In this document: one piece after another, positions 1 through 64,000 of the stretch | Numbering within the stretch: position 1 is the stretch's first letter | Layout of the letters: every line of letters begins with the position of its first letter | NCBI RefSeq assembly: GCF_014486695.1 | Contig: NZ_JACTAB010000005.1 | Coordinates: 1-64,000, forward strand | Length of the DNA stretch: 64,000 nt | Direction: 5' to 3' | DNA from: Flavobacterium buctense | Lineage (GTDB): Bacteria > Bacteroidota > Bacteroidia > Flavobacteriales > Flavobacteriaceae | Notes under the pieces: model-generated | What the model saw: the letters and a program-made list of their open reading frames with translations, nothing else | Told to the model about the DNA's origin: nothing | The model's database searches: none | Position numbers and translations under genes: made by a program

Positions 1-131
1 TCTCCCAATCCAAATAAAAATCACCCTTTTTTAGAGTTTTTTTCAAACACCTGATTACTCGAATTTTACAAATGTCATTCGTCGATGTTTTGCTTTTCGA
101 AGCGTTTTTAAAAACACAAAACCTGCTCATT

Positions 132-185
132 TAGCCCCGATAGGAGCTGGCTACCATGTAGCGCGGATAGCGGGACGACGAGTCT
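132..185 (+). ncRNA. Flavo-1-like structured RNA, copy 1
   Basis: The sequence begins TAGCCCCGAT and ends GCGGATAGCGGGA. CCCG can pair with CGGG, and an internal GCTAC/GTAGC stem is closed by a CAT loop. The same opening and closing signatures recur at 56008-56088. The layout matches the Flavo-1 RNA motif known from Flavobacteria as I recall it; the assignment rests on memory of the consensus, not on a covariance search. It lies upstream of the thrS promoter, so it probably belongs to a separate or upstream transcript. Confidence 0.5.
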
Positions 186-243
186 TTAAGACAGCTATTG
201 TTCTGCTCCTGATAAATCTTTCCCATATTATACCCTATATATA

Positions 244-274
244 TTGTATGTGTTTTGTTAATCTGTTATATTTG
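244..274 (+). promoter_or_regulatory. Promoter of thrS operon (TTG-N20-TATATTTG)
   Basis: TTG at 244-246 and TATATTTG at 267-274 are 20 bp apart, matching the Bacteroidetes sigma consensus TTG/N17-23/TAnnTTTG. The expected transcription start lies about 15 nt before the thrS ATG, giving a very short leader. Confidence 0.7.
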
Positions 275-294
275 CAGTCCATAAAATTTTAGGA

Positions 295-2241
295 ATGATA
301 AAGATTACACTACCTGACGGATCGGTTAAGGAGTTTGGACAGAATTCAACTCCGATGGATGTTGCGAGAAGCATCAGTGAAGGATTAGCACGAAATGTGA
401 TTTCGGCAGCCTTTAATGGTACAACCATTGAAACGGAAACTCCATTAACGACCGACGGTTCTCTTATATTATATACATGGAATGACAAAGAGGGTAAAAA
501 AGCTTTTTGGCATTCGACTTCGCACGTGATGGCGCAAGTATTGGAAGAAAAATTTCCAGGCATCAAATTAACCCTTGGACCTGCGATTGACAATGGATTT
601 TATTATGACGTAGACTTTGGGGATAAAAAAATCACCGATGCCGACTTTAAAGCCATTGAAGACCGTGTGTTGGAAATCTCGAGAGAAAAACATGAATTTA
701 AAATGCGTGCCGTTTCTAAAGCAGAAGCTTTGGAAGTTTATAAAAATAACGAATACAAAACCGAATTGATTTCGAATTTGGAAGACGGAACGATTACATT
801 TTGTGATCATGCCAATTTCTTTGATTTGTGTCGTGGTGGTCATATTCCGAATACCGGAATCATCAAAGCGATGAAAATCATGAGCGTTGCCGGTGCTTAT
901 TGGCGCGGTGATGAGAAAAATAAGCAGTTGACTCGTGTTTACGGAGTTTCGTTTCCTAAACAAAAAGACTTGACCGATTATTTAGAATTACTGGAAGAAG
1001 CGAAACGTCGTGACCACAGAAAACTAGGTAAAGAATTAGATTTATTTACATTTTCACAAAAAGTAGGTCAAGGTTTACCATTATGGTTGCCGAAAGGCGC
1101 GGCTTTGAGAGACAGGCTAGAGCAATTTTTGAAAAAAGCACAGAAAAAAGCCGGTTACGAACAAGTAGTTACACCACATATCGGGCAAAAAGAATTGTAT
1201 GTCACTTCGGGTCACTATGCTAAATATGGTGCTGACAGTTTCCAACCGATTCACACACCGGCAGAAGGCGAAGAGTTTTTGTTAAAACCCATGAACTGCC
1301 CGCACCACTGTGAGATTTACAACAACAAACCTTGGTCATACAAAGATTTGCCAAAGCGTTATGCAGAATTCGGAACCGTTTACCGTTATGAGCAATCTGG
1401 AGAATTACACGGTTTGACTCGTGTTCGTGGGTTTACTCAGGATGACGCACATATTTTCTGTACACCGGATCAATTGGACAGAGAGTTCAAAAATGTAATC
1501 GACCTTGTACTTTATGTATTCGGTTCGTTAGGCTTTGAAAACTTTACTGCTCAGGTTTCGTTGAGAGACAAAGAAAATAGAGATAAGTATATCGGAAGTG
1601 ATGAAAACTGGGAAAAAGCTGAAAGCGCGATTATCAGTGCGGCCAGCGACAAAGGTTTGAATTACGTGATTGAATATGGCGAAGCCGCTTTCTATGGCCC
1701 GAAACTGGATTTCATGGTCAAAGATGCTTTAGGTAGACAATGGCAATTGGGAACGATTCAGGTAGATTACAATTTACCGGAGCGTTTTGAATTGACTTAT
1801 AAAGGTGCGGATGACAAATTACACCGACCGGTGATGATTCACCGAGCGCCATTTGGTTCGATGGAACGTTTTATCGCTATTTTATTGGAACATACGGCTG
1901 GAAATTTCCCACTTTGGCTGATGCCGGAGCAAGCTATTATCTTGTCTTTGAGTGAGAAATATGAAAATTATGCGAAAAAAGTTTTAGAATTGCTAGAAAA
2001 TCACGAAATTCGCGCCCTAATTGACAACCGCAACGAGACGATTGGAAAGAAAATTCGAGAAGCAGAAGTGCAAAAAATGCCGTTTATGCTGATTGTTGGT
2101 GAGGAAGAAGAGAAAAACGGTACGATTTCTGTACGTCGTCACGGACAAGAAGGAAAGGGAAATATCACGGTTACAATTGAGGAATTTGCCAAAATTGTAA
2201 ACGAAGAAATTGCCAAAACATTAAAAACATTTGAAGTTTAA
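295..2241 (+). CDS. thrS: Threonyl-tRNA synthetase
   Basis: Charges tRNA-Thr with threonine in the cytoplasm; class II synthetase of 648 residues, the usual length. An N-terminal TGS domain (about 1-62) is followed by the editing domain, where H73, H77, C179 and H183 form the expected HxxxH/Cys/His site that clears mischarged serine. The catalytic core carries the zinc ligands C335 (in MNCPHH), H386 (in DDAHIF) and H516 (in IHRAPFGS), followed by a C-terminal anticodon-binding domain. The ATG is preceded by a good flavobacterial promoter box. It is the first gene of thrS-infC-rpmI-rplT, a conserved arrangement, with 16 bp to infC. Confidence 0.97.
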
Positions 2242-2257
2242 TTTAAATAAGTAAGCC

Positions 2258-2818
2258 ATAGCAATTAGAAACAACAGAGGTTACCAACCTCGAGTAGAAA
2301 AAACAGCAGCCCACAGAATTAATAACTTAATTCGTGGTGTAGCAGAAGTTCGTTTAGTCGGAGAAAATATAGAACCGGGAGTGTTTAAGTTTTCCGATGC
2401 AATGCGTCTCGCAGAAGAGCAAGAAGTAGATTTGGTAGAGATTTCTCCAAATGCGGATCCACCTGTTTGTAAGTTAATGGATTATGGGAAATTCATTTAT
2501 CAACAAAAAAAGCGTGATAAAGAATTAAAAGCAAAGTCAACGCAAATCACCGTTAAAGAGATTCGTTTCGGACCTCAAACGGATGAGCATGATTATGAAT
2601 TCAAAAGAAAGAATGCAGAAAAGTTCCTAAAAGAAGGCTCAAAATTAAAAGCTTTTGTATTCTTCAAAGGACGTTCTATCATTTATAAAGAACAAGGTCA
2701 AATCTTATTGTTGCGTTTAGCACAAGATTTGGAAGAATACGGAAAAGTGGAAGCCATGCCCGTATTAGAAGGAAAGAGAATGATTATGTTCATTGCTCCT
2801 AAAAAGAAAAGTAAGTAA
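2258..2818 (+). CDS. infC: Translation initiation factor IF-3, non-canonical ATA start
   Basis: Binds the 30S subunit, blocks premature 50S joining and checks initiator codon-anticodon pairing. The first in-frame GTG (2381) would remove the N-terminal domain. Reading back in frame from there gives [14 protein letters not shown] and [20 protein letters not shown], the standard IF-3 N-terminus, up to an in-frame TAA at 2252. No ATG, GTG or TTG lies between that stop and this region, so the start must be ATA at 2258 (giving M-A-I-R-N-N) or, less likely, ATT at 2264. Using 2258 gives 186 residues. Rare start codons on infC are known to serve autoregulation in E. coli, because IF-3 rejects them. 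Confidence 0.92.
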
Positions 2819-2843
2819 GTTAAATTAAATAAACTAGGAAAAG

Positions 2844-3041
2844 ATGCCTAAAATGAAAACAAAATCCAGTGCTAAGAAGCGATTCAAAGTAACTGGCTCT
2901 GGAAAAATCAAGAGAAAACACGCTTTTAAAAGTCACATCCTGACTAAAAAATCTAAAAAGCGTAAATTGGCTTTAACTCACTCTGCGTTGGTTCACAAAA
3001 CAGATGAGAAAAGTATCAAACAACAATTAAGAATTATCTAA
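2844..3041 (+). CDS. rpmI: 50S ribosomal protein L35
   Basis: Small, very basic 65-residue protein of the large subunit, beginning [14 protein letters not shown] and containing the family's lysine/arginine-rich core with [11 protein letters not shown]. Length is typical. It follows infC by 25 bp in the conserved infC-rpmI-rplT order. Its stop codon is followed directly by a 7-bp periodic array (3043-3077). Confidence 0.97.
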
Positions 3042-3042
3042 T

Positions 3043-3077
3043 TTAGTGATTAGTAATTAGTGACTAGTAATTAGTCG
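3043..3077 (+). repeat. Five-unit 7-bp array, TTAGTNA type
   Basis: Five consecutive heptamers read ttagtga, ttagtaa, ttagtga, ctagtaa and ttagtcg, starting 1 nt after the rpmI stop codon. It is a one-sided member of the short-period intergenic arrays seen elsewhere in this window (10921-11010, 31431-31592, 37396-37472). Confidence 0.75.
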
Positions 3078-3117
3078 TTAAGCTTTTCAATAAATAAAAT
3101 TCTTTAGGTTAAAAAAT

Positions 3118-3198
3118 TATTTAAAATAACCTTGGAGTATGGCTTTAAAGTTCCCTTGATTCAATTCGGGACGCCTGCTACAAAAAAACAGAAAAATT
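3118..3198 (+). promoter_or_regulatory. Possible L20 leader between rpmI and rplT
   Basis: The 157-bp rpmI-rplT gap is long for this operon. Its second half contains a GC-richer stretch (CCTTGGAG... TTCCC... CGGGACGCC) that could fold, directly before rplT. L20 autoregulates through structured leaders in other bacteria, and an L20-associated RNA motif is known in Bacteroidales. No specific fold could be verified here. Confidence 0.3.
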
Positions 3199-3543
3199 AT
3201 GCCAAGATCAGTAAATTCAGTTGCTAAAAGAGCAAGAAGAAAAAAGATAATGAAGCAAGCCAAAGGTTTCTTTGGTCGTCGTAAAAACGTTTGGACAGTT
3301 GCTAAAAACGCAGTAGAAAAAGCCATGTGCTATGCTTACCGCGATAGAAAGCAAAACAAAAGAAACTTCCGTTCACTATGGATCACGCGTATCAACGCTG
3401 GTGCTCGTTTGGAAGGAATGAGTTACTCACAATTCATGGGATTAGTTAAGAAAAACGGTATCGAATTGAACCGTAAAGTATTGGCTGATTTAGCAATGAA
3501 TCACCCGGAAGCTTTTAAAGCTGTTGTGAAAAAAGTAAAATAA
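3199..3543 (+). CDS. rplT: 50S ribosomal protein L20
   Basis: Binds 23S rRNA early in large-subunit assembly and often represses its own operon. The 114-residue basic protein begins [17 protein letters not shown] and contains the family signature around [18 protein letters not shown]. Length is normal. It is the last gene of the operon and is followed by a strong intrinsic terminator at 3581-3611. Confidence 0.97.
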
Positions 3544-3580
3544 ACGTTTGTACAAACTCAATTTAACTTACTTACATAGA

Positions 3581-3611
3581 AAATCCCAACCACTCGGTTG
3601 GGATTTTTTTT
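3581..3611 (+). terminator. Intrinsic terminator of the thrS-rplT operon
   Basis: AATCCCAACC and GGTTGGGATT form a stem around a four-base loop, followed by a run of T. The -33 TTG of the next promoter lies inside this hairpin. Confidence 0.9.
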
Positions 3612-3625
3612 ATTTCCTATATTTG
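3598..3625 (+). promoter_or_regulatory. Promoter of the small lipoprotein gene
   Basis: TTG at 3598-3600 and TATATTTG at 3618-3625 are 17 bp apart. The box lies 12 nt before the ATG at 3638, and the -33 element sits in the 3' arm of the preceding terminator. Confidence 0.65.
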
Positions 3626-3637
3626 ACAAAAAAAGCC

Positions 3638-4051
3638 ATGAAAACAAAATCATTAATCAAAACAATACTCTTACTAATTACGCTCACTTTGGGCAGTAGT
3701 TGTTCCAAAGACGATAGCGCTCCTGAAGGAGATGTCAGCTTACTGTACAACAGATGGTGGTACAACGATAATGATTCAGCTCCGGCGCCTGATTTGTTAT
3801 TTAATTCCATAGGTGCTTATCAACAACACCAAGTGATTTCGGGAGTTAGCATTTTTTATAACGGAACTTGGATTTGGGAAAACCAAGACCAAAAAATTAT
3901 GAAAGTCACTCACGACAACGGAACCGGAACGACAACTACGATTTGGTATCAGTTTTCAGGAATTCAGGAAGGTCGCTTTAAAGTCAAACAATCCACTGAT
4001 GGCGTCACTTTCTCGAACACCACTTTGGTTTACCTTTATACTAACGAATAA
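3638..4051 (+). CDS. Small surface lipoprotein, lipocalin-like
   Basis: 137 residues when started at ATG 3638; a longer frame reaches 3548 but would run through the terminator and promoter. The N-terminus is a lipoprotein signal peptide ending LGSSC, followed by SKDDS. This lysine-plus-acidic tag after the lipidated cysteine is the Bacteroidetes signal for export to the cell surface. The mature part has short beta-rich segments (RWWYND, GTWIWEN, TTIWYQF) like lipocalin-type proteins, but no family is certain. It is a single-gene unit with its own promoter and terminator. Confidence 0.8.
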   Translation: MKTKSLIKTILLLITLTLGSSCSKDDSAPEGDVSLLYNRWWYNDNDSAPAPDLLFNSIGAYQQHQVISGVSIFYNGTWIWENQDQKIMKVTHDNGTGTTTTIWYQFSGIQEGRFKVKQSTDGVTFSNTTLVYLYTNE

Positions 4052-4055
4052 AACC

Positions 4056-4085
4056 AAGTCCCAACACATTGTTGGGATTTTTTTT
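4056..4085 (+). terminator. Intrinsic terminator after the lipoprotein gene
   Basis: GTCCCAACA and TGTTGGGAT form a stem with a CAT loop, followed by T8. Confidence 0.9.
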
Positions 4086-4087
4086 AT

Positions 4088-4149
4088 GGCGTGACCACAA
4101 GGGTCGCGCTGTCCGCAGTACATGGTACTTCGCTTCCATCGCTCACGCG
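4088..4149. repeat. REP-like imperfect palindrome
   Basis: A GC-rich 62-bp island in AT-rich DNA, with terminal inverted repeats GCGTGA (4089-4094) and TCACGC (4143-4148) and an internal GTAC-ATG-GTAC hairpin. GTCGCGCTGTCCGC and CTTCCATCGCTCACGC resemble a dispersed palindromic element I recall from Bacteroidetes genomes (GTCGGGCTTTCCGC ... CGATCCCTCACGC). Only one copy is present in this window. Confidence 0.5.
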
Positions 4150-4286
4150 ACAACTTAGACTTCAAGTTGACTAATAATCAATCTTCTTCTTTACAACCAA
4201 AGGTCAACCACACCCATTCATTTTAACATTTGTTTTTAAAAATGACACCATTTGATTCCTTACTTTTGGGCTAAACTAAATCCATT

Positions 4287-7205
4287 ATGAAAAAAATTAT
4301 AATTGCAAGTTGCTTCTTACTCGCCGTGAGCACAACAATAGCACAAAACTATTCTACAGAAAAAAAACAAGACACTCAAGGGTACACTTATGAAACGGTA
4401 AAAAACGACAAAACCGGCGTTAGAGTATACACCTTAAAAAACGGACTAAAAGTCTATTTAGCCCAAAATACAGACGAACCTAGAATTCAAACCTATATTC
4501 CCGTAAGAACCGGTTCCAACAATGATCCCGCTGACAATACCGGATTAGCGCATTATTTGGAGCACATGGTTTTCAAAGGAACCAGCAAAGTTGGCACCCA
4601 AAATTGGGAAACCGAAAAGAAACTCCTTGCCCAAATTTCAGATTTATACGAGCAACACAAAGCAGAAACTGATCCTGAAAAAAAGATTGCGATTTACAAA
4701 CAAATCGATCAAGTTTCTCAAGAAGCTTCGAAATATTCGGTTGCCAATGAATATGACAAACTAATTTCATCACTTGGTGCTAAGGGAACTAATGCACACA
4801 CTTCGCTAAACGAGACCGTGTACAAAAACAACATTCCGGCCAATGAATTAGAGAAATGGATGATCGTAGAAAAAGAACGATTTTCTGAGTTAGTGTTGCG
4901 TCTTTTTCACACCGAATTAGAAGCTGTGTATGAAGAATTCAACCGCTCTCAAGACAATGATGGGCGTTTGGTTAACTTTGAATTAATGGCTGCTTTATTT
5001 CCGGATACGCCTTATGGGCAACAAACCACAATCGGTAAATCGGAACATTTGAAAAACCCTTCTATGGTTGCCATTCACAACTATTTCGATACTTATTATG
5101 TGCCTAATAATATGGCTGTAGTTTTAGTAGGTGACTTAGATTTCGATAAAACCATCAAAATGGTAGACCAATACTTTGGTACATTCCAATACAAAGAATT
5201 GCCAATGAAGAAAAAAACAGTCGAAAAACCAATGACCACTATCGTTTCAAGAGAAGTTAAAAGCCCAACGGCCGAACGTTTAAATATGGCCTGGAGAACT
5301 TCCGGTGACGGAACCAAAGAAGCACAATTAGCAGAAATGGTAGCCGAAATATTGTCAAACGCCGGCGATGTTGGTTTAATTGACATTAATATCAACCAAA
5401 AACAATTGGCTTTAAATGCCGGTGGATTCAGCACTACTTTCAATGAATACGGCTATTTAGGCATGAGCATCACCCCAAAAGAAGGGCAAACACTAGAAGA
5501 AGCTAGAGATTTACTGCTTACTCAAGTAGAAAAAATCAAAAAAGGCGAATTCGATGAGTGGATGATTCAAGCCATCGTGAACAACATGAAATTAAACCAA
5601 ATGAAGGCTTATGAATCGGGCGACGGGTTAGCAACTAGCTTATACCGCGTTTTTATTCAAGGTAGAAGTTGGGAAGAAAACCTAGCCGAAATCAATGAGT
5701 ATTCGAAAATTACCAAAGCGGATATCGTAAAATTTGCCAATGATTTTTTCAAAGACAACTATGTAATTGTTTACAAAAGAAAAGGTGTTAATGACAAATT
5801 GGTTCGTGTTTCTAACCCAAAAATCACCCCAATTCAATTGAATCGCGATGCGCAATCAGAGTTTTACAAAAACTTTGCTAAACAAACCGCAACCGATTTA
5901 GCACCGGTATTTGTTGATTTCAACAAAGAAATCCAAACCAAAAAAATAAAGAATACCAATGTTAGTTTTATCAAGAACAACACAAATTCTATTTCAAGTT
6001 TGTACTATATTTTCAATATGGGTTCAGACCATGACAATAAATTACAATTGGCTGCCGGTATGTTAGATTATTTAGGCACGGATAAAATGAGTTCGGAACA
6101 GGTAAAAAAAGAATTTTACAAAATCGGAATCTCTTATTCAGTGAACTTTACTAATGATATGACTTACATTTCGCTTTCGGGCTTGGAGAATAATTTACCA
6201 AAAGGAATTGCTTTATTGGAAGACTTATTGAAAAATGTAAAACCGGATCAAAAAGTATATCAAACCCAAGTAGAAAGTATTTTAAACGCTCGAAATAATG
6301 CCAAAAAGCGAAAAGAAAGCATCATAAATGCCTTAGTAAATTATGCTAAATACGGTAAAAATTCTCGATTCAGAGATATCATTTCTGAACAAGAATTGAA
6401 GGCAATGGATGTGGCCAAACTAACTGATATGATTAAAGGAATGACGAGCTATGAACACCAAATTTTCTTTTATGGAACCGATATGAATCCCATAGTAGCG
6501 GCTTTAGAAAAGAACCACAATTTGGCAGCCAACAAACCAATTCCGGCACCAAAACCATATACAGAACCGGAAACAGCCAACAAAGTTTACTTTGCCAATT
6601 ACGATATGGTTCAAACCGAAATGACCAGAGTTGCCAAAGGCACTCAATACAATCCTAAAATGACCGGAACAGTCAATGTATTTAATTCCTATTTCGGTTC
6701 CGGATTGTCTTCCATTGTATTCCAAGAAATCAGAGAATCTAAGTCTTTGGCTTATTCAGCTCGAGCTAATTATGTTATGGCTAACGATAAAAATCTAAGC
6801 GATTATATGCAGGTAGCCATCGGAACTCAAGCCAATAAATTACCTCAAGCGGTGGAAGCTATTAATGCTTTATTATCCGAAATGCCCAAAATTGACAAAC
6901 AATTCAACAATGCCAAAGAGTCGAGTTTGAAACAAATCGCCAGCAGCCGAATTATGAAAACCAATATTTTCTTCAACCAACTTAACTTGAAAAAATTAGG
7001 TTTCGATTATGACATTCGTCAAGACATTTATAAAGACATTCAAGGGTTGACTCTAGAAGCAACAAATGATTTTTTCAACAAAGAAGTAAAAACTAAAAAG
7101 TACAATACCGCCATTATCGGTAAAAAAGAAAGTTTAGATTTCGCTGCCTTACAAAAATTAGGTGAAATTGAAGAAGTAACTTTAGAGGAAATCTTTAATT
7201 ACTAA
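4287..7205 (+). CDS. Secreted M16-family zinc peptidase (two-unit, pitrilysin-like)
   Basis: 972 residues with a signal peptide ending near TIAQ, so periplasmic or outer-membrane associated. The inverted zinc motif HxxEH is present as HYLEH (89-93), with the distal glutamate in the ELEAVYEEF segment. The length covers two M16 halves (peptidase domain plus inactive M16C units), as in PqqL/YmxG-type processing peptidases of Bacteroidetes. The C-terminal half has the RESKSLAYSARANY region typical of the second unit. It probably degrades peptides in the periplasm. A terminator follows at 7230-7261. Confidence 0.9.
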   Translation: MKKIIIASCFLLAVSTTIAQNYSTEKKQDTQGYTYETVKNDKTGVRVYTLKNGLKVYLAQNTDEPRIQTYIPVRTGSNNDPADNTGLAHYLEHMVFKGTSKVGTQNWETEKKLLAQISDLYEQHKAETDPEKKIAIYKQIDQVSQEASKYSVANEYDKLISSLGAKGTNAHTSLNETVYKNNIPANELEKWMIVEKERFSELVLRLFHTELEAVYEEFNRSQDNDGRLVNFELMAALFPDTPYGQQTTIGKSEHLKNPSMVAIHNYFDTYYVPNNMAVVLVGDLDFDKTIKMVDQYFGTFQYKELPMKKKTVEKPMTTIVSREVKSPTAERLNMAWRTSGDGTKEAQLAEMVAEILSNAGDVGLIDININQKQLALNAGGFSTTFNEYGYLGMSITPKEGQTLEEARDLLLTQVEKIKKGEFDEWMIQAIVNNMKLNQMKAYESGDGLATSLYRVFIQGRSWEENLAEINEYSKITKADIVKFANDFFKDNYVIVYKRKGVNDKLVRVSNPKITPIQLNRDAQSEFYKNFAKQTATDLAPVFVDFNKEIQTKKIKNTNVSFIKNNTNSISSLYYIFNMGSDHDNKLQLAAGMLDYLGTDKMSSEQVKKEFYKIGISYSVNFTNDMTYISLSGLENNLPKGIALLEDLLKNVKPDQKVYQTQVESILNARNNAKKRKESIINALVNYAKYGKNSRFRDIISEQELKAMDVAKLTDMIKGMTSYEHQIFFYGTDMNPIVAALEKNHNLAANKPIPAPKPYTEPETANKVYFANYDMVQTEMTRVAKGTQYNPKMTGTVNVFNSYFGSGLSSIVFQEIRESKSLAYSARANYVMANDKNLSDYMQVAIGTQANKLPQAVEAINALLSEMPKIDKQFNNAKESSLKQIASSRIMKTNIFFNQLNLKKLGFDYDIRQDIYKDIQGLTLEATNDFFNKEVKTKKYNTAIIGKKESLDFAALQKLGEIEEVTLEEIFNY

Positions 7206-7229
7206 TAGTACTCTTTTTAATTATTATAA

Positions 7230-7261
7230 AAATCTCGGTCTAGCAACCGAGATTTTTTTTT
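7230..7261 (+). terminator. Intrinsic terminator after the M16 peptidase
   Basis: AATCTCGGT and ACCGAGATT flank a short loop and are followed by a T run. Confidence 0.9.
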
Positions 7262-7383
7262 ATAAGCGAGTCCAGTTAAAAAAAACTTAAGATTTGCATG
7301 TTACATCAAATATTATAGTACTTTGGTTAGTTTTTTAAGACTAACACTTAACCTTATTCATCAATCTATTTAAATTTTTAACT

Positions 7384-9996
7384 ATGAACAAAATTAGACT
7401 TACGTTCATGCTTTCTTTAGCGGTACTTCTTAGTTCCGGGTTGTCTCAAGCACAAGACAAATCGAATCGTAAAAAGAAAAACGAAAAAGAAGTGGCTGCG
7501 GCAAAAGCAGATTCAATTAAAAACAAAAAGCCGGCTAAAGTTTCTATCACAGATAAGATAAAAACCAGCAAAAAAACAGAAGGCCTTTTTACCATTTACC
7601 AAGATACGGTAACCGGAAGCATCCAACTTTACATCAAAAATGACCAATTAAACAAAGAGTTTATTTATCAAAGTTATTCGATGAACGGACCAACAATGCT
7701 AGGATTAAACCAAAGCATGCACAGGGCTACAAATATCTTTAACATTAAAAAGGCCAATGACAAAATCGAATTTGGCTTAGTCAATACCAGTTTTTATTAT
7801 GATAAAGACAATGCGGTAAGCAAAACAGCCGGAACCGACATTGCAGAAGCTATTTTCTTAGCCGAAAAAATTGTGGCCAAAGACAGTACCGGTTATTTAA
7901 TTGCTGCAGACGGTTTATTTTTAAGTGAAAAATTAGATCCGGTTAAACCGGTAATGCCTCCCGGAATTCCACCGGGTGCAGTTTTTAATTTAGGAAATTT
8001 CAATGCTGCCAAATCAAAGTACCACAGTGTTCGCTCGTATCCAAACAATACTGATGTTTTAGTAGACTTAGCTTATGACAATCCTGCTCCTTTAAATGGT
8101 GGAGGCGAAGACATTACCGATGCACGTTATGTACGTGTTCGTATCCAACATACTTTTCTAGAAATCCCGGTAAACAACTTCAAATCTCGAAGAGATGATC
8201 CACGTGTGGGTTATTTTGGGCAAACCATCAATGACCAGACTAGTATAAAACCAACACCTTACAGAGATATCATCAACCGATGGTATTTGACCAAAAAAGA
8301 TCCTGCAGCTTTCCTGAGTGAACCGTTAGAACCAATCGTTTGGTGGGTTGAAAACACAACCCCGATAGAGTACAGAGAAACAGTTGTAAATGCAGGAAAC
8401 AAATGGAACGAAGCTTTTGAAAAAGCAGGTTTTAAAAATGCTGTAGTGATGAAAATCCAACCGGATGATGCTGATTGGGATGCCGGTGATGTTCGCTACA
8501 ATGTAATTCGATGGGTAGCTTCCGCTAATCCTCCCTATGGTGCTATCGGACCAAGCTTTGCCAATCCTCGTACCGGTCAAATTTTAGGTGCTGATATTAC
8601 TATTGAATGGGCTTCGGGAAGTAATTCTCCTACTATGGATGAATTGTATTCTGCAAAAACTTCAGAAGAATCAGAAGCACATCTCAATCATTATTTCCAC
8701 AAAGACGGAACAGCTTGTACCTTAGCAAACGAACTAAAAAATCAGTTCTTAATGGGTACAACGTTAGCTGAATCTTTTGGAGAAGACAAAGCAACCCTAT
8801 TGAAAGTACACGAAGAGTTTTTATACTATTTGGTTTTACATGAAATGGGACATACGCTTGGCTTAAACCACAACATGAAATCGAGCCAAATGTTGAGTCC
8901 GGCTGATTTACACAATAAAGCCATAACAGAAAAAATTGGACTTATCGGTTCGGTAATGGATTATCCGTCGATCAATCTTTCTTTAGACAGAAGCAAACAA
9001 GGTAATTACTATACCACTAAACCGGGACCGTATGATCTTTGGGCTATTGAATATGGATACAAAGAATTTGATGAAAAATCAGAAGAAGCTGAATTAGCGA
9101 AAATCCTAAGCAGAAGTACTGATCCAAATTTGACTTTCGGAAATGATGCTGATGACATGAGATCACCGGGCAAAGCCATTGATCCTAGAGTAATGGTTAA
9201 CGACTTAAGCAGCGATGCCGTTGGAAATGCTGAAGAAAGATTTAAATTGGTTAACAATATAATGACCAAATTAAAAACAAAATATAGTAAAACAGGCCAA
9301 AGTTATGCCGAATTGAGATCTCGTTTCGGCATGTTAAATGGACAAAGAAGAAATATGGCTTCAGTGGTAAGCCGATATGTTGGTGGAGTTTATGTAGACC
9401 GAAGTTTTGTGGGACAAAATACAACCCAAAAACCTTTTACACCGGTAACGGAAGCCCAACAAAAAAGAGCGATTGACATTTTAAATAAATATGTTTTTGC
9501 ACCGGATGCTTATGATGCCGACGCACCATTGTATCCTTATTTGCAAATGCAACGACGTGGATTTGGTTTCTTCTCTTCTACAGAAGATCCCAAATTAGGC
9601 AGTATCTATCAATCGATACAAACTGATGCTACTTTAGGACACATTCTTCACCCAACCACTTTACAAAGGGTTTCCAATTCAAGTTTATATGGCAATACTT
9701 ATTCTGTTGCTGAAATAATGGGAGATTTAACCAACGGTATTTTTAAAGCAGATTTAGTAGGTAAAGTAAACATGCAACGCCAATACCTTCAGACATATTT
9801 TGTTAAAGAAGTGGCTAAAATTGCTGATGTTGATGATGCCAGAAGCAGACACGATGATATTTCAAAAGCGGCCGCACGTCAAACTTTAAAGAAAATTAAA
9901 TTGATGCTTGCCACTGCTTCCTCTTTAGACGAAAGTACCAGAGCACACAGAAACTATATTGCCTTTTTAATTGAAAATGCTTTAACCATTAAGTAA
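7384..9996 (+). CDS. Secreted zinc-dependent metalloprotease (DUF5117/DUF5118 type)
   Basis: 870 residues with a signal peptide ending SQAQ and a lysine-rich linker. The catalytic motif is a full metzincin HExxHxxGxxH, H486-E-M-G-H490-T-L-G493-L-N-H496. The arrangement (DUF5118 at the N-terminus, DUF5117, then the protease domain with a long alpha-helical C-terminal region) matches a Bacteroidetes family annotated as zinc-dependent metalloprotease. It likely acts in the periplasm or outside the cell; the substrate is unknown. A single-gene unit with terminator at 10016-10057. Confidence 0.88.
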   Translation: MNKIRLTFMLSLAVLLSSGLSQAQDKSNRKKKNEKEVAAAKADSIKNKKPAKVSITDKIKTSKKTEGLFTIYQDTVTGSIQLYIKNDQLNKEFIYQSYSMNGPTMLGLNQSMHRATNIFNIKKANDKIEFGLVNTSFYYDKDNAVSKTAGTDIAEAIFLAEKIVAKDSTGYLIAADGLFLSEKLDPVKPVMPPGIPPGAVFNLGNFNAAKSKYHSVRSYPNNTDVLVDLAYDNPAPLNGGGEDITDARYVRVRIQHTFLEIPVNNFKSRRDDPRVGYFGQTINDQTSIKPTPYRDIINRWYLTKKDPAAFLSEPLEPIVWWVENTTPIEYRETVVNAGNKWNEAFEKAGFKNAVVMKIQPDDADWDAGDVRYNVIRWVASANPPYGAIGPSFANPRTGQILGADITIEWASGSNSPTMDELYSAKTSEESEAHLNHYFHKDGTACTLANELKNQFLMGTTLAESFGEDKATLLKVHEEFLYYLVLHEMGHTLGLNHNMKSSQMLSPADLHNKAITEKIGLIGSVMDYPSINLSLDRSKQGNYYTTKPGPYDLWAIEYGYKEFDEKSEEAELAKILSRSTDPNLTFGNDADDMRSPGKAIDPRVMVNDLSSDAVGNAEERFKLVNNIMTKLKTKYSKTGQSYAELRSRFGMLNGQRRNMASVVSRYVGGVYVDRSFVGQNTTQKPFTPVTEAQQKRAIDILNKYVFAPDAYDADAPLYPYLQMQRRGFGFFSSTEDPKLGSIYQSIQTDATLGHILHPTTLQRVSNSSLYGNTYSVAEIMGDLTNGIFKADLVGKVNMQRQYLQTYFVKEVAKIADVDDARSRHDDISKAAARQTLKKIKLMLATASSLDESTRAHRNYIAFLIENALTIK

Positions 9997-10015
9997 TTGA
10001 TTTACTTAAAAACAT

Positions 10016-10057
10016 AAATCCCAATTTCGTTTTAAAAAGCGAGATTGGGATTTTTTA
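10016..10057. terminator. Terminator between convergent metalloprotease and isoaspartyl peptidase genes
   Basis: ATCCCAATTTCG and CGAGATTGGGAT form a long stem with a T run on the plus strand. An A-rich stretch on the other side could let it serve the minus-strand gene as well. Confidence 0.85.
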
Positions 10058-10074
10058 TTTCTATTTCAAAAAGG

Positions 10075-10920
10075 TCAACTAAAAACTTCCTCTTTCAAAC
10101 CATCAAAACTCGCAAAAACCATACTCGGATGCGAATCTTGGTGAAAGATATTTCCTTTTTTATCAATCGCAATAGCGCCGGCAAAACCGTCGAAAGGTTT
10201 GAGTTCGTTGAACGTTTTTTCAAAGGCTTGTGCCAATGTAAATCCGTCCGTTACACGAGTTACAATCTTAGCCGCTACAGCACCACTAACAATGTCCTCG
10301 CCTACTCCGGTTAAACTTACGCCACAAAATTCGTTGGCATAATTTCCGGCCACGGTAGCTGAATCTGAAATTCTGCCCGGAATTTCAAATCCTTTTCCGC
10401 CAGTTGAAGTCGCTACCGCTATTTTACCTTCAGCATCTAAAGCCACACAACCCACAGTCCCGGTTCCGGTTGCTGCTAATTTGGCTTCGTATTCTGCGCT
10501 GCGCTGTGGAATTTCGGTAGAAAACTTTTCAAATCCGTGTTGGCGGGCGAAATTCGTAGCACCACTTCCACCCAAGACTTTATCATCATAATTCAACAAA
10601 ACTTGTGCGACTTGCACCGGATTTTTGACTTCTTCAATATTAATCACACCACTCATTTTCATCGTCGAACCATCCATCAAAGAAGCACTCATTCTGATTT
10701 TTCCGTCGCTTTGAATTTGGGAACCAATCCCGGCATTAAACAATTCATCATCTTCCAAAAGAGTAACGGCATAAACAACCGTTTCTAAGGCAGAATGACT
10801 TTGTAAGTAAGCATACGATTCTTTAGCAATTCGCAATAATGCTTGCTGTTTCGCTACTTTAGTTTCGTGATTGGTTGATGATTCAGAGAAAAATCCGCCG
10901 TGGATTATGATTTTAGACAT
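10075..10920 (-). CDS. iaaA: Isoaspartyl peptidase / L-asparaginase, Ntn hydrolase
   Basis: 281 residues of the plant-type asparaginase family, self-cleaving enzymes that hydrolyse beta-aspartyl dipeptides. The processing site and nucleophile are visible as TGTGTVGCVALD, with T155 of GTVG the expected nucleophile after cleavage, and STGGKGF follows as substrate pocket. There is no signal peptide, so it is cytoplasmic. It lies directly downstream of the cyanophycinase gene, and the pair would convert cyanophycin to beta-Asp-Arg and then to aspartate and arginine. The 84-bp gap between them is filled by a palindromic octamer array. Confidence 0.9.
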   Translation of the reverse strand: MSKIIIHGGFFSESSTNHETKVAKQQALLRIAKESYAYLQSHSALETVVYAVTLLEDDELFNAGIGSQIQSDGKIRMSASLMDGSTMKMSGVINIEEVKNPVQVAQVLLNYDDKVLGGSGATNFARQHGFEKFSTEIPQRSAEYEAKLAATGTGTVGCVALDAEGKIAVATSTGGKGFEIPGRISDSATVAGNYANEFCGVSLTGVGEDIVSGAVAAKIVTRVTDGFTLAQAFEKTFNELKPFDGFAGAIAIDKKGNIFHQDSHPSMVFASFDGLKEEVFS

Positions 10921-11010
10921 GTTAGATTATTAGATTGTTAGACATTTTAGACGTCTTAGATAGTTGACTTTCTAAAAATCTAACAATCTAAGCAGTCTAA
11001 TTATCTAAAC
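10921..11010. repeat. Palindromic array of TTAGAYNN / TCTAANNN units
   Basis: The left arm has five units of TTAGAT/C plus two variable bases (10922-10963). The right arm has five TCTAA units (10971-11010). TTAGATTGTTAGA (10930-10942) and its exact reverse complement (10979-10991) form a perfect 13-bp inverted pair. The array fills the whole gap between iaaA and the cyanophycinase gene, and the cyanophycinase stop codon lies in its last unit. Confidence 0.85.
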
Positions 11011-11877
11011 ATATTGTGAAGACTTAATCGTCATTTTAAAAGTATCCAAATCGAATGTATCACTTTTACTCATTACGTGAGTCACCAAATGATTGATAGA
11101 AATGGGTTGACCCAATTCCACTTGAGTTAAATTTGTGTCTTTAATTTCTCTTCCATCCACCAAAATTACCAATCCCGAACCTAAGGCTTCCATTTGACGA
11201 CCATTGGTAATTAAAAGTCCGGTGTCTTCTCCGAGTCCGATTCCCAATACTTTTGGATTCCCGACTACGGCTTGAAACAAACGTCCGATTCGACCTCTTT
11301 GCACAAAATGGGTATCAATAACTACATCGTCAATTAATCCCAATCCCGAAGTGATTTTGACTTCGCCTTTTAATAAAGCTTCATGACTGCTTCCTTGATA
11401 AATCATATTATTAGAAGCGGCAGCGGCACCGGCTGAAGTTCCGGCATAGACAAAATCTTCGTTTCGGTATTTACCAATTAGGATTTCATCGAATGTCGTT
11501 CCGCCTAAAATGGAGGTCAAACGCAATTGGTCTCCACCGGTAAACATCACCACATCAGCCGCTCGCAGTCTATCCAAAACTTCAGGTTCGGAAGCTTGTT
11601 CTCTTCGCTCGATATGAATAACATCTACATTATTTGCCCCTAAATAATTAAAGGCTTTAACATATTCGGGACCAATTTCTCTGGGGATTTTTGAAGCCGT
11701 AGTAATGACTTCTATTCTGGAGTTCTCTTTGTTTTTCGATTCCTTGATGATGCGCTTTAAAATACCTTCTTCAAAGAAATTCAAATTCTGCGGAGCGCTT
11801 TTGTCCAAATCGGTTTCTGTGAAACTTCCTTTGTCAACCGCACCGCCAATTATTATAAGTTTGCCTTGTATATTCAT
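11005..11877 (-). CDS. cphB: Cyanophycinase (peptidase family S51)
   Basis: 290 residues. Cuts the storage polymer cyanophycin (multi-L-arginyl-poly-aspartate) into beta-Asp-Arg dipeptides. The glutamine-amidotransferase-like fold is indicated by GKLIIIGGAVDKG at the N-terminus, GGDQ at 114-117 and the nucleophile elbow AGTSAGA with Ser148. No signal peptide. It is followed by iaaA, whose product finishes the degradation. A cyanophycin synthetase gene, often next to this pair in flavobacteria, is not present in this window. Confidence 0.9.
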   Translation of the reverse strand: MNIQGKLIIIGGAVDKGSFTETDLDKSAPQNLNFFEEGILKRIIKESKNKENSRIEVITTASKIPREIGPEYVKAFNYLGANNVDVIHIERREQASEPEVLDRLRAADVVMFTGGDQLRLTSILGGTTFDEILIGKYRNEDFVYAGTSAGAAAASNNMIYQGSSHEALLKGEVKITSGLGLIDDVVIDTHFVQRGRIGRLFQAVVGNPKVLGIGLGEDTGLLITNGRQMEALGSGLVILVDGREIKDTNLTQVELGQPISINHLVTHVMSKSDTFDLDTFKMTIKSSQYV

Positions 11878-11980
11878 GTTGGTAAAAATAGGAAAAACTT
11901 AAAACTTACCAACCTTTTTTACGATTTTTGAAGCCAATTTATCAACGGACTTATCAAGAATTTCTATTCTCAAATTGTAT

Positions 11981-11988
11981 TATATTTG
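11981..11988 (+). promoter_or_regulatory. TATATTTG box directly before the pseudouridine synthase ATG
   Basis: Perfect TAnnTTTG, ending 4 nt before ATG 11993. The expected start of transcription is at or next to the start codon, so the mRNA may be leaderless. No clear -33 TTG at the expected distance. Confidence 0.5.
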
Positions 11989-11992
11989 CCCA

Positions 11993-12772
11993 ATGGAAGT
12001 CAATCAAACCCGTATCAATAAATTCTTGTCCGAATCCGGATTCTGTTCGCGTCGCGAAGCCGATAAACTATTGGAACAAGGCCGAATTACCATTAACGGA
12101 ATTGTACCCGAATTGGGAACCAAAGTTTCTTCGGAAGATGAAATACGTGTCGACGGAAAACTCATTCGTGAAAAAACAGAAAAACCGGTCTATTTGGCTT
12201 TCAACAAACCCGTTGGTATTGAATGTACTACGAATCAAAGTGTACGCGACAACATTGTAGATTACATCAATTATCCGAAACGAATTTTTCCAATTGGTCG
12301 TTTAGACAAAGCCAGTGAAGGCTTGATTTTCATGACCAATGACGGCGATATTGTCAACAAAATACTTCGAGCACGAAACAACCACGAGAAAGAATATGTA
12401 GTGACCGTCGACCGACCGATAACGGACCGATTTATCGAAAGAATGAGCAACGGCATTCCGATTTTGGACACCGTAACCCGTAAATGTAAAGTGGAACAAA
12501 TCAGTAAATATGTTTTCCGAATCATCTTAACCCAAGGTTTGAACCGTCAAATCCGCAGAATGTGTGAGTATTTGGATTATGAAGTTACGGCCTTGAAAAG
12601 AACCCGAATCATCAATATTTCATTGGATGTTCACGTAGGTCGATACAGAGATTTAACTGATGATGAAATTAAGCAGTTGAACAAGTTGATTGAACCTTCG
12701 AGCAAAACCGAAGAAGCGAGTTTACCCAAAAAAATCAATCCCAATTTCAATCGCAATAACACTAAGAGATAA
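11993..12772 (+). CDS. 23S rRNA pseudouridine synthase, RluF/RsuA family
   Basis: 259 residues from ATG 11993. A TTG start at 11975 is possible on paper but lies upstream of the promoter box. An N-terminal S4 RNA-binding domain ([20 protein letters not shown]) is followed by the RsuA/RluB/E/F catalytic domain with [13 protein letters not shown], where the aspartate of GRLDK is the catalytic residue; [14 protein letters not shown] is the family's C-terminal signature. The composition is closest to RluF (uridine 2604 of 23S rRNA), but exact specificity cannot be read. The crcB start codon follows the stop without a gap. Confidence 0.9.
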
Positions 12773-13144
12773 ATGCTAAAAACGATTTTATATATAGCTT
12801 TAGGTGGGGCAATTGGTAGTGTTTTAAGATTTTTGACAACCGTTTTGGTGTCAAAATTTTGGGCAAATCACTTTCCGTTAGCCACCTTTTTAGCGAATAT
12901 CATCGGGTGTTTCTTAATTGGATTGTTCATCGGTATTTTAGAAAAAAATCAAGTAACAGACAGCAACCTCAAATGGTTTTTAGTCACAGGATTTTGTGGA
13001 GGTTATACGACTTTTTCTACTTTTGGAATGGAAAATTACAATTTGTTTCAGAACAATCATTCGCTTTTAGCTTTTGGGTATATAGGTTTGAGTATTATAC
13101 TCGGACTTTTTGCGGTTTGGTTCGGACTTTTTGTATCCAAATAA
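12773..13144 (+). CDS. crcB: Fluoride channel CrcB/Fluc
   Basis: 123 residues with four hydrophobic segments, the normal form of the dual-topology fluoride exporter of the inner membrane. The family motif GGAIGSVLRF is at the N-terminus and GFCGGYTTFSTF in TM3 carries the conserved phenylalanine and threonine of the pore. Starts on the base after the pseudouridine synthase stop, implying translational coupling. No fluoride riboswitch is visible upstream. Confidence 0.95.
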   Translation: MLKTILYIALGGAIGSVLRFLTTVLVSKFWANHFPLATFLANIIGCFLIGLFIGILEKNQVTDSNLKWFLVTGFCGGYTTFSTFGMENYNLFQNNHSLLAFGYIGLSIILGLFAVWFGLFVSK

Positions 13145-13180
13145 TTTCCAATTCCTGAAAAAAATGTAACTTCGCCCTCT

Positions 13181-14185
13181 ATGAAAAAAGAAGACATTTT
13201 TGCCATCCAACAAGAATTGGCTACGCCGAAAAAAATTGCCATCATTCCGCACCGAAGTCCCGATGGTGACGCTATGGGTTCTACTTTGGCTTTGTACCAT
13301 TTTCTACTAAAGCTGAATCATCAACCCGTTGTAATTGCCCCAAATGATTTTCCGAATTTTTTAGCTTGGTTACCGGGTTCAGAGACAGTTTTGATTTATG
13401 AAAATGACAAAGGGAATTGTACTAAAATTATTCAGGAAGCCGAAATGGTTTTTACCTTAGATTTCAATGCGTTGCACCGAACCGGCGAAATGGAACAAGT
13501 GCTCAATAAAGTTACCGTTCCGATGGTAATGATTGACCACCATCAAAAACCTGACAATTACGCTACTTATACTTATTCGGATACAATTTTTGGATCGACT
13601 TGTGAGATGATTTACAATTTTATTGCGTTCTTAGGTCACAAGAATTTAATCGATAAAACTATCGCGAGTTGTATTTATACCGGAATAACAACTGATTCGG
13701 GTTCGTTTCGCTTTCCGTCAACTACAGGAACCACGCACAGAATTGTGGCTGATTTAATTGATTTAGGCATTGACAACAGTGAAATACACAACCAACTTTT
13801 TGACAATAATTCGTACAATCGCTTGCAACTTTTAGGAAGAGCTTTACAAAATATGAAAGTGTTTCCGGAATTTAAAACGTCTTACATCACGCTTTCGCAA
13901 AAGGAATTAGACGAATTTCACTATGAAAAAGGAGATACAGAAGGCGTAGTTAATTATGGTTTAACCATTAAAGGCATACATTTTGCGGCAATTTTTATCG
14001 AACACCGAGATGAAAATATAATTAAAATCTCGTTCCGTTCGCAAGGAAATTTCGATGTAAATCAATTTGCCAGAGACCATTTCAACGGTGGCGGACACAT
14101 CAATGCTGCCGGTGGAAAATCATACGAAAGCATGAGAGAAACCATCAAAAAATTTGAACTTTTAATTTCGAAAATAACTATTTAG
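13181..14185 (+). CDS. DHH/DHHA1 phosphoesterase, NrnA-like
   Basis: 334 residues of the DHH superfamily (bifunctional oligoribonuclease/pAp phosphatase type, acting on nanoRNA, pAp or cyclic dinucleotide products). Metal-binding motifs are visible as H24-RSPDGD30 and D119-H-H121, and the C-terminal DHHA1 domain has FNGGGHINAAGG. Cytoplasmic. It is followed 3 bp later by gldI, an order I associate with other flavobacteria. Confidence 0.88.
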   Translation: MKKEDIFAIQQELATPKKIAIIPHRSPDGDAMGSTLALYHFLLKLNHQPVVIAPNDFPNFLAWLPGSETVLIYENDKGNCTKIIQEAEMVFTLDFNALHRTGEMEQVLNKVTVPMVMIDHHQKPDNYATYTYSDTIFGSTCEMIYNFIAFLGHKNLIDKTIASCIYTGITTDSGSFRFPSTTGTTHRIVADLIDLGIDNSEIHNQLFDNNSYNRLQLLGRALQNMKVFPEFKTSYITLSQKELDEFHYEKGDTEGVVNYGLTIKGIHFAAIFIEHRDENIIKISFRSQGNFDVNQFARDHFNGGGHINAAGGKSYESMRETIKKFELLISKITI

Positions 14186-14188
14186 TAC

Positions 14189-14755
14189 ATGAAAAAGAGA
14201 AACCAAATTGCTGTTTTACTAATAGTTTTTGTTACAATGATTAGTTGTAAACAACAACAGGCTCGTATGCCGATTTCACGTTCGTCGGGTACTTTTATGA
14301 AAGAATCTATTGAACGTAACAAAAAACTAGTGGCAGGAGAAGAAGCTAAAATTGATTCTATTATCAAGAGTAATCCGCAAATTCAATACATTGCTTCAAA
14401 AAAAGGGTATTGGTACCATTATGAAAGCAAAAATGAAACCGATACGCTTCGCCCTAAAAAAGGAGACATCGCTAATTTTGACTATGAAATCAAAGACTTA
14501 AAGGGCAATGTGGTTTACTCAGAAGTGGAATTGCGCCCGCAAACTTATGCAGTTGATAAACAAAACATCATGATGGGATTACGTCACGGGATTAAACTGA
14601 TGCGCAAAAACGAGAAGGTGACTTTTCTTTTCCCATCGCATATGGCCTATGGTTACCATGGAGATAATAAACGAATTGGGTCAAACGAGCCTTTAATTTG
14701 CACCGTAACTTTAAACGATTTTAAACCTGAAACCAAATTAAAAACCGAAAATTAA
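14189..14755 (+). CDS. gldI: Gliding motility-associated FKBP-type peptidyl-prolyl isomerase GldI
   Basis: 188 residues. Signal peptide with lipobox ending MISC, so a lipoprotein. The middle carries the GldI-specific stretch RSSGTFMKESIERNKKL, and the C-terminal half is an FKBP domain (MAYGYHGD, LICTVTLNDF). GldI is needed for gliding in F. johnsoniae and probably helps fold envelope proteins of the gliding/type IX secretion machinery. It is followed by two further prolyl isomerase genes, making a periplasmic folding cluster. Confidence 0.93.
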   Translation: MKKRNQIAVLLIVFVTMISCKQQQARMPISRSSGTFMKESIERNKKLVAGEEAKIDSIIKSNPQIQYIASKKGYWYHYESKNETDTLRPKKGDIANFDYEIKDLKGNVVYSEVELRPQTYAVDKQNIMMGLRHGIKLMRKNEKVTFLFPSHMAYGYHGDNKRIGSNEPLICTVTLNDFKPETKLKTEN

Positions 14756-14763
14756 AAACTAAA

Positions 14764-15810
14764 ATGAACAAAGCACTCTGTCTTTTTGTATTGGGTTTAG
14801 CCTTAATGGTGAGCTCATGTAAAAACGAACACAAGAACTTAAAAGACGGTTTATATGCCGAAATTATTACCTCAAAAGGAACTATTATTTTAGCCTTAGA
14901 TTATAAAAAAGCACCTATTACAGTCGCCAACTTTGTGACTTTAGCTGAAGGAAATAATCCTTACGTTATGGAAGATTTAAAAGGAAAACCTTTTTATAAC
15001 GGAACCGTTTTTCATCGCGTAGAAAAAGGATTTGTCATTCAAGGTGGCGATCCATATGGAAATGGTTCGGGAGATCCGGGCTATATCTTTAAAAATGAAA
15101 TCTGTGATTTAAAACACGATAAGGCAGGTATTTTGGCTATGGCCAATTCGGGACCGGATACCAATGGTTGCCAATTTTACATCACCCAAAAACCAACACC
15201 GCAACTCGATGGGAATTACAGCATATTTGGTCATGTTGTTGAAGGCATGAATGTGGTAGATTCTATAGCCATCAATGACGAAATGACTGAGGTAAACATT
15301 ATCCGAAAAGGAGAAGATGTGAAAAAATTTGATGCCGTTAAAGTATTCTCAGACTTTATCAAAAAACAAAATTCAGCCAAAGATCAAAAAGCTGCTTATT
15401 TTAAAGAATTAAAAAAATCGGCTACTAAATCAGCATCGGGTTTAGCTTATAAAATTACACAACCTTCTTCGGCTTCAAGTCCAAAATCAGGTACAGTTGT
15501 AATGATTAATTATTCCGGTTACTTAGAAGACGGAACGCTTTTTGATACTAGCGACACTCAAGTAGCCAAACAATTCGGTAAATATGATGAACAAAGGGCT
15601 ATGCAAAACGGGTATACAAAAATTGCTTTTACCATTGGTGGCCAAAACCAATTAATTCCGGGTTTTGTTGAAGGAATAGAAAAACTGAAAGTAGGAGAAA
15701 AAGCAGTACTTTTTATCCCTTCAAATTTAGGATACGGTGAACAAGGTGCAGGAAAAGTAATCCCGCCCAATGCCAATATCATTTTTGAAATAGAATTATT
15801 AGAAAAATAA
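14764..15810 (+). CDS. Cyclophilin-FKBP fusion lipoprotein (dual peptidyl-prolyl isomerase)
   Basis: 348 residues. Lipoprotein signal ending MVSSC. Residues about 30-200 are a cyclophilin domain (FYNGTVFHRVEKGFVIQGGD, MANSGPDTNGCQFYI). Residues about 225-348 are an FKBP domain (INYSGYLEDGTLFDTS, IPSNLGYGEQGAGKVIPPN). Two unrelated prolyl isomerase folds in one chain suggest a broad envelope chaperone. It starts 8 bp after gldI and is followed by a paralogue with the same architecture. Confidence 0.9.
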   Translation: MNKALCLFVLGLALMVSSCKNEHKNLKDGLYAEIITSKGTIILALDYKKAPITVANFVTLAEGNNPYVMEDLKGKPFYNGTVFHRVEKGFVIQGGDPYGNGSGDPGYIFKNEICDLKHDKAGILAMANSGPDTNGCQFYITQKPTPQLDGNYSIFGHVVEGMNVVDSIAINDEMTEVNIIRKGEDVKKFDAVKVFSDFIKKQNSAKDQKAAYFKELKKSATKSASGLAYKITQPSSASSPKSGTVVMINYSGYLEDGTLFDTSDTQVAKQFGKYDEQRAMQNGYTKIAFTIGGQNQLIPGFVEGIEKLKVGEKAVLFIPSNLGYGEQGAGKVIPPNANIIFEIELLEK

Positions 15811-15833
15811 ATACAAACGAAATCTATTAAACC

Positions 15834-17051
15834 ATGAAAATAAAAATTAGTATTCTTTGCCTACTTGTCGTGGGATTGACAAGCGGTTTAGCACAAACCA
15901 AGAAAAAACCAGCTACCACAAAAACAACAACAGCAGTAGCAGCTAAGCCAAACCCAAATACTGGTAACGAGGGGATTTTTGCTGAAATCGAAACTGATAA
16001 AGGTAAAATTTTACTGCAGTTAGAGTATAAAAAAACTCCTATTACCGTAGCTAATTTCATTTCATTAGCTGAAGGAACCAACACTTCAATAGTGGATGAA
16101 AAGTACAAAGGAAAACCTTTTTACGACGGATTAAAATTCCATAGAGTAATCGCTGATTTCATGATACAAGGTGGAGATCCTGCCGGAAATGGTTCGGGCG
16201 GACCGGGTTACGCATTTAAAGATGAAATTGTTGCCGATTTAAAACACAATCGTCCGGGCGTATTGTCTATGGCCAATTCCGGACCAAGAACAAATGGTTC
16301 TCAATTCTTTATCACACACAAAGAAACTCCTTGGTTAGATGGTAAACATACCGTTTTCGGATATGTTCTTAAAGGGCAAGAAGTAGTAACGGCTACCAAA
16401 CAAGATGATGTTATTAAAAAAATAACTATTACTCGTAAAGGTACAGAAGCCAACAAGTTTGATGCACCAAAAGTTTTTGCCAACTATATGGCCAACAAAG
16501 CTGGTGATGAAGCAAAAGAAGCCGCTCTTGCTGCTGAAACCAAAAGAAAACAACAAGAAGCAGAAGCACAAAAACAAGCAGAATACAAAGCCAAATATGG
16601 ACCGGTTGCCATCGCAAAAGCCAAATATTTAAGTGAAGTGAAAACTACTGCAACTGAAACCACATCCGGCTTAAGATACAAAATCATCCAAACCGGAACC
16701 GGAAAAAAACCGGTAGACGGAACTAATGTATTTATTCATTATGCAGGTTATTTAGAAGATGGTTCTTTATTTGATAGTAGCTACGAAACTGTTAATAAAG
16801 AATTTGGTAAATTTGATGAAAACAGAGCTAAACAAAATGGTTACCAACCATTTCCTTTTCAATATGGTAAAAAAGACGGACTAATTCCAGGATTTGTTGA
16901 AGCATTAGGCACGATGACCTTAGGGGATAAACTAATTGCTTTTATCCCATCTAAATTAGGTTATGGAGAAAGAGGTGCAGGAAATGTGATTCCACCAAAC
17001 TCCAATATTATTTTTGAAATTGAAATGTTAGAAGCTGTTCCGACTAAATAA
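15834..17051 (+). CDS. Cyclophilin-FKBP fusion, periplasmic paralogue
   Basis: 405 residues. Ordinary signal peptide (ends SGLAQ) without lipobox, so soluble periplasmic. The cyclophilin domain ([35 protein letters not shown]) is joined to the FKBP domain ([35 protein letters not shown]) by a charged alanine/lysine/glutamate helix (about residues 220-265) that is much longer than in the upstream copy. The pair looks like a tandem duplication with divergence in anchoring and linker. A bidirectional terminator follows. Confidence 0.9.
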
Positions 17052-17069
17052 TTTTCAATTGTTATTAAA

Positions 17070-17101
17070 AAAAGAGTCCCGAAAATCGGGACTCTTTTTT
17101 T
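17070..17101. terminator. Bidirectional terminator
   Basis: AAAGAGTCCCGA and TCGGGACTCTTT form a perfect stem with T runs on both strands, between the convergent isomerase and permease genes. Confidence 0.92.
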
Positions 17102-18545
17102 ATTCTTTTTTATTCATGAACAAATAATACACCGGTATTCCTAAGGCCACTATGACCAAACCTAATCCGGTGTTGACTGTGTCATAAATCAACAAGGCAA
17201 CACAAATAGCTGCTGTCAAAATAATATATAAGGCCGGAATAATTGGATAACCAAAAGCCTTGTAAGGCCTTTCCGCATCGGGTTCTTTCTTTCTTAGGAT
17301 AAATATACCGTAAATAGTTAGTATGTAAAAGAGAAGCGAAGCAAAAGTCGCATAAGTCAGTAAGTCGCCATATCTTCCTGATATACAAAGAACACAAGCC
17401 CAAAGACATTGAAACCAAAGTGCTTTTTCGGGCACATCATGTTTATTCAATTCGCCTGCTTTTTTGAAGAACAAATTATCTTTGGCCATAGCATAAAACA
17501 ATCTTCCGCCTGATAAAACCAAGCCACTGTTACAACCAAAAGTCGAAACCATAATCAAACCGGCCATCACAAAAACCCCAATATTACCCATGATCATATT
17601 GGCTGCAGCAGCTCCTACTCTATCTTGAGCGGCAAACATGATTCCGTTTTCTACTACCGAACCGTCAGGCGTTCCGGTTAAAGGCAATAAAGCCAAATAG
17701 GCAATATTCGCTAAAATATAAATGATGGTAACTATTAAAGTACCCAAAAATAAACTACGCGGAATGTTTTTCTTTGGGTCTTTAATTTCTCCGGCTATAA
17801 AAGTCACATTGTTCCAAGCATCACTTGAAAACAAAGAGTTGATTATTGTTGCTCCTATAGCTCCAACTATGGCAATTCCGGTAAGTTTAGTAACAGTAAC
17901 TGTCTTTGTAGTTTCATCAAAAACTGTTTTACTGGCTTCCCAAGTATTGTCAAAATTATTAGAAAAAGTATCCGTACTGAAGCCTATATACAATCCGAAA
18001 CCTATTAAAGCAAAGAGCGCAATCAATTTGGCAGAAGTAAAAACCAACTGAATTACCTTTCCGTTTTTAACGCCTTTAGTGTTGATGTAAGTAAGCAAAG
18101 CAATGCTCAACATGGCCAAAACCTGGCTGTTTTTAAACACAAAAGAATCGCCTATTCTAAATATTTCATCCTGTAAAAAAGGAAAGAAAACCGCAGCATA
18201 ATTAGCAAACGTCACGGCTACTGCAGCAATCACTCCGGTTTGAATAACAGTAAAAACAGTCCAACCGTAAAGAAAAGAAGCCAGTTTTCCGTAAGCTCTT
18301 TGGATGTAAACAAATTGTCCTCCGGCGGTTGGCATCATTCCGGCTAATTCTCCGTAACTCAATGCGGCTGACATGGTCAACAAACCTGTAATTAACCATG
18401 TTACTAATATCCACGCAGCCGAACCTAAATCGCGCGCCATATAAACGGTTACTACAAAAATACCGGATCCTATCATGGAACCGGCAACTATACTGGTGGC
18501 GTCAATTAAGCCGAGGGAACGTTTTAATTCGTGTTTTTCTGTCAT
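17100..18545 (-). CDS. APC-superfamily amino acid permease
   Basis: 481 residues with about 12 hydrophobic segments. The first helix contains GSMIGSGIFVV, the unwound substrate-binding GSGIF signature of APC amino acid transporters. The overall form resembles LAT/SteT-type exchangers. Inner membrane; substrate not predictable. Single-gene minus-strand unit sharing a terminator with the convergent isomerase operon. Confidence 0.9.
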   Translation of the reverse strand: MTEKHELKRSLGLIDATSIVAGSMIGSGIFVVTVYMARDLGSAAWILVTWLITGLLTMSAALSYGELAGMMPTAGGQFVYIQRAYGKLASFLYGWTVFTVIQTGVIAAVAVTFANYAAVFFPFLQDEIFRIGDSFVFKNSQVLAMLSIALLTYINTKGVKNGKVIQLVFTSAKLIALFALIGFGLYIGFSTDTFSNNFDNTWEASKTVFDETTKTVTVTKLTGIAIVGAIGATIINSLFSSDAWNNVTFIAGEIKDPKKNIPRSLFLGTLIVTIIYILANIAYLALLPLTGTPDGSVVENGIMFAAQDRVGAAAANMIMGNIGVFVMAGLIMVSTFGCNSGLVLSGGRLFYAMAKDNLFFKKAGELNKHDVPEKALWFQCLWACVLCISGRYGDLLTYATFASLLFYILTIYGIFILRKKEPDAERPYKAFGYPIIPALYIILTAAICVALLIYDTVNTGLGLVIVALGIPVYYLFMNKKE

Positions 18546-18635
18546 GTTGGTGGTTTATAGTTTTTGGTTGGTGGTTTAGTTTATCAAATATAGTCAAATA
18601 GAGAAAAGAAAATTGAACAAAGAAAAAGACTATTA

Positions 18636-18669
18636 ACTGCTGCTTACTGTGACTGGAAACTGAATACTA
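18636..18669. repeat. Short ACTG-rich quasi-periodic array
   Basis: ACTG occurs at 18636, 18646, 18652 and 18659, followed by ACTA at 18666. It ends at the mazG stop codon. It resembles the CAGT array at 29984-30006 in reverse complement. Weak periodicity (6-10 bp). Confidence 0.4.
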
Positions 18670-19440
18670 GAGTTTTTTCGCTTCTTCCCAAAAGACATCC
18701 ATCTCTGCCAATGTCATATCGGCTAACGGTTTGCCTAACTCACCGGCTTTGCTTTCCAGATACATGAATCGCTTCATGAATTTTTTATTGGTGCGTTCCA
18801 AAGCATCTTCGGGATTGACTTTTAGGAATCGGGCATAGTTAATCATCGAAAAAAGGACATCGCCAAATTCGGCTTCAATTTTATCTTGGTTGCCGGCATT
18901 GACCTCAACTTGAAGTTCGGTTAACTCTTCCTGGACTTTGTCCCAAACTTGATGTGGTTCTTCCCAATCGAAACCAACGCCTTTGACTTTGTCTTGAATT
19001 CGGCTCGCTTTGACTAAGGCAGGTAAACTTTTCGGTACGCCTTCGAGCACTGATTTTTTACCTTCTTTTAACTTAAGTTTTTCCCAGTTTTGTTTTACTT
19101 CTTCTTCATCGGCGACAATTACATCTCCATAAATATGAGGATGACGGTCGATTAATTTGTCACAAATGCTGTTCGCTACATCGGCTATGTCGAAATCATT
19201 GGTTTCGCTACCAATTTTGGCATAAAAAACAATGTGCAATAACAAGTCGCCCAACTCTTTTTTGATTTCTTGCAAATCATTATCCAAAATAGCATCGCCC
19301 AATTCATAGGTTTCTTCAATGGTTAAATGACGTAAACTTTCGAGGGTTTGCTTTTTGTCCCAAGGACATTTTTCGCGCAAATCATCCATAATATCCAGTA
19401 ATCGACCGAAAGCTTCAAGTTGTTGTTGACGAGTATTCAT
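18667..19440 (-). CDS. mazG: Nucleoside triphosphate pyrophosphohydrolase MazG
   Basis: 257 residues, two MazG domains. Hydrolyses (d)NTPs to monophosphates and pyrophosphate, removing damaged nucleotides. The metal-binding pattern is visible as LTIEETYELGDAI with KKELGDLLLHIVFYAKI in the first domain and EFGDVLFSMINYARF in the second. CPWDKKQTLESLRHL near the N-terminus is the family signature. Last of a minus-strand series with the DUF5606 protein, def and ruvX upstream. Confidence 0.94.
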   Translation of the reverse strand: MNTRQQQLEAFGRLLDIMDDLREKCPWDKKQTLESLRHLTIEETYELGDAILDNDLQEIKKELGDLLLHIVFYAKIGSETNDFDIADVANSICDKLIDRHPHIYGDVIVADEEEVKQNWEKLKLKEGKKSVLEGVPKSLPALVKASRIQDKVKGVGFDWEEPHQVWDKVQEELTELQVEVNAGNQDKIEAEFGDVLFSMINYARFLKVNPEDALERTNKKFMKRFMYLESKAGELGKPLADMTLAEMDVFWEEAKKL

Positions 19441-19454
19441 AGTTAAGAATTTGT

Positions 19455-19498
19455 ATAAAAATAGAAAATCCTATCATTGCATTGCAACCATAGGATTT
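19455..19498 (-). terminator. Hairpin terminator after the DUF5606 gene
   Basis: AAATCCTAT (19466-19474) and ATAGGATTT (19490-19498) form a stem; on the minus strand it is followed by TTTTCTATTTTTA. The loop holds TTGCA/TGCAA and may extend the pairing. Confidence 0.65.
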
Positions 19499-19520
19499 GT
19501 ATTTATAAAGAAGTAATTAA

Positions 19521-20003
19521 CTATTCTTCTTTCTTGGTGTTTTTCTTCGGTGTTTTTTTAGCTTTTACTTCTTCAACCACTTCTTCTTTGATGGCTTCTG
19601 CGTTTGCTACTTTTGGTTCTTCTTTAGAAACCAAGCCTTTATCTTGAAGAATATTATACCAATTCAACACTTTTTTAATATCCGAAGCATAAACTCTTTC
19701 CTCGTCGTAATCAGGAAGAATTTCTTTGAAATAGGCAATTAGTTTATGGTTGTCTTCTTTGTGAGAAATGGCCGGACCTTCATTTTCTTTGATAGCAATC
19801 GCTCTCATAATATCAGCTAACGGTTTCTCTTCGCTATAAGTATACATCGAAATCTCAGAAAGCAAACTCACGTTACTTCTCATTCCTACGGTGATTTTTT
19901 TTCCGTCTAATAATGATTCTGCTAAAAACCCGGAACGAGTTTGCAATTTCAATTCGAATAAACCCGGTTTTCCGGCAATAGCTAATATTTTCTCTACGTT
20001 CAT
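19521..20003 (-). CDS. DUF5606 family protein
   Basis: 160 residues. The first 125 residues match a conserved Bacteroidetes family (begins MNVEKILAIAGKPGLFEL, then LLDGKKITVG and YTYSEEKPLADI), followed by a lysine/glutamate-rich tail rich in EEVVEEVKAKKTPKKNTKKEE-like repeats. No catalytic motif visible. Lies between mazG and def on the same strand. The SH3-like opening suggests a binding role, but the function is unknown. Confidence 0.8.
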   Translation of the reverse strand: MNVEKILAIAGKPGLFELKLQTRSGFLAESLLDGKKITVGMRSNVSLLSEISMYTYSEEKPLADIMRAIAIKENEGPAISHKEDNHKLIAYFKEILPDYDEERVYASDIKKVLNWYNILQDKGLVSKEEPKVANAEAIKEEVVEEVKAKKTPKKNTKKEE

Positions 20004-20060
20004 TGTCTTAATTTAATTTAGGGCACAAATATATTTAAATGTTTATTTCAGCAATGTTAA

Positions 20061-20648
20061 TTATCTTCCTTTTTTGTTGGCAAATTTCATTCTGTAATCA
20101 GGGAAAGCTTTGCCATCCATAATGTTTTGTAATTTCTTCTTAATCAATGTTTTTTTCAAGGTCGAAATTTTGTCCGTAAACAAAACACCTTCAATGTGAT
20201 CGTATTCGTGTTGGATAACTCGAGCAATCAAACCGTCAAACACTTCTGTTTTTTTGTTGAAATCTTCGTCACAATATTCAATCGTGATTCTTTCATTTCT
20301 ATATACATCTTCGCGCACATCCGGAATACTTAAGCAACCTTCGTTAAAACCCCATTCTTCGCCTTCTTCTTTCAACATTTTGGCATTGATAAAGGTTCTT
20401 TTGAAGTTTTTCAACTGGGCCTGTTCTTCTTTAGACAAATCATCGCTGTCGCTGAACGGTTCGGTATCAATGACAAATAATCGGATCGCCATGCCTACTT
20501 GTGGCGCGGCCAAACCAACACCATACGCATTGTACATCGTGTCATACATATTGGTGATAATCTCTTTTAAATTTGGATAATCGGGCGTAATTTCTTCCCC
20601 AACTTTTCTTAAAACCGGTTCACCATATCCGTAAATAGGAATAATCAT
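20061..20648 (-). CDS. def: Peptide deformylase
   Basis: 195 residues. Removes the formyl group from nascent N-terminal methionine. All three deformylase motifs are visible: GVGLAAPQVG (motif 1), EGCLSIP (motif 2, metal-binding Cys) and HEYDHIEG (motif 3, HExxH form). An insertion after motif 1 (SDSDDLSKEEQAQLKN) is typical of Bacteroidetes forms. It is 30 bp downstream of ruvX. Confidence 0.96.
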   Translation of the reverse strand: MIIPIYGYGEPVLRKVGEEITPDYPNLKEIITNMYDTMYNAYGVGLAAPQVGMAIRLFVIDTEPFSDSDDLSKEEQAQLKNFKRTFINAKMLKEEGEEWGFNEGCLSIPDVREDVYRNERITIEYCDEDFNKKTEVFDGLIARVIQHEYDHIEGVLFTDKISTLKKTLIKKKLQNIMDGKAFPDYRMKFANKKGR

Positions 20649-20678
20649 TTCTGAATTTTTTTTGCAAAAATAAGGAAT

Positions 20679-21095
20679 TTAAATCATTTTTCTTGTCAAA
20701 TAATCCTGAAGCAAAATCGTCGCTGCTATTTCATCTACTAAGCCTTTGTTTTGGCGTTGCTTCTTAGATAAGCCACTATCAATCATAGTTTGGAAAGCCA
20801 TTTTGGAAGTAAAACGCTCATCTACTCTTTCGATTTTCATTTCGGGAAAAGTTGCAGTGAATTTGGTCACAAACTTTTCAATAATCGGCGTACTCTCGGA
20901 AGGCTGCCCATTCATTTGCTTGGGTTCACCTATCAAAACTTTAGCGACATTTTCTTTTGAAAAATAATCTTTTAAAAAGGCAATCGCCGTTTCAGACGGA
21001 ATGGTTGTCAAGCCCGAAGCAATGATTTGCAACTCATCGGTCACGGCTAATCCCGTACGTTTCATTCCATAATCGATGGCGAGAATTCTTGGCAT
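20679..21095 (-). CDS. ruvX: RuvX/YqgF, putative pre-16S rRNA nuclease or Holliday junction resolvase
   Basis: 138 residues, the normal length, RNase H-like fold. RILAIDYGMKRTGLAV at the N-terminus carries the first catalytic aspartate; VLIGEPKQMNG, VDERFTSKMA and KKQRQNKGLVDEIAATILLQDYL complete the family pattern. The family is thought to mature the 5' end of 16S rRNA. Adjacent to def in a minus-strand operon. Confidence 0.95.
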   Translation of the reverse strand: MPRILAIDYGMKRTGLAVTDELQIIASGLTTIPSETAIAFLKDYFSKENVAKVLIGEPKQMNGQPSESTPIIEKFVTKFTATFPEMKIERVDERFTSKMAFQTMIDSGLSKKQRQNKGLVDEIAATILLQDYLTRKMI

Positions 21096-21101
21096 TCTTT
21101 A

Positions 21102-22010
21102 TTATTTTGTGGGTTCAAAGGTAGCCAAAATTGCTATTTTTCCTTTCTGAAGTTTAAGAATATTATCTTTAATGGTGTATCGGTCAGTTTCTTCGAGCGC
21201 TTTTGAAAAACGGGTTTCCAAATCCATATTGGGACAAGCCATTCGGGTCATGGCAACATTGGAAAATGACAACCCAAAAGCCGATGGCATCACATAACTT
21301 CCCATCATCGAATTACATCCGGCATATGCACTAAATCTGCCATCCTTAGAATTTAGCTTCAAAAAATAGTCTTTCTTGCCTTTATGTTCAACTACTTTCC
21401 CGTTCAATGTTATTAGTTTCCATTTGGTTTCTGCTAAAGTAACTTTGCCTATAGCAGGATTTACTTTTTTGATCACCGTTTGTGACTCTATTCTATTGTT
21501 TAAATCTACAGTTGATTTATCTTTTTCAGTAGTCTCAATAGTTGCATTGGTTTCAGGTTGTTTGGCTAAAACATAAGTCGCCGCCAAATCACCTGTGATT
21601 TTTTTACCTGACATATCCAATTGTGTCAAGGTATTTTCACCCACAAAATATTGATTCGGACCATTTTTAACATCTTCTAAAACAATCGCATTACCTTCTT
21701 TGTTCCAGGAAAAAGTGCCTTTTTGTTCGAATACTTTGTCTCCTTTGCCTTGGTATTGCGTTTTAATGTTATACGTGTTGTTTTCATTGATGCAGATAAC
21801 AGTCTCTAAACCTTCGCAATCGGCACAAGGCAATATGCCTTTGTAAGTTCCAATGTAATCCAAGGAATTTTTAGCATTGTGTGCTGCAATATTGTTAAGT
21901 GAATCAACCTTTGCAATAGAATCTTGGGTAACTGCTTTGCTATCAGTTTGCTTTTGACAGCTTATAAAAAAGATTAAAAACAATGTAAAAGGTAAAATTT
22001 TTGCTTTCAT
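21102..22010 (-). CDS. NlpE-like / META-domain lipoprotein
   Basis: 302 residues. Lipoprotein signal ending FISC, then a serine/aspartate linker. Residues about 50-150 resemble the N-terminal domain of NlpE (YKGILPCADCEGLETVICI with the CxxC pair, and a TFSWNKEGNAIVLE strand). The C-terminal 110 residues are a META domain (TLAETKWKLITLNGK, FSAYAGCNSMMGSYV). In enterobacteria NlpE senses surface contact and copper; META domains occur in heat-shock protein HslJ. The fusion suggests an envelope-stress role, which is inference. Confidence 0.82.
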   Translation of the reverse strand: MKAKILPFTLFLIFFISCQKQTDSKAVTQDSIAKVDSLNNIAAHNAKNSLDYIGTYKGILPCADCEGLETVICINENNTYNIKTQYQGKGDKVFEQKGTFSWNKEGNAIVLEDVKNGPNQYFVGENTLTQLDMSGKKITGDLAATYVLAKQPETNATIETTEKDKSTVDLNNRIESQTVIKKVNPAIGKVTLAETKWKLITLNGKVVEHKGKKDYFLKLNSKDGRFSAYAGCNSMMGSYVMPSAFGLSFSNVAMTRMACPNMDLETRFSKALEETDRYTIKDNILKLQKGKIAILATFEPTK

Positions 22011-22117
22011 AAGCTATCGTAATTAATGATAAATTAGTCAAGACAAACATACTTATTCTAAAGACTAATACTATGAATTTAACATTTTTTTGATACAATA
22101 ACCATAGAAATAAATGC

Positions 22118-22148
22118 TTGGCACTTTCTAAAAATGAAACTATCTTTG
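22118..22148 (+). promoter_or_regulatory. Promoter of dapD (TTG-N20-TATCTTTG)
   Basis: TTG at 22118-22120 and TATCTTTG at 22141-22148 match the flavobacterial consensus with 20-bp spacing; the ATG is 16 nt downstream of the box. Confidence 0.75.
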
Positions 22149-22164
22149 CTCAAATTAAAAAACC

Positions 22165-22980
22165 ATGACAACACTACAAAATACCATTGAAAAAGCTTGG
22201 GACAACCGCGCTTTATTGCAAGAAGAAACTACTACAACAGCCATCCGAGAAGTGATTGCTTTATTAGATGCCGGAACTTTACGTGTGGCCGAACCAACTT
22301 TAGATGGTTGGCAAGTAAACGAATGGGTTAAGAAAGCAGTTGTTATGTATTTCCCAATCCAAAAAATGGAAACCTGGGAAGCCGGAATTTTTGAATACCA
22401 CGATAAAATGCTTCTTAAAACCGGTTATGCCGAAAAAGGAATCCGCGTAGTGCCACCGGCTACTGCTCGTTATGGAGCTTACATTTCTAAAGGCGTAATT
22501 TTAATGCCAAGTTATGTAAACATCGGCGCTTATGTTGATGAAGGAACTATGGTAGATACATGGGCCACGGTTGGTAGTTGTGCCCAAATCGGGAAAGATG
22601 TTCACCTTTCCGGCGGTGTTGGAATCGGCGGTGTTTTAGAACCATTACAAGCCGCACCGGTTATCATTGAAGATGGCGCTTTTGTCGGTTCAAGATGTAT
22701 TGTTGTGGAAGGCGTTCACGTGGGTAAAGAAGCTGTTCTTGGTGCCAATGTATGTCTGACTGCTTCAACCAAAATCATCGACGTAACCGGAAGCGAACCA
22801 ATCGAATACAAAGGATTTGTTCCGGCGCGTTCCGTAGTCATTCCGGGAAGTTATACTAAATCTTTTGCCGCTGGCGATTACCAAGTGCCTTGTGCCTTAA
22901 TTATTGGAACCCGTAAACCTTCAACCGATTTAAAAACATCGCTGAACAATGCGTTGAGAGAATACGACGTTGCTGTATAA
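22165..22980 (+). CDS. dapD: 2,3,4,5-tetrahydropyridine-2,6-dicarboxylate N-succinyltransferase
   Basis: 271 residues. Transfers succinyl from succinyl-CoA to tetrahydrodipicolinate in the succinylase branch of lysine/diaminopimelate synthesis. A helical N-terminal domain is followed by a left-handed beta-helix made of hexapeptide repeats (VNIGAYVDEGTMVDTWATVG, IGKDVHLSGGVGIGGV). Normal length. Own promoter; followed by a palindromic repeat and the glycan cluster. Confidence 0.96.
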   Translation: MTTLQNTIEKAWDNRALLQEETTTTAIREVIALLDAGTLRVAEPTLDGWQVNEWVKKAVVMYFPIQKMETWEAGIFEYHDKMLLKTGYAEKGIRVVPPATARYGAYISKGVILMPSYVNIGAYVDEGTMVDTWATVGSCAQIGKDVHLSGGVGIGGVLEPLQAAPVIIEDGAFVGSRCIVVEGVHVGKEAVLGANVCLTASTKIIDVTGSEPIEYKGFVPARSVVIPGSYTKSFAAGDYQVPCALIIGTRKPSTDLKTSLNNALREYDVAV

Positions 22981-22985
22981 TTTTA

Positions 22986-23037
22986 AATATCAGATATTAG
23001 ATATAAATCTAATATTTGAAATCTAATATCTAATATT
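22986..23037. repeat. Palindromic AGATATT-type array after dapD
   Basis: A 17-bp arm (22986-23002) and its reverse complement (23021-23037) differ at one base and enclose an 18-bp AT-rich loop. An inner hairpin ATATTAGAT/ATCTAATAT is also possible. It fills nearly the whole gap from the dapD stop codon to the next start. Confidence 0.8.
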
Positions 23038-23041
23038 CCTT

Positions 23042-24091
23042 ATGAAAGTACTGGTAATTCAAATCAAGATGATTGGCGATGTTTTGGCCAGTACTGTCAT
23101 TTGTGAAACCATCAAAAAAAACCATCCCGAAGCCGAAGTCCATTATCTGATTCAGAAAAATACTTTTGCAGTAGTCGATAACAATCCGTTTATAGACAAG
23201 GTGGTTTTCTTTGAACCCGAAGAACATAAAGGTTTTATAAATCTTTATAAATTCGGTAAGGAACTAAAAAAGAGCAATTACGATATTGTCATCGATGCTT
23301 ATTGTAAATGGGACAGCATTTTGCCGGCTTATTTTTCGGGTGCCAAAACGATTGTCGGGCATTACAAATGGTACACGACTTTTTTCTACACCAAAACCGT
23401 AGTTCCGGATGCCGATTGTAATGCAACAGCCAATGCTTATCGCTTATTACTTTCTAAAACGGCGCTGGGCAAAGAAGTGGAAATGATTTATCCACAAATT
23501 CATTTACGACAAGAAGAAATCGACAAAGCCAAAGCTTCCGTCAAAATCCATTGCGATACCTCCAAACCTATTTTCATGATTGGTATTTTAGGCAGCGGAA
23601 AGAACAAAAGTTTGCCTCCAAAATACATGGCGGAAACTTTAGACATCATCGCGAATACCAAAGATGTCCAGATGCTGTTCAATTATATGCCAAATCAGTT
23701 GGAAGAAGTGAAAGCCATTTATGATTTGTGTGTCAAATCTACTCAAGAGAAAATCAACTTAGATTTTTATGCAAAAAGTTTAAGAGATTTTATCGCGCTT
23801 CAATCCCAATGCGATGCTTTGATTGGCAACGAAGGCGGCGCGACTAATATGGCTAAAGCTTTGAACATTCCAACCTTTACCATTTATGCTCCATGGATTA
23901 ACCGAACTTCCTGGAATATCAAAGAAGAAACCGGTTTCTACGACATCGTACACTTAAGTGATTATTATCCTGAATTGTACCTAAAGCACGCCAAAAACTA
24001 CAAAGGGTTAGCCTTTGAATGGTACGAAAAATTAAAACCGGAATTGTTTGCAGAAAAGTTGAAAGCGTTCGTCAATAGGATTACGAAGTAA
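23042..24091 (+). CDS. Glycosyltransferase family 9 (heptosyltransferase-like)
   Basis: 349 residues, GT-B fold. VIQIKMIGDVLASTVICETIK at the N-terminus is the GT9 opening (as in WaaC/WaaF), and the C-terminal acceptor/donor region has IGNEGGATNMAKALNIPTFTIY, the GT9 signature. Family members add heptose or other sugars to the lipopolysaccharide core. The 3' end overlaps the convergent epimerase gene by 11 bp. The 5' end abuts a palindromic repeat. Confidence 0.9.
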   Translation: MKVLVIQIKMIGDVLASTVICETIKKNHPEAEVHYLIQKNTFAVVDNNPFIDKVVFFEPEEHKGFINLYKFGKELKKSNYDIVIDAYCKWDSILPAYFSGAKTIVGHYKWYTTFFYTKTVVPDADCNATANAYRLLLSKTALGKEVEMIYPQIHLRQEEIDKAKASVKIHCDTSKPIFMIGILGSGKNKSLPPKYMAETLDIIANTKDVQMLFNYMPNQLEEVKAIYDLCVKSTQEKINLDFYAKSLRDFIALQSQCDALIGNEGGATNMAKALNIPTFTIYAPWINRTSWNIKEETGFYDIVHLSDYYPELYLKHAKNYKGLAFEWYEKLKPELFAEKLKAFVNRITK

Positions 24092-25025
24092 ACTTATCCA
24101 AATACCATTGTACTTGTTGCTCCAACCCTTTTTTGAAGGTGACTTTAGGTTCATAACCCAATAGTTTTCGGGCTTTATCAATCACGGCAGAAGTTCTTTC
24201 CTGATCGCCTTTTCGCGCCGGTTTGTGGTCGATTATCAATTGTTTGTTCATGATTGCTTCCACTAAGTTAATTCCTTCTTGTGTCGTGTGAACTTCATCA
24301 GTACCTAAGTTGATGATTTCGCCGTTGACGATGTCTTCTTTGCCAATAATAGCAGATAATCCATCTACAATATCGCCCACAAAAGTAAAACTTCTTTCGT
24401 GTTTTACGCTGCCTTCAAAAAGAGGAAAAGGCTTGTCGGCATAAAGGTTTTCAATCAGTTTGGTATATAATTTTTCCGGACGTTCTCTTGGTCCGTAAAC
24501 GGAATACAATCGAATAGAACAGGCATTCATTTTACCCAAACGTTGCAATCCTAAAACCAATTGTTCGGCTGCTAATTTGGTACTGCCGTAAAAAGAAATC
24601 GGCTTAGCCGGAACATTTTCATTCACATTCGCCACCAAACCATATACGGAAGACGTCGCAATATTGATAAAGGATTTTAAATTCGGATTGTATTGTAAAA
24701 CCGCATCGAGTAAATTTTGCGTCGCAAAAATATTATTGGTCACATAATCACTCAAAGGCGTTTCGGCAGAAATTCCCGGTTGCGCCGCTAAGTGATAGAT
24801 ATAATCATAAGGTGTTGAAAAAACCGGTTGCAAGTTGTCATTCAAATCAATTTCGAAAACAGTAATGCCTTTGGTTTTCAAATCGGAAGCGTTTAAACGT
24901 TTTAGCGCCGGACTGTAATAATCATTAAAATTATCCAATCCAACCACGTCATGACCTAAATCATGCAGTTTTTCACAAAGATGTGACGCAATAAAACCTG
25001 CTGCTCCGGTGACTAATATCCTCAT
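24081..25025 (-). CDS. NAD-dependent nucleotide-sugar epimerase/dehydratase
   Basis: 314 residues, extended SDR fold. The NAD-binding GxxGxxA motif is TGAAGFIASHL, and the catalytic residues are SSVYG plus YGSTK (Tyr-x-x-x-Lys). NFNDYYSPALKRLN near the N-terminus resembles UDP-glucuronate 4-epimerases, so a UDP-hexuronic acid is a reasonable substrate but not certain. Same strand as the two GT2 genes upstream (3 bp from the next), so likely one operon making a surface glycan. Confidence 0.88.
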   Translation of the reverse strand: MRILVTGAAGFIASHLCEKLHDLGHDVVGLDNFNDYYSPALKRLNASDLKTKGITVFEIDLNDNLQPVFSTPYDYIYHLAAQPGISAETPLSDYVTNNIFATQNLLDAVLQYNPNLKSFINIATSSVYGLVANVNENVPAKPISFYGSTKLAAEQLVLGLQRLGKMNACSIRLYSVYGPRERPEKLYTKLIENLYADKPFPLFEGSVKHERSFTFVGDIVDGLSAIIGKEDIVNGEIINLGTDEVHTTQEGINLVEAIMNKQLIIDHKPARKGDQERTSAVIDKARKLLGYEPKVTFKKGLEQQVQWYLDKFTS

Positions 25026-25028
25026 GAA

Positions 25029-25847
25029 CTACTCTTTATCTTTTTTGATACCAAAAGGGGTCCAAACTATTTTTTTGTCCTTTACTTCTTTTCGAATCGC
25101 CAAGTTGGCCGCCAAAGATTCTGGCGTTTTGTAACCTCTTGGATGATCTAAATGTAAAACTATGGCTTTGTGCCGAATTTGTTTTCCTTTAATGCCGTTA
25201 TTTTCCAAACGTTCACCAAATTCTCTATCCGGACCACCGTACTTCATGCGTTCGTCGTACCCGTTAATCGCAATCATGTCTTCTCTGAAACCCGAAGAAT
25301 TACAGTTGTTGAATGACGCATTGGTTGGCGAGAAGAAATCTAAAATATTAGCCGATAAATCATTAGCTCCGATTTTTAATTTATTCGAAAGGTTTAATTT
25401 GTCAATGCTTTTCAACCATTTCAAATTAAAACATCTTCCGGAAAGTATATCGTCTTTGGAAATCTCCGAACTCAATTTCATTGATAACTTGCAGTAACCA
25501 CCGGAAAGGAATTTTCCTTTTTCGGCATATTTGGCATGAATCTCGACAAAATCTTTTCTGGGAATACAATCACCATCAGTCATCAAAATATATTCGTTAG
25601 CCGCTTCCATAATCGCCACATTCAGGATTTCCTGACGCCGGTAACCCAAATCCTCGTGCCACAAATGACGCACCGGAACCGGATAATTTTTAGCATAACT
25701 ATCAATCAATTCCTTAGTGGAAGATCTTGATCCATCGTCGGCAATAATCAATTCAAAATCTTTGTAAGTCTGAACGCTGTAGCCAATCAATACTTTTTCT
25801 AACCATTCTTCGGCATTGTAAGTACTAACGATAACTGATATTTTCAT
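25029..25847 (-). CDS. Glycosyltransferase family 2 with galactosyltransferase-like C-terminus (copy 1)
   Basis: 272 residues, GT-A fold. IIADDGSRSST binds the nucleotide, MTDGDCIPR provides the DxD metal motif, and GYDERMKYGGPDREFGERL matches the C-terminal galactosyltransferase-type domain that holds the catalytic acid. Cytoplasmic, probably acting on a lipid-linked glycan. It is a clear paralogue of the next gene (same length and motifs), with 26 bp between them. Confidence 0.9.
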   Translation of the reverse strand: MKISVIVSTYNAEEWLEKVLIGYSVQTYKDFELIIADDGSRSSTKELIDSYAKNYPVPVRHLWHEDLGYRRQEILNVAIMEAANEYILMTDGDCIPRKDFVEIHAKYAEKGKFLSGGYCKLSMKLSSEISKDDILSGRCFNLKWLKSIDKLNLSNKLKIGANDLSANILDFFSPTNASFNNCNSSGFREDMIAINGYDERMKYGGPDREFGERLENNGIKGKQIRHKAIVLHLDHPRGYKTPESLAANLAIRKEVKDKKIVWTPFGIKKDKE

Positions 25848-25873
25848 AAGAAGTAATTATGTTGCAAAGGTAA

Positions 25874-26692
25874 TTATATTTTCAATTTATCAATCCCATT
25901 CTCGATTCGGATTACGTTGTGCTTTTTGTTGTAGCGCCGGATTTCCATATTTTGCTTGATTTTTTCTTCATCAGCATAGCCTCGAGCATGGTCTAAATGC
26001 AGGCAAATCGCACTGTACCGAATTTGTTTGGACAACATACCGTTATTGAACATACGTTCACCCAATTCTCGATCCATTCCGCCATAATCCATTTCTTCGT
26101 TGAAGCCGTTAACGTCTAAAATATCTTGCTTAAAACCCGATGAATTGTGTCCATTCCACGAGCGTTTGGTTGGTGTCAACCAATTCATAAATGCGGCAAT
26201 GTATTTATTATGCGTGAGTTTGGAAACCTTAAAATTGGCTTTCAGCCCTAGTTTTAATAACCATGAAATTTCAAAACATTTTTGGCTTAAAATATCTTCG
26301 TCAACAATTGCTTTGGAAATACGCATCGGCAACTTAAAATAACCTCCGGAAAGAAAATAACCTTCCTGCTTTTCTTTGATATGAACGGCAACATAATCCT
26401 TTCGCGGAATACAATCGCCATCGGTAAAAAGCAAATAATCGGAATTGGATTTTAGGATCGCTTTGTTGAGAATTCTCGACTTCCGAAAGCCTTTGTCTTC
26501 GTGCCAAACGTGCACAATCGGGTATTGAAATCTCCCTTGAAACGTTGCAATAACGTCAGCCGTTTTGGCAGTCGAACCATCATCAGCAATTACCACTTCG
26601 AAGTCTTTTTCGGTTTGAACAATGAAGCCCAAAAGTACTTTGCGCAACCATTCTTCCGAGTTGTAAGTAGTAATAATGACTGATAATTTCAT
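25874..26692 (-). CDS. Glycosyltransferase family 2 with galactosyltransferase-like C-terminus (copy 2)
   Basis: 272 residues, exactly the length of its neighbour. Key motifs are VIADDGSTAKT, FTDGDCIPR and GFNEEMDYGGMDRELGERM. The LHLDHARGY tail aligns with LHLDHPRGY in copy 1. A tandem duplication followed by divergence suggests two successive sugar additions with related donors. First gene of the minus-strand glycan operon, divergent from the rhamnosyltransferase-like gene. Confidence 0.9.
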   Translation of the reverse strand: MKLSVIITTYNSEEWLRKVLLGFIVQTEKDFEVVIADDGSTAKTADVIATFQGRFQYPIVHVWHEDKGFRKSRILNKAILKSNSDYLLFTDGDCIPRKDYVAVHIKEKQEGYFLSGGYFKLPMRISKAIVDEDILSQKCFEISWLLKLGLKANFKVSKLTHNKYIAAFMNWLTPTKRSWNGHNSSGFKQDILDVNGFNEEMDYGGMDRELGERMFNNGMLSKQIRYSAICLHLDHARGYADEEKIKQNMEIRRYNKKHNVIRIENGIDKLKI

Positions 26693-26786
26693 CTAAATAT
26701 AAAAATGGAAATTACACTTTTTTGGGCAACCACCATTGGTTTTTTAGGAGTTTTTTTAAAGCAATATTCTTCGTAAAAGTAACCAA

Positions 26787-26821
26787 TTGGCTTTTAGACT
26801 CAAACAAATTGATTATTTTTG
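26787..26821 (+). promoter_or_regulatory. Promoter of the rightward glycan genes
   Basis: TTG at 26787-26789 and TATTTTTG at 26814-26821, spacing 24 bp (slightly long), 10 nt before ATG 26832. Confidence 0.5.
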
Positions 26822-26831
26822 GAAAAAAAAT

Positions 26832-27680
26832 ATGATTTTTGAGCATTACCTCATTACCAGATTCAATTTAAAAAATCCCAAGTGGAAGTTCACCAAGAAC
26901 AACGAATTGCTTTTGAATGACCAATGGATGGATGAAAGAATCGAACTTTTTGCCAACTTTTGTCTGCCGTCAGTAGTCGCACAAACGAATAAAAACTTCA
27001 AGTGGTTGCTTTATTTTGACACTAACACTTCCGAAAAACACAAAGCACAAATTGCTCAATTAATCCAACCGCATTCGTTTATCGAAGCTTATTATATTGA
27101 TGGTATGCCGATGTTGGTAGAATCGATTAGAAATTATATCACCACCAATGTTAAGTCGGAATACTTAATTACGTCCCGAATTGACAACGACGACAGCATC
27201 AGCAAGCATTTCATTGAAACCATACAGTCGAAATTTGGCCAACAAGAACATTTAGCCGTTGACGTAACTGCCGGATATACCTTGAATTTATCACCGGTGA
27301 TGATTGGTAAAAAAGAACATTTGTTCAATCCGTTTATGAGTTTGATTGAAAAAAGCGCCAATGCCAAAACCGTTTGGTTCTACGACCATAATATGTGGAA
27401 AAAGGAAAAGAACATCATTCATTTATCAAGTCCAAGATTGTGGATGTCCAACATTCACGAGAAAAACAAAGTCAATGAATTTGACGGTTATGGGAACGTG
27501 AGTTGGGCCAAAGTGAGTGAAGATTTTATCCTTTCACCCGAAAAAAATGCCGAAATCGCGGCCAAAATAATTCCGCAATCAAAATGGTGGTATTTGAGTT
27601 TTAAGAACCAACTTTATGTTAATTTTGGCTTTTATTTAAAACTCATCAAAAAGAAATTAGGACTTTATAAAATCAAATAA
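26832..27680 (+). CDS. Putative rhamnosyltransferase-family glycosyltransferase
   Basis: 282 residues from ATG 26832; a frame start at 26787 is TTG and coincides with the promoter -33 element. FEHYLITRFNLK, ELFANFCLPSVVAQTNKNFKWLLYFD and ITSRIDNDDSISKHF match a family annotated as putative rhamnosyl transferase (PF11316-like), with DNDD a likely metal-binding DxD. First gene of a rightward glycan run, 3 bp before the nucleotidyltransferase gene. Confidence 0.78.
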   Translation: MIFEHYLITRFNLKNPKWKFTKNNELLLNDQWMDERIELFANFCLPSVVAQTNKNFKWLLYFDTNTSEKHKAQIAQLIQPHSFIEAYYIDGMPMLVESIRNYITTNVKSEYLITSRIDNDDSISKHFIETIQSKFGQQEHLAVDVTAGYTLNLSPVMIGKKEHLFNPFMSLIEKSANAKTVWFYDHNMWKKEKNIIHLSSPRLWMSNIHEKNKVNEFDGYGNVSWAKVSEDFILSPEKNAEIAAKIIPQSKWWYLSFKNQLYVNFGFYLKLIKKKLGLYKIK

Positions 27681-27683
27681 CAA

Positions 27684-28370
27684 ATGAAAATTGTAATTCT
27701 CGCTGCCGGAATCGGCTCTAGACTTGGAAATCCATTCCCGAAACCGCTAACGACGCTCGATGACGGCAAAAGTATCATGGAGAAACAAATCGAAAACATT
27801 ACGCAATACTTCGACATCAATGACATTTTCATCGTAGTTGGTTTTAAAAAAGAACTGATTATGGAACGCTTTGACGAAGTGGCATATGTGTACAATCCGT
27901 TATTTGATTGCACCAATACGTCTAAAAGTTTGTTGAAAGTCCTGAAAAAATTCAAAAACGAACCGGTACTCTGGTTCAATGGCGATGTGGTTTTTGATGC
28001 CAAATTGTTATCCGAATTGATGCCGGATATCAAAGCTAATAATTCTTTCGTAGCCGTAAATACTTCCCGAGTTTCCGACGAAGAAGTGAAATATACTTTG
28101 ACCGATGGTTATATCGACGAATTGTCTAAAGTCGTGAAAAACGGTTTGGGCGAAGCGGTTGGCATTAATTTTATCGGTTCCAATGATTTGCAGCATTTCG
28201 TAACCCGTTTGGAAGAAGTCGATGACAATGATTACTTCGAAAGAGGTTTGGAATTAGCCATCCAATTGGACAATCTGAAAATCAAACCGATTGACATTTC
28301 TAAATACGATTGCATCGAAGTCGATTTCAAAGAAGATTTGGCGAATGCTAATCAATTATTGAAAAAATAA
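27684..28370 (+). CDS. Sugar/alcohol-phosphate nucleotidyltransferase (LicC/MobA-like)
   Basis: 228 residues. The pyrophosphorylase signature is ILAAGIGSRLGNPFPKPLT near the N-terminus, with WFNGDVVFD as the metal-binding Asp segment. The form resembles LicC-type CTP:phosphocholine or sugar-phosphate cytidylyltransferases. The next gene encodes a CDP-glycerol-type transferase and its ATG overlaps this stop codon by one base, so this enzyme probably makes the CDP-activated donor. This is inference from context. Confidence 0.82.
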   Translation: MKIVILAAGIGSRLGNPFPKPLTTLDDGKSIMEKQIENITQYFDINDIFIVVGFKKELIMERFDEVAYVYNPLFDCTNTSKSLLKVLKKFKNEPVLWFNGDVVFDAKLLSELMPDIKANNSFVAVNTSRVSDEEVKYTLTDGYIDELSKVVKNGLGEAVGINFIGSNDLQHFVTRLEEVDDNDYFERGLELAIQLDNLKIKPIDISKYDCIEVDFKEDLANANQLLKK

Positions 28371-29413
28371 TGAAAACAGTGCTCTTTTGCGAACATGCGT
28401 ATGCTTTTGGAATATTAGAACCGATTGCCGATGTCTTGAAAGCAAAACAATACGACTATGTTTGGTTTACGACCAAAGCTTTAGCGCCTAAGTTTCCTTT
28501 TAAAAACGAACCGCATATCAGCAGCATGGCCGACTTGCGAAAGTTCAAAAGCGACTGTCTTTTCATTCCCGGAAATTACGCTCCGTTTTACATTCGTGGT
28601 TATAAAGCGCAAGTTTTTCACGGTTTGGCCGGAGAAAAAGCCTCGCATTTTAAAGTCAGAGGTTATTTTGATGTTTACTTAACTCAAGGTCCGTATTTCA
28701 CCGAAAGATTCAACGAAATCAAAGGCAAACACCAAAACTTCGAAGTCATCGAAACCGGTTGGTGCAAACTCGATGTCTACGAAAAAAACAAAGCGAGTTA
28801 TTTAGCTGAGAAAGCCGAATTACTTCAAAAACACCATGCCAAAAAACTGTTGGTCTTTGCTCCTACGCACAATGTCAGTATGAATTGCGCGCCATTTTTG
28901 ACTGAAGAGTTTGAAAAATTATCGGCGAATAAAGACTATCTGATTGTGGTGAAATTCCACGATTTGACCAAGCCCGAAGTCATGACAGCTTATGAAGCAT
29001 TAGCATCCAAACACGATAACATCGTGATGTCCAAAGATCCAAATATCAGCAAACTGATTTACATTGGCGACTTACTAATAAGCGATACGTCTTCTGTAGT
29101 ATATGAATTTATTTTATTGGACAAACCGGTACTGACCTACAAATCAAAAGCAGAAAATATCCTTTGGGACGATGCCAAGGAATACACAAATCTGGAAGAA
29201 AAAGTCAAAGAGAATTTGACTATTGATAACTTCAAAGACCAAAGAGCAAAAGTCATCGCCGCTTACAATCCGTATCACGACGGCAAATCTTCCTTGAGAA
29301 TGATTGAAGCCGTAGAAAAAATGATAGCCGAAAAAGGCGTACCTACATACCGCAAAATGGGACTCGACCGCATGATAGAATCGATTAAGATTTTCAATAT
29401 AAAAAACCGTTAA
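28370..29413 (+). CDS. CDP-glycerol glycerophosphotransferase family protein
   Basis: 347 residues of the TagB/TagF-like family. LFAPTHNVSMN and VVKFHDLTKP in the middle, and LLISDTSSVVYEFILLDKPVLTY near the C-terminus, are the conserved donor-binding regions of enzymes that transfer glycerol- or ribitol-phosphate from a CDP donor. In a Gram-negative cell this points to phosphoglycerol/ribitol decoration of a surface glycan. Translationally coupled to the nucleotidyltransferase upstream; Sua5 begins on the next base after the stop. Confidence 0.85.
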   Translation: MKTVLFCEHAYAFGILEPIADVLKAKQYDYVWFTTKALAPKFPFKNEPHISSMADLRKFKSDCLFIPGNYAPFYIRGYKAQVFHGLAGEKASHFKVRGYFDVYLTQGPYFTERFNEIKGKHQNFEVIETGWCKLDVYEKNKASYLAEKAELLQKHHAKKLLVFAPTHNVSMNCAPFLTEEFEKLSANKDYLIVVKFHDLTKPEVMTAYEALASKHDNIVMSKDPNISKLIYIGDLLISDTSSVVYEFILLDKPVLTYKSKAENILWDDAKEYTNLEEKVKENLTIDNFKDQRAKVIAAYNPYHDGKSSLRMIEAVEKMIAEKGVPTYRKMGLDRMIESIKIFNIKNR

Positions 29414-29980
29414 ATGAATCTCAACGAAGAAGTACACAAAGCTTTTGAAGTCATCCAAAATGGTGGCATCATCCTTTACCCAACCGATACCGTTTGGGGC
29501 ATTGGTTGCGATGCTACTAATGTGGAGGCCATAAAAAAAATCTACGCGCTCAAACAACGCGAAGAAACCAAAAGCATGATTGTGTTGATGAATGGCGAAA
29601 AAATGATGTACAATGTTTTCAAAGAAATTCCTGAAGTCGCTTGGCAAATTTTAGATTTATCCGAAAAACCAACGACCTTAATTCTTGATAATCCCAGAAA
29701 TGTAGCTGCTAATATTATTGCAGAAGACAAAACCCTTGGCGTGCGAATCGTGAAGGAACCGTTTTGTTTCAAATTGATGGAGCGCATGAAAAAACCATTA
29801 GTTTCGACTTCAGCAAATATTTCGGGAATGTTTACGCCAAAATCTTTTAAAGAAATTAGTCCCGAAATTATAAAGGGTGTAGACTATGTAGTAAATTTGC
29901 ACCACGAAAAAATCTGCGACAAACCATCGACGATTATCAAACTTACGAGTGATAGTCAGGTGAAAATCATTAGAAAATAG
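29414..29980 (+). CDS. L-threonylcarbamoyladenylate synthase, Sua5/YciO/YrdC family
   Basis: 188 residues, the short YrdC-type form. Makes threonylcarbamoyl-AMP for the t6A modification of ANN-decoding tRNAs. The N-terminal GGIILYPTDTVWGIGCDA and KQREETKSM segments bind ATP and bicarbonate/threonine, and LVSTSANISGMFTPKSF is the family's C-terminal motif. Follows the glycan genes without a gap. Confidence 0.92.
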   Translation: MNLNEEVHKAFEVIQNGGIILYPTDTVWGIGCDATNVEAIKKIYALKQREETKSMIVLMNGEKMMYNVFKEIPEVAWQILDLSEKPTTLILDNPRNVAANIIAEDKTLGVRIVKEPFCFKLMERMKKPLVSTSANISGMFTPKSFKEISPEIIKGVDYVVNLHHEKICDKPSTIIKLTSDSQVKIIRK

Positions 29981-29983
29981 TTT

Positions 29984-30006
29984 TCAGTAGCAGTCGCAGT
30001 TTTCAG
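29984..30006. repeat. Short CAGTNN array after the Sua5 gene
   Basis: CAGT recurs at 29984, 29990 and 29996, then CAGA at 30003, beginning 4 nt after the Sua5 stop codon. Similar to the ACTG array at 18636-18669 on the other strand. Confidence 0.45.
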
Positions 30007-30016
30007 AACAAAAAGC

Positions 30017-31438
30017 ATGAATTATACCAAAGCATTAGACAATAAAATCTTCGAAATTATTTCAAAAGCTTCTCAAGAACTTAACTTGGAGAGTTATGTG
30101 ATTGGTGGCTTTGTACGTGACTTTTTATTGCAACGCGATTTCAAAAAAGATATTGATATCGTGGCTGTGGGTTCCGGGATTGATTTGGCGCTGAAAGTTT
30201 CCGAATTGTTACCACACAAACCGAAAGTACAAGTTTTCAAAAACTATGGCACGGCGATGTTGCGTTATAAAGAAATCGATATTGAATTTGTAGGTGCGAG
30301 AAAAGAAAGTTATACCCAAGATAGTCGGAATCCTGTAGTAGAAAACGGCACTTTAGAAGACGACCAAAACCGCCGTGATTTTACGATTAATGCCTTGGCT
30401 TTTTCTTTGAATCCGAATAATTACGGTCAATTGATTGACCCTTTCAATGGTTTAACTGATTTGGAAAACAAACTCATCAAAACACCTTTGAATCCTGATA
30501 TTACCTATTCAGATGATCCTTTGCGCATGATGCGTGCCATTCGCTTTGCGACGCAATTAAACTTCACCATAGAAGAAAAATCTTTGCAAGCCATTGCCGA
30601 TAATAAAGACCGTATCAAAATTATTTCTGGCGAGCGAATTGTGGACGAATTGAACAAAATTCTCGAAACCCCGAAACCGTCCATTGGTTTTTTACATTTA
30701 TACAAAACCGGCTTACTCGACATCATTTTGCCCGAATTGACCGCACTCAACAACGTAGAAGAAATCGAAGGGCATACGCATAAAAACAACTTCTATCACA
30801 CGTTGGAAGTAGTAGATAATATTTGCCCGAATACCGATGATGTTTGGTTGCGTTGGGCAGCATTGTTGCACGATATTGGCAAAGCGCCAACGAAACGTTT
30901 CAATAAAAAACAAGGCTGGACATTCCACGGACATGAATTTTTAGGTGGCAAAATGGTGAAGAAAATCTTTGAAAGATTGCACATGCCGTTGAACCAAAAA
31001 ATGAAATTCGTGCAAAAAATGGTGATGCTGAGTTCACGCCCAATTGTCTTGTCTGAAGACATCGTAACCGATTCGGCTGTACGTCGTCTGGTATTTGATG
31101 CTGGAGAAGATGTGGACAATTTGATGACGCTTTGTGAAGCCGATATCACTACTAAGAATCCAACGAAATTCAAAAAATACCACAACAATTTTGATATTGT
31201 TCGTCGAAAAATTATTGAAGTCGAAGAACGCGATCATGTGCGTCAATTTCAACCGCCCATTAGTGGTGAAGAAATCATGGTTCTGTTCAACTTACAACCT
31301 TCAAGAGAAATTGGGGTTTTAAAAGAAGCGGTAAAAGAAGCTATTCTAGAAGGAGAAATTCCGAATGAATACCAAGCCGCGTATAATTTTGTTTTGGCGA
31401 AAGCCGAGAAAATGGGTTTGAAGAGAGTTATTGAGTAG
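30017..31438 (+). CDS. CCA-adding tRNA nucleotidyltransferase with HD domain
   Basis: 473 residues. The class II nucleotidyltransferase head has [23 protein letters not shown] (GG plus DxD), then [13 protein letters not shown] and [16 protein letters not shown], as in CCA-adding and poly(A) polymerases. The second half is an HD phosphohydrolase domain ([13 protein letters not shown]). The single enzyme likely adds or repairs CCA ends, which matters because the tRNA-Glu genes here do not encode CCA. Its stop codon lies inside the first unit of a CTGAGTNN array. Confidence 0.92.
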
Positions 31439-31592
31439 CTGAGTGGCTGAGTGGCTGAGCATGACCATTTTCTTAAAAAATTAATAAAATATTATAATTT
31501 GTTTTTAGTCGAAAAGACAAAGTCAACATAAATTTGCAACTCAAAAACTAAAAAGACTCAGTTACTCAGCCACTCAGTAACTCAGCGACTCA
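31431..31592. repeat. CTGAGTNN octamer palindrome around the ctaA promoter
   Basis: The left arm at 31431-31460 is TTGAGTAG, CTGAGTGG, CTGAGTGG, CTGAGC. The right arm at 31556-31592 has four ACTCAGNN units plus ACTCA, the reverse complement of the same unit with variable dinucleotides TT, CC, TA and CG. About 95 bp of AT-rich sequence separates the arms and includes a TAAATTTG promoter box at 31529-31536, so the right arm would be transcribed in the ctaA leader. Confidence 0.85.
31529..31536 (+). promoter_or_regulatory. TAAATTTG box upstream of ctaA
   Basis: Perfect TAnnTTTG, 62 nt before the ctaA ATG. No TTG at 17-23 bp upstream; the nearest, at 31499-31501, is 27 bp away. Confidence 0.4.
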
Positions 31593-31598
31593 AAAAAT

Positions 31599-32618
31599 AT
31601 GAAAAAAGACAAATCAGTCATTTATTGGCTACTTTCCGGTTGTATTTTAGTATTTATTATGGTCGTAGTTGGCGGGATTACTCGTTTAACTAACTCGGGT
31701 TTATCCATGACCGATTGGCATTTGGTTACCGACACTTTTCCACCGATGAGTGAAGACAAATGGTTTCAAGCTTTTGAAGAATACAAAAAGTTTCCGGAGT
31801 ACCAAAAAATCAATATCCACAATGATTTTCAATTGGATGACTATAAATTCATCTACTTTTGGGAATGGTTTCACCGTTTTATCGGCAGAGTAATTGGTTT
31901 GGTTTTCATCATTCCGTTTGTGTACTTTTTAATCAAAAAACGAATTGACCAAGACACTTTAAAAAAATGCTTTATTCTACTCGGAATGGGCGCTTTGCAA
32001 GGTTTCTTTGGTTGGTTTATGGTGAAAAGCGGTTTGGTTGACAATCCGGATGTGAGTCATTTCAGATTGGCGTTGCACTTGACTTTTGCGTTTATCACCT
32101 TTGCTTACACGCTTTGGGTTTCTTTGGATTTGATTTATCCAGAAAGAAAAGAAGTGATTGTTCCTTTGAAGAAGTTGGCCCGAATTACGATGTTTTTCTT
32201 AATCGCGCAAATCATTTACGGTGGTTTCGTCGCCGGATTAAACGCCGGATTAGTGCACAACCATTGGCCATTAATGAGCGACGGACAATTTTTTCACGAC
32301 AGCATTGCTTTGGAAAAAGACAGTTGGTTACTGCGTTTCACCGAAGGTAAAAGTGGTGTGCAATTTGTGCACCGAACGATGGCTTACGTTGTCGTTGGAT
32401 TAGTTTTATATTTGTATTTCAAAAGCAAAAAATATACGCTTTCAAACCAACAACAAAAGAGTTTGAATGCATTAGTGGTATTGGTTTTTGTCCAATTCGC
32501 TTTAGGAGTTTTCACGTTGTTGTATGCGGTTCCGCTTTGGTTGGGATTGGCACACCAAGTGATGGCCTTCTTTTTATTGACTGCGATGACTTATACGCTT
32601 CATCGTTTGTCAAAATAA
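31599..32618 (+). CDS. ctaA: Heme A synthase CtaA/COX15
   Basis: 339 residues with about eight transmembrane segments. Oxidises the C8 methyl of heme O to make heme A for cytochrome oxidase. The COX15 form is recognisable from GGITRLTNSGLSMTDWHLVT, FWEWFHRFIGR (heme-ligand His), HFRLALHLTFA, QFVHRTMAYV and LGLAHQVMAF. The long first periplasmic loop is typical of COX15-like proteins. Inner membrane; no cytochrome oxidase genes are adjacent. Confidence 0.93.
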   Translation: MKKDKSVIYWLLSGCILVFIMVVVGGITRLTNSGLSMTDWHLVTDTFPPMSEDKWFQAFEEYKKFPEYQKINIHNDFQLDDYKFIYFWEWFHRFIGRVIGLVFIIPFVYFLIKKRIDQDTLKKCFILLGMGALQGFFGWFMVKSGLVDNPDVSHFRLALHLTFAFITFAYTLWVSLDLIYPERKEVIVPLKKLARITMFFLIAQIIYGGFVAGLNAGLVHNHWPLMSDGQFFHDSIALEKDSWLLRFTEGKSGVQFVHRTMAYVVVGLVLYLYFKSKKYTLSNQQQKSLNALVVLVFVQFALGVFTLLYAVPLWLGLAHQVMAFFLLTAMTYTLHRLSK

Positions 32619-32667
32619 TACGCTTATCCTGACTATATTGTCGCAATTACCTTGTTTACTAACTTAA

Positions 32668-33438
32668 ATGTCTAAACTTGCCGCTCAAGATAAATTTCTA
32701 GATTTATCCGATTACGGAAGATCTTTCGGGAGATTTTTCGCCCTTCAATTAAAAGATTCCCGCTTTACGCCTATTCATGTTACCTTACTTTTTGGGCTAT
32801 CCGGATTGATTGCCATTTATTGCATATTGGTACACCAATACCTTTGGGCCGGATTTTTCATTCTCTTAAAATCCGGAATTGATGCCGCCGATGGTGAATT
32901 GGCCCGATTGAAAAATACGCCTTCCTATTCCGGAAGGTATTTAGACAGTGTGTTTGATATCATTTTGAACTTTATGTTTTTAATGGCGATTTGTTATGTT
33001 TCTGAAACCTCGATTTGGTTTACCCTTTTGGCTTTTATAGGGCTACAATTGCAAGGCACTTTGTATAATTACTACTATGTAATTTTGAGAAATAAATCGG
33101 TTGGAGGCGATAGTACCAGTAAAATTTTCGAATACAAAACACCCAAAGCTTTGCCGGGTGAGAGCCAAAAATCAGTCAACATCTTATTTAGCATTTACCA
33201 AATTGTATACGGTACCTTCGACAAAATCATCCACGCTTTAGATGCAGAAGCTTATAAGGTTAAAACCTTTCCCAACTGGTTTATGACCTTGCTTTCATTA
33301 TATGGTTTAGGCTTTCAACTGTTAATTATAGCGGTGATGCTGCCATTGGGTTGGATTGAATTAATCGTCCCATTTTTTATTGCTTATACCATTCTAATCT
33401 TTGCTTTGATTGGGATTCGAAAGGTTTGTATTAAATAA
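32668..33438 (+). CDS. CDP-alcohol phosphatidyltransferase family protein
   Basis: 256 residues, multi-pass membrane enzyme. The complete catalytic motif DxxDG..AR...G...D...D is present: D72, D75-G76, A79-R80, G89, D93, D97. The family exchanges CMP for an alcohol on CDP-activated lipid or polyol substrates. The product cannot be told: phosphatidylserine, phosphatidylinositol-like and others are possible. A bidirectional terminator follows. Confidence 0.88.
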   Translation: MSKLAAQDKFLDLSDYGRSFGRFFALQLKDSRFTPIHVTLLFGLSGLIAIYCILVHQYLWAGFFILLKSGIDAADGELARLKNTPSYSGRYLDSVFDIILNFMFLMAICYVSETSIWFTLLAFIGLQLQGTLYNYYYVILRNKSVGGDSTSKIFEYKTPKALPGESQKSVNILFSIYQIVYGTFDKIIHALDAEAYKVKTFPNWFMTLLSLYGLGFQLLIIAVMLPLGWIELIVPFFIAYTILIFALIGIRKVCIK

Positions 33439-33468
33439 AAAAGTCCCGATTTTATCAGGACTTTTTGG
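33439..33468. terminator. Bidirectional terminator
   Basis: AAAAAGTCCCGAT and ATCAGGACTTTTT form a stem with one mismatch; T runs on both sides serve the converging genes. Confidence 0.85.
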
Positions 33469-34074
33469 TTATGCTTTTTTCTTCGTTTTTATAGAACAAC
33501 CGATGGCTTTGGTTTGTGCCGGCGTAGGTTCAGTTCCGTTGCTTAACGCTCTGATGGCATTTTCAAGATATTTTTCTTTAACGGCTGAGGCATCATCCGA
33601 ATTGTCATCAATAGCACCAATGTATTTTACGATTAAGTTTTTGTCTAACAAAAATACATGTGGCGTTTTAGTAGCACCATATTGCGGATAAATCTTTTGG
33701 CCTTCATCTACTAAATAAGGAAAGGCAAACCCTTTTTCTTTGGCTTTAGCCTGCATTAACTCGTATGTATCTGCCGGTTGCGCTTCAGGATCATTAGGAT
33801 TGATGGCTAACAAAACATATCCTTTTGGAGTGTATTTTTTAGCTAATGCATTGATTCGGTCTTCATATTTTATGGCAAACGGACAAGTGTTACAAGTAAA
33901 AACTACAATAAAACCTTTGGCGTCTTTGTAATCGGCCATGCTGTACATTTTGCCATCAACAGACTTTAATTTGAAATCGGTGGCTTTGTCTCCGGGTTGG
34001 TAACCATTGGATACAGTATTTTCTCCGACAAATAAACTGCTTAAGAATAGAATTAATAAGGGTAAAACTTTCAT
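33469..34074 (-). CDS. Exported thioredoxin-family (redoxin) protein
   Basis: 201 residues with a signal peptide. The redoxin/AhpC-TSA-like fold is indicated by GDKATDFKLKSVDGK and the active site FTCNTCPF (CNTC). TKTPHVFLLDKN carries the cis-proline loop. A further cysteine near the C-terminus (IGCSIK) is unusual and may be resolving. Periplasmic; role probably thiol-disulfide exchange. Followed upstream on the same strand by a TlpA-like gene, 11 bp away. Confidence 0.85.
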   Translation of the reverse strand: MKVLPLLILFLSSLFVGENTVSNGYQPGDKATDFKLKSVDGKMYSMADYKDAKGFIVVFTCNTCPFAIKYEDRINALAKKYTPKGYVLLAINPNDPEAQPADTYELMQAKAKEKGFAFPYLVDEGQKIYPQYGATKTPHVFLLDKNLIVKYIGAIDDNSDDASAVKEKYLENAIRALSNGTEPTPAQTKAIGCSIKTKKKA

Positions 34075-34085
34075 GGTGTAATTAT

Positions 34086-34571
34086 TTAATTAAGATTGAT
34101 AAATGAGTTAACATAGTCATTGAGCTCAGTAAAGTTCTCAAATTCGCGCTCGGAAAATAAGTGCTTTTTACCTTCTAAGAGTAAAGTAGCCGGAATGGCA
34201 CCCGACCAATCCTTATCGATTTTAGACAACCAAGTATTATAATCTTTATCGCTTAGGAGCAATACCTCAGCGGTGATTTTTTTTCTTTCTATAAAGGGAA
34301 TGAGCTTTTTTTCCAGGTCTTTTTGACTGTCGAGACTGACCAATAGTACTTTTACTTTTTTATTCTCTTGATGAAGTTGTTCAAAATAAGGCAATTCTTT
34401 GATACACGGTGCGCACCAAGTCGCCCAAAAGTTAATCACATAAACTGTATCATTGGCTTTAATTATAGCCTTTTCAAAATCGTCAAACTTTTCATAGACG
34501 GTTATTTGCGCCAAAGATATGTTGGCAAAAGTCAAGGTAAAAAGGATGGATAAGGTGTAAAGTAACTTCAT
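34086..34571 (-). CDS. TlpA-like periplasmic thiol-disulfide oxidoreductase
   Basis: 161 residues with a signal peptide ending SLAQ. The thioredoxin-fold active site is FWATWCAPCIKELP (WCAPC, as in TlpA/ResA) and GAIPATLLLEG supplies the cis-proline. ResA-type proteins reduce apocytochrome c or other periplasmic cysteines. It precedes the redoxin gene in a two-gene unit. Confidence 0.87.
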   Translation of the reverse strand: MKLLYTLSILFTLTFANISLAQITVYEKFDDFEKAIIKANDTVYVINFWATWCAPCIKELPYFEQLHQENKKVKVLLVSLDSQKDLEKKLIPFIERKKITAEVLLLSDKDYNTWLSKIDKDWSGAIPATLLLEGKKHLFSEREFENFTELNDYVNSFINLN

Positions 34572-34758
34572 TGGAGAGAATTAAGCATAACGAAGTTAAT
34601 GAGTTAGAGTTTAGTTTGGAATTTACTTAACAAAATTTTACCAACTTTAACACCCATTTTGTCATTCGGCTTTCCTCTAAAAAGACGAAACAGAATGACA
34701 AAAAGGAAAAATAGCCTAAAAACCAACTTTTGAGCATTTTCAAGGCCTCACAGCCCTC

Positions 34759-34968
34759 AAACGAGCTTCGGACTCCCGCAAACGAGCTTCGGACTCACAC
34801 AAATATTCTTCGGACGGCCACGAAAAAACTTCGGAAAGACAAGAATGCATTTCGGACATCCAATAACAAGCTTCAGACAACCAAGAAAGGATTTTTAACT
34901 CATACAAAACAGCTTCGGAGTTTAGAAATTGTGCTTCGAATGGTAATTGCAGTACTTTGGAAGATGTT
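34759..34968. repeat. 21-bp tandem repeat, about ten units, in a 525-bp gene-free stretch
   Basis: Exact 21-bp register over ten units sharing the core CTTCGGA, e.g. AAACGAGCTTCGGACTC at 34759 and again at 34780; later units diverge (CTTCAGA, TTTTTAA, CTTTGGA). In the plus frame it reads as heptads N-x-L-R-T-x-x; in the minus frame as SEARLRE-type heptads. Both open frames begin with TTG and lack a convincing start, so coding is not supported. The rest of 34572-35096 shows no gene that I can identify. Confidence 0.85.
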
Positions 34969-35096
34969 TTGGCTAATAACCTCAAATAAATTTAAAACTA
35001 ATGATGTATGAATCTTTTTTGAAAAAGTAATCTTTACAATAGACAATAATAAGTAAAACCTTTCGTTTACTTTAAATACTTAAACTCAAAGTCAAT

Positions 35097-35957
35097 ATGA
35101 TTAAGTCTTTTTTAATTCTTCTCCTCTTACATGCTTTCCTCTTATTTTCTCAAAACCAAAGTCAATATCCCGATGTAATAATTGATTCCTACAACAGTAC
35201 GACTAAAACAAAAGATGTTTTTTATGGAGGCTCAAAAGTTCCCTCAAGAAAAACAGTTATCGCTTTAGATTCTCTTTTCTATAAAAATGATTGTTTTATA
35301 AGTTTACCACAAGGAAGTTTTGTAGTAGTAGGTTTCACTAATAACTATATCATTGATGCTCCTAATCAAAATGATATTTTTATTGAAGAGGTCGGCGGTG
35401 CTGGAGAATATGCAGATGTGTTTGTAAGTTCTGATAATGTGCAGTATACGCTTTTAGGAATCGCTGGTAATGGAAGTGTGAATGAATTTGATTTAGCAAC
35501 AATTGCCTATAAAAAACAAGTCAAATTCATTAAAATTATCGGGAAAGATAATAAAGGTTCCTCACCAGGATTTGATTTGGGAAGTGTCTATGGATTGCCC
35601 GGAGCCAATAAATATGAAGAGGTTGTAATTTTGGAAAGCGTACTATTCCAAACCAACAAATCCGTTTTATTAGAGCAGTCCTTTGCGTCATTAGATAAAT
35701 TAGCCCTTCAACTTCTGACCAATAAATCAATAAAAATAGAAATAAGAGGCCATACCGATAATGTAGGCAAAGAAGCCAAAAATAAGCTTCTTTCAGAACA
35801 GCGAGCCAAAGCAGTTTTAAATTACCTTGTTTCAAAAGGTATTGATGCCAATCGTTTTACCTATAATGGATTTGGGAGTTTACAACCTATCGCTTCTAAT
35901 GATACCGAAGAAGGACGTAATAAAAATAGGCGCGTTGAATTCTTAAAAACAGAATGA
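35097..35957 (+). CDS. OmpA-family outer membrane protein
   Basis: 286 residues. Signal peptide ending near LLFSQ, then a beta-rich domain of about 150 residues (VDIIDS-type strands, IEEVGGAGEYADVFVS) of unknown type, and a C-terminal OmpA domain (ESVLFQTNKSVLLEQS, IEIRGHTDNVGKEAKNKLLSEQRAKAV, GFGSLQPIASNDTEEGRNKNRRVEF) that binds peptidoglycan. The 3' side is followed by a displaced tail of a LytTR gene. Confidence 0.88.
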   Translation: MIKSFLILLLLHAFLLFSQNQSQYPDVIIDSYNSTTKTKDVFYGGSKVPSRKTVIALDSLFYKNDCFISLPQGSFVVVGFTNNYIIDAPNQNDIFIEEVGGAGEYADVFVSSDNVQYTLLGIAGNGSVNEFDLATIAYKKQVKFIKIIGKDNKGSSPGFDLGSVYGLPGANKYEEVVILESVLFQTNKSVLLEQSFASLDKLALQLLTNKSIKIEIRGHTDNVGKEAKNKLLSEQRAKAVLNYLVSKGIDANRFTYNGFGSLQPIASNDTEEGRNKNRRVEFLKTE

Positions 35958-35966
35958 AAGTGCTAC

Positions 35967-36035
35967 TTACCCCAACCACTCCTTAAAATCATTCACTCTT
36001 TCTCGCGTCACAACTGCTTTCCCAAAACTTTCCAT
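35967..36035 (-). pseudogene. Displaced 3' tail of a LytTR response regulator gene
   Basis: The minus-strand frame reads M-E-S-F-G-K-A-V-V-T then RERVNDFKEWLG and a stop. The last 12 residues are identical to the C-terminus of the LytTR gene at 36632-37387, and the preceding FGKAVVT fits a LytTR C-terminal strand. At the DNA level, 35968-36007 is identical over 40 bp to 36633-36672. No receiver or start context: this is a gene remnant left beside the parDE module. Confidence 0.8.
35968..36007. repeat. 40-bp direct repeat, left copy, flanking parDE
   Basis: Identical to 36633-36672 in the same orientation; the two copies bracket the toxin-antitoxin module. Confidence 0.9.
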
Positions 36036-36043
36036 TAAAAAAA

Positions 36044-36073
36044 TTGTTTAATTACCAAATTTTGGTAACTTTA
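36044..36073 (+). promoter_or_regulatory. parDE promoter with palindromic operator
   Basis: TTG at 36044-36046 and TAACTTTA at 36066-36073 (one mismatch to TAnnTTTG) are spaced 19 bp. A perfect palindrome TTACCAAA-T-TTTGGTAA at 36052-36068 lies between and overlaps them, where an autorepressing antitoxin would block polymerase. Confidence 0.6.
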
Positions 36074-36091
36074 CTTAAAAATGAGATTATC

Positions 36092-36340
36092 ATGGGAAAA
36101 AACACCTCAATATCATTAGGCACTCATTTCGAAAGTTTTATTGAAACAACGGTTTCTAAAGGCCGTTTCAGTAATGCAAGTGAAGTTGTGCGTGCCGGAC
36201 TTCGTCTTTTGGAAGAAGAAGAAAATCGCGTAATGGTTTTGCGCAATGCTATCCGTGAAGGAATTGATAGCGGTCGTGCTGTCGACTTTGATCCGAAAAA
36301 ACATTTAGAAACACTGAAGTCAACAAAAAAGAATGGCTAA
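36092..36340 (+). CDS. parD: ParD-like ribbon-helix-helix antitoxin
   Basis: 82 residues from ATG 36092; a longer frame from 36044 would include the operator and promoter. NTSISLGTHFESFIETTVSKGRFSNASEVVRAGLRLLEEEE is the ParD/CC2985 N-terminal DNA-binding pattern (beta strand, then helix-turn-helix with SNASEVVRAGLR). The acidic C-terminus should wrap the toxin. Its stop codon overlaps the parE start by 8 bp (ATG 36333, stop 36338-36340), the usual coupling. Likely represses its own promoter. Confidence 0.92.
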   Translation: MGKNTSISLGTHFESFIETTVSKGRFSNASEVVRAGLRLLEEEENRVMVLRNAIREGIDSGRAVDFDPKKHLETLKSTKKNG

Positions 36341-36626
36341 GTTTTACTTAACCAACAAAGCCGTTAAAGATTTAGGAGCTATTTGGCATTATACAGCAGA
36401 AACTTGGTCTGAAAACCAAGCCTCAATTTATTATAATTTACTTATTGATTCTTGCCAAGAATTAGCCAACAAACCCAATCAAGGTAAATCATACGAAGTC
36501 GTTGAAAAAAACATTTTAGGTTTTAAAACCGGAGAACACCTAATTTTTTACAGAATAATAGCTGTAAATGAAATCGAAATTGTTAGAATATTACACGGCA
36601 TGATGGATTTAAAAAAACACCTATAA
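36333..36626 (+). CDS. parE: ParE/RelE-family toxin
   Basis: 97 residues, typical length. Starts KFYLTNKAVKDLGAIWHYTAETWSENQA, the family's N-terminal strand-helix hairpin, and ends EIVRILHGMMDLKKHL, matching the ParE C-terminal VxRILHxxMD motif. ParE toxins poison DNA gyrase; RelE relatives cut mRNA, and with the ParD partner and this tail ParE is favoured. Stop is 5 bp from the stop of the convergent LytTR gene. Confidence 0.92.
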   Translation: MAKFYLTNKAVKDLGAIWHYTAETWSENQASIYYNLLIDSCQELANKPNQGKSYEVVEKNILGFKTGEHLIFYRIIAVNEIEIVRILHGMMDLKKHL

Positions 36627-36631
36627 AACGC

Positions 36632-37387
36632 CTACCCCAACCACTCCTTAAAATCATTCACTCTTTCTCGCGCTACGATTACCTCATCGTCTTTATATGT
36701 CGGCAAAATGACTTTAAGCCTTGAATTGCTGTGCAACTGAATCTCTTTAATGGTTTTCATCGGGATGATGAATTTGCGCGAAACACGGTAGAAGTCTTTT
36801 GGGTCAAGTTCGGTTTCGAGTTGTTCCAAAGTGTTATCCAATAAATAATCACGATTGTCTAAAGTGTGTAAATAAGTGCCTTTGTTTTCGCTGTAAAAAC
36901 ATTCGACTTCCTCAATATTAATCATCTTCAACTGCTGTCCCATTTTAATGGTGAAGCGCTTTTTGTAGGTTCTGTCTATTGGGTTGACCAACATTTTTTT
37001 GATCATTTCAAAATCCAATGAAAGATTCGGCGCTGCGATATTTCTCGCTTTGAATTTATTGACGGCCGTTTCCAAATCGTCTTCGTCAATTGGTTTCAAT
37101 AGGTAATCGATACTATTCAGTTTGAACGCCCGCAACGCATATTCGTCATAAGCCGTAGTAAAAATCACCGCACTTTTGATGTCAATATTTTCAAAGATTT
37201 CAAACGATAAACCATCGGACAATTGGATATCGAGAAAAATCAAATCGGGATGCGGATTCGAGTTGAACCAATGAATCGATTCTTCTACAGAATGTAAAAG
37301 TGTATTGATTTGCAAGCCTAGCTTTTCCACTTTGCGTTGGAGTAATCTGGCGGCGGGTTTTTCGTCTTCTATTATTATGATGTTCAT
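36632..37387 (-). CDS. LytTR-family response regulator
   Basis: 251 residues. Receiver domain with phospho-acceptor D53 (LIFLDIQLSDG) and acidic pocket IEDE, followed by a LytTR DNA-binding domain (about 145-251; IEEVECFYSENKGTYLHT, PKDFYRVSRKFIIPMKTI). Partner of the LytS-type kinase encoded upstream at 38430-39767, with three 2TM genes between them. The 3' end is duplicated across the parDE module. The gap to the next gene is filled by an octamer palindrome, so the regulator may be translated separately from the block. Confidence 0.93.
   Translation of the reverse strand: MNIIIIEDEKPAARLLQRKVEKLGLQINTLLHSVEESIHWFNSNPHPDLIFLDIQLSDGLSFEIFENIDIKSAVIFTTAYDEYALRAFKLNSIDYLLKPIDEDDLETAVNKFKARNIAAPNLSLDFEMIKKMLVNPIDRTYKKRFTIKMGQQLKMINIEEVECFYSENKGTYLHTLDNRDYLLDNTLEQLETELDPKDFYRVSRKFIIPMKTIKEIQLHSNSRLKVILPTYKDDEVIVARERVNDFKEWLG
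36633..36672. repeat. 40-bp direct repeat, right copy, within the LytTR gene 3' end
   Basis: Identical to 35968-36007; encodes the last 12 residues and the stop of the LytTR protein. Confidence 0.9.
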
Positions 37388-37395
37388 TTTTCTTA

Positions 37396-37472
37396 AGGTT
37401 CTGAGGATCTTAGGTACTAAGGTTCTGAGGTCTTTTTACTTAGAACCTTAGTACCTCAGCGCCTTAGCACCT
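37396..37472. repeat. AGGNNCTR octamer palindrome 1
   Basis: The left arm (37396-37430) has units AGGTTCTG, AGGATCTT, AGGTACTA, AGGTTCTG, AGG. The loop is T-rich, and the right arm (37439-37472) is CTTAGAAC, CTTAGTAC, CTCAGCGC, CTTAGCAC, CT. The inner 18 bp pair almost perfectly. It fills the gap between LytTR and the 2TM gene. Confidence 0.9.
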
Positions 37473-37475
37473 ATT

Positions 37476-37781
37476 TTATTCCCATTTATTATTTTTCTCC
37501 TTCTCCATCAACTCTTTAATCTTTTTATCTTCCCAATTTTTGCCCAAAATCATTGTAGGTACAAAAACTGAAAATCCGTGAGCCACTAAACCTATGCCCC
37601 AAAATAAAGGCGTGGTAAAGTTTTTCCAGTTTAAAAAACCTTCGGAAGAATTTTGAGTGTTTACGATTAACAGTATGATGTTAATCAACACATAAACCGC
37701 AGCATGCGAGTAAAAACCTTTAATTCGCTTCACTCTTTTGGCGGCTTCCTGGTATTTGATTTCGTCTAAATTTTCCATCAT
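37476..37781 (-). CDS. 2TM domain protein (third of three)
   Basis: 101 residues. Opens MMENLDEIKYQEAAKRVKRIKGFYSHAAVYVLINIILL, two transmembrane helices with a tight loop (PLFWGIGLVAHG), then NWEDKKIKELMEKE. This is the 2TM domain family, found in Bacteroidetes near LytTR systems. The start codon overlaps the preceding gene's stop (TAATG). Function unknown; likely a membrane component or sensor with the adjacent kinase. Confidence 0.88.
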   Translation of the reverse strand: MMENLDEIKYQEAAKRVKRIKGFYSHAAVYVLINIILLIVNTQNSSEGFLNWKNFTTPLFWGIGLVAHGFSVFVPTMILGKNWEDKKIKELMEKEKNNKWE

Positions 37782-38086
37782 TATTCAAATTTATTTCTTT
37801 TATTTTCTTTTTCCATGTATTCTCTTATCTTTTTTTCTTCCCAATTATAACCTAAAAATGATAATTTATCAAAAACATTCAATGCATGTATTATTACACC
37901 TATTCCCCAAAAAAAAGGAACATAAAATGCGTGCCAAATAGTTTCACCTTCATCAATTTTTTGAGTCTTTTTTACCACAATAAATAAACTAATTAACACA
38001 TATACAGCTAAGTGAGAATAAAATCCTTTAATTTTTTGTACTCTCTTTACTGCTTCTTGGTATTTTATTTCGTCTAAATTTTCCAT
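37781..38086 (-). CDS. 2TM domain protein (second of three)
   Basis: 101 residues, strongly similar to the next gene: MENLDEIKYQEAVKRVQKIKGFYSHLAVYVLISLFI, FWGIGVIIHALNVF, then NWEEKKIREYMEKEN. Two hydrophobic helices and charged ends. Recent tandem duplication is suggested by the shared N-termini. Two bases from the upstream 2TM gene. Confidence 0.88.
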   Translation of the reverse strand: MENLDEIKYQEAVKRVQKIKGFYSHLAVYVLISLFIVVKKTQKIDEGETIWHAFYVPFFWGIGVIIHALNVFDKLSFLGYNWEEKKIREYMEKENKRNKFE

Positions 38087-38088
38087 AA

Positions 38089-38388
38089 CTATTCGTATTT
38101 AGATTTATTATTTTCTTCTTCCATGTATTCTCTGATCTTTTTTTCTTCCCATTCTTGGTTAAAGAATGGCATCCAATTGAACACTTTCATCGCGTGGAAA
38201 AACAATCCAATTCCCCAACCCATCATCGACCAAAGAAACCAAAGATATTGCGGTGTGTATTTTAAATTAATAAAGATTAAAATGGCCATTACTAAGATAT
38301 AAGAAGCCAAGTGACTATAAAATCCTTTGATTTGTTCTACTTGTTTTTTGGCACGCTGGTATTTTTCGTAGTCGTTATTTGTTTCCAT
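38089..38388 (-). CDS. 2TM domain protein (first of three)
   Basis: 99 residues from ATG 38388 (METNNDYEKYQRAKKQVEQ). An upstream frame to 38439 would add a stretch overlapping the kinase gene end and an octamer array, so it is less likely. Contains IKGFYSHLASYILVMAILIFINL, SMMGWGIGLFFHAMKVF and EWEEKKIREYMEEEN. More divergent from the other two copies, and closest in sequence to the 2TM tail of the kinase. Confidence 0.85.
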   Translation of the reverse strand: METNNDYEKYQRAKKQVEQIKGFYSHLASYILVMAILIFINLKYTPQYLWFLWSMMGWGIGLFFHAMKVFNWMPFFNQEWEEKKIREYMEEENNKSKYE

Positions 38389-38401
38389 GTTTTTTTTTAG
38401 T

Positions 38402-38421
38402 TGCTGAGTGACTGAGTTGCT
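38402..38421. repeat. Short CTGAGTNN array
   Basis: TGCTGAGTGACTGAGTTGCT contains two CTGAGT units 8 bp apart; no inverted partner nearby. Lies in the gap before the first 2TM start codon. Confidence 0.55.
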
Positions 38422-38429
38422 ACTTCTAA

Positions 38430-39767
38430 TCAACTCCATTTGTTGCTTTGACTATTTTCTTTATTCAAAATCTCTTGAATTTTCTTTTCTTCCCATGATT
38501 TTCCGTAACCGAAAGTTTCTAGGGCATGGAATGTCAATCCCATTCCCCAACCTAACATTGGGAACCAAAACCATTGAAATCCTCCGCTTTTTAAGTTGAT
38601 AAAGATTAAAAACGGAATCACGCAACAGTATGAAATTAAGTTGCCGTAAAATCCTTTGAGTTTTTCTACTCGTTCTTTGGCTTTCATGTAAGCCATGTTT
38701 TCATTATAAATATTTTTTGTTTCCATGATGACAATTTGTTTGGTTAAAATCGGAATTTTTACTTTGAAAGCGGTTTCGGTTTGGTCTACCAAAACTTTTC
38801 GGGCCGAAATCAAAGCATAACGATTGACGATGTTCTGCAGTCCAACGCCTTTTCGGTCTTGCAAGACTTCTTTTTTCTGTAAATTATTCTCAACGATTAA
38901 GTAATTATTTTCAATATAAATTTTAATGTGCAATGGTTTTTGCTCGCTAGCCACATTGTGCTTAATGGTGTTTTCCAATAAAAGTTGTAACGATAGCGGT
39001 ACCACTTTAGCATTCGGATTCTCAAATTCACTTGGCAATTCGTAACTGATGCTGTTTTCAAAACGCATTTTGAGCAAATTCATATACGTTTTGGCGAAAG
39101 CCAATTCCTCTTCTACCGAAACCAGTTCTTTGTCTTTTTGTTCCAATACATAACGGTAGATTTTAGACAAAGAAGTCGTAAACTTTTGTGCATTATCGGG
39201 GTTTTCTTCTATCAATGAACTCAGTACATTCAAGCTATTGAACAAGAAATGTGGGTCGATTTGGTTTTTTAAACTTTCAAACTGTGCCGATGCAGTGCCG
39301 GCGATAACCTTTTGTTCTTTGACTTTGTTTTCGGCGTAAGCTTTGTAAAAATAAAACGCATGAAAAGCCAGTGTAACAAAGAAGGTAATGATAATGGATA
39401 CCAAATAATTCGAAAGCTGTTCCTTACTTAAAAAATCCGTCAATGAAACACCTTCGACAATCACATCTTCAAAAACTCTCAATAAAAAAATTACCGCAAT
39501 TGAAACTAAAAAAGAAAATGTAAAGCCAAGAAATATTCTTTTTGGGGTAAACCTATCAGCCTTAAAAACTTGATCCAAATAGATAAAAATGGCAGCATTA
39601 GCAAAGTACAACGAGAAACCATAAAGCATGGTGTATCCAAAGTTGACCAACAAAGCATGATTAAACTCAACTTTATTTCCAACAATCAGCCTAATCAATA
39701 ACAACACAAAAAAAATAGTGATGGAAATGATTATCGCTCTTGGGATTTCTTTGATTAATTGTTTCAT
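38430..39767 (-). CDS. LytS-type sensor histidine kinase fused to a 2TM domain
   Basis: 445 residues. Membrane helices occupy residues about 10-145. The His_kinase domain follows with NQIDPHFLFNSLN (phospho-acceptor H173), LLLENTIKHN as the ATP-binding N box, and GVGLQNIVNRY as the G box. The chain continues without stop from about residue 348 (METKN...) into KERVEKLKGFYGNLISYC, GWGMGLTFHALETF and WEEKKIQEILNKE, a complete 2TM domain. M348 looks like the start of a formerly separate 2TM gene, so this is a fusion. Cognate regulator is LytTR at 36632. Confidence 0.88.
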   Translation of the reverse strand: MKQLIKEIPRAIIISITIFFVLLLIRLIVGNKVEFNHALLVNFGYTMLYGFSLYFANAAIFIYLDQVFKADRFTPKRIFLGFTFSFLVSIAVIFLLRVFEDVIVEGVSLTDFLSKEQLSNYLVSIIITFFVTLAFHAFYFYKAYAENKVKEQKVIAGTASAQFESLKNQIDPHFLFNSLNVLSSLIEENPDNAQKFTTSLSKIYRYVLEQKDKELVSVEEELAFAKTYMNLLKMRFENSISYELPSEFENPNAKVVPLSLQLLLENTIKHNVASEQKPLHIKIYIENNYLIVENNLQKKEVLQDRKGVGLQNIVNRYALISARKVLVDQTETAFKVKIPILTKQIVIMETKNIYNENMAYMKAKERVEKLKGFYGNLISYCCVIPFLIFINLKSGGFQWFWFPMLGWGMGLTFHALETFGYGKSWEEKKIQEILNKENSQSNKWS

Positions 39768-39781
39768 TACTTACTTTTTTT

Positions 39782-39856
39782 AGGTTCTGAGGTTCTGAGG
39801 CACTAAGGTACTGAGGTTTTTACTTAGAACCTAAGAGCCTCAGCACCTTAGTACCT
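39782..39856. repeat. AGGNNCTR octamer palindrome 2
   Basis: Left units AGGTTCTG, AGGTTCTG, AGGCACTA, AGGTACTG, AGG (39782-39816); loop TTTTTA; right units CTTAGAAC, CTAAGAGC, CTCAGCAC, CTTAGTAC, CT (39823-39856). Fills the gap between the kinase and the upstream gene. Confidence 0.9.
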
Positions 39857-39862
39857 TTTTAT

Positions 39863-40483
39863 TTATTTACAATTCTTCAAGGATTGTTGTGCTCTTTCTA
39901 AACCCCAATTTGGGTGAAAAGGAGTTTCCGGTTTGAATCTTTCAAACAGTGGAATTGAACTTGCGATTTCCTCGCATAATTTTTTCACATCGGCTCCGGT
40001 CCATTGTGCGCCACCCATTTCGAAATCGGCTTTGCTAAAAACTACTCTCGGATTTTCGGGTGCAATGATTCTGGCTTTAGTGTATAATTCCATTACTTTG
40101 GGAGAATATTTCATGCCGTTGACCATCGGATCTTGAACAATCATTGCGGTGTAAATCATCGCTTGCATTACCATTAATTCCGGGTTGTTAGGGCTAATCA
40201 TTGTGGCTGCATCTTGTGCGTTTTGTGCTTTTTCCAACAACGCTGCAACTTTTGCTTTGTTAGCCGGTTTAAAAGCTTCTGTGGTGTTGATTAAAGCTAC
40301 GTAATAATTTGGTAACCAATTTGTTTTCTCTGCAGCTGAGATGCGTTCCATTAAATCAGAAGCTTCCTGTGCTTTGCCTTCTCCCCAAAGTCCGAGAGAT
40401 CTTCCCATGCCTTGTTCAAATTGTGTTTGTGCTGATAATAACGAACAAACGAATAATGCGATAGTGGTGATAATTTTTGTCAT
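39863..40483 (-). CDS. Secreted helical-repeat (TPR-like) protein
   Basis: 206 residues with a signal peptide ending SLLSAQ. Helical segments such as ASDLMERISAAEKTNWLPNYYVALI, KVAALLEKAQNAQDAATMI and SPKVMELYTKARIIAPENPRVVFSKA have the spacing of tetratricopeptide repeats, although no exact TPR consensus is complete. Periplasmic. It lies between a TonB-dependent receptor and the LytS kinase, each gap holding an octamer palindrome. Function unknown. Confidence 0.75.
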   Translation of the reverse strand: MTKIITTIALFVCSLLSAQTQFEQGMGRSLGLWGEGKAQEASDLMERISAAEKTNWLPNYYVALINTTEAFKPANKAKVAALLEKAQNAQDAATMISPNNPELMVMQAMIYTAMIVQDPMVNGMKYSPKVMELYTKARIIAPENPRVVFSKADFEMGGAQWTGADVKKLCEEIASSIPLFERFKPETPFHPNWGLERAQQSLKNCK

Positions 40484-40609
40484 GTCTTTTAATTTATTTG
40501 ATGATTAAAACTCTTGTTATTTTATAGTCCAAAAGTATCTCGGTTTTTGTTGTTGTAAAACTTATAGTTACTGAACTGTTGATTTTTGGGGATGAATTGT
40601 TTTTCTTGA

Positions 40610-40677
40610 AGGTTCTGAGGTTCTGAGGAGCTAAGGTTCTAAGGCTTTTCCCTTAGTACCTCAGCGCCTTAGCGCCT
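40610..40677. repeat. AGGNNCTR octamer palindrome 3
   Basis: Left units AGGTTCTG, AGGTTCTG, AGGAGCTA, AGGTTCTA, AGG (40610-40644); loop CTTTTC; right CCTTAGTAC, CTCAGCGC, CTTAGCGC, CT, ending 1 nt before the receptor's stop codon. Confidence 0.9.
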
Positions 40678-40678
40678 C

Positions 40679-42832
40679 TTAAAGATTATCCAACTGATTC
40701 TCCTTCTTATTCTCACTAATCGTCCAAAAGAAGCCTACAAAGAAAAACTGGTCAGCCGTTGGTCTGATGGTTCTTCTGTTGTAAACGCCATCGGTATTTG
40801 GTGAGTTTGCATATTCGTAACCAAAAACGTTGGCAGTTCCTAAAACATTCGATACTGAAAAGTACAAAATCTTTTGTTGTGTCATTAAATAAGCCCAGCC
40901 TAAACTCAAATTATTGTAGCCTTTGGTTCTGCCATTCATAAATTGTGTCTCATTCGGATTGTTGAATGGTCTTCCAGTGGAAAACGAATTGGTTATACTG
41001 ACTTGAGATTTTAGTTTGTTAATCCACCATTTGCTTACCACACTTAAACTGTGGTTGGCCACAAAACTTGGGGTTACTTCGGCAGTAAAGTTTTTATAAT
41101 TTCTTTGGGTATCGATGTAAGAATACGAAATCCAATATTCAACATTTTTGATGGTTTTATTGTCTCTCCAAAACACATCCAAACCTCTGGCATATCCTGT
41201 TCCTGAATTATTGAAATCGGAATTAAACTGAGTAGCTTCTGTATCATATTTGACCAAATCGGAATAGTCTTTAAAATAAACCTCAGCACGGAATGTTCTT
41301 CGGTCTTTACTGTATTGGTAATTCAAAATATAATGTTGTGCTTTTTCGCTATCCAAATAATCGGCATATTTCAAATAATCTTGTCTTGGTGCTTGGGTAA
41401 AGCTTCCGTAAGCAAAAGAAAACTGACCGTTTTTGGAAATTTTATAAGCCAATGATGCTCTAGGAGCAATTACGGTTTCCTGTAACAAATCGTTATTGGA
41501 TATCCTTGCGCCTAATTTTACGGCAAACTTTTTAGAGAAGAAAATATCCGCTTCGGTAAAGAATGCTGCAATGTTGGCATCGTAACCGCTGTTGAAAGTG
41601 TTACCTTCATACGCTTTGAATTCTTCGTCGAATTTTGTGATGAAATAATCGCCACCAAAAGACAATTTAACTCTATCAGAGAATGATTTTTTTAGTTTTA
41701 ATTTCAAATGAGACGAATGTTCTGAGTTGGCTACATTATCTGAATCAATCCCGATTTTATTTTGGCTGTAACCATAACTTAAACCGGTAAACAATTGCCA
41801 TTGCGAACCAAAATTACCTTTGTAGGACGAATTCAGATAAAAATTATTATTGTCCAAATCTACTCTGATTTTATCCGGATTGTTGATGGATTCACTGTTG
41901 ATATCGAATTGAGAAGCATCAAACGCCGCATATAATTTAAACAACCCATTAGTAAAACTGTGTCGGTATACCGATTCACCCGAAAGCGATTGAAAAGGTT
42001 TGTTCCAATCGGCACGTTGCGGAAACACTTTTTGGTACGGAGCCAAATTAATATAAGCTGAATTGAAACTTAAGGAGTTGTTGCCCCATTTTTGGGTATT
42101 GGCTAAACCTAAACCCACAGTCATCAAAGAAATATCGGTTTTCTCTTCAACGGCTTCGTCTTGGGTGTTTAATAGTAAGACACTCGACAACGCTTCGCCA
42201 TATTCGGCAGAATAACCACCGGTAGAAAACGACATTCCGCTGAACAAGAACGGTGAAAATCTACCACGAGTTGGTACATTCGCTGTCGTCGCACCATAAG
42301 GTTGTGCTACTCTTATACCATCTACAAAAGTTTGGGTTTCATCAGCTTCGCCACCGCGAACGAATAATCTTCCGTCTTCGCCAACGGTTTGTGTTCCGGG
42401 TAAGGTTTGCAATGCTGAAACGATATCACCCATCGCACCGGCTGTAGTCACTATGTCTAAGGGTTTTAAAACTGAAACTCTGGCTTTATCGCCTGCGTCA
42501 AAAGTTCCGGCTGTTACAATCACAGCATCAAGTGTGTTGACACTTTCTTTAAGCTTGAAGGATTTGTCTTGGCAAGTGGCAACATCAATTGGAGCCTTTA
42601 AAGTTTCATACGTCAAAAAACTAATCACTAAAATCTGATTGCCTTTGGCTGTTGTAGTGAATTTAAAATTTCCGTTCTCATCAGACGAAGTGCCATCATA
42701 AGTGCCATCGATGAAAATATTCGCCCCGACTATAGGTTTGCTTTTTTCATCAAGCACAGTACCTGAAACAATTTGTTGGGCGTTACCGGTTAAAACAACT
42801 AAAAAAAACAGAAAGGTGTAAATGGTCTTCAT
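40679..42832 (-). CDS. TonB-dependent outer membrane receptor
   Basis: 717 residues from ATG 42832; an upstream start at 42865 would add 11 residues before the signal peptide MKTIYTFLFFLVVLTGNA. Begins with a carboxypeptidase-regulatory-like domain (VSGTVLDEKSKPIVGANIFI), then a plug domain (GDIVSALQTLPGTQTVGEDGRLFVRGG) and a beta-barrel to the C-terminus. No SusD partner is adjacent, so it is not a SusCD pair. The substrate is unknown. Confidence 0.9.
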   Translation of the reverse strand: MKTIYTFLFFLVVLTGNAQQIVSGTVLDEKSKPIVGANIFIDGTYDGTSSDENGNFKFTTTAKGNQILVISFLTYETLKAPIDVATCQDKSFKLKESVNTLDAVIVTAGTFDAGDKARVSVLKPLDIVTTAGAMGDIVSALQTLPGTQTVGEDGRLFVRGGEADETQTFVDGIRVAQPYGATTANVPTRGRFSPFLFSGMSFSTGGYSAEYGEALSSVLLLNTQDEAVEEKTDISLMTVGLGLANTQKWGNNSLSFNSAYINLAPYQKVFPQRADWNKPFQSLSGESVYRHSFTNGLFKLYAAFDASQFDINSESINNPDKIRVDLDNNNFYLNSSYKGNFGSQWQLFTGLSYGYSQNKIGIDSDNVANSEHSSHLKLKLKKSFSDRVKLSFGGDYFITKFDEEFKAYEGNTFNSGYDANIAAFFTEADIFFSKKFAVKLGARISNNDLLQETVIAPRASLAYKISKNGQFSFAYGSFTQAPRQDYLKYADYLDSEKAQHYILNYQYSKDRRTFRAEVYFKDYSDLVKYDTEATQFNSDFNNSGTGYARGLDVFWRDNKTIKNVEYWISYSYIDTQRNYKNFTAEVTPSFVANHSLSVVSKWWINKLKSQVSITNSFSTGRPFNNPNETQFMNGRTKGYNNLSLGWAYLMTQQKILYFSVSNVLGTANVFGYEYANSPNTDGVYNRRTIRPTADQFFFVGFFWTISENKKENQLDNL

Positions 42833-43010
42833 GGGTTTTATTTTGATGAAGCAAACTTGCGACAAAAAATAAAACTAAGAAATTTAAGTTTACCGAATTG
42901 TTGTTTTATGCCGATGAGTTGTAAATGGTTTTCAAAAAATAAAATCCTTTAACTAAAAATACGAATAAAAATTAGTAGCATTGTATCACCAAAAAAAAAA
43001 AACTTAACCT

Positions 43011-43406
43011 ATGAAAATTATCAAATCGCTTTTTGCTTTTGCAGCATTCTTTGCTTTCAATTCTGTCTCAGCACAGACTATCATTGAAAAATGGCCTCAA
43101 ATCAAAGCTTACCACGAAGTAATGTCTAAAACCTTTCATTCTTCTGCAGAAGGAAATTTGAATCCGATTAAAACATACTCCGAATTACTTTTAGAAAAAG
43201 CCAAAGCCTTGTCGGTTGAAAACATGCCCGAAGAATTCAGAAGTCCAAAGTTAATCGAATCACTGGTTGTTCTCAAAAGAGACACTAAAACACTTTACGA
43301 CTTGGTCCAACAAAAAGGCAACGATGACGAAATAACCAAAGTATTGGGTAAACTAAATGACACTTTCCTCAGCATTGTCAGTATGAGTAAAACCGAAAAA
43401 AAATAA
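43011..43406 (+). CDS. Small periplasmic hypothetical protein
   Basis: 131 residues with a signal peptide ending SVSAQ. The mature part is mostly helical and charged (IKAYHEVMSKTFHSSAEGNLNPIKTYSELLLEKAKAL; KLIESLVVLKRDTKTLYDLVQQKG), perhaps a four-helix bundle like cytochrome c'-type or heme-free relatives, but there is no CxxCH. I do not recognise a family. Own terminator downstream. Confidence 0.8.
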   Translation: MKIIKSLFAFAAFFAFNSVSAQTIIEKWPQIKAYHEVMSKTFHSSAEGNLNPIKTYSELLLEKAKALSVENMPEEFRSPKLIESLVVLKRDTKTLYDLVQQKGNDDEITKVLGKLNDTFLSIVSMSKTEKK

Positions 43407-43410
43407 AGCT

Positions 43411-43440
43411 AAAAACCTAACTTAACCGTTAGGTTTTTTT
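43411..43440 (+). terminator. Intrinsic terminator after the periplasmic hypothetical protein
   Basis: AAACCTAAC and GTTAGGTTT form a stem, followed by T7. Confidence 0.88.
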
Positions 43441-43496
43441 GTGGAAATACTTTTCAACAATTTACCTATCGTAAATCGTTTTTACCAAATTAAATT

Positions 43497-43504
43497 TACC
43501 TTTG
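43497..43504 (+). promoter_or_regulatory. TACCTTTG promoter box
   Basis: Perfect TAnnTTTG, 22 nt before the ATG at 43527. No clear -33 TTG. Confidence 0.5.
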
Positions 43505-43526
43505 TGCGCTTATTAAAATTACGATT

Positions 43527-44063
43527 ATGATTTATAAATTCAGAGCAATTCTCGATGCCGAAGAAGATGTTTTCAGAGATATTGCGATTCAGGAAGACGA
43601 TACTTTAGAAGATTTACACAATGCTATTGTCAACGCTTTTGGTTTTGACGGTTTGGAAGTGGCTTCCTTTTACACCTGTGATGACCAATGGAATCAGGAA
43701 GAAGAAATCCCGATGTTTGACACCGGTGATGTTGCCGGCGAACAAAAAATCATGAGTGATTATCCATTGAATCAATTATTAGGTGAAGACCAAACCAAAA
43801 TCATTTACGTTTACGACTTCATCAATATGTGGACATTCCTGGTAGAATTGGCCGCAGTCGAAGACGAAGAAATTGGTATAACTTATCCAAACCTATTATT
43901 CTCTCACGGTGTATTACCGGCTATTGCTCCGGAAAAAGAATTCGAAGCCGAAAACGAAGATTTCTACTCCGAGTTTGAAGATGATTTAGATGAAGACGAT
44001 TTAGATATGTTTGGCGGCGATGACAGCTTTGAGGATTTTGGGTTTGAGGAGAATTGGAATTAG
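43527..44063 (+). CDS. Plasmid pRiA4b ORF-3-like protein
   Basis: 178 residues, strongly acidic C-terminus. The N-terminal 130 residues (MIYKFRAILDAEEDVFRDIAI, LEDLHNAIVNAFGFDG, IIYVYDFINMWTFLVEL) match the pRiA4b ORF-3 / IS1096 TnpR-like family, a widespread domain of unknown function. Aspartate/glutamate repeats form the last 45 residues. No transposon features are nearby, so the family name should not be read as mobility here. Confidence 0.8.
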   Translation: MIYKFRAILDAEEDVFRDIAIQEDDTLEDLHNAIVNAFGFDGLEVASFYTCDDQWNQEEEIPMFDTGDVAGEQKIMSDYPLNQLLGEDQTKIIYVYDFINMWTFLVELAAVEDEEIGITYPNLLFSHGVLPAIAPEKEFEAENEDFYSEFEDDLDEDDLDMFGGDDSFEDFGFEENWN

Positions 44064-44068
44064 TATTT

Positions 44069-44103
44069 AGGTCCTGAGGAACTAAGATTCTGAGGTGCTA
44101 AGG
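44069..44103 (+). repeat. AGGNNCTR array, left arm enclosing the four-helix-bundle gene
   Basis: Units AGGTCCTG, AGGAACTA, AGATTCTG, AGGTGCTA, AGG. The matching inverted arm lies at 44519-44558, beyond the four-helix-bundle gene. Confidence 0.88.
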
Positions 44104-44156
44104 CTTGTAATTATAAGATTTTTATTATTTTTAATTAAATTTTAAATCAATTAAAA

Positions 44157-44516
44157 ATGAGCAACTTTAGAAATCTACAAGTATGGCAGAAATCCATGAC
44201 ACTAACTACCAATATTTATTTTTCAACCAATAACTTTCCTAAAGAAGAAATTTTTGGATTAACATCACAAATCAGACGAAGCGCCATATCGATTCCAAGT
44301 AATATAGCCGAAGGCTTTGGAAGAGATAGCAACAAAGAATATCTTAGATTTTTAAATGTCTCAATAGCCTCATTATTTGAATTGCAAACACAATTAGAGA
44401 TTGGGAAAAATAAAGAATACTTAACCGAACAAGAATTTAACAAAATATACGAAGACAGTCGAGAACTTGAAAGAATGTTAGTCTCATTCATCAACAAAAT
44501 TAAAGAAAGAGACTAA
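44157..44516 (+). CDS. Four-helix-bundle protein (IVP/S23-like)
   Basis: 119 residues, beginning MSNFRNLQVWQKSMTL, with FGLTSQIRRSAISIPSNIAEGFGRDSNKEYLRFLNVSIASLFELQTQLEIG. This is the classic four-helix-bundle family of 23S rRNA intervening-sequence proteins (S23/IVP), also related to Avd of diversity-generating retroelements. No rRNA or reverse transcriptase is near. The gene sits exactly between inverted octamer arms (44069-44103 and 44519-44558), the hairpin-loop position its relatives hold in rRNA. The stop lies 2 bp from the right arm. Confidence 0.93.
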   Translation: MSNFRNLQVWQKSMTLTTNIYFSTNNFPKEEIFGLTSQIRRSAISIPSNIAEGFGRDSNKEYLRFLNVSIASLFELQTQLEIGKNKEYLTEQEFNKIYEDSRELERMLVSFINKIKERD

Positions 44517-44518
44517 AA

Positions 44519-44558
44519 CCTTAGAACCTCTGCGCCTCAGCACCTTAGCACCTTAGAC
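44519..44558 (-). repeat. CCTYAGNN array, right arm enclosing the four-helix-bundle gene
   Basis: CCTTAGAAC, CTCTGCGC, CTCAGCAC, CTTAGCAC, CTTAGACC: the inverted counterpart of 44069-44103 in the same octamer register, ending 5 nt before the next ATG. Confidence 0.88.
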
Positions 44559-44563
44559 CAAAA

Positions 44564-45622
44564 ATGATCAACCTATTCAACGCCCACATCGAGTCCTTAT
44601 CCATCCACCGAGTTGGAAACAAAAGCCGCAACGAAGCCATTTTCCTTTCAGAACAACCTTATGGATTGAATGACGAAATTGTTCCTCTGTTAAAAGAATA
44701 TTTCTTTAAGCCTTTCCGTGAAAAGGAAGAAAATTATTTTCAGTTTGCCCATGATGTCGATTTGGAATACAATGACATGTTCAACTTGGCGACTGAGATT
44801 TTCACCAATCCGAATGATACCCATGAAATTTCTAAAAAGATAACCAAACACTTATTCGAGCAATCCAACCATCCGCATATTAAGAATGGGGAAGTTTATG
44901 TTGCCCATTTGACCAATGTTTCAATCGACAATAATGTAGTCGATGCGATTGGTGTTTTTAAAAGCGAGATCAAGTCTGATTTTATGCAGTTTGAGGAGAA
45001 AGGCAGTACTTTGGAAATGATTTTGCAACAAGGGATTAACTTGAATAAATTAGACAAAGGTTGTTTAATTTTCAATTATAAAAAAGAAGAAGGTTACAAG
45101 ATTTTAACCATTGACAGCAACCGTTATGACGCGCGTTATTGGTTGGAGCATTTCCTTTCGGTAGATGCTTTTCAGGATGAAAATTTCTACACCAAAAAGT
45201 ATTTGAAATTCTGCCAAGGCTTTGCCAAAGATGTAGTACTTCCGGCAGAAGACAAGAAAGAAGAAGTGATGTTTATGAACCGTTCGGTAAATTATTTTGC
45301 TAAAAATGACGAATTCGAAGAGAGTAAATTCTTAAACGAAGTATTAGACAATCCTGATTTGATTCCGGAATTCAAAAACTACAAAGTAGACAAAGGTGAA
45401 AAATACAGTATAGAAGACATTACCAATTTCCCGATTGCCAATGCTGCCGTAACCGACGCACGAAAATCAATCAAAAACGTGATTAATTTAGACACTAATA
45501 TTCAAATTAAACTTGATTTCATCAACCCGGAAAGTGCTGAGAAATATGTAGAAAAAGGTTGGGACGAAGAAAAACAAATGTATTATTACTTGGTTTATTT
45601 CAACAAAGAACAAAAAAGTTAG
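44564..45622 (+). CDS. Nucleoid-associated protein (NdpA/YejK family)
   Basis: 352 residues, the 37-kDa nucleoid-associated family. Conserved segments include HIESLSIHRVGNKSRNEAIFLSEQP, GEVYVAHLTN, KGCLIFNYKKEEGYKILTIDSNRYDARYW and QIKLDFINPESAEKYVEKGWDEE. Binds the nucleoid or single-stranded nucleic acid in E. coli; precise role unclear. Located between the octamer right arm and a terminator at 45656. Confidence 0.88.
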   Translation: MINLFNAHIESLSIHRVGNKSRNEAIFLSEQPYGLNDEIVPLLKEYFFKPFREKEENYFQFAHDVDLEYNDMFNLATEIFTNPNDTHEISKKITKHLFEQSNHPHIKNGEVYVAHLTNVSIDNNVVDAIGVFKSEIKSDFMQFEEKGSTLEMILQQGINLNKLDKGCLIFNYKKEEGYKILTIDSNRYDARYWLEHFLSVDAFQDENFYTKKYLKFCQGFAKDVVLPAEDKKEEVMFMNRSVNYFAKNDEFEESKFLNEVLDNPDLIPEFKNYKVDKGEKYSIEDITNFPIANAAVTDARKSIKNVINLDTNIQIKLDFINPESAEKYVEKGWDEEKQMYYYLVYFNKEQKS

Positions 45623-45655
45623 AGTTTTAAGCTCCAAATAAATAAGGAATGACAA

Positions 45656-45694
45656 AAAAATCCTCAATTGTTAAAAGAATTGGGGATTTTTTTT
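45656..45694 (+). terminator. Intrinsic terminator after the nucleoid protein gene
   Basis: AATCCTCAATT and AATTGGGGATT form a stem (one G-T pair) with a T-rich tail. Confidence 0.88.
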
Positions 45695-45741
45695 ATGTGG
45701 TGAATTATTTTATACCTTTCACCATTAGTTAACACAATTCA

Positions 45742-47589
45742 ATGTCCTCAAAGCATTTTATATACTTCCTACTGCTTCTTTTTTGTTGCCAAAATTTATC
45801 GGCGCAACAAAAGGAAACTAATAGTGGTAATGATTCTGTAAAAGTATACAAGAACATTGAAAAGTTGTCTAAAAAGAGTAAGTTCAATAAGTTCATTTAC
45901 AAACTGCTGTTCAAATCTAACCGAAAGGCAAAAGCCTCATCGTCAAGCGTCAAAAGAAGAAGATTCTTAATCAAAAAGGCATTTGATCGAAGCGAAGGAA
46001 AAATTGTCAGAAACATCAATATCGAAACCTTAGATCCTTTTGGGTATTCTATTGACAATTACAAAGATGTACCCGAAAAAGGATTTGAAAAATTCGGGAA
46101 TAGACTCCACCTTAAATCGAAAGTCTGGACCATCCGAAACCTTCTTCTCTTCAAAAAGAATGAACCATTAGATTCTCTGGTTGTCAAGGAATCTGAGCGT
46201 TTAATTCGTCGCCAACGTTACACGAGAAGTGTCATAATCAAACCGGTAGAAATTCCGGGCAGCAAAGACTCTGTTGACATTTCAATAAGGGTTTTAGATT
46301 CTTGGAGTTTGATCCCAACCGGAAGTTTGTCAAGTACCAGAGGAAATTTTGAGTTAACCGAACGTAATTTTTTGGGATTGGGACACGAATTCAGAAACGA
46401 TTTCACTAAACGATTTGACACCGGTCAAAATGCTTATTTAGGTCAATATTCGATAAATAATATTAAAAATACTTTTATCAATTCGGTCTTTACTTATGAA
46501 AATTCAATCAATAATAATACGACCAAAAGTGCCCGAATTGAACGGCAATTTTTCTCTCCTTTCACCCGATTGGCCGGCGGTGTCTATTTTGAAAATCGAT
46601 TTTATGTTGATTCCTTATCGTTGGAGAATAGTAATTATGAAACCCAACGGTTTAAACTGGAAACCCAAGAATATTGGTTAGGCCATTCGTTTAAAATATT
46701 TAAAGGAAGAGATGAAGATTACCGAACTACAAACTTGGTTACCACCATTGGCTACAAGAATGTTGATTATCGTGAAATGCCATCTTTGGTTTATGATCCT
46801 GAAAGATTTTTTGCTTCAGAAAAATTATACTTAGCCACAATTGGATTGAATACCCGAAAATTTGCCGAGGACAAATACTTATTCAACTTTGGGATTATTG
46901 AAGATATTCCCTATGGACAAATCTATTCAATTACCGGAGGATTTCAGGATAAAAATGACATGAGAAGAAGTTATTTTGGTGCCCGATTTGCCTACGGAGA
47001 TTATTTTTCTTTTGGTTATTTAAGTATAAATACGGAATGGGGAAGTTTTTTCAATAACGGTTGTACAGAAGAAACCACTTTTAAAATTGAAGGAAACTAT
47101 TTTACCAATTTGCAATACTTGGGGAACTGGAAAATAAGACAATTCATCAAACCTAAATTGGTTATTGGAAATCATAGAGCTCCGGTGAGTAGAGACCGTC
47201 TACTACTTTCAGATGACAATGGAATAATCGGATTTAACAATCCTTCGATTAATGGCACCAAAAAATTTTCTATGGCCTTGCAAACGCAAACCTATGCTCC
47301 GGGCAATTGGCATGGCTTTCACTTTAGTCCGTTTTACAACATGACCTTTGGATTTTTAGGGGATGAAACGGATAAAGTTTTTGATAGTAAACTGTACTCT
47401 AAATTTAGTTTGGGCGTTTTAATTAACAATGATTATTTAGTATTTAACAGTTTCCAAATTTCCCTTTCTTATTATCCATCTATTCCCTTTGAAGGTGATA
47501 ATGTTTACAAAACAAATTCCTTCAAAAATGATGACTTAGCCTTACCGGATTTCCAGATTGGCCAACCAGTAATTGTCCCTTATAAATAA
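45742..47589 (+). CDS. BamA/TamA-like outer membrane beta-barrel protein with POTRA-like domain
   Basis: 615 residues with a signal peptide ending NLSAQ. A lysine-rich linker and a single POTRA-like unit (VRNINIETLDPFGYSID, ESERLIRRQRYTRSVIIKPVEI, VDISIRVLDSWSLIPT) precede a barrel with alternating aromatic strands (ERNFLGLGHEFRNDF, YFSFGYLSINTEWGSF) to the C-terminus. The architecture matches small Omp85-like proteins of Bacteroidetes. It may insert or translocate surface proteins or lipids; no dedicated partner is adjacent. Confidence 0.8.
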   Translation: MSSKHFIYFLLLLFCCQNLSAQQKETNSGNDSVKVYKNIEKLSKKSKFNKFIYKLLFKSNRKAKASSSSVKRRRFLIKKAFDRSEGKIVRNINIETLDPFGYSIDNYKDVPEKGFEKFGNRLHLKSKVWTIRNLLLFKKNEPLDSLVVKESERLIRRQRYTRSVIIKPVEIPGSKDSVDISIRVLDSWSLIPTGSLSSTRGNFELTERNFLGLGHEFRNDFTKRFDTGQNAYLGQYSINNIKNTFINSVFTYENSINNNTTKSARIERQFFSPFTRLAGGVYFENRFYVDSLSLENSNYETQRFKLETQEYWLGHSFKIFKGRDEDYRTTNLVTTIGYKNVDYREMPSLVYDPERFFASEKLYLATIGLNTRKFAEDKYLFNFGIIEDIPYGQIYSITGGFQDKNDMRRSYFGARFAYGDYFSFGYLSINTEWGSFFNNGCTEETTFKIEGNYFTNLQYLGNWKIRQFIKPKLVIGNHRAPVSRDRLLLSDDNGIIGFNNPSINGTKKFSMALQTQTYAPGNWHGFHFSPFYNMTFGFLGDETDKVFDSKLYSKFSLGVLINNDYLVFNSFQISLSYYPSIPFEGDNVYKTNSFKNDDLALPDFQIGQPVIVPYK

Positions 47590-47725
47590 AACCACACTAC
47601 CTTACTGTTTACTTATTGTAAGTTTTATCATTTATAAATTATTGATATCGTGTAATTTAACGATTATTTTTGGCATTTCAACGTCAAAGAAATAAGTTTA
47701 CAATACTAAATTAAAACCTTATCCT

Positions 47726-47992
47726 ATGAAACTAAACTACTTAACTCATGGAATGGTAAAAAAAAATTTTCGCTGTTCCTTTCTTGGACATCGGTTTACA
47801 GAAACTAAAAAAATCAATATTCATTTTAGTGAATACCAATGTGAAATTTGCAAATTACAAGCAACGAATGACAGTAGAGGTCATAAAATAACATTGACTT
47901 CTAAACTCAAAGACATCAACGAAACGCTTTTCTATTTAAATCTGAAAAAGCAATTTATCAATAGGTTTTACTTTCAAAAAAAAGAACAGTAA
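47726..47992 (+). CDS. Small Cys-rich protein (DUF1660-like)
   Basis: 88 residues. FRCSFLGHRF followed by YQCEICKLQATND gives three cysteines and nearby histidines that could bind one zinc (C..GH, CxxC), similar to small zinc-ribbon DUF1660-type proteins often found in prophages. The C-terminal half is basic. ATG start with AT-rich upstream sequence; no phage genes nearby. Assignment tentative. Confidence 0.6.
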   Translation: MKLNYLTHGMVKKNFRCSFLGHRFTETKKINIHFSEYQCEICKLQATNDSRGHKITLTSKLKDINETLFYLNLKKQFINRFYFQKKEQ

Positions 47993-48040
47993 CAAATTCA
48001 GATTTCAATCGTCATACCTGAAACCAAAAAAAACTGACCA

Positions 48041-48937
48041 TTGGAATCTACCATTCTCTCCATTAACAAACTCAACAAACGTTACGGCAAAATTCATGCT
48101 GTAAAAGACGTTTCTCTAGAAATACACAAAGGCAATGTTTACGGCATACTCGGACCAAACGGAAGTGGAAAATCTACTACTTTAGGTATTGTTTTAAATG
48201 TGGTTAACAAAACTTCCGGAGACTACAGTTGGTTTGGCGGCGCCTTGCAAACACATGAAGCTTTGAAAAAAGTCGGAGCCATTATTGAGCGTCCCAATTT
48301 TTATCCTTACATGTCAGCCAAAGAAAACCTTGAATTAGTTTGTAAAATTAAAGGCATCAATTATAGTAAAGTCGATGAAAAATTAGAGGTCGTTGGCCTT
48401 ATCGATAGAAAAGACAGTAAGTTTAAAACTTTCTCACTGGGAATGAAACAGCGTTTGGCTATTGCGTCTGCCCTTTTGAATGATCCCGAAATTTTAATTT
48501 TGGATGAACCCACCAATGGTTTAGATCCGCAGGGCATTCATCAAATTCGTGACATTATAAGATTAATTGCTTCCCAAGGCACAACGATACTTTTGGCTTC
48601 ACATCTTTTAGACGAAGTGGAGAAAGTTTGCAGTCATGTGTTGGTTTTGCGCTATGGTGAAATTCTTTACAGTGGAACTGTGGATGGAATGGTGGCGCAT
48701 GAAGCCTATTTTGAATTACAAGCAAACGATACTAAAAAGCTTGTAGACACCATCAAGTCGCATCCTGACATAGAGAAAGTTTCAGAAACAGAAGGTAAAG
48801 TCATCGTTCATTTTAAAAATGAAGTCGATGCTGCACAATTAAATCAATACTTGTCTGAAAGAGCTGTTTACCTCAATCATTTAGTGGTGAAAAAACTGAG
48901 TTTAGAAGAACAATTTTTAGCCTTAACCAATAAATAA
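48041..48937 (+). CDS. ABC transporter ATP-binding protein
   Basis: 298 residues, starting at TTG 48041; no ATG or GTG lies upstream in frame before the family start. Walker A GPNGSGKSTT, signature FSLGMKQRL and Walker B ILILDEPTNGLDP are complete, with a C-terminal regulatory extension. It forms a two-gene exporter with the permease 11 bp downstream. The substrate cannot be told; such pairs often export peptides, antibiotics or lipids. Confidence 0.92.
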   Translation: MESTILSINKLNKRYGKIHAVKDVSLEIHKGNVYGILGPNGSGKSTTLGIVLNVVNKTSGDYSWFGGALQTHEALKKVGAIIERPNFYPYMSAKENLELVCKIKGINYSKVDEKLEVVGLIDRKDSKFKTFSLGMKQRLAIASALLNDPEILILDEPTNGLDPQGIHQIRDIIRLIASQGTTILLASHLLDEVEKVCSHVLVLRYGEILYSGTVDGMVAHEAYFELQANDTKKLVDTIKSHPDIEKVSETEGKVIVHFKNEVDAAQLNQYLSERAVYLNHLVVKKLSLEEQFLALTNK

Positions 48938-48948
48938 AAGCCACGATT

Positions 48949-49785
48949 ATGAAAAGATTAATCTCTATAGAACTCCAAAAAATCTGGAAAAACCGAGCCA
49001 GTAAAATTTTAACCATCGGTTATTTTGTCATTCTTTCATTTATCGCATTAATCGCTTCTATAAAGTTTGATATTGGAAATTTTAAAATTCATTTTGCTGA
49101 AATGGGTATTTTTAATTTTCCTTTTATATGGCATTTCAACACATGGGTTGCTTCTTTTTTAAAATTCTTTTTAGCCATTGTTATTGTTTCTATGATGGCC
49201 AATGAATACAGTTATGGTACTTTAAAACAGAACCTTATTGACGGAATGAGCAAAAAAGAATTTATCCTTTCTAAATTCCTGACAGTAGTTCTTTTTGCTT
49301 TGGGCTCAACTGTTTTCATTTTTGTAATGTCATTAATTCTAGGGTATAGTTTCTCTTCTTATACAGAGTTTAGCATCGTTTTTTCCGACATGGAATACTT
49401 GTTAGCTTACTTTGTGAAATTATTGGGATTCTTCTCTTTCTGTTTGTTTTTAGGGGTATTAATCAAACGCTCTGCTTTTGCCATCGGGTTTTTATTTATT
49501 TGGTTTTTAATTGAAAAAATATCTTATGGCATTTTAAAATTTGAAGTCTTTAACCGAAACCCTAAAGTAGATGACTTTTACGCCTTTATGCCCTTAGAAT
49601 CAATGAGTAACCTTGTAGTTGAACCTTTTACTCGATTGAGTGTAATCAAAAATATCCAAACTGCTGTGGGAGAAAATAATATAAAAGACTACGACGTTCA
49701 TTTTTCATCCTTACTGATTGTTTTAGTTTGGTCGGCCATTTTCATTTTCTCTTCTTATAAAATAATCAAAAAACGAGATTTATAA
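48949..49785 (+). CDS. ABC transporter permease (ABC-2 type)
   Basis: 278 residues with six hydrophobic helices. KRLISIELQKIWKNRASKIL at the N-terminus, followed by NEYSYGTLKQNLIDGMSKKEFILSKFL, is the pattern of ABC-2-type membrane subunits. Pairs with the ATPase upstream. A hairpin terminator follows at 49809. Confidence 0.9.
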   Translation: MKRLISIELQKIWKNRASKILTIGYFVILSFIALIASIKFDIGNFKIHFAEMGIFNFPFIWHFNTWVASFLKFFLAIVIVSMMANEYSYGTLKQNLIDGMSKKEFILSKFLTVVLFALGSTVFIFVMSLILGYSFSSYTEFSIVFSDMEYLLAYFVKLLGFFSFCLFLGVLIKRSAFAIGFLFIWFLIEKISYGILKFEVFNRNPKVDDFYAFMPLESMSNLVVEPFTRLSVIKNIQTAVGENNIKDYDVHFSSLLIVLVWSAIFIFSSYKIIKKRDL

Positions 49786-49808
49786 ATCAATATTTAATCA
49801 ATTCTTAA

Positions 49809-49850
49809 AGAAAGCATAAATAGAAAACTTCTCTTTATGTTTTCTTTTTT
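49809..49850 (+). terminator. Terminator after the ABC exporter
   Basis: AGAAAGCATAAA and TTTATGTTTTCT form a stem with one mismatch, followed by T6. Confidence 0.75.
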
Positions 49851-49868
49851 ATTTGTTATTTTTAGCAA

Positions 49869-52800
49869 ATGAAAAAGAAGTTGTTTTTTTTATTATTTTT
49901 CGCATTCCTCACCACAAATTGTTTTTCACAATTTAGTAAAACTCATTACATTCCTCCACTTTCGGGTTCAACAGTTGTTACTGCGGAAGATCAATTTCTC
50001 TATATTTCTACACCTAATATCAATCCGATTAATTTCCGAATTATTGAATTAGGCGGAAGCATCATTAACGGAACCGTTTCCAAAAGCACCCCATATATTT
50101 ACAATGTTGGCTTTGGTAATGACACTCAACTGCATGTTGATGCCAGTCAAACTAACAACATTTTCAGCAACAAAGGCTATATAGTAGAAGCAGATGATTT
50201 GATTTATGTTTCTGCCAGAGTAACCGCCGGAAGCGGCAATCAAGCTGGTGAATTAGTTTCAAAAGGAAAAGCATCCCTCGGCAATCGTTTCAGAATTGGT
50301 GCCATAACTAATCTTGCTGTTACTAATTATAATGAAATCCATACTACCTTCATCTCCGTTTTGGCTTCTGAAAATGACACTACGGTAAACTTTAGTGGCT
50401 TCAGACCCGGAGTACTACCCATCAATAGCAGTACCGGAAACAATCCGTTCAGTATCGTTTTAAATAGCGGAGAAAGTTACGTAATTGCAGTACAAGGGCC
50501 ACATGATCCCAACCGTGACGGGTTAATTGGAGCCTTAGTAACTTCTGATAAACCGATTGCCTTAAATTGCGGTTCCTTTGGGGGAAGTAATGCACCGGGA
50601 AATCTAGATTTAGGCTTTGATCAAATTGTACCGGCAGAGCGCCTCAATAACAATGAATACATTTTTATCAAAAGTACCGGAATTGACATAGTCGAAACCG
50701 TTTTGTTAGTCGCGGATGTGGACAATACAGAGGTCTTTTTAAGTGGCTCCACTACACCAGCTTTAACTCTAAATGCAGGAAACTATGCTGTTTTTGACGG
50801 TTCCAATTTTGATGCAAACGGCAATCTATACATCAGAACCAATCAAAAAGTTTTTGCCTACCAAACCATTGGAGACAACAGTGCTTCTGACCAACGAAAT
50901 CAGGAAATGTTCTTTGTACCACCATTGAGTTGTCAAACGCCAAGAATTATCGACAACATTCCTTCGATAGATTTTATAGGAAGCCGACAGTTCACAGGAC
51001 GTGTGACTTTAGTAACTAAAACCGGTGCAACTTTAAACTTTACTATTGATGGGGTAAATTATACTTTAGCTGAGTTGTCTTTACTAACTAATTTATCAGG
51101 GCCAACCAATGTGGTAGGGAACAGTAACTACCAAACCTATGTAATTACCGGGTTAAGCGGTGATGTTTCCGTTTTTTCTACAGAAGAGTTATATTTAGCT
51201 GCTTATGGAACCAGTGGTGCAGCAACCTTTGGTGGATTTTACTCCGGTTTTACTTTTGAACCTGAAATTTCATTTACCCAATTAGATCTTAGCCAAGCCA
51301 ATTGTATTCCGAACACCAGTTTATCTGTAAACACTTTGAGTCCGTTTGATGTTTTTCAATGGTATTTTAATGGAAACTTAATTTCAGGAGCAACTAACAG
51401 CACTTATGTGCCTTCAACACTTGGTCCCGGCTATTATTTCGTTTCGGCCACCATATCAAATTGTTCTCTTCCCATAAATTCAAATGAAATACCGGTCAGT
51501 ACTTGCCCAATTGACTCAGACAATGACGGCGTAAACAACAACATTGACCTTGACAATGACAATGATGGGATAACCAACTGTAATGAATCTTACGGAGATC
51601 AAAACGTCAATCTAACCAATAGCGGTAATGGTTCAGTCAACGTTGGTAGTTATATCAATTCCTTTTTAGGTACGGTTGCACTTGCCGGTTCAGGCACTCC
51701 TTCGGCAACGCCAATTGTAGGTGATGCTAATGGAAATTTCGTAACCGAAGCTGCCGCGGGAAAACAAAATAAAGTCAGTTATACTACCACTTGGAACAAT
51801 CCGATAAGCTTAGCTGTTGAATATGCTACTTCAGCAGCAGCTACTGATTTGTTTACTTCTTCAACTGAAATTAGAATTACTTGCCCAATCAATAAAACCT
51901 TGACTATTTTAAATCCGAATGATCAGGTTTTGGTGGATACTAATTACGATGGCATTTTCGAAAGCGGTGTTACTGCCTACTCCTCTTTTGAAATCCGTTT
52001 CCGTTTAAACGAAAATACCTCTTTGCCGGCCGGAACGGGTTCCTTTTCTGTGAGAGGGAATTTAATTGAAACTATTACTATTACTAACATCAACTTGATT
52101 GATGTAACAACCAGTAAAGTAGCCTTGAAATTAATCGCAACCTGTTTGCCAAATGACACTGATAATGATGGTGTTCCTGACCAAATGGATTATGATAGTG
52201 ACAATGATACTTTGCCTGATTTCTTTGAAACTCAAGGTGAAACTATAACGGCATTAGTAAATGTAGATTCTAATAATGACGGAATTGATGACCTTTTTGG
52301 AACCGGTATTACAGCCGCAGATTCTGATGGCGATGGGGTGCCTAACTACTTGGATTTAGACAGTGATAACGATGGTATTTTTGACATCATCGAATCGGGA
52401 AGTACCGGAAATGGCTCAAATACTAACGGCATCACAGTTAATCCTGTTGGAAGTAACGGTCTTGATAATAGTTTGGAAACGACAATAAACAATGGTATTC
52501 TCAATTATACCTTAGCAGATACCGATGGCGATGGTATTTTAAACTATATTGAAATGGATAGCGATGACGATGATTGTAACGATGTAACAGAAGCCGGTTT
52601 CACAGATACTAACAACGATGGCATTGTTGGAGATGATACTCCTGCAGTAATAAGTGGACCAGGATTGGTCATAAGTAGTAGCGGATATGGTGTACCCAAC
52701 GGTGATTATATTATTAGCGCGCCAATTTCAATTTCGGTTCAACCGGTTGATGTAACGACTTGTGAATTGCAATCAGCTACTTTTACAATAACCTCTGTGG

Positions 52801-54968
52801 CAGTCGACAGCTACCAATGGCAACTTTCAACGGATGACGAAACCAGTTGGACCGACTTGACCAATAACGCTACTTACTCGGGCGTAAATACGGTTGCACT
52901 GACAGTTTCCAATGTTACTCCTGCTATGGTAGGTTACAAATACAGAGTGTTTATTAATAAAAATGGCAATGGCTGCGGACTTTACTCTGAAGCTGCTACT
53001 TTGACAACACTTGCCTTACCGGTAGTTACAGCATCCATTTCTTTAATTCAATGCGACGATGATACCGATGCGATTTCTGTATTCAATTTAACACAGAAGA
53101 ACGATGTGATTTCGGCCAATTATCTTAATGAAACTTTTTCTTACTATACCAATACACTTGCTGCCAATACTGAAGACAGTGCTTTTGAGATTACAACTCC
53201 TTTAAATTACACTTCGGGGAATGCTGTGGTTTATGCACGAATAGAAAACAGCGATGGTTGTTTTAGAGTAACTCAAATAAATTTAGTGGTTTCGGTGACT
53301 CAAATTCCGGCCAACTTTGTGATTCCGAACCAATATTTGTGTGATGATTATTTGGATGCCATTAATGATGACTATGACGGCATCTCCGGTCCGTTTAACT
53401 TTACCGGGATTCAAAATAGTTTAGCGGCTATTTTGCCCAACAACACCACTATCAAATTTTATAAAACAGAAGCCGATTTTTTAGCCGAAACCGATGCGGC
53501 AGGAAACTCCTTGGCTATTGCAAATATTGCTAATTATAGGAATATAGGCTTCCCTAATTTACAAAAAATATGGGTTCGTGTGGATAGTACCATTGACAAT
53601 TCCTGTTTTGGTTTTAAAACATTTGATGTTGTAGTTGAATCGCTACCGGTGGCTTATCCGGTGAATGCAAATAACCTAATTCGTTCATGTGATGACAACC
53701 AAGATGGCGTTTTTGGTTTTGATTCTTCCGGAATTCAAGCTGCAGTTTTGAACGGACAAACCGGAGTAAACGTAACCTATTTCCGTGCAGACGGCTCGCC
53801 TATTTTGCCATTCACCAATCCGTATTTTGTAACCGGTTCGGAAACCATAACCATTCGGGTTAGTAATAACACTACACAAACCGGTGGTCAACCTTGTTAT
53901 GATGAAGTAACATTACAATTCATTGTAGACGATTTACCGGAAGCCTTTGCAGTGCCAACCCCTTTGACAACCACTTGTGATGACGAGGTAAATTCTATTG
54001 ACCAAAACGGTCTTTTTGATTTTGACACTTCTGGTTTTTTAAGCGCCATCATCGGAACACAAACAGGAATGAATGTTTACTATTATGATGAAAATAATGT
54101 TCTTATTCCGAGTGCTATCCCAAATCAGTTGCCAAATCCATTTAGAACTGCAACACAAAATGTAACCGTTGTAGTTGAAAACAGTATAAACAATACTTGT
54201 ACGGCTCAAGTAATCATCCCTTTTGTAGTTAATCCTACCCCGAAAATTGATCAGGAAGAAAGCATCATCATCTGTATTCCGGATACTCAGGCCTTAATTG
54301 ATGCGGGCATTGTTGATGGTACACCAATAGCCAACTACACTTACCAATGGTATTTTAACAATGCTATTATGCCGGGACAAACCGGTTATTCCATTACCGT
54401 GAGTTCACCCGGAGTTTACAGTGTTACTGTAACCAACACTTTTGGCTGTAACAAAACCAGAATCATCACAGTTAGCGGTTCAGAAATAGCTACTGTAGAA
54501 AGTATAGAGGTGATTGATTTAAGCGAAATCAATTCGATTTCTGTAATTGTTAGTGGCTTAGGCGATTATGAATATGCCTTAAACGATATAAACGGACCGT
54601 ACCAAGACATCGGATTTTTTAATAATGTCCCAATAGGATTATACCAACTCTACATTCGTGACAAAAACGGCTGCGGATTGTTAGGACCAATAGAAATTCC
54701 GGTATTGGGAATACCAAAATATTTTACCCCAAACGGTGATGGTTTCCACGACTATTGGAATGTAAAAGGAGTTAGTCTGTTATCAAATACCAATTCTATC
54801 ATCTATATTTTTGACCGATACGGTAAATTATTAAAACAACTTAGTGCTTTTAGTGCGGGTTGGGATGGTACCTATAACGGAAATCAAATGCCGGCTGATG
54901 ATTATTGGTACTCAATTCAATTTGAAGATGGTCGTAGCATCAAAGGACATTTCACTTTAAAGCGATAA
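49869..54968 (+). CDS. Giant secreted protein with IgGFc-binding-like, TSP3 and type IX (type B) C-terminal domains
   Basis: 1699 residues with a signal peptide ending NCFSQ. The first 450 residues resemble the IgGFc-binding N-terminal region (LVTSDKPIALNCGSFGG, VFAYQTIGDN, EMFFVPPLSCQ). Thrombospondin type 3 calcium repeats follow around 550-910 (DSDNDGVNNNIDLDNDNDGI, DTDNDGVPDQMDYDSDND). Ig/PKD-like and hyaline-repeat-like segments follow, with a C-terminal type B sorting domain (IPKYFTPNGDGFHDYW, DRYGKLLKQL, HFTLKR) for type IX secretion. Probable surface adhesin. Confidence 0.88.
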   Translation: MKKKLFFLLFFAFLTTNCFSQFSKTHYIPPLSGSTVVTAEDQFLYISTPNINPINFRIIELGGSIINGTVSKSTPYIYNVGFGNDTQLHVDASQTNNIFSNKGYIVEADDLIYVSARVTAGSGNQAGELVSKGKASLGNRFRIGAITNLAVTNYNEIHTTFISVLASENDTTVNFSGFRPGVLPINSSTGNNPFSIVLNSGESYVIAVQGPHDPNRDGLIGALVTSDKPIALNCGSFGGSNAPGNLDLGFDQIVPAERLNNNEYIFIKSTGIDIVETVLLVADVDNTEVFLSGSTTPALTLNAGNYAVFDGSNFDANGNLYIRTNQKVFAYQTIGDNSASDQRNQEMFFVPPLSCQTPRIIDNIPSIDFIGSRQFTGRVTLVTKTGATLNFTIDGVNYTLAELSLLTNLSGPTNVVGNSNYQTYVITGLSGDVSVFSTEELYLAAYGTSGAATFGGFYSGFTFEPEISFTQLDLSQANCIPNTSLSVNTLSPFDVFQWYFNGNLISGATNSTYVPSTLGPGYYFVSATISNCSLPINSNEIPVSTCPIDSDNDGVNNNIDLDNDNDGITNCNESYGDQNVNLTNSGNGSVNVGSYINSFLGTVALAGSGTPSATPIVGDANGNFVTEAAAGKQNKVSYTTTWNNPISLAVEYATSAAATDLFTSSTEIRITCPINKTLTILNPNDQVLVDTNYDGIFESGVTAYSSFEIRFRLNENTSLPAGTGSFSVRGNLIETITITNINLIDVTTSKVALKLIATCLPNDTDNDGVPDQMDYDSDNDTLPDFFETQGETITALVNVDSNNDGIDDLFGTGITAADSDGDGVPNYLDLDSDNDGIFDIIESGSTGNGSNTNGITVNPVGSNGLDNSLETTINNGILNYTLADTDGDGILNYIEMDSDDDDCNDVTEAGFTDTNNDGIVGDDTPAVISGPGLVISSSGYGVPNGDYIISAPISISVQPVDVTTCELQSATFTITSVAVDSYQWQLSTDDETSWTDLTNNATYSGVNTVALTVSNVTPAMVGYKYRVFINKNGNGCGLYSEAATLTTLALPVVTASISLIQCDDDTDAISVFNLTQKNDVISANYLNETFSYYTNTLAANTEDSAFEITTPLNYTSGNAVVYARIENSDGCFRVTQINLVVSVTQIPANFVIPNQYLCDDYLDAINDDYDGISGPFNFTGIQNSLAAILPNNTTIKFYKTEADFLAETDAAGNSLAIANIANYRNIGFPNLQKIWVRVDSTIDNSCFGFKTFDVVVESLPVAYPVNANNLIRSCDDNQDGVFGFDSSGIQAAVLNGQTGVNVTYFRADGSPILPFTNPYFVTGSETITIRVSNNTTQTGGQPCYDEVTLQFIVDDLPEAFAVPTPLTTTCDDEVNSIDQNGLFDFDTSGFLSAIIGTQTGMNVYYYDENNVLIPSAIPNQLPNPFRTATQNVTVVVENSINNTCTAQVIIPFVVNPTPKIDQEESIIICIPDTQALIDAGIVDGTPIANYTYQWYFNNAIMPGQTGYSITVSSPGVYSVTVTNTFGCNKTRIITVSGSEIATVESIEVIDLSEINSISVIVSGLGDYEYALNDINGPYQDIGFFNNVPIGLYQLYIRDKNGCGLLGPIEIPVLGIPKYFTPNGDGFHDYWNVKGVSLLSNTNSIIYIFDRYGKLLKQLSAFSAGWDGTYNGNQMPADDYWYSIQFEDGRSIKGHFTLKR

Positions 54969-54972
54969 GATT

Positions 54973-55890
54973 ATGAAAACTCAACTGACTGCGGCAATTA
55001 TTCTTTTTTGTTCTCTTATAAATGCTCAAGACATCAAAGTTTCCAAAGGCAGGGTTCAACGATTTGAGAATTTTAAATCCCAATTTGTCGATGCCCGAAA
55101 TGTAGATGTTTGGTTGCCCAATGGGTATAATGCTAATGAAAAATATTCCGTTTTGTACATGCACGACGGTCAAATGCTGTTTGATGCTTCAACCACTTGG
55201 AACAAACAAGCTTGGGAAGTGGATGAAGTCGCCGGAAAATTAAACGATGAAGGCAAAGTCAAGAAATTTATCGTTGTTGGGATTTGGAATATTGCCGCAA
55301 AACGCCATCCCGAATACTTTCCGCAAAAGCCTTATGAGAGTTTAACACAAACCCAAAAAGATACAATCACGGCTCAATTGCAGAAAGCAGGAAGAACGAT
55401 GCAAGTTTTCAAACCTTATTCCGATTTGTATTTGAAATTTTTGGTGACTGAGTTGAAACCTTTTATTGACAAAAACTTTTCAACGCATAAGGATAAAGAC
55501 AACACTTTTATTGCCGGTTCAAGTATGGGTGGATTGGTTTCGATGTATGCGATTTGTGAATATCCGGAAGTTTTTGGCGCGGCCGCTTGTATTTCGACGC
55601 ATTGGCCTGGCATTTTTGCGGTAGAAAACAATCCGATTCCGGAAGCTTTTTATACGTATTTGAGAAAGAAACTTCCCAATCCAAAGACTAACCGAATTTA
55701 CTTTGATTACGGTGACCAAACTTTAGATGCTTTGTATCCGCCGTTGCAAGAGAAAGTTGATGCGGTTATGATTGAAAAAGGATTTACTTCAGACCATTGG
55801 ATTACTAAATTCTTTCCGGGAAAAAATCATTCGGAAGAAGCTTGGGCTGAACGTTTGGCTATTCCGCTGGAGTTTTTGTTGAGGAAATAG
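54973..55890 (+). CDS. Secreted alpha/beta-hydrolase esterase
   Basis: 305 residues with a signal peptide ending SLINAQ. The esterase-D/enterochelin-esterase-like fold is shown by VWLPNGYNANEKYSVLYMHDGQMLFD, the nucleophile elbow AGSSMGG, and a histidine in PGKNHSEEAW. It starts 4 bp after the giant secreted protein, so the two are probably co-transcribed. Substrate unknown; feruloyl- or siderophore-esterase-like activity is possible. Confidence 0.88.
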   Translation: MKTQLTAAIILFCSLINAQDIKVSKGRVQRFENFKSQFVDARNVDVWLPNGYNANEKYSVLYMHDGQMLFDASTTWNKQAWEVDEVAGKLNDEGKVKKFIVVGIWNIAAKRHPEYFPQKPYESLTQTQKDTITAQLQKAGRTMQVFKPYSDLYLKFLVTELKPFIDKNFSTHKDKDNTFIAGSSMGGLVSMYAICEYPEVFGAAACISTHWPGIFAVENNPIPEAFYTYLRKKLPNPKTNRIYFDYGDQTLDALYPPLQEKVDAVMIEKGFTSDHWITKFFPGKNHSEEAWAERLAIPLEFLLRK

Positions 55891-56007
55891 AAAATTGCCT
55901 GACTTACTTTTTGGAACATGGATGACACAGATTAGACTGATTTAAAAAGATTTTTTAAAACTGTTAGTGAAAATGTAAGGTCATAATTTTGACTGAATAC
56001 TAAACCC

Positions 56008-56088
56008 TAGCCCGGATTGCAATGAAAATCCTTTTGCACAGTTCCAAACTGTGGAAAAGATTGTAATGGAAAGCCGGAAATAGCTCCT
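56008..56088 (+). ncRNA. Flavo-1-like structured RNA, copy 2
   Basis: Opens TAGCCCGGATTGCAATG and closes TTGTAATGG..AGCCGGAAATAGCTCC. Stems: CCGG/CCGG, ATTGCAAT/ATTGTAAT, AATCCTTTT/AAAAGATT and an inner CACAGTT/AACTGTG hairpin. This is a longer and better-paired example than copy 1. It is followed directly by a bidirectional terminator. Orientation suggests it is transcribed rightward after the esterase or from its own start. Confidence 0.55.
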
Positions 56089-56094
56089 ACTAAA

Positions 56095-56128
56095 AAACCC
56101 ATTCAGTTACGAATGGGTTTCTTTTTAT
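56095..56128. terminator. Bidirectional terminator between Flavo-1-like RNA and typA
   Basis: AACCCATTC and GAATGGGTT flank a six-base loop with T runs on both strands. Confidence 0.9.
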
Positions 56129-56140
56129 AATCAATAGAAA

Positions 56141-57937
56141 TTATATTTTATTACGTTTTCTGTCGTTTTCGTTTAAGTAAATTTTTCTCAAACGAATAGA
56201 TTTTGGCGTAACCTCCACATATTCATCTTTTTGAATGTACTCTAAAGCTTCTTCTAGAGAGAAAATGATTGGCGGAATAATTCTGGCTTTTTCATCATTT
56301 CCAGAAGAACGAACGTTAGACTGTTTTTTAGCCTTAGTTACGTTGATACTCATATCATCGCTACGAGAGTTTTCACCGATTACTTGACCTTCGTAGATTT
56401 CGTCGTTAGGGTTAACGAAGAATTTACCACGATCTTGTAATTTATCGATAGAATAAGGAATGGCTTTTCCGTTTTCCATAGAGATTAACGAACCGTTGTT
56501 ACGTCCCGGAATTTCACCTTTGAATGGTTCGTAACCAATGTAACGGTGAGACATAATCGCTTCACCGGCTGTAGCCGTCAGTAATTGATTACGCAATCCG
56601 ATGATTCCACGAGATGGAATATTGAATTTTACGATCATACGTTCGCCTTTGGCTTCCATAGAAAGCATTTCCCCTTTACGGATAGAAACGAATTCGACAG
56701 CACGACCTGACAAATGCTCTGGTAAATCGATAGTTAACTCTTCAATTGGCTCACATTTAACCCCATCAATTTCTTTGATGATTACTTGTGGTTGTCCAAT
56801 TTGCAATTCGTAACCTTCTCTTCTCATGGTTTCAATTAAAACCGATAAGTGAAGTACACCACGACCGAATACCATAAATTTATCTGCAGAATCAGTTTCA
56901 CCCAATTTCATCGCTAAGTTTTTCTCTAACTCTTTGGTCAGTCTGTCTCTAATGTGACGTGACGTGACAAATTTACCTTCTTTACCAAAGAAAGGTGAGT
57001 CATTAATAGTAAACAACATGCTCATGGTTGGTTCATCGATAGCAATGGTTTGCAAAGCTTCCGGGTTTTCGAAGTCGGCGATAGTATCTCCAATTTCAAA
57101 ACCTTCTACTCCAACAATGGCACAGATATCTCCGGCTATAACTTCAGCAACTTTTTTACGGCCAAGACCTTCAAAAGTGTGTAATTCTTTGATTCTTGAT
57201 TTCATTATGGTGCCGTCTCTTTTTACCAAAGAGATTGGCATTCCTTCTTTTAAAACACCTCTTTCCAAACGACCGATGGCGATACGACCGGTAAATGAAG
57301 AGAAGTCTAAGGATGTAATTAACATTTGAGGGGTTCCTTCAGACACTTTTGGCGCCGGAACGTGTTCCACTACCATGTCTAATAAAGGTTCGATGTTTGT
57401 CGTTACATTTCTGAAGTCATCTGACATCCAGTTTTGTTTGGCCGAACCGTAAACGGTTGGGAAATCCAACTGCCATTCTTCTGCGCCTAATTCGAACATT
57501 AAGTCGAATACTTTTTCGTGTACTTCTTCCGGAGTACAGTTTTCTTTGTCTACTTTATTGATAACCACACAAGGTTTTAATCCTAGATCGATAGCCTTTT
57601 GCAACACAAAACGGGTTTGTGGCATTGGTCCTTCGAAAGCATCTACTAAAAGACAAACGCCGTCAGCCATGTTTAATACTCTTTCTACTTCACCACCAAA
57701 ATCGGCGTGACCCGGAGTATCAATAATGTTGATTTTAGTCCCTTTATAAACAACCGAAACGTTTTTAGAAGTAATGGTAATTCCTCTTTCACGTTCTAGG
57801 TCATTGTTGTCAAGAATTAAATCACCGGTATTTTCGTTTTCACGAAATAACTGACAGTGATACATAATTTTGTCAACCAAAGTCGTTTTTCCGTGGTCAA
57901 CGTGAGCAATAATTGCAATGTTTCTAATAGATTCCAT
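56141..57937 (-). CDS. typA: GTPase TypA/BipA
   Basis: 598 residues from ATG 57937; a start at 57967 would add ten residues not found in the family. Translational GTPase associated with ribosomes under stress and low temperature. G motifs are AHVDHGKTT, DTPGHADFGGEVERV and NKVDKENC. The BipA-specific C-terminal region (FNIPSRGIIGLRNQLLTATAGEAIMSHRYIGY) is present. Single-gene unit with its own promoter. Confidence 0.97.
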   Translation of the reverse strand: MESIRNIAIIAHVDHGKTTLVDKIMYHCQLFRENENTGDLILDNNDLERERGITITSKNVSVVYKGTKINIIDTPGHADFGGEVERVLNMADGVCLLVDAFEGPMPQTRFVLQKAIDLGLKPCVVINKVDKENCTPEEVHEKVFDLMFELGAEEWQLDFPTVYGSAKQNWMSDDFRNVTTNIEPLLDMVVEHVPAPKVSEGTPQMLITSLDFSSFTGRIAIGRLERGVLKEGMPISLVKRDGTIMKSRIKELHTFEGLGRKKVAEVIAGDICAIVGVEGFEIGDTIADFENPEALQTIAIDEPTMSMLFTINDSPFFGKEGKFVTSRHIRDRLTKELEKNLAMKLGETDSADKFMVFGRGVLHLSVLIETMRREGYELQIGQPQVIIKEIDGVKCEPIEELTIDLPEHLSGRAVEFVSIRKGEMLSMEAKGERMIVKFNIPSRGIIGLRNQLLTATAGEAIMSHRYIGYEPFKGEIPGRNNGSLISMENGKAIPYSIDKLQDRGKFFVNPNDEIYEGQVIGENSRSDDMSINVTKAKKQSNVRSSGNDEKARIIPPIIFSLEEALEYIQKDEYVEVTPKSIRLRKIYLNENDRKRNKI

Positions 57938-57956
57938 GTGTGCTTTTTTGTGGGTG

Positions 57957-57990
57957 CAAAGGTACACTTTATTTTTAGATAAAAAACCAA
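57957..57990 (-). promoter_or_regulatory. Promoter of typA
   Basis: On the minus strand, TTG (57988-57990) and TACCTTTG (57957-57964), spaced 23 bp, about 20 nt upstream of the ATG. Confidence 0.65.
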
Positions 57991-58086
57991 TAACAAATTA
58001 GTTTACACTTTATTAAAATTGGACAGAAAGTTTAAAAAAAACTTAATAAGTTTTTGGCTAAATTTTAAAACTAATTTGAAAATCTA

Positions 58087-58094
58087 TATATTTG
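58087..58094 (+). promoter_or_regulatory. TATATTTG box directly before the PAS kinase ATG
   Basis: Perfect TAnnTTTG ending 5 nt before ATG 58100; predicts a leaderless or near-leaderless mRNA. No TTG at the normal distance. Confidence 0.5.
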
Positions 58095-58099
58095 GAGTA

Positions 58100-59815
58100 A
58101 TGAAAAATAATTCTAATAAAATAACATTAACGTACGTCCTTATTTTAATGTTTGTGGCTGTACTCGGTCATCAATTTTTTTTAGATTTTAGTAAAACTTC
58201 GGACGATTCCTCATTATACTTTTACATTCGAGACTTTATTTTCATTTTGATTTCAGGAATTATTTTAAAAATCATTCTAAACCAAAATGCCCAAAGCAAC
58301 AAGTCGGTTTTTGAAAAACTACAAATCACTAACAATGAAATCATTGAATCCAATGAACGATATGACATTGTAGCCAAAGCAACTAGTGATACTATTTGGG
58401 ATTGGAAAATTGAAGACGATAGTTTTATTTGGAACAAAGGAATACAAGGCATTTTTGGATACAAAAAAGAAGAAGTCGGAAAAACATCTAAATGGTGGTT
58501 TGAAAGAATTCATCCGGAGGACAGTTTAAAGATGTCGGTAAAACTTTACTCCTTTTTGGAACAAAAAACAGAGAAATGGCAAGACGAATACCGTTTTCAA
58601 TGTGCAGACGGAAGTTACAAATATGTTTTTGACAGGGGATTTTTAGTTAAAGACAAAGAAGGCAAGCCTATCAGGATGATTGGAGCCATTCAGGATATTA
58701 CTAAACAGAAAGAAGAAGAGCAACGATTAAGATTACTGGAAACGGTAATTACACAAACCAAAGACGCAGTGATGATTACAGATATTGATACTTCGACTGA
58801 AGTAATACCGAATATCATCTTTGTCAACTCTGCTTTTACGGACATGACAGGTTACAAGGCCAATGAAGTGATTGGAAAATCTCCGGTGATGTTCTTTGGG
58901 CCAAAATCAGATATTTTAGAATTTGACAAATTAAAAACCGCGATTCAAGACTATAAAGAATGTTTTATAGAAACGATAAGCTACAAAAAAAACGGGGAAG
59001 AGTTTTGGATTAACTTTTCTATGATTCCGGTAACCAACAAAGACGGTGAGCATTCTCACTGGATTTCCATTCAAAGAGATGTTACTGAAGAGAAAAATAA
59101 AGTAAAAGAAAGAGAGCAATTGATCCGTGAATTGACACAAAACAATAAAGACTTAAAACAATTTTCTTATATTACTTCACACAATTTAAGGGCACCATTA
59201 TCCAATTTAACCGGTTTGTTAAACTTGGTTGAAGACATTCCGGTTGAAGACCCAGAATTAAAAGAAATCATTGATGGTTTTTCCAAATCAACTCATTTGC
59301 TAAATGAAACTATTAATGATTTGGTTAAAGTAGTTATCATTAAAGATAATCCTTCAATCCAAAAAGAAAAAGTCTTGATTAAGGAAATCTTTGAAAACGT
59401 ATTCAATCAATTAAGTTTTTTAATAGGATTACATAAGCCTATATTAAAGATAGATTTAGAAGAAGTGACTATATTGAATATTAATAAGTCATATTTAGAA
59501 AGCATTTTTTTAAATTTACTGACCAATGCTATAAAATACAGAAGCGAAGGCAAACAATTAAGAATAAATATCTCTTCAAAAGTGGTGAATGATGATTTAA
59601 TCCTAACGTTTAAAGACAATGGAATCGGAATTGATTTGGTGAGAAATAAAGACAAAATTTTTGGTTTGTACCAAAGATTCCACAATCATCCTGACAGCAA
59701 AGGATTGGGATTGTATTTAGTAAAATCCCAAGTAGAAGCGATGGGCGGAACCATAACTGTAGCTAGTGCTGTAGGCAAAGGAACTACCTTTACTATAACA
59801 TTTAAAAATAATTAA
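58100..59815 (+). CDS. PAS-domain sensor histidine kinase
   Basis: 571 residues from ATG 58100; the longer frame from TTG 58019 would overlap the promoter box. Two transmembrane helices (TYVLILMFVAVLGHQFF and the IRDFIFILISGIILKIIL region), then two PAS domains with PAC motifs (WDWKIEDDSFIWNKGIQGIFGY; DMTGYKANEVIGKSPVMFFG). The dimerisation domain has phospho-acceptor His in TSHNLRAPLSNL, and the HATPase has NLLTNAIKY and GLGLYLVKSQ. Paired with the receiver gene 9 bp downstream. Confidence 0.92.
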   Translation: MKNNSNKITLTYVLILMFVAVLGHQFFLDFSKTSDDSSLYFYIRDFIFILISGIILKIILNQNAQSNKSVFEKLQITNNEIIESNERYDIVAKATSDTIWDWKIEDDSFIWNKGIQGIFGYKKEEVGKTSKWWFERIHPEDSLKMSVKLYSFLEQKTEKWQDEYRFQCADGSYKYVFDRGFLVKDKEGKPIRMIGAIQDITKQKEEEQRLRLLETVITQTKDAVMITDIDTSTEVIPNIIFVNSAFTDMTGYKANEVIGKSPVMFFGPKSDILEFDKLKTAIQDYKECFIETISYKKNGEEFWINFSMIPVTNKDGEHSHWISIQRDVTEEKNKVKEREQLIRELTQNNKDLKQFSYITSHNLRAPLSNLTGLLNLVEDIPVEDPELKEIIDGFSKSTHLLNETINDLVKVVIIKDNPSIQKEKVLIKEIFENVFNQLSFLIGLHKPILKIDLEEVTILNINKSYLESIFLNLLTNAIKYRSEGKQLRINISSKVVNDDLILTFKDNGIGIDLVRNKDKIFGLYQRFHNHPDSKGLGLYLVKSQVEAMGGTITVASAVGKGTTFTITFKNN

Positions 59816-59824
59816 TCTTTACAA

Positions 59825-60235
59825 ATGCTTAATAAAATACTTTGTGTAGATGACGATGCCATTACTTTAATGCTTTGTAAAAAAGTCATTGAAAGGGTTG
59901 CTTTTGCTAATGAAGTACTGACAGCCAAAAACGGCGAAGAAGCCATCAATTATTTTAATGAATTGGCACCAAAATACCAAATTGATCAAAGCTTAAGTTA
60001 TCCTAAATTAATCTTTTTGGATTTGAACATGCCTATAATGAATGGTTGGGAATTTTTAGACAACTATCTCCAAAACACTTATCAGGACTTATTTACTGAG
60101 GCTAAATTTATTGTTCTATCATCTACAATAGATCCACAAGATGTCTTAAAAGCCAAAAGCTATCCTATGGTGATTGATTTTTTATCTAAACCCATAACCA
60201 AAGAAATGCTTGAGAATTTAAAATCCGGATTGTAA
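59825..60235 (+). CDS. Single-domain response regulator
   Basis: 136 residues, receiver domain only. CVDDDAITLMLCKK supplies the acidic pocket, LIFLDLNMPIMNGWEF the phospho-acceptor Asp, and FIVLSSTIDPQD and DFLSKP the Thr/Ser and Lys. No output domain, so it passes phosphate on or acts by protein contact. Two-gene operon with the PAS kinase. Confidence 0.93.
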   Translation: MLNKILCVDDDAITLMLCKKVIERVAFANEVLTAKNGEEAINYFNELAPKYQIDQSLSYPKLIFLDLNMPIMNGWEFLDNYLQNTYQDLFTEAKFIVLSSTIDPQDVLKAKSYPMVIDFLSKPITKEMLENLKSGL

Positions 60236-60255
60236 ATTACCTAGTTATATCACAT

Positions 60256-60287
60256 AAAAAAGTCCCGATAAATCGGGACTTTTTTTA
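60256..60287. terminator. Bidirectional terminator
   Basis: AAAAAGTCCCGAT and ATCGGGACTTTTT form a perfect stem with T runs both ways, between the receiver and rpsT genes. Confidence 0.92.
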
Positions 60288-60307
60288 TAAGCTATTACTA
60301 AGTAAAA

Positions 60308-60559
60308 CTATAACTTAGAAACGTGTTTAGTTAATTTAGATTTTAAATTAGCCGCTTTGTTATCATGTATGATATTTTTCTTAGCTAATTTATCAATCAT
60401 AGAAATAACAGCAGACAATTTAGCAGAAGCATCTGATTTATCTGTTGCCAATCTTAACGCTTTGATAGCGTTACGAGTCGTTTTGTGTTGGTATCTGTTC
60501 AACACTCTTTTCTTTTCGTTGCTTCTGATTCTTTTTAAAGCTGACTTGTGATTTGCCAT
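60308..60559 (-). CDS. rpsT: 30S ribosomal protein S20
   Basis: 83 residues, basic, beginning MANHKSALKRIRSNEKKRVLNRYQHKTTRNAIK, the standard S20 opening. Normal length. Binds 16S rRNA. Lies downstream of the two tRNA-Glu genes on the same strand. Confidence 0.97.
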   Translation of the reverse strand: MANHKSALKRIRSNEKKRVLNRYQHKTTRNAIKALRLATDKSDASAKLSAVISMIDKLAKKNIIHDNKAANLKSKLTKHVSKL

Positions 60560-60712
60560 TTTCTTGTAATTTAATTGTAATTAATAATAAAATATTTAGT
60601 TAAAAAAGAAAAACCTCCCACAATTAAACATAATCACTTTGGTTTTAACTAATAAAACAAAAATCCGAGACACTGAACTCTTGTTCTATAAAACTAATTT
60701 ACAACTAATCTG

Positions 60713-60784
60713 TAGCCCGTAGGGGAATCGAACCCCTCTTACCAGGATGAAAACCTGGCGTCCTAACCGATAGACGAACGGGCC
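60713..60784 (-). tRNA. tRNA-Glu (TTC), copy 2
   Basis: A 72-nt cloverleaf, identical to the copy at 60803-60874. Acceptor stem GGCCCGT/ACGGGCT with a G1-U72 pair and discriminator A; anticodon loop TT-TTC-AT in a CCAGG/CCTGG stem; T arm AGGGG-TTCGATT-CCCCT. CCA is not encoded. Confidence 0.96.
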
Positions 60785-60802
60785 ATTAAGCCTAAAATAT
60801 TG

Positions 60803-60874
60803 TAGCCCGTAGGGGAATCGAACCCCTCTTACCAGGATGAAAACCTGGCGTCCTAACCGATAGACGAACGGGCC
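60803..60874 (-). tRNA. tRNA-Glu (TTC), copy 1
   Basis: Identical to the second copy, 18 bp apart. It is first in the transcribed direction and lies 23 nt downstream of a good promoter box. Both copies need the CCA-adding enzyme. Confidence 0.96.
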
Positions 60875-60897
60875 ATCTTTGCTTAAAATTGCGGTTG

Positions 60898-60927
60898 CAA
60901 AAATACAATTATTTTTCAATCACACAA
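60898..60927 (-). promoter_or_regulatory. Promoter of the tRNA-Glu pair
   Basis: TTG (60925-60927) and TATTTTTG (60898-60905) on the minus strand, spacing 19 bp, matching the consensus well. Confidence 0.75.
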
Positions 60928-60956
60928 GAGCGCAACTATTTTTTTTCTGATTTTTA

Positions 60957-62435
60957 TTAATACGCTTTTGCAAACAGCACTCTACCAGCGGATTTGTTTC
61001 CGGAAAAAACACAAATTCCTTCTTCATCTTTTTGATCTAAAGGAATACAACGAATAGTTGCCTTTGTCAAATCCTTTATTTTTTCTTCTGTTTCAGGTGT
61101 TCCATCCCAATGGGCTGAGATAAAACCGGCTTTGTTTTCTAAAACATCTTTAAACTCTTCAAAAGAATTCACTTCGGTAACATGGGTGTTTCTGAAATCC
61201 AAAGCACGATTAAATAGATCTCTCTGAATTTGTTCTAATAAATCGGAGATATAATTTACAGCGCCGTCTTTGGCAATTACTTCTTTCGTCAAAGTATCAC
61301 GACGGGCAATTTCAAACGTTCCGTTTTCTAAATCTTTTGGTCCAATAGCAATTCTCACAGGAACACCTTTTAACTCCCATTCGGCAAACTTAAAACCGGG
61401 CTTTTGAGTAGTTCTGTTATCAAACTTAACAGAAATACCTAACCTTTTAAATTGAGCTACCAAATCACTAGCTACTATCGAAATGCTATCAAACTCTTCG
61501 TCCGTTTTGAAAATCGGCACAATTACTACTTGAGTAGGTGCCAAATTAGGAGGCAAAACCAAACCGTTATCATCAGAATGCGTCATCACTAATGCACCCA
61601 TTAAACGCGTTGAAACACCCCATGAAGTACCCCAAACGTGCTCTTGCTTCCCTTCTTGGTTAGCAAATTTTACATCAAAAGCTTTGGCAAAATTTTGCCC
61701 TAAGAAATGAGATGTTCCTGCTTGCAATGCTTTTCCGTCTTGCATTAAGGCTTCAATACAATACGTTTCTTCTGCCCCGGCAAAGCGTTCCGTTTCGGTT
61801 TTTAATCCTTTTATAACAGGAATCGCCATAAAGTTTTCTGCGAAATCGGCATAGACATGCATCATTTTTTCAGATTCTTCAATCGCTTCAGCTTTAGTTG
61901 CATGCGCAGTATGTCCTTCCTGCCATAAAAACTCAGCAGTTCTTAGAAATAATCTTGTTCTCATTTCCCAACGAACAACATTGGCCCATTGGTTGATCAA
62001 CAAGGGTAAATCTCTATAAGATTGTACCCAATTTTTATAGGTGGACCAAATAATAGCTTCACTAGTAGGGCGAACAATAAGCTCTTCTTCCAATTTAGCA
62101 TTGGGATCAACCATTAATTTCCCCGGTTTATCAGGATCATTTTTTAATCGATAATGGGTAACTATGGCACACTCTTTGGCAAAACCTTCAGCGTTCTTTT
62201 CTTCAGCTTCAAACATACTTTTAGGCACAAAAAGAGGAAAATAGGCATTACTATGACCGGTTTCTTTGAACATTCTGTCTAATTCAGCTTGCATTTTTTC
62301 CCAAATGGCATAGCCATATGGTTTGATAACCATACAACCTCTAACACCTGAATTCTCGGCTAAATCTGCCTTAACTACCAGTTCGTTGTACCATTTGGAA
62401 TAATCTTCTTCTCTTTTCGTTAGGTTCTTACTCAT
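60957..62435 (-). CDS. proS: Prolyl-tRNA synthetase, archaeal/eukaryotic type
   Basis: 492 residues. Class II synthetase charging tRNA-Pro. It lacks the inserted editing domain of the common bacterial form and has the archaeal/eukaryotic core: [71 protein letters not shown], then the anticodon domain and a C-terminal zinc-type extension ending VLFAKAY. This short form is usual in Bacteroidetes. It lies upstream of the tRNA-Glu pair on the same strand. Confidence 0.95.
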
Positions 62436-62488
62436 ATTGAATAATTTGGCATAAAAATTGTTTAACTTTTTTTAACTAAATAGTTCGA

Positions 62489-62506
62489 CAAAACTAACTA
62501 TTTTTG
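62489..62506. promoter_or_regulatory. Overlapping divergent promoter boxes
   Basis: TATTTTTG on the plus strand (62499-62506), toward the Trp/Gly-rich lipoprotein, and TAGTTTTG on the minus strand (62489-62496), toward proS, lie back to back. Neither has a clear -33 TTG. Confidence 0.4.
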
Positions 62507-62535
62507 TATAGTCCAACAATAAAAATGCTATAGAT

Positions 62536-63477
62536 ATGAAAACTTATTATTTATTCAGTAGAAGATTGTCCCTATTTTCCCTCTTCGGAATTATGGCAAT
62601 CACAATTACCTCATGTGGTTCCTATCAAAATAGTTCTTACTACGATTCTGATGGAGTTTATGGAGATTCAGAAAATAAGAGAAAGGAAACAGCATCCAAT
62701 GACAACTCTCAAAGCAATAAATACCAAGAATATTTCAGCGATCTCAACAAAGAAGCAGAAATATTTACTGATGTAGACAATTACACTTCTGTTAGTAACG
62801 ATTCTACAGCTACTAAAACCCAAAACTACAATGACAACAACGCCGGTTGGGGCAATAACCCTCAAGCTATAACCGTAAATGTTTATGATAACAATTGGGG
62901 TTGGGGTTATTGGAACAATTACTGGTATGGCAATTACTGGGGTTGGAGCAGTTGGGGACCATCATGGGGATGGGGTTGGAACAGTTGGTACGGTCCCGGA
63001 TGGGGATGGGGTTGGAACAATTGGTATGGACCAGGATGGAATGTTGGCTGGGGCGGTTGGTATAGCCCATGGTACGGCGGTTATTATAATAATTATTACA
63101 ATGGCGGTAGAAGAGGGTCTTATTTTGGCATAGCCGGAAACAGAGTAAACAATTCTAGATACGGTGTTAGAAATGCATCCAATTATGGTGTAAGAGGAAA
63201 CAACTCAATCAATACGAGAAATTCGAACTTTAATTCTACTAGAAGTAATTCTAATTTCAATCCTACAAGAAGTAATTCATCCAGTCCAAGAAATAATAAC
63301 AATGTTTCTCCAAGACCAAACACTAATACTTCTCAACCTAGAGGAAATGTTAGAACAGAATCTACTCCTACCCGTACCTACAGTCCTAGTAGCAACTATG
63401 GCGGTGGACGTTCTTCGTCAGGTGGTGGTGGAAGTTTCGGAGGCGGAAGATCTAGCGGCGGAGGCGGAAGAAGATAA
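62536..63477 (+). CDS. Trp/Gly/Asn-rich lipoprotein of low complexity
   Basis: 313 residues. Lipoprotein signal ending ITITSC. A charged spacer is followed by residues about 120-195 built of GWGWGYWNN and WYGPGWG-type repeats, unusually rich in Trp, Tyr, Gly and Asn, then a Ser/Asn/Arg-rich stretch (STRSNSNFNPTRSNS) and a Gly/Ser tail (GGGGSFGGGRSSGGGG). No family is recognised. Compositionally it resembles surface-exposed adhesive or phase-separating proteins. It precedes a FadL-type porin gene. Confidence 0.8.
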   Translation: MKTYYLFSRRLSLFSLFGIMAITITSCGSYQNSSYYDSDGVYGDSENKRKETASNDNSQSNKYQEYFSDLNKEAEIFTDVDNYTSVSNDSTATKTQNYNDNNAGWGNNPQAITVNVYDNNWGWGYWNNYWYGNYWGWSSWGPSWGWGWNSWYGPGWGWGWNNWYGPGWNVGWGGWYSPWYGGYYNNYYNGGRRGSYFGIAGNRVNNSRYGVRNASNYGVRGNNSINTRNSNFNSTRSNSNFNPTRSNSSSPRNNNNVSPRPNTNTSQPRGNVRTESTPTRTYSPSSNYGGGRSSSGGGGSFGGGRSSGGGGRR

Positions 63478-63494
63478 TCCAATACACTATTTTA

Positions 63495-63532
63495 TACCTA
63501 TGCTTTGTTAAACTATTGCATAGGTTTTTTTT
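63495..63532 (+). terminator. Terminator after the Trp/Gly-rich lipoprotein
   Basis: ACCTATGC and GCATAGGT flank a 14-nt loop, followed by T8. Confidence 0.85.
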
Positions 63533-63552
63533 GAACAAAAATTAAAAATACT

Positions 63553-64000
63553 ATGAAAAAGTACTTACTATTATTATGCATTGGAATGTCATTTTCCAAT
63601 ATTCAAGCCCAAGAAACCACTCCTGATGATGTCATACGCTTAGCCGTAGATAACCTCAACGGAACAGCTAGATTCAGAGGAATGAGTGGTGCATTTGGCG
63701 CTGTTGGCGGCGATTTATCAGCCATTAATGTAAATCCGGCAGGATCTATATTTTTCAACAATAACTATGCTACCATTACCGGTGCCATTTATAATGCAAA
63801 AAATAAATCTCGTTATTTTGGCACCACTACTAATGATAACGACAGCACTTTAGATATCAATCAAATTGGTGCCATATTCGTATTTAAAAATGGCGCTGAA
63901 AATAAAAATGATTGGAGAAAAATTGCCGTAGGTTTAAACTACGAGAACACCAATAACTTTAACAACAGTGTGTTTTCCGCCGGAATTAATCCCTATAATT
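63553..64000 (+). CDS. FadL/OmpP1-type outer membrane transport protein (partial, cut by window end)
   Basis: Open to the window end (149 codons visible). Signal peptide ending near NIQAQ, then DVIRLAVDNLNGTARFRGMSG and AFGAVGGDLSAINVNPAGSIFF, the conserved N-terminal hatch region of FadL/OmpP1/TodX porins, which take up hydrophobic compounds. Flavobacterial members are often annotated as hemin receptors. The barrel would continue beyond the window. Confidence 0.8.
   Translation, partial: MKKYLLLLCIGMSFSNIQAQETTPDDVIRLAVDNLNGTARFRGMSGAFGAVGGDLSAINVNPAGSIFFNNNYATITGAIYNAKNKSRYFGTTTNDNDSTLDINQIGAIFVFKNGAENKNDWRKIAVGLNYENTNNFNNSVFSAGINPYN

Follow-up and report, generated by a model that had tools for sequence, protein, structure and literature searches.

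Intervening sequences (IVSs) in the 23S rRNA genes of Coxiella and other bacteria carry an open reading frame (ORF) for an S23p/IVP protein within inverted flanks, and the function of these proteins is not known according to the available part of PMC4990558. In the Coxiella IVS, tandem GACAGAT heptamers lie ahead of the S23 ORF, and the X. campestris relative of the protein is a homopentameric toroid (PMC4990558). Inverted repeat pairs tied to RAYTs, the REPINs, are dispersed together with singlets, and a distinct gene stands among repeats of its own type (PMC3116915). Intergenic heptamer arrays occur in Nostoc and in Xanthomonas (GGGAATC), two genomes of which hold 70 and 75 convergent pairs (PMC4692102). 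Arrays of another heptamer, TAACTGA, occur in Beggiatoaceae, cyanobacteria and Bacteroidetes, with no transfer mechanism evident from the available portion of PMC4679880. For short heptamer arrays such as these, which lie between genes in several groups of bacteria, neither a partner nor a maker is known from the same portions of these two papers. Recognition by counting repeats exists in TRAP, where 11 subunits sit on 11 (G/U)AG repeats in RNA (PMC4027176).

The locus described here belongs to a window of 64,000 nucleotides of Flavobacterium buctense (the whole stretch of DNA that was analysed), on contig 46 of a genome of 2.92 Mb. It consists of a 119-residue ORF enclosed by two inverted arms built on the unit AGGNNCTR (Table 1). 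The ORF matched the PF05635 profile with E of 2.3e-40 (137.5 bits against a cut-off of 33.8), scored 134 against a cut-off of 24 for TIGR02436 and also matched NF008911. Profile matches above curated cut-offs, together with four helices and 2GSC as the nearest structure, place it in the S23/IVP family; the gene's closest named relatives come from Flavobacterium and Flavobacteriaceae. An earlier note on this DNA had described inverted arms that enclose the gene and little else, with the gene stop 2 bp from the right arm. Direct reading of the sequence confirmed each of these points, giving cores at exact 8-nt spacing that start at 44069, 44077, 44085, 44093 and 44101 in the left arm and at 44519, 44527, 44535, 44543 and 44551 in the right. 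The element fills the space between genes for PRiA4_ORF3 (43527-44063) and NA37 (44564-45622). The count of five cores, and the other units found on other family members, are absent from that note.

This arrangement resembles each of the described systems in part. As in the 23S rRNA IVSs, a gene of the same protein family has inverted terminal sequences around it. In contrast to them, the element lies between protein genes rather than inside a 23S rRNA gene, with no Rfam match to any RNA family between positions 30000 and 48000 of the window; its units are octamers, and arrays of the same type are dispersed genome-wide. As with REPINs, inverted pairs are dispersed in intergenic DNA, but the gene beside the repeats encodes a PF05635 protein, small, four-helical and without known catalytic activity, instead of a cognate Y1 tyrosine transposase, and the arms are short-period arrays, not single palindromes. 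The heptamer repeats of cyanobacteria, Xanthomonas and Beggiatoa (PMC4692102, PMC4679880) share with it a short intergenic period (7 nt), inverted pairs in the case of Xanthomonas and an occurrence in several phyla; the available parts of those papers propose no S23/IVP partner and mention neither octamers nor a five-core count.

Table 1 The IVP element and other short-period arrays in the window
Feature	Positions	Strand	Evidence
Left arm, five AG-cores (AGG AGG AGA AGG AGG), 8-nt spacing, unit AGGNNCTR	44069..44103	+	sequence
IVP/S23 four-helix-bundle gene, 119 aa	44157..44516	+	PF05635, TIGR02436, NF008911; model pLDDT 95.8
Right arm, five CCT cores, 8-nt spacing, left arm inverted	44519..44553	-	sequence
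Gene-less inverted AGG array pair, short T-rich loop	37396..37472	.	RNA fold -45.3 kcal/mol, z -8.2
Gene-less inverted AGG array pair	39782..39856	.	RNA fold z -7.6
Gene-less inverted AGG array pair, right arm only four cores	40610..40677	.	RNA fold z -4.3
Facing arrays of other octamer type (AGTNNCTG), ~100 nt apart, no IVP gene between	31434..31594	.	sequence
Single AGTNNCTR array	38399..38422	+	pattern search
Heptamer array, ATTAGTG type, five AGT cores	3037..3087	+	array scan

The three gene-less pairs of facing AGG arms that the earlier note had listed are real. Two further repeats of the window are of other kinds: a tandem of two identical tRNA-Glu genes repeating every 90 bp (60712-60874), and repeats ~308 to 344 bp apart (37492-38681) that look like tandem-duplicated small genes.

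Arms of this kind are common to the IVP family. All seven IVP genes of the F. buctense genome have inverted short-period flanks when read by eye, and their units differ: TTAGACNN, AGGNNCTR, GTCTTAAT-like, TTGATAA, GTTTGGA, AATTTTA and ATATTAA-like. When 1720 genes (2.04 Mb) were ranked by flank score, six of the seven took ranks 4, 7, 11, 23, 33 and 96; the seventh (L004), an open frame with no stop, was missed by the ORF caller and is unscored. The wider sample comprised 156 IVP loci, namely these 7, 69 from genus genomes, which are the best-scoring loci and not a random draw, and 80 named loci (the best 80 of 549) that span Flavobacteriaceae to Ignavibacteria, Desulfobacteraceae, Planctomycetes, Marinimicrobia, Cloacimonadota and others. 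One locus is in the sample twice (L043 = L076), and two loci had flanks too short to score. Inverted arms with z>3, in a shuffle that moves 2-mers and preserves dinucleotides only roughly, flanked the IVP gene at 124 of the other 154 loci, against 21 of the 375 other genes that these loci contain (Fisher 3e-68); removing the duplicate left 122 of 153, and 131 or 134 of the 154 had z>2, depending on the shuffle run. The best period of the flanks was 8 in 90 loci, 7 in 51, 9 in 7 and another value in 6, so that 141 of 154 have a period of 8 or 7. Grouping by shared neighbour genes gave 46 sites, with a median z>2 in 40 and <=2 in six. The enrichment of arms around family members relative to neighbouring genes, proposed as a check in the earlier note, is present, and it extends to loci outside rRNA.

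The same layout extends to plasmids and to rRNA. An IVP-like match was found in 42 plasmid records, 17 of which were read by eye, 15 of them cyanobacterial; the short tandem heptamer repeats of cyanobacteria are called STRRs. Most of the 17 loci have inverted heptamer-like arms, e.g. GGGAGTA, GGGAACA, AAAAGGG or GGGTGTA, the exceptions being L318 and L330, with same-strand arrays, and L331, with none. At locus L333, from Azospirillum lipoferum, the IVP gene lies inside the LSU rRNA (Rfam, 1698.8 bits) and its arms are GACRGAN heptamers. Taken with the GACAGAT heptamers of Coxiella, this makes the classic 23S rRNA IVS look like a special case of the arm-IVP-arm architecture. Two side observations concern gene content. 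The cyanobacterial plasmids L318, L323 and L328 have IVP genes inside CRISPR-Cas runs, ordered cas6-IVP-cas4 twice and cas10-IVP-cmr3 once. At G000 contig 22:110877-111326, a gene that we take from its sequence to be GatB/YqeY-like also lies between inverted octamer arrays, of TTAGACTT type.

The earlier note had gone further and read the octamer palindrome as a carrier hairpin with the gene as cargo in its loop. What stands of this is that arms enclose the family in and outside rRNA; a ready-made carrier is unsupported. Many unit types exist besides the octamer, and which of them a locus carries goes with the protein, as detailed below. Facing arms agree no better than chance: across facing AGG arms, the variable NN positions match in 10 of 43 cases (null 21%, p 0.38) and the R position in 19 of 43 (null 51%). 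Selection for a perfect stem was therefore rejected, as the variable positions match no more than chance, and it is the units, not the stem, that look selected. This fits recognition of units rather than stem selection, though RNA folding scores well for all three gene-less pairs (Table 1).

Orthologous sites bear on the same question. NA37-flanking loci were examined in 30 of the 60 genomes with NA37, and 17 of the 30 are without an intact ortholog. The earlier note had suggested looking for empty hairpins at such loci; none of the 17 has an empty AGG hairpin between PRiA4_ORF3 and NA37 (the site in G046 reads N). Decaying or diverged IVPs occupy the site in three genomes, as a remnant in G001 (L335), a frameshifted gene in G044 (L345) and a distant IVP-like frame in G059 (L338), and remnants resembling arms are present in G055 and G024. 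Arrays of other types were found in G021 (L360), with a full inverted pair of AGAAAAT-like heptamers, and as half of such an arrangement in G040, G048 and G013. The rest are other palindromes or plain spacers, with the N stretch in G046 and a bare 31-nt spacer in G050. We consider it unlikely, on this evidence, that IVP elements insert in the loops of pre-existing palindromic stems, as in 23S rRNA helices, with the paired stem being what matters and the RNA cut by RNase III. RNase III does cut the rRNA IVSs, which sit in helices (PMC4990558), L333 lies within LSU rRNA, and the gene-less pairs fold well; this account nevertheless has against it the chance-level match of facing arms, the dependence of unit type on the protein and the lack of an empty AGG hairpin at the 17 loci, and it leaves the five-core count unexplained.

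Short-period arrays also stand apart from IVP genes. Across 2.04 Mb of the F. buctense genome, intergenic arrays peak at period 7 (79) and period 8 (44), and a single run of N is included in each count. Between 3 and 15, the remaining non-harmonic periods gave 2 to 11 arrays each, and the harmonics 14 and 16 gave many. A run of N, possibly unassembled sequence, occupies G000 contig 22:287557-290778. An inverted partner lies <=100 nt away for 47 of 173 intergenic arrays, and 126 are without one. The pattern AGGNNCTR x3 had 38 matches in the whole genome, and its reversed control had 0.

The presence of these arrays in a genome is associated with the presence of the window's IVP gene. The comparison covered 61 genus genomes, 18 with an ortholog of the window IVP (at least 63% identity) and 43 without. 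AGGNNCTR x3 was present in 12 of the 18 and 3 of the 43 (187 against 4 overlapping matches, p 3.4e-6), AGGNNCAR x3 in 11 and 2 (198 against 4, p 4.5e-6) and AGTNNCTR, with a weaker association, in 9 and 5 (54 against 12, p 0.0023); these p values, and those for arm type below, take no account of relatedness, and they rest on orthologs of the window IVP, not on the other IVPs of those genomes. Reversed controls gave 0 matches for AGGNNCTR and 13 for AGTNNCTR (G002, G014, G016, G027); the control of AGGNNCAR gave 9, from a single genome. Among the three AGGNNCTR-positive genomes without an intact ortholog, G044 retains a 52-aa piece of it with 75% identity.

Array type also followed the arms of the ortholog for two of three unit types. 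The most AGGNNCTR matches (38, 36 and 31) were in genomes whose ortholog has AGGNNCTR arms (p 0.004), and the five genomes with an AGGNNCAR-armed ortholog had 24, 43, 2, 43 and 7 AGGNNCAR matches (p 0.016). The third type, AGTNNCTR, does not fit this link: its matches are highest in G009 (25) and G000 (16), both with an AGG-armed ortholog, and the six genomes whose ortholog arms are AGTNNCTR-like have 1, 5, 1, 0, 0 and 0; several of these arms read AGATTCTA and are unmatched by the AGTNNCTR pattern. G015 and G053 have 29 and 20 AGGNNCTR matches despite ortholog arms of another type.

Unit type tracks the IVP protein at unrelated sites, with a modest effect that is strongest above 60% identity. 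Protein identity correlated with the 4-mer similarity of the arms in pairs from different sites (r 0.199, p 0.0005, 156 loci), across the 46 sites (Mantel r 0.215, p 0.0005) and across 24 genus sites (r 0.206, p 0.016), with a mean r of 0.213 over 60 random one-per-site draws. Control DNA 300-900 nt away was uncorrelated with the protein (r -0.07, -0.12 and -0.01 for the 156 loci, 46 sites and 24 genus sites). Orthologs at the NA37 site carry AGGNNCTR, AGGNNCAR, AGTNNCTR-like or AGTNNCAR-like arms, both arms of a locus being mostly alike. In the wider sample, too, the arms of one locus resembled each other in type more than they did the arms of other loci, and this held inside one site group of 57 loci, where arm similarity was 0.551 within a locus and 0.355 between loci (p 2e-4). 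The protein columns that track unit type best are, by computation, the candidates E105, Y62, E103, Q77 and R106. Purifying selection acts on the orthologs, whose median dN/dS is 0.069 across the 79 pairs passing filters.

The arrays also share a core number. Exactly five in-register AG cores were found in 30 of 37 AGG arrays in the 2.04 Mb of the F. buctense genome, with four in 3 arrays and more in 4. Over all intergenic arrays there, chains of two to eight exact cores at period 7 numbered 22, 27, 42, 47, 5, 4 and 1, and chains of two to six at period 8 numbered 18, 25, 17, 26 and 1, a cliff after five; none of the control periods 5, 6, 9 and 10 had a peak at five cores. At period-8 IVP loci, five AG cores were present in 42 of 88 left arms and 48 of 88 right arms, mostly orthologs of one site (41 and 47 of 87 with the duplicate locus dropped). 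When each site is counted once, five is no more than the mode (12 of 40 arms); among period-7 arms, four cores and five cores are equally frequent (9 of 32 each). In the per-genome match lists, two overlapping matches of AGGNNCTR correspond to four full units, and arrays with one, two and three matches numbered 5, 15 and 1 in G000, 6, 11 and 1 in G009 and 6, 7 and 0 in G053. Hand counts gave, for AGGNNCTR in G015, 10 arrays with one match, 2 with two and one with fifteen, and, for AGGNNCAR in G052, 14, 7 and 2 arrays with one, two and three matches plus one with nine. A 400-kb sample of G042, small as it is, had no clear five-core peak. Five cores are common, yet long expansions exist.

Strand order is fixed as well. 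The G-rich strand comes first in 11 of 11 inverted AGG pairs, the window IVP locus included, in 39 of 44 sites showing a difference and in 42 of 45 entries from the F. buctense genome, where both arms of some hairpins were entered separately. This order, the five-core peak and cliff in the same genome, the tracking of protein by unit type and the presence of such flanks at only 21 of 375 other genes make it extremely improbable that the arrays are microsatellite-like intergenic clutter, produced by chance or neutral slippage, that small genes happen to occupy. Slippage would yield long, perfect arrays, and some are of this kind; heptamer excess has also been linked to polymerase slippage as a proposal (PMC4692102). 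Chance or slippage alone was rejected on the five-core cliff and the flank contrast (124/154 against 21/375).

Spread of the arrays by Y1/RAYT-type transposases or another mobile element, with IVP genes hitch-hiking, has a precedent in the REPINs as inverted repeat pairs tied to RAYTs (PMC3116915), and two Y1_Tnp genes are present in the F. buctense genome. We nonetheless rate its probability as very low: it gives no account of unit type following the IVP protein, and Y1_Tnp is absent from G004, G053 and G054 despite 36, 20 and 1 AGGNNCTR and 29, 2 and 10 AGGNNCAR matches. A Y1 transposase as a general need was rejected on the lack of a Y1_Tnp match in these three genomes, in a search that covered Y1_Tnp only. 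Two of the three best-flanked non-IVP genes of the F. buctense genome themselves encode Y1-type transposases and are flanked by palindromes (G000 contig 11:105603-106064 and contig 33:63459-64025, one flank reading ATCCCGTTAGGGAT); they offer a REP-RAYT-like comparator. A partnership with an RVT_1 reverse transcriptase was likewise rejected for this genome, which has no PF00078 match and in this differs from the diversity-generating retroelements, with their reverse transcriptase and Avd (4DWL, 8UB7, 8UBE).

The window protein was modelled confidently as a four-helix bundle (Table 1). Its closest structures are 2GSC (XCC0516) and 2RLD, of five chains each, followed by Avd alone and in the ribonucleoproteins of diversity-generating retroelements. 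By analogy with these relatives, the window protein may form a pentamer. The solved pentamer 2GSC comes from a Xanthomonas species carrying GGGAATC arrays; GGGAATC was not found in 9 genomes of the phylum of G061.

We judge it moderately probable that S23/IVP genes and short-period arrays are one two-part genomic system, in which a predicted five-subunit ring recognises arrays of about five cores. The IVP protein would assemble into the ring, which would recognise about five short G-rich cores, 7 or 8 nt apart, with one core per subunit, both in the arrays that flank the gene encoding it and in those dispersed elsewhere. The case for such recognition is mainly the match between subunit and core numbers, five cores in 30 of 37 AGG arrays being set beside a pentamer that is known from relatives of the window protein and predicted for that protein itself. 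The ligand would most likely be RNA rather than single-stranded DNA, because Avd, a structural relative of IVP, is part of an RNA-protein complex and because the IVSs of rRNA genes undergo transcription. Binding may keep or spread the array population, as has been proposed for RAYTs and REPINs. If the prediction holds, the ring would share with TRAP one AG-containing core per subunit; the two proteins are unrelated, and binding is proven for TRAP (PMC4027176) and predicted for IVP.

TRAP-like regulators of such logic also lend themselves to a different account, namely that the host has domesticated IVP as an RNA-binding regulator, for which the arrays serve as operator or processing sites on mRNA and are not selfish repeats. 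Strong purifying selection and a site kept in many Flavobacterium species agree with it. Against it, the IVP gene is patchily present and decays at the orthologous site, single genomes hold several IVPs whose units differ, and arrays adjoin genes of all kinds; we hold it to be quite improbable. A broader form of the two-part system is possible though doubtful: pentameric IVP rings may count to five, and by binding five 7- or 8-nt units of its cognate type each may keep and spread arrays across phyla. A single ring-bound selfish class, able to do without a transposase or reverse transcriptase of its own, would then take in the 23S rRNA IVS hairpins along with the heptamers and octamers repeated in Bacteroidota, cyanobacteria, Xanthomonas and Beggiatoa.

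A word search of the main texts of PMC4692102 and PMC4679880 found no mention of S23 or four-helix proteins, and a search of the open-licence literature, with subscription papers outside its scope, found no paper linking S23/IVP with dispersed arrays. The data presented here tie S23/IVP to heptamer and octamer arrays and yield sharp predictions: a cognate unit per clade, about five cores and fixed polarity. If the proposed system is true, the 23S rRNA intervening sequences would gain a wider family, a share of the spacer repeats in many genomes would be explained, and the known repeat-protein systems would be joined by one in which the partner protein is a ring with no enzyme activity known for it.
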